36,924 nucleotides of DNA from Burkholderiaceae bacterium (GTDB lineage Bacteria; Pseudomonadota; Gammaproteobacteria; Burkholderiales; Burkholderiaceae_E). The notes below the pieces were generated by a model. The model worked only from the letters and a program-made list of their open reading frames with translations, did not search any database and was not told the DNA's origin. The DNA lies in the NCBI GenBank assembly GCA_024643785.1, contig JAHEMI010000015.1, positions 1-36,924 on the forward strand. The letters are read 5' to 3'. A program made the translations under genes and the position numbers. Position 1 is the stretch's first letter. The number at the start of each line of letters is the position of its first letter. Shown piece after piece: positions 1-36,924 of the stretch.

Positions 1-28
1 GCAGATGGTTCGCGAGCGACGCGGGTGA
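1..28 (+). CDS. C-terminal tail of an upstream gene (possibly dxr), cut by the window edge
   Basis: The frame starting at base 2 reads eight codons and stops at TGA 26-28, which overlaps the GTG start of rseP at 25-27 (GTGA). The same kind of 4-nt overlap occurs twice more in this operon (lpxD/fabZ and rnhB/methyltransferase), which supports a real upstream coding end. In related bacteria dxr, cdsA or uppS usually precedes rseP. Eight residues are too few to identify the gene, so dxr is inference from family gene order only. Confidence 0.4.
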
Positions 29-1386
29 GCATGGTGGAGACGCTCTTGGCATTTCTGGTGGCGCTGACGCTGCTGATCTTCGTTCACGAATTGGGCCATT
101 ACCTGGCGGCGCGGCGCTGCGGCGTGAAGGTGCTGCGTTTCTCGATCGGCTTCGGCAAGCCGCTGCTGCGCTGGCGGGTTGGGCGCGACCAGACCGAGTG
201 GGCGATCGGTGCGGTGCCGCTTGGCGGCTACGTCAAGATGCTCGACGAACGCGAACAGACGGTGCCAATCGATCCGGCCGAACTGGGGCGGGCTTTCAAC
301 CGCCAGTCACTGTGGGCCCGGTCGGTAGTGGTGATCGCCGGTCCGGCGGCCAACTTCCTGCTGGCGATCGCCCTCTACGCATTGCTCGGCGTGGCCGGCA
401 CCGAGGAGCCGGCCCCGGTAGTGGCGGCGCCACCGCCAGCCAGTGCCGCGGCCCAGGCCGGCGTGCAGGCCCTGGATCGCATCGTCGGGGTGAACGGCAA
501 CAAGGTCGTCTCCTGGCACGAGTTGCGCATGAAACTGATCGAGCCGGTGCTCGAGCGTGACCTGGTGGCACTGGAGGTGGAACGCGACGGCGCACGGCGG
601 ACACTGGAGTTGGCGCTGGGGGCGGTGCCGGTGGTCGAGGCGGAGAGCAATTTCCTGCCCACTCTGGGCCTCGAACTGGCCCCCGGTCGGGTCGTTCTCG
701 GTGCGCTTGCGGCCAAAGGCGCTGCGCAGGGCGCCGGATTGCAGGAGGGCGACGAGGTACTCGCAGTCGACGGCCGCCCGGTCGGTGGCAGCCGTGCCCT
801 GGTCGAACTGGTCAGGGGGAGTCCGGCCAAGATACTGGAGTTGCGGGTGCTGCGCCAGGGTGCCGAACTGACGATTCCCGTTCCGGTCGACGCCGTTGAC
901 GACGAGTCGGCGGACGGGGCCGGCAAGCGGGTCGGCAAGATCGGTGCGGTCCTGCATGAGCATCTGCTGATGGAGACCGTGCGCTACGGTCCGCTGGCCG
1001 CGATCGGCGAGGGTGCGCGCAAGACCTGGGACATGTCCTGGTTCTCGCTGCGCATGTTCGGCAAGATGATCGTCGGGGAACTGTCGATGCGCAACCTCAG
1101 CGGCCCGGTTACGATCGCCGACCTGGCGGGGCGCACCGCCAGGATCGGCTGGCAGGCCTATGTGAATTTCCTCGCGCTGGTCAGCATCAGCCTCGGGGTT
1201 CTGAATATGTTGCCGGTCCCGGTGCTCGACGGGGGGCATTTGGTATATTACGCACTCGAAGGACTGCGGAGGCGACCGCTTTCGGAGCGCTTCATCGAGA
1301 CCACGCAGAAGGCGGGTATCGGCTTCATCGTGCTGTTGATGGCCGTGGCCCTGTTCAACGACTTTGTCCGCCTGTTCGGGCCCTGA
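25..1386 (+). CDS. rseP: RseP intramembrane site-2 zinc metalloprotease
   Basis: Inner-membrane M50 protease that in the known family cuts anti-sigma factor RseA in the sigma-E envelope stress cascade and clears signal peptides. The 453-residue protein has the zinc motif HELGH at residues 21-25 in the first membrane segment. Two PDZ-like regions fill the middle (about 115-300). The second metal-ligand motif, LDGGH with D402, lies near the C-terminus and is followed by a last hydrophobic helix. Length matches the usual 450. GTG at 25 overlaps the upstream stop; ATG at 31 is an alternative start. bamA begins 7 bases after the stop, so protease and outer-membrane assembly genes are co-transcribed, as in many proteobacteria. 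Confidence 0.96.
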   Translation: MSMVETLLAFLVALTLLIFVHELGHYLAARRCGVKVLRFSIGFGKPLLRWRVGRDQTEWAIGAVPLGGYVKMLDEREQTVPIDPAELGRAFNRQSLWARSVVVIAGPAANFLLAIALYALLGVAGTEEPAPVVAAPPPASAAAQAGVQALDRIVGVNGNKVVSWHELRMKLIEPVLERDLVALEVERDGARRTLELALGAVPVVEAESNFLPTLGLELAPGRVVLGALAAKGAAQGAGLQEGDEVLAVDGRPVGGSRALVELVRGSPAKILELRVLRQGAELTIPVPVDAVDDESADGAGKRVGKIGAVLHEHLLMETVRYGPLAAIGEGARKTWDMSWFSLRMFGKMIVGELSMRNLSGPVTIADLAGRTARIGWQAYVNFLALVSISLGVLNMLPVPVLDGGHLVYYALEGLRRRPLSERFIETTQKAGIGFIVLLMAVALFNDFVRLFGP

Positions 1387-1393
1387 ACCACCA

Positions 1394-3751
1394 ATGACAC
1401 TATTCAGACCATATCGGCATGGCGCGCTGCGCTTGGCAATCAAACCGCTGGCGGCCGCAATCATGGCGCTGATGGTGCACGCGGCCGTGGCGTTCGAGCC
1501 CTTCACGGTGAGCGACATCCGCATCGAGGGCGCCCAGCGCACCGAGCCGGGGACGGTTTTCAACTACCTGCCGGTCAAGGTGGGCGAACGCTTCACGCAG
1601 GAACAATCCGATGAAGCGGTGCGGGCGCTGTTCGCCACCGGCTTCTTCCGCGACGTCCGCCTGGAAGTCGATGGCACGGTGCTGGTGGTCTATCTGGAGG
1701 AACGCCCGGCGATAGCCTCGGTCGACGTCACCGGAACCAAGGAGTTCGAGAAGGACGCCGTGATCAAGGTGCTGCGCGACAGCGGCCTGGGCGAGGCGCG
1801 CATCTTCGATCGCAGCCTGCTCGATCGTGCCGAGCAGGAGCTCAAGCGCCAGTACCTCTCGCGCGGCAAGTACGCGGTGCGGATCACCACGACCATGACC
1901 CCGCTGCCGCGCAACCGGGTGGGGCTGGTGCTGGCGGTGGACGAAGGCGAGACGGCACGGATCACCGATATCAGCATCGTCGGCAATCGGGCGTTCAGTG
2001 AAAAGGAACTGCGCAACCAGATGTCGCTGTCGACTCCGACCTGGATGTCCTGGTACACCAAGAATGACCAATACGCGCGCGAGAAGCTTGCCGCCGACAT
2101 CGAGACCCTGCGTTCGTACTATCTGGATCGCGGCTACCTGGAGTTCTCGCTGGAATCGACCCAGGTCTCGATCTCGCCCGGCAAGGAGGACGTTCACCTG
2201 ACCCTGGTGCTCAAGGAGGGCGAGGTCTTCACGTTCGCCGGCGCCACGCTCGGTGGCGACCTGCTCGGTCGCGAGGCGGAGCTCAAGGCCTTGCTCAGCA
2301 TGCAGGCTGGTGAAACCTACTCGGGCGGCAAGCTCAACGATTCGACCAAGCGCATGACCGACCGCCTTGGCGAGCTGGGCTATGCGTTCGCCAATGTGTC
2401 AACGGTGCCGAACATCGATCGCGCCAAGCGCACGGTGACCTTCCAGCTGGTTGTCGATCCCGGCCCGCGGGTCTATGTGCGCAAGATCAACGTGAGCGGC
2501 AACATCACGACCCGCGACGTCGTCATCAGGCGGGAACTGCGGCAGTACGAGAATGCCTGGTACGACGCCGAAAGGATTCGCCTCTCCAAGGTAAGGGTGG
2601 AGCGGCTGGGGTATTTCACCGACGTCAAGGTCGACCCGTCACCGGTTCCAGGAGCCTCCGACCAGGTCGACCTCAATGTCACGGTTACCGAGCAGCGTAC
2701 CGGCAGCCTCAACCTCGGATTCGGATTCTCCACGGCCGACAAGCTGATCCTGACGGCGTCGATCAACCAGCAGAATTTCCTCGGAACCGGGAAATCGCTG
2801 GGGCTGAGCTTGAACACCAGTCGGGTGTCGCGCACCTTGTCGATTGCCTACACCGATCCCTACTACACCGCGGACGGCGTGAGCCGCACGGTCGAGCTCT
2901 ACACCCGTACCTTCGACGGCGCCGAACTGTCGCTGGGCGATTACAGCCTGCGTTCGACCGGATTCGGATTGCGTTTCGGAATCCCGTATACCGAGGTCGA
3001 CCGGGTGTCGATGGGGCTCTCCGCCGAGAACAGCCGGGTCTCATTGGGGCTGAACGCCCCTGAGCGCTACATTCAGTACGTTTACGGGGTCTACGATCCA
3101 GTTACCGGCGAGTTGCTGGAGCCAGGTTATGGGACATCGTCCAACTCGCTGCTCGCCAACCTGGCCTGGAGCCGCGACCAGCGTGACAGCCCGATCATGC
3201 CCAATCGCGGCCGCTACCAGGTGGCCACGCTGGAAGTGACGCTGCCGGTAGGTGACTTGCGCTACTACCGCCTCGGCTACCAGGACCAGTGGTACCGGCC
3301 GCTCAACAAGGACATTACCCTGGGGCTCTTCGCTGACCTGGGCTATGGCGGCGCTATCGGCACCACCCAGTACCCGACCTTCAAGAACTACTACGCTGGC
3401 GGCATCGGCTCGGTGCGCGGCTACGAGACCAGCTCGCTTGGACCGGGCGTCGATCCGGTCGCGAATACCCCATTGGGCGGGCAAATCAAGATGATCGGGA
3501 GCGCCGAGATCAGCGTTCCGATCTTTGGCACCGGCAACGATCGCAGCTTCCGCAGCTTCTTCTTCTTCGATGCCGGCAACGTGTTTCCGACCGGCGGGGT
3601 CGACCTGGGCGAGCTGCGCTATTCGGCGGGCTTCGGCCTGACCTGGATTTCTCCGATCGGTCCCATGAAGTTCAGCTACGGATTCCCGCTCGGGCGTAAG
3701 CCCGAGGATCGGGTGCAGCACCTCCAGTTCCAGGTCGGCACCGGGTTCTGA
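1394..3751 (+). CDS. bamA: BamA, outer-membrane protein assembly factor
   Basis: Central Omp85 subunit of the BAM complex, which inserts beta-barrel proteins into the outer membrane. The start at ATG 1394 is preferred over an in-frame TTG at 1364 because it gives a classical signal peptide (basic N-terminus, hydrophobic core, cleavage after HAAVA). The mature protein has five POTRA repeats (roughly residues 25-345), each opening with the IRIEG/ISIVG/INVSG type strand. A C-terminal beta-barrel follows, with the conserved SVRGY lid motif and a terminal phenylalanine typical of outer-membrane proteins. The length of 785 residues is close to E. coli's 810. It lies between rseP and skp, the conserved order. 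Confidence 0.97.
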   Translation: MTLFRPYRHGALRLAIKPLAAAIMALMVHAAVAFEPFTVSDIRIEGAQRTEPGTVFNYLPVKVGERFTQEQSDEAVRALFATGFFRDVRLEVDGTVLVVYLEERPAIASVDVTGTKEFEKDAVIKVLRDSGLGEARIFDRSLLDRAEQELKRQYLSRGKYAVRITTTMTPLPRNRVGLVLAVDEGETARITDISIVGNRAFSEKELRNQMSLSTPTWMSWYTKNDQYAREKLAADIETLRSYYLDRGYLEFSLESTQVSISPGKEDVHLTLVLKEGEVFTFAGATLGGDLLGREAELKALLSMQAGETYSGGKLNDSTKRMTDRLGELGYAFANVSTVPNIDRAKRTVTFQLVVDPGPRVYVRKINVSGNITTRDVVIRRELRQYENAWYDAERIRLSKVRVERLGYFTDVKVDPSPVPGASDQVDLNVTVTEQRTGSLNLGFGFSTADKLILTASINQQNFLGTGKSLGLSLNTSRVSRTLSIAYTDPYYTADGVSRTVELYTRTFDGAELSLGDYSLRSTGFGLRFGIPYTEVDRVSMGLSAENSRVSLGLNAPERYIQYVYGVYDPVTGELLEPGYGTSSNSLLANLAWSRDQRDSPIMPNRGRYQVATLEVTLPVGDLRYYRLGYQDQWYRPLNKDITLGLFADLGYGGAIGTTQYPTFKNYYAGGIGSVRGYETSSLGPGVDPVANTPLGGQIKMIGSAEISVPIFGTGNDRSFRSFFFFDAGNVFPTGGVDLGELRYSAGFGLTWISPIGPMKFSYGFPLGRKPEDRVQHLQFQVGTGF

Positions 3752-3839
3752 GTGCGAGAAATCAGATCGGGCATGCCGCAGCTGCCGACCCTTGTGCGAC
3801 AATTTGCGCGTTGAAGTGCGCTCGTTGAGGATTTGACGA

Positions 3840-4343
3840 ATGAAGCTTGCATCTAAATGGCTGGGTATCGTCCTGGTCGCAGTGGCGTTGCCGGTGTTGG
3901 CCCAGGACGGGCTCAAGCTCGGTTATGTCAATACCGAACGGATTCTGCGTGAAGCTGCCCCTGCCAAGGCTTCGCAGCAGCGACTCGAACAGGAATTCAG
4001 CAAGCGCGACAAGGAACTGCAGGAGATGACCGCGCGGCTGAAGACTCTTGGGGAGAAACTGGACCGCGAGGGCACTGTGCTCTCCGAGGGGGATCGCCAG
4101 CGCCGCCAGCGGGAATTCTCCGATCTCGAGAAGGACCTGCAACGCAAGCAGCGGGAATTCCGCGAGGATCTCAACCAGCGCCGCAACGAGGAACTCGCAA
4201 GCGTGATCGAGAAGGCGAATCGGGCGATTCGGCAGATCGCCGACCAGGAAAAATTCGACTTCGTCTTCCAGGATGTTGTCTTCGCGAGTCCTCGGGTTGA
4301 CCTGACCGACAAGGTCCTCAAGGCGCTCGTCAACACGAAGTAA
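3840..4343 (+). CDS. skp: Skp/OmpH periplasmic chaperone
   Basis: Holds unfolded outer-membrane proteins in the periplasm and delivers them to BAM. The 167-residue product starts with a signal peptide cleaved after about residue 21 (VLA before QD). The conserved GYVNTERIL strand follows, then a long charged coiled-coil hairpin (about 45-125, rich in Glu, Arg, Gln) and a closing strand region with [18 protein letters not shown] ribosome site lies 9 bases before ATG 3840. The 88-base gap after bamA is the largest within the block and could hold a local promoter, but I see no convincing one. Confidence 0.95.
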
Positions 4344-4362
4344 TTCCACCGGGCCGTCCAAC

Positions 4363-5421
4363 GTGCGCAGGCTCGAACGGCCCGTCTCCCTGGCTCAGAT
4401 CGCCGAGTTGCTCGGCGCCGTGCGCAAGGAAGGCGCACCTGATATCGCGTTGACCAGGCTGGCCAGCCTGGCATCGGCGGAGCCCGGCGACCTCAGTTTT
4501 CTCAGCGATGCGCGCTACGGTGCGCTGGCCGGACAGTCTCGTGCCAGCGCCGTGCTGGTCACTGAAGGGCTGGTCGCAACCCTTGCCCCGACAGCCCAGC
4601 CACTGGTGGTGGCCGACCCCTACCTGGCATTCGCGAAGGCCGCACGGTGGTTCGAGGCCCAGCTCAACAACGCCGGCGGCCAGCCTGCCGGGATCGCCGC
4701 GACGGCGACGGTGCACCCGGGAGCAATACTCGGCACCGGGGTTACTGTCGGGGCCAGGGCGGTCATCGAGGCGGGCGCCGAAATCGGGGCGGACACGCTG
4801 GTCGGCCCGGGCGCGGTGATCGGTGCCGGGGTGACAATCGGCCCGGGCTCGCGGATTGCCGCCAACGTGACCGTCTACCAGGACTGCGTGATCGGACGGG
4901 CCGCGATAGTCCATTCCGGAACGGTGATCGGCTCCGATGGTTTCGGCTTCGCCCGCGAAGATGGCCGCTGGGTAAAGATCCCGCAACTGGGCAGGGTGGT
5001 GATCGGCGACGATGTCGAAATCGGTGCCAACTGCGCGCTCGATCGTGGCGCACTTGACGATACCGTGATCGGGGATGGCTGCAAGCTGGACAATCTCATC
5101 CAGATCGCCCATAACGTCCGCATCGGCGCGCATTCGGCGCTTGCCGGCTGCGTTGGGGTGGCAGGGAGCGCCAGGATCGGTGAGCGCTGCATGATCGGCG
5201 GTGGCGCCGGGATCCTCGGGCACCTCGAAATTTGTGATGACGTGGTGATTTCGGCGATGAGCCTGGTGACGCGCTCGATCACCGCGCCGGGTTTCTACAC
5301 GGGGGTGTTCCCGTTGATGGAAAACCGCGATTGGGAAAAATCCGGAGTACTGGTGCGGCAGTTGCCCCAAATGCGCCAGCGTCTGCGTGAACTGGAACGA
5401 ATGACCAAGGAGAAGAAATGA
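4363..5421 (+). CDS. lpxD: LpxD, UDP-3-O-acylglucosamine N-acyltransferase
   Basis: Third acyl step of lipid A synthesis: adds a 3-hydroxyacyl chain from ACP to the 2-amino group of UDP-3-O-acyl-glucosamine. The N-terminal uridine-binding domain (about 1-105) is followed by a left-handed beta-helix of hexapeptide repeats (about 110-310). The catalytic histidine is in the IAHNVRIG motif (H250). A C-terminal helix carries the [11 protein letters not shown] segment. The length of 352 residues is typical. The GTG start at 4363 lies 19 bases after skp. The stop TGA overlaps fabZ's ATG (ATGA 5418-5421), implying translational coupling. Confidence 0.97.
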
Positions 5422-5897
5422 GCATTCTCGACATCCACGAGGTGCTCGAGCACCTGCCGCACCGCTACCCGTTCCTGCTCGTCGACCGGGTCCTGGAGCT
5501 CGAAAAGGGCAAGCGGATAGTGGCGCTCAAGAACGTCACCATCAATGAACCTTTTTTCCAGGGACATTTTCCGCACCACCCGGTGATGCCCGGGGTGCTG
5601 CAGATCGAAGCCCTGGCCCAGGCCGCCGGCATTCTTTCGTTCCAGACCATGGGGCGGCGCTCCGACGACCGCTCGGTCTATTACTTCGTCGGCATCGACC
5701 ACGCCCGCTTCAAGCGCCCGGTGATGCCCGGTGACCAGCTCCGGCTCGAGGTCGAGATCGTGCGCATGTCGCGCTCGATCTGGAAATATGCCGGGCGCGC
5801 ACTGGTTGACGGTGCGTTGGCCGCCGAGGCCGAACTGATGTGCACGCTGCGGGAAATTTCCCCGGATCCAGCCCCCACTGGCGCGCCGGCGGAGTAG
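5418..5897 (+). CDS. fabZ: FabZ, 3-hydroxyacyl-ACP dehydratase
   Basis: Hot-dog-fold dehydratase of fatty acid elongation; it competes with LpxA and LpxD for 3-hydroxyacyl-ACP and so balances phospholipid against lipid A. The 159-residue product shows [12 protein letters not shown] near the N-terminus, then [12 protein letters not shown] with catalytic H50, and the partner glutamate E64 in [10 protein letters not shown] strong AAGGAGA ribosome site lies inside the end of lpxD, and the start overlaps the lpxD stop by 4 nt. Its position between lpxD and lpxA is the standard proteobacterial order. Confidence 0.98.
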
Positions 5898-5903
5898 CGG
5901 CGG

Positions 5904-6692
5904 ATGGGTTTGATACACGAAAGCGCGGTCATCGATTCGCGCGCGGAACTCGACTCATCGGTCAGCGTCGGGGCATATGCGGTGATCGGCGCGGGCGTTC
6001 GTGTCGGGCCAAAGACCAGCATCGCCGCCCACTGCGTGATCGAGGGCCCGGTAACGATCGGACCGGACAATAGCTTCTTCCCGTTCTGCTCGATCGGGGC
6101 CGCCCCCCAGGACAAGAAATACGCCGGCGAGCCGACCGAACTCGTCATTGGCGCCGGCAATACCGTGCGCGAGTTCGTCACCATGAACCGCGGCACTGCG
6201 CAGGGCGGCGGAGTGACGCGCGTGGGCGACGACAACTGGGTCATGGCCTACGTCCACGTGGCCCACGACTGCGTGCTCGGAAACCATACGATCCTTGCCA
6301 ACACCACCAACCTTGCCGGCCACGTCGAGGTTGGCGATTACGTGATTCTGGGCGGCTACACCGGCGTGCACCAGTTCTGCAAGATCGGCGCCCACGCGAT
6401 GAGCGGGGTGGGTAGCGTGGTGCTCCACGACATTCCGCCGTTCGTGATGGTTTCGGGCAACAGCGCCCAGGCCCACGGCATCAACACCGAGGGGCTGCGC
6501 AGGCGCGGGTTCTCGGCCGAGCGGATCAAGTCTCTGCGCCGTGCCTACCGGACCATCTACAAGTCCGGGCTGACTCTCGAGCAGGCCCGCAAGGACCTGC
6601 GTGATGGCGCCGCACTTGATGTCCAGGCGGCGCCCGATCTGCTCCTGCTGGCCGATTTTCTCGATGGTGTCACCCGGGGGATCGTGCGCTGA
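5904..6692 (+). CDS. lpxA: LpxA, UDP-N-acetylglucosamine acyltransferase
   Basis: First step of lipid A synthesis: moves a 3-hydroxyacyl chain from ACP to the 3-OH of UDP-GlcNAc in the cytoplasm. The 262-residue protein is a left-handed beta-helix of hexapeptide repeats over about 1-180. The active-site motif YVHVAHDC has H121, equivalent to E. coli H125. A C-terminal helical domain contains NTEGLRRRGFS, and length equals the E. coli enzyme. ATG 5904 lies 6 bases after fabZ. The stop TGA shares its A with the ATG of lpxB (TGATG at 6690-6694). Confidence 0.98.
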   Translation: MGLIHESAVIDSRAELDSSVSVGAYAVIGAGVRVGPKTSIAAHCVIEGPVTIGPDNSFFPFCSIGAAPQDKKYAGEPTELVIGAGNTVREFVTMNRGTAQGGGVTRVGDDNWVMAYVHVAHDCVLGNHTILANTTNLAGHVEVGDYVILGGYTGVHQFCKIGAHAMSGVGSVVLHDIPPFVMVSGNSAQAHGINTEGLRRRGFSAERIKSLRRAYRTIYKSGLTLEQARKDLRDGAALDVQAAPDLLLLADFLDGVTRGIVR

Positions 6693-7849
6693 TGGGTGCT
6701 GGGCCGGTCCTGTCGCTCGCGGCAGTGGCCGGCGAGAAATCCGGTGATCTGCTCGGCGCAGCGGTACTGAGTGCCCTTGGCAGTGAGCAGCGACCGCTGC
6801 AATGCGCCGGAGTCGGCGGCCCGGCCATGGCCGAGGCGGGGCTGGAGCGGTGGTGGGACATTTCGGCACTGTCGGTTAGCGGCTACGTCGAGGTTCTGCG
6901 CGAGTACCCGCGTCTGCACCGGATGCGCGAGGATCTCATCGCCAAGATCCGGGCCTGGCGACCGAGTTGTTTCCTCGGCATCGACGCCCCCGACTTCAAT
7001 CTGGCCATCGAGGCCCGGCTGCGGCGGGAGTCCATCCCGGTCGTCCATTTCATCAGCCCCTCGATCTGGGCCTGGCGGCGCGGACGCATCGACAGAATCA
7101 GGAGCGCGGTCGACCACATGCTGTTGGTGTTCCCGCACGAGCAGGAGATCTACCGCCAGGCGGGAATCCCGGCGACCTATGTCGGGCATCCGATGGCTGA
7201 CCTGATTCCGATGACCCCGGATTCGGGGCGCGCGCGCGCCGAACTGGGCATGGCGGCCAACGCGGGGGTGATCGCGCTGCTTCCCGGCAGCCGGCGCTCG
7301 GAGTTGAAATACCTGCTGGGGCCGTTCCTGGAAACCGCCGTCTGGATCAACGCGCAACGACCGGAGTTCGAGTTCGTGCTGCCGGTGGCTTCCAATGACC
7401 ACTACGACCGGATAGTCGAGCGCATTCGCGCCGCACATCTTCCCGACAGCCTGCGTTTGCGGGTGGTTTCGGGCGGATCCCACGGCGTTCTTGCGGCCTG
7501 CGATGCAGCCCTGGTGGCCAGCGGCACCGCGACTCTCGAGACCGCCCTGTTCAAGAAACCGATGGTGATCGCCTATCGCATGGGCTGGAGCAATTTCCAG
7601 ATCATGCGTCGGCTGGCATATCTGCCCCACATCGGATTGCCAAACATCCTCTGTGCCCAGGAGGTGGTGCCGGAATTCGTCCAGGCGGCGGTCGAGCCGC
7701 CGGCCATGGGCGCTGCCTTGTTGGCACAAATCGACGATCAGGGGCTGCAGGGACGCCTGCTCGAGCGCTTCACGGCGCTTCACGAACAGTTGCGCTGCGG
7801 CTGCGCCCAAAGAGCAGCCGAGGTGATCCTGGAAGTGGCCGATGGCTGA
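6692..7849 (+). CDS. lpxB: LpxB, lipid A disaccharide synthase
   Basis: GT19 glycosyltransferase that joins UDP-diacylglucosamine and lipid X into the lipid A disaccharide at the inner-membrane face. The 385-residue protein has the N-terminal [11 protein letters not shown] motif, [10 protein letters not shown] around residue 92, and [12 protein letters not shown], all hallmarks of the family. The C-terminal half has the nucleotide-sugar site with LLPGSRRSE and [11 protein letters not shown]. The start is fused to the lpxA stop. The end overlaps the rnhB start by 8 nt, so the acyltransferase, synthase and RNase HII genes are translated as one tightly coupled unit. Confidence 0.97.
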
Positions 7850-8474
7850 GCCAGGGCCCTGGGCCACGACGGGGCAGCTGGCGTTCGACGAACCGCTGAT
7901 CTGCGGTGTCGACGAAGCGGGCCGCGGCCCGCTCGCGGGTCCGGTCTATGCTGCTGCGGTGATCCTCGATCCTGCCCGCCCGATCGCCGGGCTGCGCGAT
8001 TCCAAGGCGCTGTCGCCGCGCCGCCGCGAGCAACTTGCGGTGCTGATCCGCGAGCGCGCCACGGCCTGGGCCATCGCCAGTGCGAGCGCGGCCGAAATAG
8101 ATGCGATCAACATTCTGCAAGCCACTTTGCTGGCGATGCGCCGCGCAGTCGACGGGCTTTCGGTCCGGCCGTCCCTGGCCCGAGTCGACGGGAATCAGGC
8201 TCCGCGCCTGAACTGCCAGGTCGAGACACTGGTGCGCGGCGACTCCCTCGAACCGGCGATTTCGGCAGCCTCGATTCTTGCCAAGACGGCGCGCGATGAA
8301 TGCCTGCGTGAGTTGCACTTGCGCTTTCCGGTCTACGGTTTCGACGGTCACAAGGGCTACCCCAGCCCCCTGCACCTGCGGCTGCTGGCCGAGCACGGGC
8401 CCTGCAGCGAGCACCGGATGAGTTTTGCGCCGGTGCGCGCCGCCGCACGCGACTCCGGGGATCGGGCATCGTGA
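7842..8474 (+). CDS. rnhB: RNase HII
   Basis: Endonuclease that removes ribonucleotides from DNA and RNA primers from hybrids. The 210-residue protein carries the invariant [14 protein letters not shown] motif, with the catalytic acidic pair D24 and E25, then [11 protein letters not shown] and the third acidic site in RVDGN. The C-terminal [10 protein letters not shown] segment is diagnostic. The short N-terminal extension (about 18 residues) is normal for betaproteobacteria. It overlaps lpxB by 8 nt, and its TGA overlaps the GTG start of the next gene (8471-8474). Linkage of lpxB and rnhB is widespread in proteobacteria. Confidence 0.97.
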
Positions 8475-9286
8475 CCACCATCCGCTCAGCCGCCAACGAC
8501 CACTACCGCAACCTGTTGCGGCTCGGCGGCTCGGCGCGCGAGCGCCGCCGTAGCGGCCAGACCGTGATCGAGGGCATCCACCTGGTAGCGGCCTTTGTCG
8601 AGCGCTACGGGGAGCTGCGGACCCTGTTCTTGCCCGAGCGCGCCCTGGGATTGAGCGAACATGCGGCGCTGATCGCGCGCCTGGGCCGCGCGCCGACGGT
8701 GCTGGCCGATCCCCTGTTCGAGCGTGCCAGCCTGGTTGGACACGGCAACGGACCGTTGGCGGTGATCGACGTTCCGGTCCCGGCATTGCCCGAGTCCATC
8801 GCGTGCGATGTGGTCTATCTCGACCGGATCCAGGACCCGGGCAACCTCGGAACGATACTGCGCACCTGCGCTGCGGTCGGCGTAACGACCGTGATGTTGT
8901 CGCCGGAGGCCACGCCGGCCTGGTCTCCCAAGGTTTTGCGTGCCGGCATGGGCGCGCACTTTCACCTCCAGATTCACGAAGCGGTGCCGGTTGCCGTGCT
9001 CGCCGAGCGCGCGCGTGTCGACATCCTCGGGCTGCGCGCCGTCGATGCGCAGTGCCTCTACGACGTCGACCTGGTGGCACCGGCCATCTGGCTACTGGGC
9101 AATGAAGGCGCTGGCCTGGGCGAGGAGTTGATGGCGCTGCCGCGCGCTCGGGCGGTGTCGATTCCCCAGGCCGGTGCCGTTGAATCGCTCAATGTCGCGA
9201 CCGCGGCGGCAGTGGCGCTCTACGAGCAATTGCGCCAGCGCCGCAGCGCGGGGCAGGGCACAGCGACCCGTGGCGAGGTCGTGTAA
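8471..9286 (+). CDS. SpoU/TrmH-family RNA 2'-O-methyltransferase
   Basis: S-adenosylmethionine-dependent SPOUT methylase that probably methylates a ribose of rRNA or tRNA. An N-terminal substrate-binding domain (about 1-105, beginning with [13 protein letters not shown]) precedes the trefoil-knot domain. The three SpoU motifs are present: [16 protein letters not shown] (about 118-133), [13 protein letters not shown] (about 207-219) and [16 protein letters not shown] (about 238-253). The length of 271 residues fits the RlmB/TrmH group. The exact target nucleoside cannot be read from sequence, so no gene symbol is given. The GTG start overlaps the rnhB stop. It is the last gene of the lipid A operon. 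Confidence 0.92.
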
Positions 9287-9339
9287 AGTGCTGCTCTCTG
9301 CGTCGATCAACAACGGCCCTGGGTGCGCGGGCGAATAAC

Positions 9340-10878
9340 GTGCGACTGGAACTTCGCGGCATCAGCAAGCACTATCCAGGTGTCGTCGCCAACGACGACG
9401 TAAACCTGCGCCTGCAGCCCGGCGAAATCCACGCCGTGCTCGGCGAGAACGGTGCCGGCAAGTCGACCCTGATGAAGATCATCTACGGTGCGGTGCGTCC
9501 CGATGCCGGCACGATCTTCTGGAATGGCGCTCCGGTCGAAGTCCGCTCCCCGCATGACGCGCGGGCGCTGGGCATCTCGATGGTGTTCCAGAACTTCTCG
9601 CTGTTCGAGACCCTGACGGTCGCCGAGAACGTCTGGCTGGGGCTGGAGAGCACGATTAGCCTGGCGGCAGTCACCGAACGCATCCGGGCGGTCGGCGGGC
9701 AGTATGGACTGGAAATCGACCCTGAGCGTCCGGTCCACACGCTGGCGGTCGGACAGCGCCAGCGGGTCGAGATTGTCAGGGCGCTGCTAACCGACCCGCG
9801 ACTGTTGATTCTCGACGAGCCGACGTCGGTGCTGACGCCGCAGGCCGTCGACCGGCTCTTCGATACCCTGCGCCAGTTGGCCGCGACCGGTTGCAGCATC
9901 CTCTACATCAGCCACAAGCTCGACGAGATTCGCCGCCTCTGCCACAACTGCACGATCCTGCGCGCCGGCCGCGTCACCGGAGAGGTCGACCCCGCGCTCG
10001 AGACCAATGCCAGCCTGTCGCGCCTGATGATCGGCGCCGATCCACCCCGCCTGCGCCACGAGGAAGTCACGCCCGGTGCGGTCGCGATCGAGGTCCGTGG
10101 GCTGAGCCTGCCGCAGCGCGACCGCTTCGGCACGGCGTTGCACGACATCAACCTGGCGGTGCGCAGCGGCGAGATCGTGGGCATCGCGGGCGTGTCCGGG
10201 AACGGCCAGCGCGAACTGCTGGCGGCGCTCTCGGGCGAGGACGTCCATGGTGATGATGCGGCGATCAGGTTGTTCGGCAACCCGATAGGACGACTCGGGC
10301 CGCGCCGCCGGCGCCGGCTCGGGCTGCATTTCGTCCCCGAGGAGCGGCTCGGACGGGGTGCGGTTCCCGGGATGTCGCTGGCGCAGAACGTCCTGCTCAC
10401 CAGGTCGCATGATCGCGGCCGGCGCCGCGCGCTGATTCGCCGCGGCTGGATCGGGCTGGGCGCGGTCGCGGAACTGGCGCGCTCGCTGATCGGCCGCTTC
10501 GCCGTCAAGGCTGATGGTTCGGATGCAGCGGCGATGAGCCTCTCGGGCGGCAACCTGCAGAAATTCATCGTCGGCCGCGAGATCGATGCCGAACCATTGG
10601 CACTGATCGTTTCCCAGCCTACCTGGGGAGTTGACGTCGGCGCCGCCGCTCAGATCCGTGCCGAGTTGCTGGCGTTGCGCGCCGGCGGCTGCGCGGTGCT
10701 GGTGGTGTCGGAGGAACTCGACGAACTCTTCGAGATCAGCGATCGTCTGGTGGTGATCGCCGGCGGGCGGCTGTCGCCATCGATTGCGATTGCCGATGCC
10801 ACGGTCGAGGTCATTGGCCAGTGGATGAGCGGGCTCTGGCCCGGGGCGCAGGTCGCGGGAGAAAGCCATGCGGCTTGA
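9340..10878 (+). CDS. Nucleoside-type ABC transporter, double ATPase subunit
   Basis: Energises a BMP-family (YufNOPQ/Bmp type) importer, probably for nucleosides. It is a tandem ATPase of 512 residues. Domain 1 has Walker A GENGAGKST (G35-T43), the variant signature LAVGQRQR and Walker B LLILDEPTSVLTP. Domain 2 has a degenerate Walker A (GVSGNGQREL, no GKS/T) but a good LSGGNLQK signature and the QPTWGVDVGA segment. This asymmetry is usual for this family and for sugar ATPases such as RbsA. GTG 9340 follows a 53-base gap after the methyltransferase. The 3' end overlaps the first permease by 11 nt. The receptor type (BMP) favours nucleosides over sugars. Confidence 0.92.
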   Translation: MRLELRGISKHYPGVVANDDVNLRLQPGEIHAVLGENGAGKSTLMKIIYGAVRPDAGTIFWNGAPVEVRSPHDARALGISMVFQNFSLFETLTVAENVWLGLESTISLAAVTERIRAVGGQYGLEIDPERPVHTLAVGQRQRVEIVRALLTDPRLLILDEPTSVLTPQAVDRLFDTLRQLAATGCSILYISHKLDEIRRLCHNCTILRAGRVTGEVDPALETNASLSRLMIGADPPRLRHEEVTPGAVAIEVRGLSLPQRDRFGTALHDINLAVRSGEIVGIAGVSGNGQRELLAALSGEDVHGDDAAIRLFGNPIGRLGPRRRRRLGLHFVPEERLGRGAVPGMSLAQNVLLTRSHDRGRRRALIRRGWIGLGAVAELARSLIGRFAVKADGSDAAAMSLSGGNLQKFIVGREIDAEPLALIVSQPTWGVDVGAAAQIRAELLALRAGGCAVLVVSEELDELFEISDRLVVIAGGRLSPSIAIADATVEVIGQWMSGLWPGAQVAGESHAA

Positions 10879-11932
10879 GCCCAGGCCCAGGCTGTCGCGC
10901 CTGATGTCGTTCGCATCGCCGCTGATCGCGCTCGGGCTTACCGTGGTGCTGGGCACCCTGCTGTTCATTGCGCTCGGCAAGGACCCGGTCGCCGGTCTGC
11001 GGGTTTTCTTCTACGAGCCGCTGCGCAATGTCTATTCGCTGACCGAATTGGCGGTCAAGGCGACCCCGCTGATCCTGTGTGCGATCGGGCTATCGGTGTG
11101 CTACCGCTCCAACGTCTGGAACATCGGCGCCGAGGGGCAACTGCTCGCCGGTGCGATTGCCGCCGGTGGCCTGGCGCTCTACCTGACCACGGTCGGGGGG
11201 AGCGATCTTGGGCGCTGGGTGGTGTTGCCGATCCTGCTCTGCGGGGTTCTTGGCGGCATGCTGTGGGCGTCGATCACCGCCGTGTTGCGTGACCGTTTCC
11301 ACGCCAACGAGATCCTGGTCAGCCTGATGCTGGTCTATGTGGCCCAGCTGCTGCTGAGCTACCTGGTGTTCGGTCCCTGGAAGGATCCGCACGGCTACAA
11401 CTTTCCCCAAACTCGGGTGTTCTTGCCCGAAACGCTGCTCCCGGTCCTGATTGCCGGGTCGCGCCTGCACGTCGGGTTCCTGGTGGCGCTGGCGACGGTG
11501 GGCGTGGCCTGGATCTTCATGTTCCGCACGTACGTCGGCTTCCAGCTGCAGGTCGGCGGGATGGCGCCGGATGCGGCCCGTTATGCCGGATTTGCCGCGC
11601 GCCGGGCGCTCTGGATCTCGATGCTCGTTAGCGGGGCCACGGCGGGCCTGGCGGGGGCCATGGAAGTTGCCGGACCGCTGGCGCAGCTTACGCCGCACGT
11701 TTCACCGGGCTATGGGTTTAGCGCGATCATCGTTGCCTTTGTCGGGCGCTTGCACCCGATCGGCTGCGTCTTCGCCGGCTTTCTGCTGTCGATGATGCTG
11801 ATTGGGGGGGAACTGGCGCAGACCCGGTTGGGTTTGCCGAACGCTCTCACCGGCGTCTTCCAGGGCTTGCTGCTGATCACCCTGCTGGGCTGTGACACGC
11901 TGATTCGCTACCGTATTCGTTGGGCTCGATGA
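10868..11932 (+). CDS. Nucleoside-type ABC transporter permease 1
   Basis: Inner-membrane subunit of the BMP-type importer, belonging to the BPD_transp_2 (LivHM-like) family. The 354-residue protein has about eight to ten hydrophobic helices. It carries the family motif YRSNVWNIGAEGQLL (about residues 78-92) and the loop GGMAPDAARYAG that resembles the EAA-type coupling loop. The longer N-terminus and the WNIGAEGQ sequence mark it as the larger of the two permeases (YufP type). It overlaps the ATPase gene by 11 nt and the next permease by 4 nt, so all three are co-translated. Confidence 0.92.
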   Translation: MRLEPRPRLSRLMSFASPLIALGLTVVLGTLLFIALGKDPVAGLRVFFYEPLRNVYSLTELAVKATPLILCAIGLSVCYRSNVWNIGAEGQLLAGAIAAGGLALYLTTVGGSDLGRWVVLPILLCGVLGGMLWASITAVLRDRFHANEILVSLMLVYVAQLLLSYLVFGPWKDPHGYNFPQTRVFLPETLLPVLIAGSRLHVGFLVALATVGVAWIFMFRTYVGFQLQVGGMAPDAARYAGFAARRALWISMLVSGATAGLAGAMEVAGPLAQLTPHVSPGYGFSAIIVAFVGRLHPIGCVFAGFLLSMMLIGGELAQTRLGLPNALTGVFQGLLLITLLGCDTLIRYRIRWAR

Positions 11933-12855
11933 TGACGCTGGAAATCGCGCTGCTCATTGCCGCCACCCTGAACGCCGGTACGCCGCTGGCGCTGGCATCA
12001 CTCGGGCTGCTGGCCAACGAACGCTCGGGGATCCTCAACCTCGGCGCCGAAGGAATGATGCTGATCGCGGCGATCGCGGGATTTGCCGCCGCGCTGCACA
12101 CTGGCAGCGACGCGGCGGCCTTCCTGGCGGCGGCGGGGGCCGGCGCATTGGTGGCGGCGGTGTTCGGCTGGCTCGTGATCTGGCTCAATACCAACCAGTA
12201 CGCTACCGGGCTGGCGCTGAGCTTGTTTGGCGGCGGCTTCTCCGCCTTCGTGGGCCTGGGCTACGTCGGCAAGGCCCTGCCGCCGCGCCCACAGTTCGAG
12301 ATTCCCCTGCTCAGCGATATCCCGCTGCTGGGGCCGGCGCTCTTTCGCCAGCACCCCATGGTCTACCTGGCAATCGCCCTGGCGCTCGGCATGGTCTGGT
12401 TCCTCTATCGCTCGCGCCCCGGCCTGGTGCTGCGCGCGGTCGGCGAGTCTCCGGAGTCGGCGCATGCGCTGGGCTACCCGGTGAGGCGCATCAGGATGGC
12501 AGCGGTAATGGCGGGCGGTGCGCTGTGCGGCCTGGCCGGGGCCTATATCTCGGTGGTCTACACCCCGCTGTGGGTCGAATCGATGACCGGCGGACGCGGC
12601 TGGATCGCACTGGCCCTGACCACCTTCGCCACCTGGCGCCCGCGCCGGGTCCTGCTCGGAGCCTACCTGTTCGGCGGGGTGACGATGTTCCAGTTCTATC
12701 TCCAGGGCATCGGCGTTCAGGTCTCGAGCCAATTGCTCTCGATGCTGCCGTACCTCTGCACGATCGCAGTGCTGGTGCTGATTTCGCGCAATCCGACTTT
12801 CATTCGCGTGAATATGCCGGCTTCTCTCGGAAAACCCTTTTATCCCGGCAGCTGA
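11929..12855 (+). CDS. Nucleoside-type ABC transporter permease 2
   Basis: Second membrane subunit of the same importer (YufQ type), 308 residues from ATG 11929. An in-frame TTG at 11920 and ATG at 11932 are alternative starts; 11929 is chosen because it makes an ATGA overlap with the stop of permease 1. The conserved motif NERSGILNLGAEGMML lies near residues 27-42, matching the WNIGAEGQ site of its partner. The coupling loop is AVGESPESAHALGYPVRRIR. Hydrophobic helices run through the whole protein. The receptor gene follows after 53 bases. Confidence 0.92.
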   Translation: MMTLEIALLIAATLNAGTPLALASLGLLANERSGILNLGAEGMMLIAAIAGFAAALHTGSDAAAFLAAAGAGALVAAVFGWLVIWLNTNQYATGLALSLFGGGFSAFVGLGYVGKALPPRPQFEIPLLSDIPLLGPALFRQHPMVYLAIALALGMVWFLYRSRPGLVLRAVGESPESAHALGYPVRRIRMAAVMAGGALCGLAGAYISVVYTPLWVESMTGGRGWIALALTTFATWRPRRVLLGAYLFGGVTMFQFYLQGIGVQVSSQLLSMLPYLCTIAVLVLISRNPTFIRVNMPASLGKPFYPGS

Positions 12856-12908
12856 TGTTCGATAATCAACGGTTGCTTGCCCCACGAATCACATCTACAG
12901 GAGAAGAA

Positions 12909-14066
12909 ATGACTGCCTCGCCCAAGCGTTCGCTGCTGCGCATCGCAGCCCTGGCACCAGCTGTGCTTGCACTGGCAATTGCCGGTTGCGGAAAGAAAGA
13001 GGAAGCAAAAACCGCCGAGGCCCCGGCTGCGGCGCCGGCGGCAGCCCCCAAGGCCGAGCCGCTGAAGGTGGCGTTCGCCTACGTCGGTCCGGTTGGCGAC
13101 GGTGGCTGGACTTTTGCGCACGACAACGCGCGCAAGGCGGTCGAGGCCGAATTCGGCGACAAGGTCGCGACCAGCTTCGTTGAGAAAGTACCTGAGGCGG
13201 CCGACGCCGAGCGCGTATTCCGCGACATGGTCGGCCAGGGCAACAAGCTGATCTTCGGTACCACCTTCGGCTATATGGAGCCGATGCTCAAGGTCGCCAC
13301 GGACATCAAGGACGTGAAGTTCGAGCATGCCACCGGCTACAAGCAGGCCGACAACATGCGCACCTATGATTCGCGGACCTACGAGGGCGCGTACATGGCT
13401 GGCGTGATTGCCGGCAAGATGACCAAGACCAACGTGCTGGGGGTGGTGGGCTCGATTCCCATTCCCGAGGTGATCCGCAACATCAACGCCTTCACTCTCG
13501 GTGCGCAGAGCTCCAACCCGAAGGTCAAGACCAAGGTCGTGTGGGTCAATGAGTGGTTCAACCCGCCCAAGGAGACCGAGGCCGCGCAGTCGCTGATCAA
13601 TGGCGGCGTGGACGTGCTGATGCAGAACACCGACTCTTCGGCAGTGCTGCAGACTGCCGAGAAGAACGGCAAGTACGCTTTCGGTTGGGACTCCGACATG
13701 ACGGCTTACGGCCCCAAGGCGCATCTGGCCTCGGCAATCATCAACTGGGCTCCGTACTACATCAAGGCCGTTGGTGAAGCGCTCGATGGCTCGTGGCAGG
13801 GCAATCAGCACAACTGGTGGGGCGTCAAGGAAGGCGCGATCGACATCGTCTCGATTGCCGACAGCGTGCCGGCCGAAACCAAGGAAGCGATTGCCAAGGT
13901 CAAGGCGGGACTGAAGGACGGGAGTTTCGCGATCTGGAAGGGTCCGATCGTCGCTTCCGACGGCAAGACGGTGGTCAAGAAGGACGAAGTCGCCGATGAT
14001 AAGTTCCTCAGCGGTATCAACTTCTACGTGAAGGGCGTCGAAGGCAAGCTGCCGTCGAGCAACTGA
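12909..14066 (+). CDS. BMP-family substrate-binding lipoprotein (nucleoside receptor)
   Basis: Periplasmic receptor of the importer, anchored as a lipoprotein. ATG 12909 follows a clear AGGAGA ribosome site and gives a signal peptide with lipobox IAGC (C27). The long upstream open frame is only the out-of-frame end of the permease gene. After an Ala/Pro/Lys linker (28-50), the Bmp domain starts at LKVAFAYVGPVGDGGWTFAHDNAR, followed by IFGTTFGYMEPM and GAYMAGVIAGKMTKT. Conserved aromatic and acidic residues (W, D, N in QNTDSSAV and GWDSDM) line the family's ligand pocket. The 385-residue length is typical. The Bmp/PnrA family binds purine nucleosides; the exact ligand here is unknown. The gene ends 41 bases before a strong terminator. 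Confidence 0.93.
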   Translation: MTASPKRSLLRIAALAPAVLALAIAGCGKKEEAKTAEAPAAAPAAAPKAEPLKVAFAYVGPVGDGGWTFAHDNARKAVEAEFGDKVATSFVEKVPEAADAERVFRDMVGQGNKLIFGTTFGYMEPMLKVATDIKDVKFEHATGYKQADNMRTYDSRTYEGAYMAGVIAGKMTKTNVLGVVGSIPIPEVIRNINAFTLGAQSSNPKVKTKVVWVNEWFNPPKETEAAQSLINGGVDVLMQNTDSSAVLQTAEKNGKYAFGWDSDMTAYGPKAHLASAIINWAPYYIKAVGEALDGSWQGNQHNWWGVKEGAIDIVSIADSVPAETKEAIAKVKAGLKDGSFAIWKGPIVASDGKTVVKKDEVADDKFLSGINFYVKGVEGKLPSSN

Positions 14067-14107
14067 GCAAACCGGCGAGACCCCTCGGGTCGGCGTCGAA
14101 ATGGGAG

Positions 14108-14135
14108 AGAGCGCCGCGTTGCGGCGCTCTTTTTC
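14108..14135 (+). terminator. Rho-independent terminator of the nucleoside transporter operon
   Basis: Perfect 10-bp stem AGAGCGCCGC / GCGGCGCTCT (14108-14117 and 14121-14130) with a 3-base GTT loop, followed directly by a T run. It lies 41 bases after the BMP lipoprotein stop on the same strand. Confidence 0.93.
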
Positions 14136-14172
14136 ATTGTCCCCAGCTGGCGCGGCGCGGCCGCCGCGACCT

Positions 14173-15006
14173 TCAGGCGCGCAGGTTCAGTTCCTGCATG
14201 ATCGTGGTGGCGATTTCCTCGATCGACTTGTGGGTCGAGGACAGCCACTTGATGCCCTCGCGGCGCATCATGGCCTCGGCAGCAGCGATCTCGCGGCGAC
14301 AGTTGTCGAGCGAGGCGTAGTGGCTGCCGGGACGACGCTCGTTGCGCACTTCGGACAGCCTTTCGGGGGTGATCGTCAGCCCGAAGAGCTTGGACTTGTA
14401 CTTGTAGAGCACGTCGGGCAGCTGGCGGCGGTCGAAATCCTCCGGGATCAGCGGGTAGTTGGCCGAGCGGATTCCGTACTGCATTGCCAGGTACAGCGTC
14501 GTCGGCGTCTTGCCGCTGCGTGAGACACCCACCAGGATGACCTGCGCCGACTGCAGGTCGGCGTCGGACTGGCCGTCATCGTGGCTGAGCGAAAAGTTGA
14601 TTGCGCGCATCCGCTCGTCGTAGCGCTCGCTGTTGGCGACGGTGTGGGACTGACCGATGGTATGGCTCGAGCGGACCCTCAGTTCCTGTTCCAGCGGTTC
14701 GACGAAGGTCGCGAAGAGGTCCAGGAAGCGCGCGTGGGCGCCTTGCAGGACCTCGTTTATCGCGACATCCACCAGGGTGCTGAAGACGATTGGCCGGTGG
14801 CGATCGAGCAGCGCCTGGTCATCGATGCGCCGCCGCGCTTCCCGCGCCTTCTCCATGGAATCGACGAAGGGGAGCCGGATCTGGCGCAGGCTGAGGGAAC
14901 CGAACTGGGTCAGCAGCGAGTGCCCGAACGTCTCGGCGGTGATCCCGGTGCCATCGGAGACATAGAAGACGGTCCGGTCATAGTGCGCTGGCGGTGATTC
15001 GGGCAT
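14173..15006 (-). CDS. ppsR: PpsR, phosphoenolpyruvate synthase regulatory protein (kinase/pyrophosphorylase)
   Basis: DUF299-family bifunctional enzyme that inactivates PEP synthase by ADP-dependent phosphorylation and reactivates it by phosphate-dependent dephosphorylation. The 277-residue protein begins RTVFYVSDGTGITAETFGHSL, typical of the family. It has the P-loop GVSRSGKT at residues 160-167. ATG at 15006 is chosen over a TTG at 15009 because GAGGA lies 5 bases upstream of the ATG. It is divergent from its target gene ppsA, with 179 bases between them. This pairing strongly supports the assignment. Confidence 0.96.
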   Translation of the reverse strand: MPESPPAHYDRTVFYVSDGTGITAETFGHSLLTQFGSLSLRQIRLPFVDSMEKAREARRRIDDQALLDRHRPIVFSTLVDVAINEVLQGAHARFLDLFATFVEPLEQELRVRSSHTIGQSHTVANSERYDERMRAINFSLSHDDGQSDADLQSAQVILVGVSRSGKTPTTLYLAMQYGIRSANYPLIPEDFDRRQLPDVLYKYKSKLFGLTITPERLSEVRNERRPGSHYASLDNCRREIAAAEAMMRREGIKWLSSTHKSIEEIATTIMQELNLRA

Positions 15007-15041
15007 CAATTCCTCACTGTTGCGGCAGGTTTTGCCCGCTT

Positions 15042-15092
15042 ATTGTGCACTGCAGGGGAATCCCGTGCCAGGCGTGTGGCACGCCGTACAAT
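15042..15092. promoter_or_regulatory. Divergent ppsR/ppsA promoter region with inverted repeat
   Basis: Rightward: GTGCCA (15065-15070), 16 bases, TACAAT (15087-15092), for ppsA. Leftward: CTGGCA (complement of 15066-15071), 18 bases, CACAAT (complement of 15042-15047), for ppsR. Both -35 elements are 4/6 matches and both fall in the inverted repeat CGTGCCA-N6-TGGCACG (15064-15083). Read by eye; regulator binding is inference. Confidence 0.45.
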
Positions 15093-15185
15093 TAGCAGCA
15101 GCGTTGTCGTCGTCCCCGATCCGTTGTCCAGGGAATCTCGCGGTGCCCGGCGCTGAACCCATTTTTTACCTGAGGACTTGTCCTG

Positions 15186-17615
<2,430 letters not shown>

Positions 17616-17647
17616 GCCCAGCCGGACAACAAGGGAGCAGATAAAAG

Positions 17648-17674
17648 AAGAGGGCGCCCGCGGGCGCCCTCTTT
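17648..17674. terminator. Bidirectional terminator between ppsA and the orphan binding-protein gene
   Basis: Perfect 26-bp palindrome centred between 17660 and 17661 (13-bp arms, GC core GGGCGCCCG/CGGGCGCCC). CTTT follows on the plus strand, and CTTTTAT follows on the minus strand. It lies between the convergent stops of ppsA (17615) and the livK-like gene (17724), so it can serve both. A second imperfect repeat (CTGCTG...TCCGGCAGCAG, about 17679-17712) sits nearer the leftward gene. Confidence 0.9.
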
Positions 17675-17723
17675 GACTGCTGCTGCAGCCGGACTGGGTC
17701 CGGCAGCAGTGACTAGGCGTCGA

Positions 17724-18863
17724 TCACTTGACGACCATCATCTCCGAGCGCTTGCCGCCCTTGTACGTGTACAGGGTCAGCGCGCCGTCCTTGATGTCGC
17801 CGTTCTTGTCGAACGAGACCTTGCCGGTCACACCGTCGTACGAGATCTTGGCCAGCGCCGGCAGGTACTTGGCCGGATCAGCCGAGCCAGCCTTCTGCAT
17901 TGCCGCGACCATCGTCATCAGAGCGTCGTAGGTGTACGGGGCATAGAGCTGGACATCGATGTTCCAACGGGCCTTGAAGCGCTTCTTGAAGTCGGCCATG
18001 TTGGCGGCCTTGTCCTTGGTCACGCCGCCGGCTTCGGCGCAGATCACCGTGCCTTCGCCAATTGCATCACCAGCCAGTTCGGCCAGCATCGGGGTGCAGA
18101 TTCCGTCGCCGCCCATGAACTTGGCGTTCAGGCCGAGCTGCTTCATCTGGCGCAGCATCGGGCCGGCAACCGCGTCCATGCCGCCGAAGAAGATCAGGTC
18201 AGGCTTGGCGCCCTTGAGCTTGGTGAGAATCGCGTTGAAGTCGGTGGCTTTGTCGGTGGTGAATTCGCGACCGACGACCTTCGCACCGGCAGCCTTGGCG
18301 GCCTTCTCGAATTCGTCTGCAACGCCTTGACCATAGGCAGTACGGTCATCGACCACGGCGATATTCTTGGCCTTCCAGTCCTTGACCGCGTAACGGCCGA
18401 GCGTGCCACCGAGCTGGCCGTCATTGGCCACGACGCGGAACGTGGTCTTGAAGCCTTGCAGGGTGTACTTCGGATTGGTCGCCGAGGGCGAGATCTGCGG
18501 GATGCCAGCATCCATGTAGATCCGTGAGGCGGGGATCGTGGTGCCCGAGTTCAGATGGCCGATCACGCCCTTGACCTTGGCGTCGACCAGTTTCTGGGCG
18601 GCGGCGGTACCTTGCTTCGGATCCGCGGCGTCGTCTTCCGAGAGCAGTTCGAAGGTGACTTCCTTGCCGCCGATCTTGGTCTTCTTGGCGTTGAGTTCTT
18701 CAACGGCAAGCTTGGCGCCCATCTCGTTGTCTTTGCCCAGGTGGCCGATGCTGCCGGTCAGGGGACCAACGTGGCCGATCTTGACGACTTCCTGCGCGAC
18801 TGCTGGTCCGGCGAGAACCGCAAATGCTGCCGAGACTGCGACGCTTATGAGTTTGTACTTCAT
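17724..18863 (-). CDS. LivK-like branched-chain amino acid binding protein (orphan)
   Basis: Periplasmic type-1 binding protein of a Liv/HAAT ABC transporter. The 379-residue protein starts with a signal peptide cleaved after AVA (residue 23). Next comes VKIGHVGPLTGSIGHLGKDNEMGAKL, a textbook LivK opening. It has SGTTIPASRIYMDAGIPQISPSATNP in the ligand region and ends in the FDKNGDIKDGALTLY strand typical of the family. AGGAGA lies 9 bases before ATG 18863. No permease or ATPase gene adjoins it: neighbours are ppsA (convergent) and nfeD (divergent). It must share a transporter encoded elsewhere, or conceivably the Liv genes about 10 kb to the right. The ligand is unproven but Leu/Ile/Val is likely. 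Confidence 0.92.
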   Translation of the reverse strand: MKYKLISVAVSAAFAVLAGPAVAQEVVKIGHVGPLTGSIGHLGKDNEMGAKLAVEELNAKKTKIGGKEVTFELLSEDDAADPKQGTAAAQKLVDAKVKGVIGHLNSGTTIPASRIYMDAGIPQISPSATNPKYTLQGFKTTFRVVANDGQLGGTLGRYAVKDWKAKNIAVVDDRTAYGQGVADEFEKAAKAAGAKVVGREFTTDKATDFNAILTKLKGAKPDLIFFGGMDAVAGPMLRQMKQLGLNAKFMGGDGICTPMLAELAGDAIGEGTVICAEAGGVTKDKAANMADFKKRFKARWNIDVQLYAPYTYDALMTMVAAMQKAGSADPAKYLPALAKISYDGVTGKVSFDKNGDIKDGALTLYTYKGGKRSEMMVVK

Positions 18864-18944
18864 GTGTGCCTATCTCCTATTTGATATTGCAATGAGCTGG
18901 GCGCGGTGGCGCAGCTGTGCCAGGAAAACCTTGCCAGCGCAGCG

Positions 18945-18978
18945 ATCCTAGCGGTATTTGCCGCTCTCGGCAATTGCC
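18945..18978 (-). promoter_or_regulatory. Candidate promoter and palindrome upstream of the orphan livK-like gene
   Basis: On the minus strand TTGCCG (18968-18973), a 17-base spacer and TAGGAT (18945-18950) form a plausible sigma-70 promoter about 80 bases before the gene start. The -35 element overlaps a perfect palindrome GGCAATTGCC (18969-18978), a possible operator. Both are visual calls. Confidence 0.4.
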
Positions 18979-19088
18979 AAGCGCAATTTCTTCTCACTAG
19001 AGCCAGATTCCAAAGCCCTGTCGGCCAGCGTTGTTATGGTTGGTCGATCGCCCGGTGCTAGTATCTGTTCCTCGACCGGAGGAGACGG

Positions 19089-19514
19089 ATGGAAACCCAG
19101 TACTGGTGGTGGCTGCTCGCGCTCGGACTTGGAATTGCCGAGATTCTGACCGGGACATTCTATCTGATAGTGTTGGCGCTGGCCTGCGTGGTCGGTGGTC
19201 TCGCGGCCCTGGCGGGCCTGCCCAGCACCTGGCAATTGCTCCTGACCGCAGTCTGCGCCTTTGCTGGATGGGGCCTGTTGCTGCGCTACCGCAGCCGGGA
19301 GGGCGGCACCGGTCAGGGCGAAATGCGGCTCGACGTCGGGCAGCAATTGAGAATCGACGAATGGCAGGAACCGCGGCGCACGCAGGTTCGTTACCGGGGC
19401 GCGCTCTGGCGGGTGGAACTGGCACCTGACGCGGAAGTGGTCTCTGCGGCCCCAGGGGATTTCACAATTACCAGAGTCGAAGGCAGTTGCCTGATCGTGT
19501 CGCCTGTGCGCTGA
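19089..19514 (+). CDS. NfeD-like membrane protein
   Basis: Short NfeD-family partner of an SPFH protein (YbbK type), 141 residues. Two or three membrane helices fill residues 5-65, followed by a C-terminal OB-fold beta domain with LDVGQQLRIDEWQEPRRTQVRYRGALWRV. The Trp-containing RVEL/VRYRG strand pattern is diagnostic. A GGAGGAGA ribosome site precedes ATG 19089. The SPFH gene follows 36 bases downstream. In known pairs NfeD and stomatin-like proteins act together in membrane microdomains and quality control; the exact role here is unknown. Confidence 0.9.
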   Translation: METQYWWWLLALGLGIAEILTGTFYLIVLALACVVGGLAALAGLPSTWQLLLTAVCAFAGWGLLLRYRSREGGTGQGEMRLDVGQQLRIDEWQEPRRTQVRYRGALWRVELAPDAEVVSAAPGDFTITRVEGSCLIVSPVR

Positions 19515-19550
19515 GAAATCAGCGATTGCTCACAAGATAAGGAGAGTGGA

Positions 19551-20486
19551 ATGTTATCCGGTGGACTGACTGTTTCGCTGATTGTGCTGGTGCTGGCGAT
19601 CGTCTTCATAACCCAGGCCATGAAGGTGGTTCCGCAACAGCAGGCACTGATCGTCGAACGCCTGGGCAAGTACCACCGTACCCTGGCCCCGGGCCTGAGC
19701 ATGATCGTTCCCTTCGTCGACCGGGTAGCGTATCGCCACTCGCTCAAGGAAATTCCCTGGGATGTTCCGAGCCAGGTCTGTATCACCCGGGACAACACCC
19801 AGCTGACGGTCGACGGCGTTCTCTATTTCCAGGTCACCGAGCCGGCACTGGCCTCGTACGGTTCGAGCAATTACGTGCTCGCGATCACGCAGCTCGCCCA
19901 GACCACCATGCGCTCGGTTATCGGCAAACTCGAACTGGACCGTACCTTCGAGGAGCGCGAGATGATCAACGCGAGCGTGGTCGCCGCGCTCGACGAGGCC
20001 GCGGTCACCTGGGGAGTCAAGGTGCTGCGTTACGAGATCAAGGATCTGACGCCGCCCAACGAAATCCTGCGCTCGATGCAGGCGCAGATCACCGCCGAGC
20101 GCGAGAAGCGCGCCCGGATCGCCGAATCCGAGGGCCGCAAGCAGGAGCAGATCAACCTGGCAACCGGTGATCGCGAGGCGTTCATAGCCCGCTCCGAAGG
20201 CGAGCGCCAGGCCGAGGTCAACCGCGCTATGGGCGAGGCCGCTGCCATCCAGGCCGTGGCCGAAGCCACCGCCAATGCCATCGAGCGCATTGGCGCGGCC
20301 GTCCAGAACCCGGGCGGGATGGAGGCGCTGAACCTGAAAGTGGCCGAGAAGTACATCAGCGCGTTCTCCGACATGGCCAAGGAGAACAACACCATGATCG
20401 TCCCGGCCAACCTGGCCGACGCATCATCCTTGGTGGCGGCGGCGATGTCGGTGGTGAGGGCCGTGCCGGTGAAATCCGGGGCCTAG
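19551..20486 (+). CDS. qmcA: SPFH/Band 7 stomatin-like membrane protein (QmcA family)
   Basis: Inner-membrane stomatin/prohibitin homologue of 311 residues. One N-terminal membrane segment (about 6-25) is followed by the SPFH domain opening VVPQQQALIVERLGKYHRTLAPGL and the DRVAYRHSLKE segment. A long Ala/Glu/Arg-rich coiled coil (about 180-245) precedes the C-terminal conserved stretch AEKYISAFSDMAKENNTMIVPAN. Length and motifs match E. coli QmcA (YbbK). AAGGAGAG sits just upstream of ATG 19551. Paired with the NfeD gene in the conserved order. Members scaffold FtsH-type protease complexes or lipid microdomains in other bacteria. Confidence 0.93.
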   Translation: MLSGGLTVSLIVLVLAIVFITQAMKVVPQQQALIVERLGKYHRTLAPGLSMIVPFVDRVAYRHSLKEIPWDVPSQVCITRDNTQLTVDGVLYFQVTEPALASYGSSNYVLAITQLAQTTMRSVIGKLELDRTFEEREMINASVVAALDEAAVTWGVKVLRYEIKDLTPPNEILRSMQAQITAEREKRARIAESEGRKQEQINLATGDREAFIARSEGERQAEVNRAMGEAAAIQAVAEATANAIERIGAAVQNPGGMEALNLKVAEKYISAFSDMAKENNTMIVPANLADASSLVAAAMSVVRAVPVKSGA

Positions 20487-20502
20487 CCTGGTTGTGGCCG
20501 CA

Positions 20503-20527
20503 CGGGCAGCCGGGCGCGCTGCCCGGC
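20503..20527. terminator. Hairpin between convergent qmcA and smpB
   Basis: GCCGGGC (20509-20515), a 5-base loop, GCCCGGC (20521-20527); CGGGCAG/CTGCCCG (20503-20509, 20519-20525) is an alternative pairing. It is GC-rich but has no T run on either strand, so rho-independent action is doubtful. Confidence 0.4.
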
Positions 20528-20537
20528 GCGGCAGTTC

Positions 20538-20990
20538 TCAGGCCCGGCGCCGCTCCTTGAGCGCCCGCGAGCTTTCCATGTCCCACTCGCGCTCGCGCTC
20601 GCTGGCCCGCTTGTCGTACTGCTTCTTGCCCTTGGCCAGGCCGATTTCCAGCTTGATCTTGCCGCCCTTGAGGTGCAGGTTGAGTGGCACCAGGGTATAG
20701 CCGGCACGCTCAACCTTGCCGATCAGCTTGTTGATCTCGCGGGCGTGCATCAGCAGCTTGCGGGTGCGCACCGGGTCGGTGGTGACGTGCGTCGCCGCCA
20801 CGGCCAACGGCGTGATGTGGGCTCCGAAAAGGAACAACTCGCCGTCGCGCACGATCACGTAGGCTTCCTTGATCTGCGCCCGCCCGGCCCGGATGGCCTT
20901 CACCTCCCAGCCCTCGAGTACCAAACCGGCCTCGAAGCGCTCCTCGATGAAGTAATCGTGCGTTGCCTTTTTGTTCTGAACGATAGTCAT
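20538..20990 (-). CDS. smpB: SmpB, tmRNA-binding protein
   Basis: Partner of tmRNA in trans-translation, rescuing stalled ribosomes. The 150-residue protein starts at ATG 20990 ([17 protein letters not shown]). The open frame extends 20 codons further to 21050 but crosses the ratA start and lacks SmpB-like sequence. Hallmarks are the [21 protein letters not shown] and [15 protein letters not shown] segments, then [28 protein letters not shown] and a basic C-terminal tail ending in Arg residues. No ssrA gene is visible nearby. It is divergent from ratA, a frequent arrangement in betaproteobacteria. Confidence 0.97.
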
Positions 20991-21006
20991 GGCTACAATC
21001 GGGCCG

Positions 21007-21035
21007 ATTCTATCAGTCCGTTGACAGCGTGCCAG
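21007..21035 (-). promoter_or_regulatory. Candidate smpB promoter
   Basis: On the minus strand CTGGCA (complement of 21030-21035), a 17-base spacer and TAGAAT (complement of 21007-21012), ending 16 bases before the smpB ATG. The -35 region reaches into the start of ratA on the other strand. Confidence 0.4.
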
Positions 21036-21499
21036 CCATCCGTAAAACACTGCTCCTGCCCTTTGACGCGCGCCAGATGTTCGATCTGGTCGATCGTTGC
21101 GAGGACTATCCGCAATACCTTCCCTGGTGCGGCGGCGCCGAAATCGTGCGCGAGTCCGGGGAGGAACTGACCGCGACCCTGTTGATCGATTATCACGGCA
21201 TCAAGCGTTCCTTCACCACCCGCAACCGCCATCAGCAACCGACTCCCGCCACTGGCGGGGATCAGGGCCCTGGCGCGCCGGGACGAATCGACATCGTCCT
21301 CAAGGATGGTCCCTTTGCGCACCTCGAGGGCCATTGGCTGTTCGTGCCTCTGGCGCAGGGAGCCTGCAGGGTGGAGTTTTCGCTGGACTACGCCTTTGCC
21401 AGTGCGATGCTGGGAACGGTACTGGCACCGGTGTTCGGCAAGATCAGCGCCAATTTCGTCGACGCCTTTGTGAAGCGCGCCGAAGAAATCTACAGCTGA
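21029..21499 (+). CDS. ratA: RatA/Coq10-type SRPBCC (START-fold) protein
   Basis: Member of the RatA family, related to mitochondrial coenzyme Q-binding Coq10. E. coli RatA was described as a ribosome-association toxin, while Coq10 homologues bind ubiquinone. The 156-residue protein has the family opening [18 protein letters not shown], the [16 protein letters not shown] motif, FTTRN, KDGPF and the closing [16 protein letters not shown] 21029 is the only sensible start. Oddity: about 15 Gly/Pro/Gln-rich residues (about 69-84) sit between FTTRN and [10 protein letters not shown], where most family members have a short turn. Toxin function here is not implied; a quinone-related role is equally likely. 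Confidence 0.9.
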
Positions 21500-21512
21500 T
21501 CCGTGCCGCTGG

Positions 21513-22073
21513 TCAGGGCGCGGCGCAATCGTCCGCGATCGTCCGCTGGAGCTCGGCCACGCGCTGGGCGCGTTCCAGGTCACCGACGAAGCCCTGGACC
21601 CCGTTCTCGTTGACGGTCTTGACCCGTGCCCCGCTCTCGAGCGTTCGCAGGCTGGCGCGCATGTCGTCGCAGGCGCGGGCCTTCTTTTGCTCGTAGGCCG
21701 CCGCCTGTTCCTGCTTCTTCTGGGCCTGGGCCTGATCGGCTCGCCGCTGGTTGGATTCCATCGCGCGCTCGGCAATGGTCTTCCTTGCCGCGGGCGCTTT
21801 GGCCGCCGGCACCGTGGCATTCTCGGTTGCGGCGGCCGGGTCGGCGCCGGTTTCTGGCGCTGCACTCCCATTCTGGTGCAGTGGTTGTTCCGCCGCCTTT
21901 GGCTGGGTGATTTTGGGCTGGCGCAGGATCTGGCTCCGGCGCACTTCGGGGGGTGGTGGCTGATCCGAATAAACCATGTGCCCCTTGGCGTCACGCCACT
22001 GGTACGGCGCGGCCGCCGCTACCGAACCGAGCGCTGCGAGGGATAGTGCGAGGACGAGTGTGGTGGTCTTCAT
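21513..22073 (-). CDS. DUF4124-domain periplasmic protein
   Basis: Secreted protein of unknown function, 186 residues from ATG 22073. The same frame stays open far upstream, antisense to guaB, but the signal peptide (MKTTTLVLALSLAALGSVAA, cleaved near residue 21) fixes the start. The DUF4124 signature PYQWRDAKGHMVYSDQPPPPEV follows at once (about 23-44). A Pro/Ala-rich linker and a Gln/Lys/Arg-rich coiled coil (about 100-140) come next. The C-terminal part has three cysteine-containing or charged segments ending DDCAAP. DUF4124 proteins next to guaB are common in betaproteobacteria. Convergent with ratA (13 bases between stops) and divergent from guaB. Confidence 0.87.
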   Translation of the reverse strand: MKTTTLVLALSLAALGSVAAAAPYQWRDAKGHMVYSDQPPPPEVRRSQILRQPKITQPKAAEQPLHQNGSAAPETGADPAAATENATVPAAKAPAARKTIAERAMESNQRRADQAQAQKKQEQAAAYEQKKARACDDMRASLRTLESGARVKTVNENGVQGFVGDLERAQRVAELQRTIADDCAAP

Positions 22074-22205
22074 CGTGCCGATTGTGACTGAGGCTGGGTT
22101 GGCCGGATTGTCTCCCGGCACCAGGGGAACCGGTCCCGCGATCCGATGGGGGGAGGCTGGTGCACGCCGTATGGTATGCGCGAGCCCGGCCACTGGCCCC
22201 TTGGC

Positions 22206-22211
22206 TATAAT
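22206..22211 (+). promoter_or_regulatory. guaB promoter -10 element
   Basis: Exact TATAAT, 24 bases before the guaB ATG, in an otherwise GC-rich gap (22074-22235). No good -35 sequence stands at 16-18 bases upstream, so an activator or an atypical -35 may be involved. The G-rich stretch GGGGGTGG (22225-22232) serves as ribosome site. Confidence 0.6.
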
Positions 22212-22235
22212 GCCACTTTGCGTCGGGGGTGGTTT

Positions 22236-23699
22236 ATGCAATTGGCAAAGATGGCATTGACGTTTGACGACGTCCTGCTGGTACCGGCGTTTTCGGACAT
22301 TCTCCCGCGCGACGTCTCGCTCAAGACCCGTCTGTCGCGCAACATTTCCCTTGGGATCCCGCTGGTCTCGGCGGCGATGGACACCGTGACCGAGGCCGAA
22401 CTGGCGATTGCCATTGCCCAGGAAGGCGGTTTCGGCGTCGTCCACAAGAACCTCTCGCCCGAGCGCCAGGCGGCCGAGGTCGCCAAGGTCAAGCGTTACG
22501 AAACCGGAATCCTGCGCGACCCGATCACGGTTTCCCCGGACATGAAGATCCGGGACGTCATAGCGCTGACGCGTCAGCACAGGATTTCCGGTTTCCCGGT
22601 GCTTGCTCCCGACGGTACCGTCGCCGGGATCGTGACCAATCGCGATCTGCGGTTCGAGACCAGGCTCGAGGAGCCGGTGCGCAACATCATGACGCCCCGC
22701 GAGCGCCTGGTTACGGTTCTCGAGGGTGCGACACCCGAGGACGGACAGACGCTGATGCACGAGCATCGGCTCGAGCGCGTGCTGATCGTCGACAAGGGAT
22801 TCCAGCTGCGCGGCCTGATGACGGTGAAGGACATCGTCAAGGCCACCGAGCATCCCAATGCGGCCAAGGACTCCCAGGGCAAATTGCGCGTCGGCGCTGC
22901 GGTCGGCGTCGCTGGTGACACCGACGAGCGCGTCGAGCGTCTGGCACGCGCTGGCGTCGACGCTCTGATCGTCGATACCGCCCACGGGCACACGATCGGC
23001 GTGCTGGACCGGGTCCGCTGGATCAAGGCCAACTTCCCTGACATCGACGTGATCGGCGGCAATATCGCCACGGCGGCGGCAGCGCGGGCCATGATCGAGG
23101 CCGGTGCCGACGCGGTCAAGGTCGGGATTGGCCCCGGTTCGATATGCACCACGCGCATCGTCGCCGGCGTCGGCGTGCCGCAGATCTCGGCCATCGAGGA
23201 CGTCGCCAAGGGGCTGGCGGGATCCGGCGTGCCGATGATCGCCGATGGCGGGGTGCGCTATTCCGGTGACGTTGCCAAGGCGATAGCCGCGGGCGCGGAC
23301 TCGGTAATGCTGGGTTCGATGTTCGCGGGCACCGAGGAGGCACCTGGGGAGGTGATCCTCTACCAGGGGCGTTCTTACAAGAGCTATCGCGGCATGGGTT
23401 CGCTGGGCGCGATGAGTGATGGCGCCGCCGACCGCTACTTCCAGGACTCGACGGCCAATATCGACAAGCTGGTGCCCGAAGGCATCGAGGGTCGCGTGCC
23501 GTACAAAGGGTCGGTAATCGCGATCATCTACCAGCTCTGCGGCGGCGTGCGCGCCAGCATGGGCTACTGCGGCTGCGGTTCGATCGAACAGATGCGCGAG
23601 CGCGCGCAATTCGTGCAGATCTCCGCGGCGGGCATTCGCGAATCCCACGTCCACGACGTGCAGATCACGAAGGAAGCACCCAATTACCACATCGAATAG
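22236..23699 (+). CDS. guaB: IMP dehydrogenase
   Basis: Oxidises IMP to XMP with NAD+, the committed step to GMP. ATG 22236 gives 487 residues beginning [20 protein letters not shown], matching the family length and start; an earlier in-frame ATG at 22146 adds only unrelated sequence. The barrel domain is interrupted by two CBS domains (about 92-200; [36 protein letters not shown]). The active-site loop GPGSICTTR has the catalytic C304. The flap region with GVPYKGSV-like sequence and the C-terminal GYCGC stretch are present. guaA follows 15 bases downstream, giving a guaBA operon. Confidence 0.98.
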
Positions 23700-23714
23700 G
23701 CGGCCACACCTGCC

Positions 23715-25307
23715 ATGCACGACAAGATCCTGATTGTCGATTTCGGCTCGCAGGTGACGCAGCTCATCGCGCGCCGGGTCCGGGAACTCCACGTCTATTG
23801 CGAGATTCACCCCTTCGACGATTGCGTCCCGACGCTCGAGTCCTGGCTGGCCGAAGGATCGCTGCGGGGTGTGATTCTTTCGGGCGGTCCGGATACAGTT
23901 ACCGACGATCAGACGCCGCGCATAGCGCCGCGCGTGCTGGAATCCGGTGCGCCGCTGCTGGGCATCTGCTACGGCATGCAGGCGATGGCCGTGCAGCTCG
24001 GCGGAACCGTGGCGGCCGGCGACGTGCGCGAGTTCGGCCATGCCCAGGTGCGGGCGCATGGACACACCAGGCTGCTCGATGGCATCGAGGACTTCAGGAC
24101 GCCCGAAGGCCACGCCATCCTGGACGTCTGGATGAGCCACGGCGACAAGGTCGCCGCGATGCCGGAGGGCTTCCGCCTGATGGCCGCCACGGCGAGCTGT
24201 CCGATCGCCGGAATTGCCGATGACGAACGCAGCTACTACGGCGTCCAGTGGCACCCTGAGGTCACCCACACCCGCCAGGGCAAGGCGATGTACGAGCGCT
24301 TCGTGCTCGGAATCTGTGGCGCCCGGCCGGACTGGACCATGCCCGGTTTTGTCGATGAAGCGGTGGCGAAGATTCGCGCCCAGGTTGATGGCGAGCACGT
24401 GATCCTGGGGCTCTCGGGCGGGGTGGACTCATCGGTGGCAGCCGCCCTGATCCACCGTGCGATCGGCGAGCGCCTGACCTGCGTGTTCGTTGACCACGGG
24501 CTGCTGCGCCAGGGGGAGGCCGAGCAGGTGATGGAGACGTTCGACCGCAACATGGGCCTGAACGTCATTCATGTCGACGCCGCCGAGGACTTCCTCGGGA
24601 AGCTCAGCGGAATCAGCGACCCGGAGGCCAAGCGCAAGATCATTGGGCGCGAGTTTGTCGAGGTCTTCCAGCGCGAGGCGGCCAGAATTGCCGATGCCAA
24701 GTGGCTCGCGCAGGGGACGATCTATCCCGACGTCATCGAGTCCGCCGGCGCCAAGAGCAAGAAGGCACACAGCATCAAGTCCCACCACAACGTCGGCGGC
24801 TTGCCGGAGACACTTCATCTCAAGCTGCTCGAGCCGCTCCGCGACCTGTTCAAGGACGAGGTTCGCGAACTCGGTGTCGCCCTGGGGCTGCCGCGCGAGA
24901 TGGTCTACCGGCATCCATTTCCGGGGCCGGGGCTGGGCGTGCGCATCCTCGGCGAAGTTCGAGCCGAGTTCGCGCGCATGCTGCGCCAGGCCGACGCCAT
25001 CTTCATCGAGGAATTGCGGGGCACCAAGGATCTCGACGGCGAGAACTGGTATGACAAGACTGCCCAGGCGTTCGCGGTGTTCCTGCCGGTGAAGTCGGTC
25101 GGGGTGATGGGCGACGGCCGCACCTACGAGTACGTCGTCGCGCTGCGCGCAGTCCAGACCCAGGATTTCATGACCGCCCATTGGGCCCATCTGCCCCACG
25201 AACTGCTGGCGCGAGTGTCCAACCGCATCATCAACGAGGTCCGCGGGGTAAATCGGGTGGTCTACGATATCTCCGGCAAGCCGCCTGCGACGATCGAGTG
25301 GGAGTGA
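23715..25307 (+). CDS. guaA: GMP synthase (glutamine-hydrolysing)
   Basis: Aminates XMP to GMP using glutamine and ATP. The 530-residue protein has an N-terminal class I glutamine amidotransferase domain with nucleophile C85 in GICYGMQ and the His/Glu partners in [11 protein letters not shown]. The ATP pyrophosphatase domain has the P-loop [10 protein letters not shown] (about 229-238). The C-terminal dimerisation domain has [15 protein letters not shown] and ends in PATIEWE, the conserved C-terminus. It is co-directional with guaB and 15 bases downstream, so both GMP steps share an operon. No clear terminator follows, though GCGGCC plus five T (25397-25407) could pair with GGCCGC at 25333-25338. 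Confidence 0.98.
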
Positions 25308-25527
25308 GCGGATCTGGTGCTGATTAAGTATGGGCCGCAGTGATTGCGCACAGCCTGGACGGGCTTGCCGGATCTCGTTCGTTGGCGTCGATCAGAGCGG
25401 CCTTTTTGACCAATTCTCGGGCTGGTGATACCGTCCTGCCTGGCAAAGAAGAACCTTTAATTTCCCATTAACCAGAATTTCTTGCGCGCCGACACCCGGG
25501 GCGTATCGAAGCCAAGCTGGAGTTCCC

Positions 25528-26037
25528 ATGTTCACCAGAGTAGAAATTTCCAAACTGACGCTGATGGATGCCCTCGATCTGGCCAGTCTGATCGAGGTCG
25601 AAGCGTGTCAGCGCTACGAACTGTTCGCCGCCCAACTCGGGAACCGTGGCCCGTTCGACGCCTCGGCGGTGTTCCGCTCGATGGCAATAAACGAGAAAAA
25701 GCACGGCGATCAACTGGCCGAGCGCAGGCGGGCGCTGTTTGGTGAAGCGCCGGCAAGAGTCAAGCTCGACGACGTTTTCGATATTGAAGCCCCCGACGTT
25801 GGCGCGCCGACCTGGAACATGTCGACGCTCAAGGCGCTCCAGCTCGCACTGGCCTCCGAGCGCAAGGCGTTCGAGTTCTACGACGATGCACTCCCAGGCG
25901 TCAGCCAGCCTGATGTCAAGGCGCTGTTCCGGGAGTTGCGTGAGGAGGAGGGCGAACACATCCAGATGGTCGAAGCACTCATCGAGAAGCTGCCGCCTGA
26001 GGCTGCAATCGACCTGCAGGATGAGGACGAGGACTAG
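25528..26037 (+). CDS. Ferritin-like diiron protein (rubrerythrin-type, no rubredoxin domain)
   Basis: Four-helix-bundle diiron protein of 169 residues. All expected metal ligands are in place: E25 in helix 1, E56 and H59 (NEKKH) in helix 2, E111 in helix 3, E141 and H144 (EGEH) in helix 4. This is the ferritin/rubrerythrin pattern. The C-terminal rubredoxin CxxC module of true rubrerythrins is absent; the protein instead ends in a run of acidic residues. GGAG lies 8 bases before ATG 25528. The upstream gap has AT-rich tracts (about 25450-25480) unlike its GC-rich neighbours. Likely role is peroxide or iron handling under oxidative stress; substrate not known. Confidence 0.85.
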   Translation: MFTRVEISKLTLMDALDLASLIEVEACQRYELFAAQLGNRGPFDASAVFRSMAINEKKHGDQLAERRRALFGEAPARVKLDDVFDIEAPDVGAPTWNMSTLKALQLALASERKAFEFYDDALPGVSQPDVKALFRELREEEGEHIQMVEALIEKLPPEAAIDLQDEDED

Positions 26038-26470
26038 CGCAAGCTAGCTTCGAGCGCGCGGCGCTGGCGAGCGCTGCGCGCAATTTCAACAGTTGCCCCA
26101 GCAGCAGCGGCAGCACCTTGAAGGCCGCGATGACTCCCCAGCTCCGGGGGGCTAACGCCATGGACAATCGTTCGCCTGATAACGGGCGGGCATGTCCGTC
26201 ACCCCGGTTGACGCGACCCCCCGAATTGCCTCGGGGTGCGTGGCATGTAACCCCGATGAAATTAAGTATACGGCGCACTACCCGCAGCCGATCCGCTGTC
26301 CAGGGGCTCACTCGGACGCTTTTTGCTTCAGCGCAGCGCGAATGGCGAAGAGGAGCACAAGCGGGTTGGCGGGCGGAGCGCAATGGGTGACTGTGGGGCT
26401 GAAAGAGCGGATAATGTACGCTTAAGCAAATATGGCGACACCCTTGGATTTATGGAATGAGGAGATCACC
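26038..26470. other. 433-base intergenic region between the ferritin-like and Host_attach genes
   Basis: No convincing gene here. Visible elements are a short hairpin CCCCGA-N6-TCGGGG (26219-26236) without a T run, an AT-richer stretch near 26260-26275, and the promoter described separately at 26387-26415. On the minus strand a 60-codon frame (26161 down to 25979) begins with a hydrophobic segment (GVIAAFKVLPLLLGQLL) but runs into the antisense of the ferritin-like gene, so it is at most a remnant. Three other frames over 70 codons have unlikely compositions. Confidence 0.5.
26387..26415 (+). promoter_or_regulatory. Candidate promoter of the Host_attach-family gene
   Basis: GTGACT (26387-26392), 17-base spacer, GATAAT (26410-26415). 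Matches are 4/6 and 5/6 to sigma-70 consensus. It ends 55 bases before ATG 26471, with AAT-rich sequence between. Confidence 0.45.
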
Positions 26471-26908
26471 ATGGAACACAGCTGGATTCTTGCGGCCAAC
26501 AGCAGCCACGCGACCATCTTTACCGCTGATTCTCCAATCGCACCGCTGGTCGAGCTTGCCACCCTCGAGAACCCGGCGGCGCGCATGAAGGAGATGGATC
26601 TGGTCAGCGACCGCCCGGGAAGAACCTTCGACAGTTTCGGCGGTCAGCGTCACGCCAAGGCCACTGAAGTCGACCCCAAGGAGCAGGAGCAGATCCGGTT
26701 TGCCAAGACGATCGCCGATCGACTCGAGCGCGGACGTCTCGGGCATGAATTCGAGCACCTGGCGATCGTCGCCGCGCCGGATTTCCTGGGCGAGTTGCGG
26801 ACCCACATCGGGGCACCGCTCAAGGCCCTGGTTTCGTACGAGATCGACAAGGACTACACCGCGCTCAACGCGCGCGAACTGCGCACCCGGTTGCCCGAGC
26901 GCCTCTAG
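26471..26908 (+). CDS. Host_attach-family protein (PF10116-like)
   Basis: Small cytosolic protein of 145 residues, with no signal peptide or membrane segment. ATG 26471 has GAGGAG 7 bases upstream and is preferred to an in-frame ATG at 26432. Family features are the opening WILAANSSHATIF, the ENPAARMKEMDLVSDRPGRTFDSFGGQRHA central segment, FAKTIADRLE, then AIVAAPDFLGELR and SYEIDKDYTALNARELRTRL. The family name comes from a report on plant-host attachment in Agrobacterium; most members occur in non-pathogens and their molecular function is unsettled. It sits between two other small probable stress genes and has its own promoter candidate. Confidence 0.85.
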   Translation: MEHSWILAANSSHATIFTADSPIAPLVELATLENPAARMKEMDLVSDRPGRTFDSFGGQRHAKATEVDPKEQEQIRFAKTIADRLERGRLGHEFEHLAIVAAPDFLGELRTHIGAPLKALVSYEIDKDYTALNARELRTRLPERL

Positions 26909-26975
26909 GGGCGCGGGGCGCAAGCTCGGAGAGCTCAGTGCGCGGGTCGCGCAGCCAACCTACCGGAGGTGAACC

Positions 26976-27284
26976 ATGTCAACACGACGCGATCAGTACG
27001 TTGAACTGCTCAAGGCGCGGCTTGATCTCTGGAACGCGGAGATTGACCGGGTCGAGGAGCGAACCAAGGGCCTGCAGGCCGAAGCCAGGGCGGAACTGGA
27101 GCGCCAGGCGAGCGAATTGCGGCGCCACCGCGATGAAGCGATCGAGCGGGTGCGCCAGATCCAGCAAGCCCAGGAGGGCGCCTGGGAGGATCTCAAGGGC
27201 GGTGCCGAAAGGGCTTTTGCTGCGGTTGGCGACGCCTTCGAACATGCCCGCGCGCGCTTCAGGGACGAGCCGCCCCGCAGGTGA
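26976..27284 (+). CDS. Short coiled-coil protein, sll1863-like stress protein
   Basis: A 102-residue, highly charged, all-helical protein with heptad-like spacing over most of its length (about 5-75). The opening YVELLKARLDLWNAEIDRVEERTK and later EGAWEDLKGGAERAF resemble the small proteins annotated as the sll1863 stress response family. No signal peptide or membrane helix. The ribosome site GGAGGTGA, 6 bases before ATG 26976, is one of the best in the window, suggesting high expression. It lies 67 bases after the Host_attach-family gene on the same strand and may be co-transcribed. Convergent with the flavoprotein gene downstream. Function unknown. Confidence 0.78.
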   Translation: MSTRRDQYVELLKARLDLWNAEIDRVEERTKGLQAEARAELERQASELRRHRDEAIERVRQIQQAQEGAWEDLKGGAERAFAAVGDAFEHARARFRDEPPRR

Positions 27285-27302
27285 TGGAATGCAGCGGCCC
27301 GG

Positions 27303-28502
27303 TCAAGCCACCTGACCAGCTGCGTGACCGCTCGCCCAGGCCCACTGGAAGTTAAAGCCGCCCAGTTGTCCGGTCACATCCACTACCTCGCCGACGAAGA
27401 ACAGTCCCGGCACCGTCTTGGCTTCCATGGTCTTGGAGGAGAGGCCGGCGGTGTCAACGCCGCCCAGCGTCACCTCGGCCTTGTTGTAGCCCAGAGTGCC
27501 CGACGGACGAACCTCCCAGCGGCGCAGGCCGTTGGCAATCGCGCGCAGTTCGGCGGCAGAAAATTCGTTGACTGGCCTGAGGGCATCGTTGGCAGCGCAC
27601 CAGTGCTGGCAGAAGCGCCGGGGCAGGAACTGCGCCAACAGATTGTCCAACTGGATGTGGCTGCCGTGCGCGGCCAGCAGCACCGCTGCGACATCGACTC
27701 CGGGAAGAAGATCGATCGCGATCGAATCGCCGCCCTTCCAGTAGGAGGAAATCTGCAGGATCGCCGGCCCTGACAGACCGCGGTGGGTAAAGAGCAGATT
27801 CTCGCGGAAGTGCTGTCCGTTACAGGAAACCTCGGCGTCGATGGAAATTCCCGACAGGTCGCCGAAGCGGGCCATGGTCTCGGGTGCGAACGCCAATGGC
27901 ACCAGGGCCGGAACCGGGGCGACGATCTTGAGACCGAACTGCTCGGCGATCCGGTAGCCAAATGGCGTCGCTCCAACCTTGGGTGCAGCCAGGCCACCGG
28001 TGGCGATCACGAGTGATTGCGCCCGCGCCCTGCCGCGGTCGGTGTCGACCACGAATTCATCGCCGGCGCGGCTGACCTGGCGCACGTTGCAAGGCATCTG
28101 CCACTGCACGTCGCCACGCTGGCATTCACTCTGGAGCATGGCGATGATCTGGCGCGCGCTGTCGCGGCAGAACAGCTGGCCCAGGGTCTTGTGCTCGTAG
28201 GCAATGCCATGGCGCTCGACCAGTGCGATGAAATCACGCGGTGTATAGCGCGCCAGTGCCGAGCGGCAGAAATGCGGATTCTGCGACAGGAAATGCTCTG
28301 GCGCGCAGTGCAGGTTGGTGAAGTTGCAGCGTCCACCGCCTGAAATCCGAATCTTCTCGCCGAGCTTTGCGCCGTGATCGATCAACAGCACCCGTCGGCC
28401 CCGCTGGCCGATTTGCGCGGCGCACATCATCCCGGCCGCGCCAGCCCCAATCACTATCGCGTCCCAGAGATCGGGGCAGCGTGGCGCGGTGTCGGAGTTC
28501 AT
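27303..28502 (-). CDS. HI0933/YhiN-family FAD-dependent oxidoreductase
   Basis: Putative flavoprotein of 399 residues. The N-terminal dinucleotide-binding motif is VIGAGAAGMMCA (G19-G24), followed by LGEKIRISGGGRCNFTN, the signature of this family. A later SLVIATGGLAAPKVGATPFGYRIAEQFG and the C-terminal VPGLFFVGEVVDVTGQLGGFNFQWAWASG close the FAD site. The length is typical of YhiN-like proteins. The physiological substrate is unknown in this family. ATG 28502 is divergent from the binding-protein gene at 28631; the 3' end is convergent with, and 18 bases from, the coiled-coil gene. It shows no direct link to the transport genes. Confidence 0.93.
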   Translation of the reverse strand: MNSDTAPRCPDLWDAIVIGAGAAGMMCAAQIGQRGRRVLLIDHGAKLGEKIRISGGGRCNFTNLHCAPEHFLSQNPHFCRSALARYTPRDFIALVERHGIAYEHKTLGQLFCRDSARQIIAMLQSECQRGDVQWQMPCNVRQVSRAGDEFVVDTDRGRARAQSLVIATGGLAAPKVGATPFGYRIAEQFGLKIVAPVPALVPLAFAPETMARFGDLSGISIDAEVSCNGQHFRENLLFTHRGLSGPAILQISSYWKGGDSIAIDLLPGVDVAAVLLAAHGSHIQLDNLLAQFLPRRFCQHWCAANDALRPVNEFSAAELRAIANGLRRWEVRPSGTLGYNKAEVTLGGVDTAGLSSKTMEAKTVPGLFFVGEVVDVTGQLGGFNFQWAWASGHAAGQVA

Positions 28503-28580
28503 GGCAGCTGATTTTAACTATCCCAAGTCATAGACAGGTGGCGCGACTGATGGCAGCATAAGGCGTCGTAAAGAATTCGG

Positions 28581-28596
28581 GCGCGCCGCGGCGCGC
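28581..28596. repeat. Perfect 16-bp GC palindrome in the leader of the Liv-type binding-protein gene
   Basis: GCGCGCCGCGGCGCGC equals its own reverse complement. It lies 34 bases before ATG 28631, 20 bases upstream of the AAGGAGGAG ribosome site. It could be a regulator site or a leader-RNA hairpin. Confidence 0.5.
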
Positions 28597-28630
28597 ATAT
28601 GAAGGTTCTAAACCGAAGGAGGAGATTGTT

Positions 28631-29857
28631 ATGCGTCGCAAGTTGCTGCTCACAGCCGCCAGCGCGGTTGGAATCGCTTTGTGCTCATCGGTCTGGGCGC
28701 AGAACATCAAGTTCGCGATTCTCGGTCCGATGGCGTTTGTCCAGGGCGAGAATCATTGGGCCGGAGCCGAGATGGCCCGTGACGAAATCAACAAGGCTGG
28801 CGGCATCACCGTCAACGGGAAGAAGCGCATGGTGGAGATCCTCAAGATCGACACCAACGAGATCCAGAGTGTCCCGGACGCGACCAACGCCATCGAGCGT
28901 GCGATTACCCGCGACAAGGCTGATTTCCTGATCGGCGGATTCCGCTCCGAAGCTGTGCTGGCGATGCAGGAAGTGGCCATGGACAGCAAGAAGCTCTTCA
29001 TGGGCGTGGGCGCGGCGCACTCCAAGCTCGGGATCAACGTCGAAGAGAATTACGACCGCTACAAGTACTGGTTCCGCGCGTCACCGACCAAGGACGTCGA
29101 CCTGGCCAAGACCATCTTCACCGTGCTCGGTTCGGTTGCTGCCCAGCTCCGCGCTGACCTGAAGAAGGAAACGCCAAAGGTCGCCATCGTGGCCGAGAAA
29201 GCGGTCTGGACCGAAGGCCTGATCAAGGCCGCCCAGGCAACCCTGCCGAAGATGAAGATGGAGATCGTTGGCCTGTGGCAGCCGTCAGCGATTGCCACCG
29301 ATGTAACCGCAGAACTTTCAGCCATCAAACGCGCCAATGCCGATATCGTCTTCACGATCATCTCCGGCCCGCTGGGAATCGTGCTCGGACGGCAGATGGG
29401 CGAACTCGAACTGCCGGCAGTAGCATTCGGGATCAACGTCGAGGCGCAGAAGGATGGGTTCTGGCAGGCAACGGCCAGCAAGGGCAATTACGTCGCAACG
29501 CTCGACACGTTCTCGGAAGTCGAGATGACGCCCAAGACCGTCCCCTTCGTGAAGGCCTTCAAGGCCCGCTTCGGGAAAGGCCCGGCCTATACCGCGGCAA
29601 CCTATGACGTGCTCTTCGCGCTCAAGAAGGTAATCGAAGAGGCGAACTCGCTCGATCCCGACAAGCTGGTGCCGCTGCTCGAGGCGCAGGAGATCGTCGG
29701 TGCCGGGTCATACGCCTCTTATGACAAGCGCCATGACCTCAACTGGGCGCCAGGCAAGACCGCCGGGATCGCGGTCCAGTGGCAAGACGGCGAGAAGGTT
29801 CCCTTCTGGCCGCCGACCGTCAAGGGAATGCGTCCGTTCAAGATGCCCAAGATGTAA
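28631..29857 (+). CDS. Liv-type ABC transporter substrate-binding protein
   Basis: Periplasmic type-1 binding protein of 408 residues. The signal peptide is cleaved after VWA (residue 23), then NIKFAILGPMAFVQGENHWAGAEMARDEINKAGGI. The usual LivK GPLTG opening is replaced by GPMAFVQGE, so the ligand is probably not a branched-chain amino acid. It has FLIGGFRSEAVLAMQEVAMD, VAIVAEKAVWTEGLIKAA and a C-terminal YTAATYDVLFALKKVIEEA, all typical of the larger amide/aromatic-acid binding group. A very strong AAGGAGGAG site precedes ATG 28631. livH and livM follow. Together with the acyl-CoA ligase of the convergent operon, an aromatic or other carboxylic acid is a likely ligand; this is inference. 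Confidence 0.9.
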   Translation: MRRKLLLTAASAVGIALCSSVWAQNIKFAILGPMAFVQGENHWAGAEMARDEINKAGGITVNGKKRMVEILKIDTNEIQSVPDATNAIERAITRDKADFLIGGFRSEAVLAMQEVAMDSKKLFMGVGAAHSKLGINVEENYDRYKYWFRASPTKDVDLAKTIFTVLGSVAAQLRADLKKETPKVAIVAEKAVWTEGLIKAAQATLPKMKMEIVGLWQPSAIATDVTAELSAIKRANADIVFTIISGPLGIVLGRQMGELELPAVAFGINVEAQKDGFWQATASKGNYVATLDTFSEVEMTPKTVPFVKAFKARFGKGPAYTAATYDVLFALKKVIEEANSLDPDKLVPLLEAQEIVGAGSYASYDKRHDLNWAPGKTAGIAVQWQDGEKVPFWPPTVKGMRPFKMPKM

Positions 29858-29872
29858 TTGGGTCGACTCGGT

Positions 29873-29914
29873 GCGTCGCGTGAAGGGCGATCCGGCAGGA
29901 TCGCCCGGCGACGC
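29873..29914 (+). repeat. Two-tier hairpin between binding-protein gene and livH
   Basis: Inner stem GGGCGATCC / GGATCGCCC (29885-29893, 29898-29906) with a 4-base GGCA loop. Outer stem GCGTCGC / GCGACGC (29873-29879, 29908-29914). That is 16 base pairs in all, separated by a 5-base/1-base internal loop. No T run follows, so it should not stop transcription by itself. Similar intercistronic stems after binding-protein genes (for example malE-malF) protect the upstream mRNA and raise receptor over permease. Confidence 0.8.
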
Positions 29915-29945
29915 AGTTTGCCAGTGAGCAGGGTAGGGTGATGCG

Positions 29946-30815
29946 ATGATCGCCGACATCTTCGTCAGCGGATTGGTAAATGGCGGCGTCTACGCGCTGT
30001 TGGCTCTTGGTTTCTCGTTGATTTTCGGGGTTGCCCGGATCGTCAACATTGCGCATACGGCGTTCTACATGCTGGCGGCCTATGTGCTTTACGCCCTGCT
30101 CGTGAAGTTCGCGGTGCCGCTGGCGGTGGCAATTCCGCTGTCAGTGGTCAGCGTGGTTGCGCTTTCGATGCTCTGCTACAAGCTGGTGATTGAACCGGTG
30201 CGCCAGCACGAATCGGCGGTGCTGATCGCCACCATTGCTCTGGCGCTGATATTTCAGGAGGGGCTGCTGGTGGGGTTCGGGGGCAGCTTCCTGGGCATCC
30301 CCAGCGCCATGGAAGGAGTGGCCTCGATTTTCGGGGTGCGCGTTTCCTACCAGCGGCTGATGATCCTGGCCGCGGTCGCGCTGACGCTGATCGCGCTCTG
30401 GTACCTGCTGTCCCGCACCAAGCTCGGCCTGGCGATCAGGGTTGCGGCCAACGACCAGGAAATCGCCAACCTGATGGGCATCGACGTTGGCCGGGTCGCC
30501 ATGTACACGGTGGGCATCTCGGTTGCGCTGGCGGCCATCGCCGGCGTCGTGGTGGCACCGGTGTTCGTCGTCGATCCGCTGATGTGGTTGTCGCCCCTGG
30601 TGATCATGCTGGCGATCGTCGTGCTCGGCGGCCTGGGCAGTCTCAAGGGCAGCCTGATCGGTGCCTTCATCATCGGTTACGTTGAGGCAATCACGGTATT
30701 CGCCGTGCCGGCCGGGTCGTATCTCAAAGGTGCGGTAGCCCTGTCGATAATGGTGATCGTGCTGCTGATCCGTCCCGAGGGGTTGTTCGGCGTGGTGTTC
30801 GAGGAAGAGCGATGA
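29946..30815 (+). CDS. livH: Liv-type ABC transporter permease, LivH subunit
   Basis: Inner-membrane permease of 289 residues with about eight hydrophobic helices. Family motifs are the opening SGLVNGGVYALLALGFSLIFGVARIVNIAHTAFYML, the coupling loop RVAANDQEIANLMGIDVGRV, and VLGGLGSLKGSLIGAFIIGYVEA near the C-terminus. ATG 29946 follows 88 bases after the binding-protein stop, with the hairpin between them. GGGTAGGGTGA upstream may act as a weak ribosome site. The 3' end overlaps livM by 4 nt (ATGA, 30812-30815). Symbol used at family level only; the substrate is unproven. Confidence 0.93.
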   Translation: MIADIFVSGLVNGGVYALLALGFSLIFGVARIVNIAHTAFYMLAAYVLYALLVKFAVPLAVAIPLSVVSVVALSMLCYKLVIEPVRQHESAVLIATIALALIFQEGLLVGFGGSFLGIPSAMEGVASIFGVRVSYQRLMILAAVALTLIALWYLLSRTKLGLAIRVAANDQEIANLMGIDVGRVAMYTVGISVALAAIAGVVVAPVFVVDPLMWLSPLVIMLAIVVLGGLGSLKGSLIGAFIIGYVEAITVFAVPAGSYLKGAVALSIMVIVLLIRPEGLFGVVFEEER

Positions 30816-31861
30816 GGACCTTGCTGGCATTGCTGCAGAGGCTGTGGGCGCAATTGCGCCATGAAGTATTCGTGCTGCCAAGCCGCAGCTTCGTGTTGAT
30901 TGGGGCAATCTTCCTGCTGGTTCTCCCGCTGGTATACGGCGACACGTACGTGCTGCGGATTGTCACCATGACCGCGATCTTCGCGATCTTCGCGGCGAGT
31001 TGGGACCTGCTGTCGGGCTTCAGCGGGCAGGTAAATTTCGGCCACGCATTGTTTTTCGGCGTCGGCGCCTATACCTCGGCATTGCTTTCGTACCACTTTG
31101 GGCTGCCGCCCTGGCTTACCATGCCGCTCGGCGCCGTGATGGCAATGGCGAGCGGCGTGCTGGTGGGCATTCCCTGCCTGCGGCTGCGCGGCTCATATCT
31201 CTCGCTCGCGACGCTGGCCTTCCCGCTGATCCTGATCGGGATCCTTTTTGCCTTCCCCGACTTCTCGGGCGGTGAACTGGGAATTTCCGGATTGAAGCGC
31301 GTGGTGATCAGCCCGGTCGGCAACTACTATGTCGCGGTGGTGCTGATGCTGGTGCTGTGCATGACGATGTGGAAGATCGGTACCTCGCGCACCGGACTGA
31401 TCCTCCATGCCATCCGCGAAGACGAGGTGGCGTGCCGCGCCTCGGGCATCAACACGCCGCGCTACAAGCTGATCGCCTTCGCGCTTTCCGGACTGTTCGC
31501 CGGCGTCGCCGGGGCGCTGTTCGCCCACTTCCTGCGGGTAGCGGGTCCGTCATCACTGGAGGTGGCGCTGTCGTTCCAGGCGGTGATCTGGGGGATTTTT
31601 GGCGGCGCAGCGACCATCTATGGTCCGGTGGTCGCAGTGTTCGCGCTCTATCCGCTTACCGAGGTGCTTGCCAACTTCGAGTTGTTCAGGGAAATCCGCA
31701 CCCTGACCTCGGCGGTGATCATCCTGCTGGTGTTGCTGTTCATGCCCCAGGGGCTGGCGCCTTGGCTGCGCGACAAGATCGAGAACGTTTGCCCGCGTTG
31801 CAAGGCACGCAACGTCGTTGGCCGGCACCAGTGCCGGCTCTGCAACGCTGAACTCGACTGA
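30812..31861 (+). CDS. livM: Liv-type ABC transporter permease, LivM subunit with C-terminal zinc-ribbon-like tail
   Basis: Second permease, 349 residues. The membrane domain has the LivM hallmarks SWDLLSGFSGQVNFGHALFFGVGAYTSALL (about 63-92), GIPCLRLRGSYLSLATLAFPLI, and the coupling loop HAIREDEVACRASGINTPRYKLIAFALSG. After the last helix (LFMPQGLAPWLRD) there is an extra cytoplasmic tail with four cysteines, C327, C330, C341 and C344 (CPRC-N10-CRLC spacing), the pattern of a zinc ribbon. Ordinary LivM ends at the PQGL helix. The tail is in frame with no sign of frameshift, and base composition does not change. Start overlaps livH by 4 nt. Function of the tail is unknown; regulation of transport or protein contact is possible. 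Confidence 0.92.
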   Translation: MRTLLALLQRLWAQLRHEVFVLPSRSFVLIGAIFLLVLPLVYGDTYVLRIVTMTAIFAIFAASWDLLSGFSGQVNFGHALFFGVGAYTSALLSYHFGLPPWLTMPLGAVMAMASGVLVGIPCLRLRGSYLSLATLAFPLILIGILFAFPDFSGGELGISGLKRVVISPVGNYYVAVVLMLVLCMTMWKIGTSRTGLILHAIREDEVACRASGINTPRYKLIAFALSGLFAGVAGALFAHFLRVAGPSSLEVALSFQAVIWGIFGGAATIYGPVVAVFALYPLTEVLANFELFREIRTLTSAVIILLVLLFMPQGLAPWLRDKIENVCPRCKARNVVGRHQCRLCNAELD

Positions 31862-31882
31862 GACGCCCCGCCCGGGGCGTCT
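31861..31882. terminator. Hairpin shared by convergent livM and livF
   Basis: Perfect 9-bp stem AGACGCCCC / GGGGCGTCT (31861-31869, 31874-31882) with a 4-base loop. It begins on the last base of livM's stop and reaches the first two bases of livF's stop codon triplet. No T run on either strand, so a role in stopping or protecting both convergent mRNAs is inferred. Confidence 0.55.
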
Positions 31883-32630
31883 ACAGACCCAGGTAACCGG
31901 CCCTCAGGCCCTCGTCAGCCATGAGCTGCGTGGCTGATCCCTCGGCGATGATCTTGCCCTGCGAGAGCACGTAGTTGCGGCTCGCCATTTCGAAGACCTT
32001 GCCGACCTCCTGCTCGACCAGCAGTACCGGAATGCCGCTGGCATGGATCTGGCTGATGGCCGCGAACACCTCGGCGCGCAACATCGGGGCCAGGCCCAGC
32101 GACGGTTCATCGATGCACAACAGGCGTGCCTTGAACATCAGGGCGCGCGCGGTCGCCAGCATCTGCTGCTCGCCACCCGACAGGGTCCCTGAAATCTGCT
32201 TGCTGCGTTCCTTGAGCCGCGGAAACAGCTGGTAGCAGCGATCGAGATTCGCGAGTTGCTCGCCACGGCTGGTTTCCAGATAGGCCCCGGCCATCAGGTT
32301 CTCGAACACGGTCAGTTCGCGAAATGGCCGGCGCCGTTCGGGACAGAGCACCAGGCCCAGTTCCCTGACCTTGTGCGCCGAAAGCCCGTCGATGAATTCG
32401 CCATTGAAGCGGATCGAACCCTCGACGACGATGTCGCCGGTAGCGCCCCGCTTGGTCTGCGCCTCCCAGCGAACCAGGCCCGATATGGCGCGCAGCATGG
32501 TCGACTTGCCGGCGCCGTTGGGGCCGACCAGGCCGACCAGCTCATGATCGTCGACGCTCAGCGTGACATCGTTGAGCAGTTGCGCCTTGTCGTAGCGTAC
32601 CGAGAGATCCGAGACTTCAAGCAGCGGCAT
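31881..32630 (-). CDS. livF: Liv-type ABC transporter ATPase, LivF subunit
   Basis: ATP-binding subunit of 249 residues. Walker A is GPNGAGKST (G36-T44), the signature is LSGGEQQ (about 149-155), and Walker B is LLCIDEPSLGLAP. The LivF-type LSAHKVRELGLVLCPERRRPFRELTVFENL segment lies between them. The region EAQTKRGATGDIVVEGSI after Walker A is somewhat longer than in E. coli LivF. It overlaps livG by 14 nt at its 5' end, so the two ATPases are co-translated. Its stop lies within the convergent hairpin after livM, only 19 bases beyond the livM stop. The partner permeases are therefore on the opposite strand. Confidence 0.93.
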   Translation of the reverse strand: MPLLEVSDLSVRYDKAQLLNDVTLSVDDHELVGLVGPNGAGKSTMLRAISGLVRWEAQTKRGATGDIVVEGSIRFNGEFIDGLSAHKVRELGLVLCPERRRPFRELTVFENLMAGAYLETSRGEQLANLDRCYQLFPRLKERSKQISGTLSGGEQQMLATARALMFKARLLCIDEPSLGLAPMLRAEVFAAISQIHASGIPVLLVEQEVGKVFEMASRNYVLSQGKIIAEGSATQLMADEGLRAGYLGL

Positions 32631-33390
32631 GGTCGGCTCCCAGGTAGGCTTCGATGACCTTCGGGTCCTTGACCACTTCTCCCGGTGGGCCGTCGGCGAT
32701 CTTCTCGCCGTGATCGATGACGATCACCCGATCGACGATCGACATGAGCTCCTTCAACTTGTGCTCGATCATCAGCACGGCCGGTCCTTCCGAGTGCAGG
32801 CGCCCGAAGCGTCCGCCCTGATGCAGGCGCTGGATCGACTTGGCCAGCAGTCCGGACTCGGCCGGACTCATGCCGCCGAGCGGTTCGTCGAGCAACAGCA
32901 GTTCCGGCTCCGAGGCAATCGCCCGAGCCACTTCCAGGCGCTTGAGGTCGCCTTGCGACAGGGCCGAGGCGCGCTCCAGCGCTTGATCGGAGATGCCCAC
33001 GAACTCGAGCGCGTCCATTGCCTTGGCCTCGATGCGTTTGACCCACTCGCCCCGATGGCGGGCGCGCGGACTCAGGCAGGGAACCATGACGTTAGCGATT
33101 ATCGGCAGGTGCCGGAACGGACGGGTGTTCTGGAACGTGCCCGCGATCCCGCGATTGGCGACATCCCAGGGCTTGAGCCCGGAGATGTCCTCGCCGTTGA
33201 AAATTATCCGCCCGGCATCGGGCTTGAGGATGCGCGTGATCAGGCGCAACAGGGTCGTCTTGCCGGCGCCGTTGGGCCCGATGATGCCGACGATCTCGTC
33301 GCGCTGCACTTCGAAGGAAACGTCGTTGACGGCGACCAGGCCGCCAAAGCGCTTGGTGAGATGCTCGACCTTGAAGAATGGCGTGCTCAT
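32617..33390 (-). CDS. livG: Liv-type ABC transporter ATPase, LivG subunit (variant signature)
   Basis: Second ATP-binding subunit, 257 residues. Walker A is GPNGAGKTT (G38-T46). The LivG-type GIAGTFQNTRPFRHLPIIANVMV segment follows. The ABC signature reads LSQGDLKRLEVARA in place of LSGGQ or LPYGQQ, and Walker B is LLLLDEPLGGMSPAE. An extra stretch of about 10 residues (HQGGRFGRLHSEG) precedes the AVLMIEHKLKELM H-loop region compared with common LivG. It lies 2 bases after the acyl-CoA ligase stop and overlaps livF by 14 nt, so ligase and both ATPases form one leftward operon. The variant signature is seen in some aromatic-acid type Liv systems, which agrees with the ligase. Confidence 0.92.
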   Translation of the reverse strand: MSTPFFKVEHLTKRFGGLVAVNDVSFEVQRDEIVGIIGPNGAGKTTLLRLITRILKPDAGRIIFNGEDISGLKPWDVANRGIAGTFQNTRPFRHLPIIANVMVPCLSPRARHRGEWVKRIEAKAMDALEFVGISDQALERASALSQGDLKRLEVARAIASEPELLLLDEPLGGMSPAESGLLAKSIQRLHQGGRFGRLHSEGPAVLMIEHKLKELMSIVDRVIVIDHGEKIADGPPGEVVKDPKVIEAYLGADHAAA

Positions 33391-33392
33391 GA

Positions 33393-35108
33393 TCAGGCCG
33401 AACGCTCGTCGTGTTGCTCGCGCAGCTCACGGCGCGACACCTTGCCGACATCGGTCTTGGGCAATTCGCCGCGGAACTCGATGATTTGGGGCACCTTGTA
33501 TCCGGCCAGCTGGGCCCGGCAGTACTCCATGATGTCCTCTTCGGAGAGCTTGCCGCGCGCTTCCGGCTGCAACACTACGATAGCCTTGATCCGTTGTCCG
33601 ACCGCGGGGTCGGGAACCCCGATTACTCCGGCCCCCTTGATCATCTCGTGTTCGTAGAGCACGTCCTCGATATCCTTGGCGAACACTGAGTGGCCCTTGT
33701 ACTTGATGAGGTCCTTGGAGCGGTCGTGGAAGTGGAAATAGCCTTCGTCGTCCATGTGCACGATGTCGCCCGTGCGCATCCAGCGTTCGCCGTCGATGTC
33801 CATGAATACCTTGGCCGATTCCTCAGGGGCATTCCAGTAGCCCGCCATGATGTTCGGACCATTGAGGATCAGCTCGCCGGATTCGCCGGGAGCGACGAAC
33901 TCGGAAGTCTCCGGATCGATCACTGCGGCCATGACGTTGGGCACCGGCACCCCGAACGAACCGCTCTTGGGACGGTTCAACGGATTGACGTGGGCGGCAG
34001 CGCAGGTCTCGGTCATGCCATAGCCCTCGGTGATCGAAGACCCGGTGCGCTGCGTCCACTCCTTGGTTGTCGACTCGTGCAGGGTATCGGCGCCCGAGAC
34101 CAGCAACTTGAGACGCCGCCAGTTGACCTTGCCGGTGTCCTTGTGGTCCTTGAGGTACTCGTAGAGGGTTGGCACGCCATAGAAGATGCTTGCCTTGTAG
34201 CGCTCCATCGCTTCGAGAATGCTCTCGGTGTCGGGCGTGGTGAAGAGCACCAGCGTCGCGCCCTGCATCAGTCCGCCGAGCATGATCACCACCTGGCCGT
34301 AGATGTGGAACAACGGCAGGAACGCGATTGCCACCTCCTTGCCCGGCTCCAGCCGCGTGAACCCGACTTCGCCCGCGACCTGCGCCGAAATCAGGTTGTG
34401 GTGGGTGAGCATCACGCCTTTGGGATTGCCCGTGGTACCACCCGTATAGGGCAGGGCGGCCAGGTCGGTCATCGGGTCGATGGTGACCGCGGGGAGTTCG
34501 CCCTTGGGGGTCGCCGCGAGATCGCGGAAATCGTGCACGTTGGCGCGCGCCGGCACCGACGGCGCCGGGACGTTGAGTTCGGTGAAGATCTTGCCGAGGA
34601 ACGAGCGCCCGATCATGCGCCGCAATGGCGGCAGGTAGTCACCGATGTTGGTGACCACGACGTGGTCGAGCTGGGCGCCGGACTTCTCGACCTTGTCGAA
34701 CAGGATGTCCTGGCAGATCACGATCCTGGCGCCACTGTTGGCAAGCTGGAACTTGACCTCGTGGCTGGTATAGACCGGGCTGACCGGAGTTGGCGTGGCA
34801 CCGAGCTTGAGGACCGCAAAATAGGCAATGATGAACTGCGGGCTGTTGAGCAGGTACAGTGCGACCCGATCGGCCTTCTTGACGCCCAGTTTGGCCAGGC
34901 CCAGCGCGAAGCGGTCGGTCTCTTCGCGCAGGGTGCGATAGGAAATTTCCCGTCCGTGAAAGACCAGCGCGACCTGCGTCGCGTAACGCTCGGTTGCTTC
35001 GTCGAAAGCTTGCGGCACCGAGCGCAACGGTATCTCCGGATTGGCTGGCACGCCCTCCTCGTAGAATGCAAGCCATGGCCGGGACAGGTACGCGGACTTG
35101 TTATCCAT
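33393..35108 (-). CDS. Acyl-CoA ligase (long-chain fatty acid/aromatic acid type)
   Basis: AMP-forming ligase of 571 residues that activates a carboxylic acid to its CoA thioester. Core motifs are the AMP-binding P-loop YTGGTTGNPK (221-230), the GYGMTE motif (about 363-368), the hinge region MRTGDIVHMDDEGYFHFHDRSKDLIKYKG, and the catalytic lysine K556 in PKTDVGKVSRRE. Length and the N-terminal domain fit the FadD-like group, but ligand cannot be read from sequence. GAGGAG lies 4 bases before ATG 35108. It is the first gene of the leftward operon with livG and livF, linking uptake to activation (vectorial acylation is an inference). Confidence 0.92.
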   Translation of the reverse strand: MDNKSAYLSRPWLAFYEEGVPANPEIPLRSVPQAFDEATERYATQVALVFHGREISYRTLREETDRFALGLAKLGVKKADRVALYLLNSPQFIIAYFAVLKLGATPTPVSPVYTSHEVKFQLANSGARIVICQDILFDKVEKSGAQLDHVVVTNIGDYLPPLRRMIGRSFLGKIFTELNVPAPSVPARANVHDFRDLAATPKGELPAVTIDPMTDLAALPYTGGTTGNPKGVMLTHHNLISAQVAGEVGFTRLEPGKEVAIAFLPLFHIYGQVVIMLGGLMQGATLVLFTTPDTESILEAMERYKASIFYGVPTLYEYLKDHKDTGKVNWRRLKLLVSGADTLHESTTKEWTQRTGSSITEGYGMTETCAAAHVNPLNRPKSGSFGVPVPNVMAAVIDPETSEFVAPGESGELILNGPNIMAGYWNAPEESAKVFMDIDGERWMRTGDIVHMDDEGYFHFHDRSKDLIKYKGHSVFAKDIEDVLYEHEMIKGAGVIGVPDPAVGQRIKAIVVLQPEARGKLSEEDIMEYCRAQLAGYKVPQIIEFRGELPKTDVGKVSRRELREQHDERSA

Positions 35109-35154
35109 AGTCTCCTCGAGATGGGCTCAGTGGGGAGCGCCGGTCACAGGTGTT

Positions 35155-35183
35155 GTTCTAGCACGTTCCGCGTATGCTGCCAT
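35155..35183 (-). promoter_or_regulatory. Candidate promoter of the acyl-CoA ligase-livGF operon
   Basis: On the minus strand ATGGCA (complement of 35178-35183), a 17-base spacer and TAGAAC (complement of 35155-35160), both 4/6 matches, about 47 bases before ATG 35108. The 184-base divergent gap to tadA must also hold the tadA promoter, which I could not place with confidence. Confidence 0.35.
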
Positions 35184-35286
35184 GCTCATCCGTGGCGGGC
35201 AAGGGTAAGCGATGACGTCAGCATGAGATGCCTGTTAATTTGTGGGGCGGCATGCGCCGTCATGTTTAATGGTGTTGCGGGAATAA

Positions 35287-35814
<528 letters not shown>

Positions 35815-35918
35815 GGATATTCCGGGCAGTCGAATGTCAACCAAGGGTCGCTGGCCGACCATGGCTCATGGACTATGGTCACCTTCGGGCAGGACTTATC
35901 GGCGGGGATGAACGCGAA

Positions 35919-35955
35919 CGACCTGCCTTGCACAACACGGGTGCAGGGCAGGTCG
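35919..35955. repeat. Long intergenic hairpin between convergent tadA and the lipoprotein gene
   Basis: A 15-bp stem, CGACCTGCCTTGCAC with GTGCAGGGCAGGTCG (35919-35933, 35941-35955), with one G-T pair and a 7-base loop. It is the longest uninterrupted RNA stem noted in the window. No T run flanks it, so it is an unusual terminator or a stable 3'-end structure for one or both convergent transcripts. Confidence 0.75.
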
Positions 35956-35989
35956 CCGACCAGGTATGAAGCGCGACTGCAAACCAGTT

Positions 35990-36721
35990 CTAGAAGAAGG
36001 TCATCGTCAGGGCCATGCCGTCGCCGCTGTCCTTGATCGAGAGGAGAGTGCTCTCACTGGCGACATTGATCCGGAACGTCATGGTCTCGGATGACCATGC
36101 ATCGCTGTAAATGATCTTGAACAATACGGTGTCCTTGGTATCGGCGGCGACCTGATAGGAAACCGTCACCACACCGCAGCTAAAGGTCTTGGCGGCCGAG
36201 TCCCACGCTTCCATCGTAAACATCTGCCCCGAATCTCCAACCTTGGCGGCGGTTGGCAATGGCGCCTGGTTGCTGGCGACGTTGTAGGTGCATTCGGGCA
36301 ACCAGTCCGGATCAGATTGAATGATTCGGCCGAGATACCCGTAGTTGCTGTCGATGTAATCGGTATAGCGATAGTTGAATGGAAAGACTTCGCCACTGGA
36401 GCCACATCCGCTCAAGATCATCGGAATGTCGGCGACCGAGAGTTTCTGGAAGCCGTTGATGCTTTCGAACGTGCTCGGCAGCAGGCCGCCGAGGGTGAAG
36501 ACGCCGCTGCCGGTCGCTGACGTAACCGATATGACGCAGTCGCCAAGATCGATCTTGCCGGACATCGAAAAATTGTAGGTGGTGATTTCGGTGGTCTGAT
36601 TGACCCAGGCTTGCTGGAGGTCGAAGGCATATTTGGACACCTCCGGGCCACCGCCGCCGCAGGCGGCCAGCATGGTCGAAACCAGGATTGCGGCAATTGC
36701 TGAGGCTGTTCTTCGTAACAT
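35990..36721 (-). CDS. Lipoprotein of unknown family
   Basis: A 243-residue secreted lipoprotein that I do not recognise. The signal peptide has lipobox LAAC, with lipidated C21 followed by a run of four Gly. Position +2 is Gly, which favours the outer membrane. The mature part is rich in Ser, Thr, Tyr and Asp, consistent with a beta-strand protein. It holds four further cysteines (C62, C106, C144, C182), enough for two disulfides. AAGGAA lies 8 bases before ATG 36721. The upstream gap (36722-36906) is AT-rich for this window and holds an AAGTAA-N8-TTACTT repeat (36840-36859). It is alone on its strand, convergent with tadA. Its lower GC and unusual composition hint at acquisition, but this is uncertain. 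Confidence 0.75.
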   Translation of the reverse strand: MLRRTASAIAAILVSTMLAACGGGGPEVSKYAFDLQQAWVNQTTEITTYNFSMSGKIDLGDCVISVTSATGSGVFTLGGLLPSTFESINGFQKLSVADIPMILSGCGSSGEVFPFNYRYTDYIDSNYGYLGRIIQSDPDWLPECTYNVASNQAPLPTAAKVGDSGQMFTMEAWDSAAKTFSCGVVTVSYQVAADTKDTVLFKIIYSDAWSSETMTFRINVASESTLLSIKDSGDGMALTMTFF

Positions 36722-36901
36722 GGCGATTCCTTTCTGGAAGGAGATTGACGGTCACTGGCGGCTGTTGCAACGCCGAGGAGGGGGCTGGCAACAAGCTCGC
36801 TGTGACGGCTCAATTATCGGCTTACGCGATTCTTATAGGAAGTAACTTGTCGCTTACTTATGGCTGGCGACGCGCTCATCGCACACCTGCAATCGGGAAT
36901 G

Positions 36902-36924
36902 AAAAAGGCCCGCCGAAGCGGGCC
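36902..36924 (-). terminator. Rho-independent terminator of a leftward gene beyond the right edge
   Basis: On the minus strand GGCCCGC-TTCG-GCGGGCC (36907-36924) followed by TTTTTC (36906-36901). This is a canonical 7-bp GC stem with a stable UUCG loop and T run. It ends a minus-strand gene lying to the right of the window. Confidence 0.9.

Follow-up and report, generated by a model that had tools for sequence, protein, structure and literature searches.

Organization of the Importer Locus

The window, i.e., the whole analyzed stretch of 36,924 bp, contained a set of six genes, with those encoding a substrate-binding protein, LivH, and LivM on the forward strand and those encoding LivF, LivG, and an acyl-CoA ligase on the reverse strand. 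The substrate-binding protein (28631–29857, + strand; 408 aa) matched PF13458 with 111.3 bits, and the second permease subunit, LivH (29946–30815, + strand; 289 aa), matched PF02653 with 133.8 bits (cut-off 26.8). The livM gene (30812–31861, + strand), which began with ATG and overlapped livH by 4 bases, encoded a HAAT-type permease subunit of 349 aa that was assigned to the LivM-type permeases according to its PF02653 score (152.8 bits, gathering cut-off 26.8). The ATPase subunits were encoded by livF (31881–32630, − strand; 249 aa; PF00005, 87.1 bits), which was convergent with livM, and by livG (32617–33390, − strand; 257 aa; PF00005 and PF12399, 109.7 and 46.4 bits, respectively). Two permeases, two ATPases, and a type I binding protein (PF02653, PF00005, and PF13458) were found together, which is the composition of a HAAT-type importer. 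The last gene of the set (33393–35108, − strand; 571 aa) encoded an AMP-forming, FadD-like acyl-CoA ligase with scores above the cut-offs of both PF00501 (319.6 bits) and PF13193 (63.9 bits); none of the FadD subfamily or equivalog cut-offs was reached, the best being PRK08314 with 470.1 of 705 bits.

The importer of the window had the same five transporter subunits and the same permease fold family (PF02653) as the LivFGHM/LivK branched-chain amino acid HAAT importers, but differed from them in the tail of LivM, the inserts in LivG and LivF, and the linked acyl-CoA ligase. It should be noted that LivM, LivF, and LivG all scored below the equivalog cut-offs of the PRK11301 (LivM), LivF, and LivG models, with 136.2 bits for LivM against the E. 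coli-type model NF008450/PRK11301 (curated value of 366). Where livM and livF converge, a strong hairpin was predicted (31861–31882; z = −3.85); it overlapped both stop regions and is a possible shared terminator, with no T-run and no entry in the terminator scan. A further ORF of the window (17724–18863, − strand), which presumably encodes a second HAAT-type substrate-binding protein, had no adjoining permease genes in the ORF list.

The Four-Cysteine Tail of LivM

According to the translated ORF, the C-terminus of LivM was VCPRCKARNVVGRHQCRLCNAELD. The tail, CPRCKARNVVGRHQCRLCNAELD (residues 327–349; 31790–31858, + strand; stop codon at 31859–31861), was located at the very end of the protein, 15 residues past the last predicted membrane stretch (295–311). 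Its cysteines C327, C330, C341, and C344 were arranged as CxxC-x10-CxxC, with codon 327 beginning at 31790; the length of 23 residues and the cysteine numbering given in the preliminary description proved correct when checked against the ORF. The description had also recognized a zinc-ribbon-type spacing, and the two close CxxC knuckles, with cysteines kept in all 28 tail loci collected, bear this out.

The same C-x2-C-x10-C-x2-C spacing occurs in the DZR (PF12773), DZR_2 (PF18912), RanBP2-type (PF00641), and eL40 ribbons, to which the profile matches were weak, the best zinc-ribbon E-values (3.9 × 10−5 to 1.2 × 10−4) being obtained in single relatives. The LivM tail differs from these ribbons in being carried by a membrane permease and in reaching no curated cut-off of the zinc-ribbon Pfam models (DZR, DZR_2, Zn_ribbon_3, and RanBP types); the DZR score of the window tail was 17.0 bits (cut-off 27.3), and the best of seven tails had 23.8 bits against 27. 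AlphaFold2 models were of low confidence both for whole LivM (three sequences, pLDDT 41) and for its last 60 residues, in which the tail had a pLDDT of 50–58 and no strands. A search of solved structures by sequence returned no relative of LivM. Positive charge was most abundant on the membrane face that bears the tail, the final 38 residues of LivM including 7 K/R, and the loop 191–219, which is expected to meet the ATPases, was on the same face. By the positive-inside rule, the tail is therefore probably cytoplasmic, in agreement with the preliminary description. It is most likely a structural cytoplasmic zinc ribbon and one component of an interface that co-evolved in an acid importer working together with its ligase.

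The sensing of metal or redox state that had been proposed for the tail was matched by no supporting feature, and the proposed gating of transport likewise found no support. A related explanation is that the tail is a trans-inhibition sensor, which would bind acyl-CoA/CoA or a metal, or respond to redox, and thereby halt import. A cytoplasmic four-cysteine site could react in this manner, and the zinc ribbons of the DUF35 family (PF01796) are tied to acyl-CoA binding: according to PMC2954200, such a ribbon takes part in acyl-CoA metabolism, and its authors speculate that it contacts the nucleotide part of acyl-CoA. One relative's tail gave a weak match to zf-ChsH2 (17.9 bits, cut-off 23.2). 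However, DUF35 proteins are soluble partners of thiolase-type enzymes with an OB fold that is missing from the tail; a CxxC-x10-CxxC arrangement with unchanged cysteines looks structural, and neither extra ligands nor a binding site were found in the tail. A sensory role is accordingly considered quite unlikely.

Distribution and Conservation of the Tail

The collected loci comprised the window and 27 others, belonging to 26 genomes of one bacterial order and two Thermus thermophilus plasmids. All four cysteines were unchanged in the 28 loci, which ranged from Burkholderiales-type genomes to Thermus and had LivM identities of 49–100%. Within the genus, the tail was found in two of the three other genomes (G001 and G003; LivM identity 91–92%, same neighbours), and the third (G002) had no LivM match above 35% identity. 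In the family of the window, 13 of the 74 genomes matched at an E-value of 0.1 and 4 had a real tail; in the order sample, 12 of 399 matched and 5 had real tails. Two further families had the tail in 20 of 98 genomes (family of G173) and 2 of 64 genomes (family of G154). Among 72,556 plasmid records, four contained the tail, all from Thermus thermophilus (54.5% identity over 95% of LivM). Beyond the order, no tail was found within the phylum in the samples searched: seven of the 369 genomes of the class sample matched, and the six inspected besides that of the window had no tailed LivM; in the phylum sample, the full-length profile matched 11 of 398 genomes, with the tail in the window's genome only among the best candidates scored (up to five per genome), and the LivG insert peptide matched 1 of 299 genomes, namely, that of the window. 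A 3.8 kb contig in a genome of another family (L131; G1189:C596) was 94% identical to the window's cassette; it may be stray or mis-binned and adds little to the count.

In the alignment of 23 full-length sequences, the residues C327, P328, R329, C330, K331, R333, C341, R342, C344, and L348 were invariant. Five of the 28 loci were left out of this alignment, namely, G112, three truncated sequences, and one of the two near-identical Thermus sequences. In G112 (L078), livM and the ligase gene were each split between frames, with intact neighbours and an intact tail piece carrying L and V at positions 328 and 333. Across 24 sequences, the cysteine codons alternated between TGC and TGT.

Comparison of 96 distinct LivM-like C-terminal ends from the loci gathered revealed 25 with the four-cysteine tail and 71 without it, in line with the statement of the preliminary description that an ordinary LivM ends at the last helix. 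Tailed ends had an identity of at least 48.9% to the window LivM, and tail-less ends of at most 44.9%. Chance cysteines were ruled out, since none of the 71 tail-less ends had two or more cysteines in its last 70 residues, and a frameshift or assembly artefact was ruled out as the origin of the tail, which independent genomes keep. The preliminary description had named absence of the tail, unconserved cysteines, and a frameshift as counting against it; all three were looked at, and none refuted the tail.

Origin of the Tail and Selection

Phylogenetic analysis of LivM sequences from which the tails had been cut off grouped the 24 tail-bearing sequences, out of 48 rows, into one clade (support 100/98), and its nearest sisters under midpoint rooting were four tail-less proteins of haloarchaeal plasmids (95/89). 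When the full-length profile was applied to the family of G173, 17 matches at 608–668 bits and three truncated matches came exclusively from the 20 tail genomes; the next complete LivM below this group scored 262 bits and had no tail. Since the clade remains one group without its tails and is set apart by this gap in profile scores, the tail arose once and has been kept by the clade.

In the genus trio, the tail had 0.39–0.49 synonymous and 0.02–0.06 non-synonymous differences per site, similar to the rest of LivM (0.40–0.49 and 0.04–0.05, respectively). In more distant pairs, the pooled non-synonymous value was higher for the tail (0.23) than for the body (0.18), suggesting that the constraint acts on the cysteines and a few further residues and not on the whole tail. 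The rapid divergence of the residues between the cysteines in some groups, together with the single origin, would suit a tail that does little and merely marks the lineage as the cassette is passed on. Against this, the cysteines remained constant across phyla while their codons and the neighbouring residues changed, and no loss of the tail was found in the 20 tail-bearing genomes of the 98 or among the other clade members found; a mere marker is thus the least probable of the explanations considered and very unlikely.

Inserts in the ATPase Subunits LivG and LivF

LivG contained an insert of 8–9 residues within the sequence GGRFGRLHSEG (residues 192–202; 32785–32817, − strand), in the loop just before the strand leading to the H-loop. 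According to the alignment, this insert was present in all 27 tail loci with livG and in none of the 20 tail-less control loci; its motif was GGRFGRLHxEG, with HAEG in place of HSEG in one tail locus. When the 98 genomes of the family of G173 were searched with a peptide containing this insert, the 20 that matched were precisely those with the tail. The insert in LivF, of approximately 13 residues (about residues 57–69; 32424–32462, − strand), followed the Walker A helix, often read KRGTxGDIVxEG, and was similarly found by alignment in each of the 27 tail loci that had livF, compared with 0 of 20 tail-less controls. The closest solved chains, 1g6h for LivG and 1ji0 for LivF, each lack the respective insert. 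These two inserts travelling with the tail are previously unreported and were overlooked in the preliminary description, and GGRFGRLHxEG provides a second marker by which such importers can be recognized in annotated genomes. In view of the single origin of the tail, its co-occurrence with the inserts represents one evolutionary event followed by inheritance or transfer and not many independent ones.

Linkage with the Acyl-CoA Ligase

A FadD-like ligase was found in 25 of the 28 tail loci, and in the remaining three (L137, L140, and L146) the contig ended before reaching it; every stretch that was complete would thus fit a tail that requires the ligase. The ligases of the cassettes were 43–94% identical to that of the window, compared with at most 34% for the other AMP-forming ligases of the compared loci. 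Gene order varied between groups, yet the set stayed together: the ligase gene directly followed livM in Thermus and G112, was located beyond livF–livG in most other loci, and in G154 (L074 and L147) was found, together with livG and livF, approximately 13 kb from livM.

Ligases also occurred near importers without the tail. An AMP-forming ligase was present on the stretch in 1 of the 20 tail-less control loci (L188) and was annotated nearby in all four haloarchaeal plasmid loci (L207, L208, L209, and L210). These haloarchaeal importers, the nearest sister group, are located near AMP-forming ligases or acyl-CoA dehydrogenases and differ from the window importer in having no tail and neither the LivG nor the LivF insert, and their ligases were just 26–34% identical to that of the window. 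A nearby ligase consequently does not require the tail. The co-occurrence of tail and linked ligase, which the preliminary description had suggested looking for, is supported in the tail loci collected, but the tail-less importers near ligases speak against a simple rule linking the two.

In another explanation, the tail and both inserts would hold only the transporter together, the ribbon packing on LivG/LivF and setting the ATPase pair, with the ligase as a mere operon neighbour. The inserts lie in both ATPases, with which LivM is directly associated, and accompanied the tail without exception in the loci compared; this, like the ligases beside tail-less importers, would fit a purely internal role. 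However, nothing in the present data places the tail close to either insert, and the ligase remained part of the set even where gene order changed. Such an internal role is regarded as rather unlikely, and docking of the ligase is favoured over it by a small margin; recruitment of the ligase is likewise the favoured one among the functional ideas of the preliminary description.

Putative Function of the Importer–Ligase Set

We favour a reading in which the tail and the LivG and LivF inserts form a surface that keeps the ligase where cargo leaves the importer, an acid thereby being activated on entry; we assign this reading a probability of about 0.4. The tail would act as a small zinc ribbon of structural type on the cytoplasmic end of LivM; together with the two inserts, it would build a cytoplasmic surface peculiar to a single clade of HAAT-type importers, whose genes travel with their own acyl-CoA ligase. 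This surface would dock the ligase at the importer exit, and the imported carboxylic acid may be converted into its CoA ester during entry, i.e., by vectorial acylation. Zinc binding, the cytoplasmic side, the contacts between tail, inserts, and ligase, the acid substrate, and the coupling itself are all putative elements of this scheme.

Vectorial acylation has been inferred for FadD. The peroxisomal ABCD transporter Comatose has an exporter-type fold unrelated to that of HAAT importers. According to PMC6642094, acyl-CoA synthetases associate with Comatose on the far side of the membrane, which its authors describe as completing a vectorial acylation mechanism. Comatose differs from the window importer in taking acyl-CoA, in having its own thioesterase, and in having no zinc ribbon. 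It is conceivable, though somewhat doubtful, that the set described here is a transport-and-activation machine, in which a clade of ABC importers acquired the zinc-ribbon tail on one permease and the inserts in both ATPases for carrying its own ligase at the exit. Such a machine would be a counterpart of vectorial acylation driven by an ABC importer, and its genes would have spread between phyla together, reaching Thermus plasmids among others. None of the open-licence PubMed Central titles and abstracts searched described such a zinc-ribbon tail of LivM. What is new is an importer variant with a LivM tail, two ATPase inserts, and a ligase, confined to one clade and found in two phyla, for which the above function is suggested.

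Direct hand-over of cargo from an ABC importer to an activating enzyme is hard to test, and most importers show no visible link of this kind; the three co-occurring additions, namely, the LivM tail and the inserts in LivG and LivF, indicate a potential site for it. The gene set is small enough to be expressed, and the cysteines offer a simple mutation for testing the link between importer and ligase. Some cassettes contained additional ORFs. In L130 (G1187), ORFs that presumably encode a hydrolase-like (10199–10996, + strand) and a thioesterase-like protein (11204–12028, + strand) were located between livM and livF, which may point to esters or acyl compounds as substrates. ORFs that we take to be EAL-domain-like were located between livG and the ligase gene in some cassettes (L132: 11134–11928, + strand; L141: 1340–2128, − strand).
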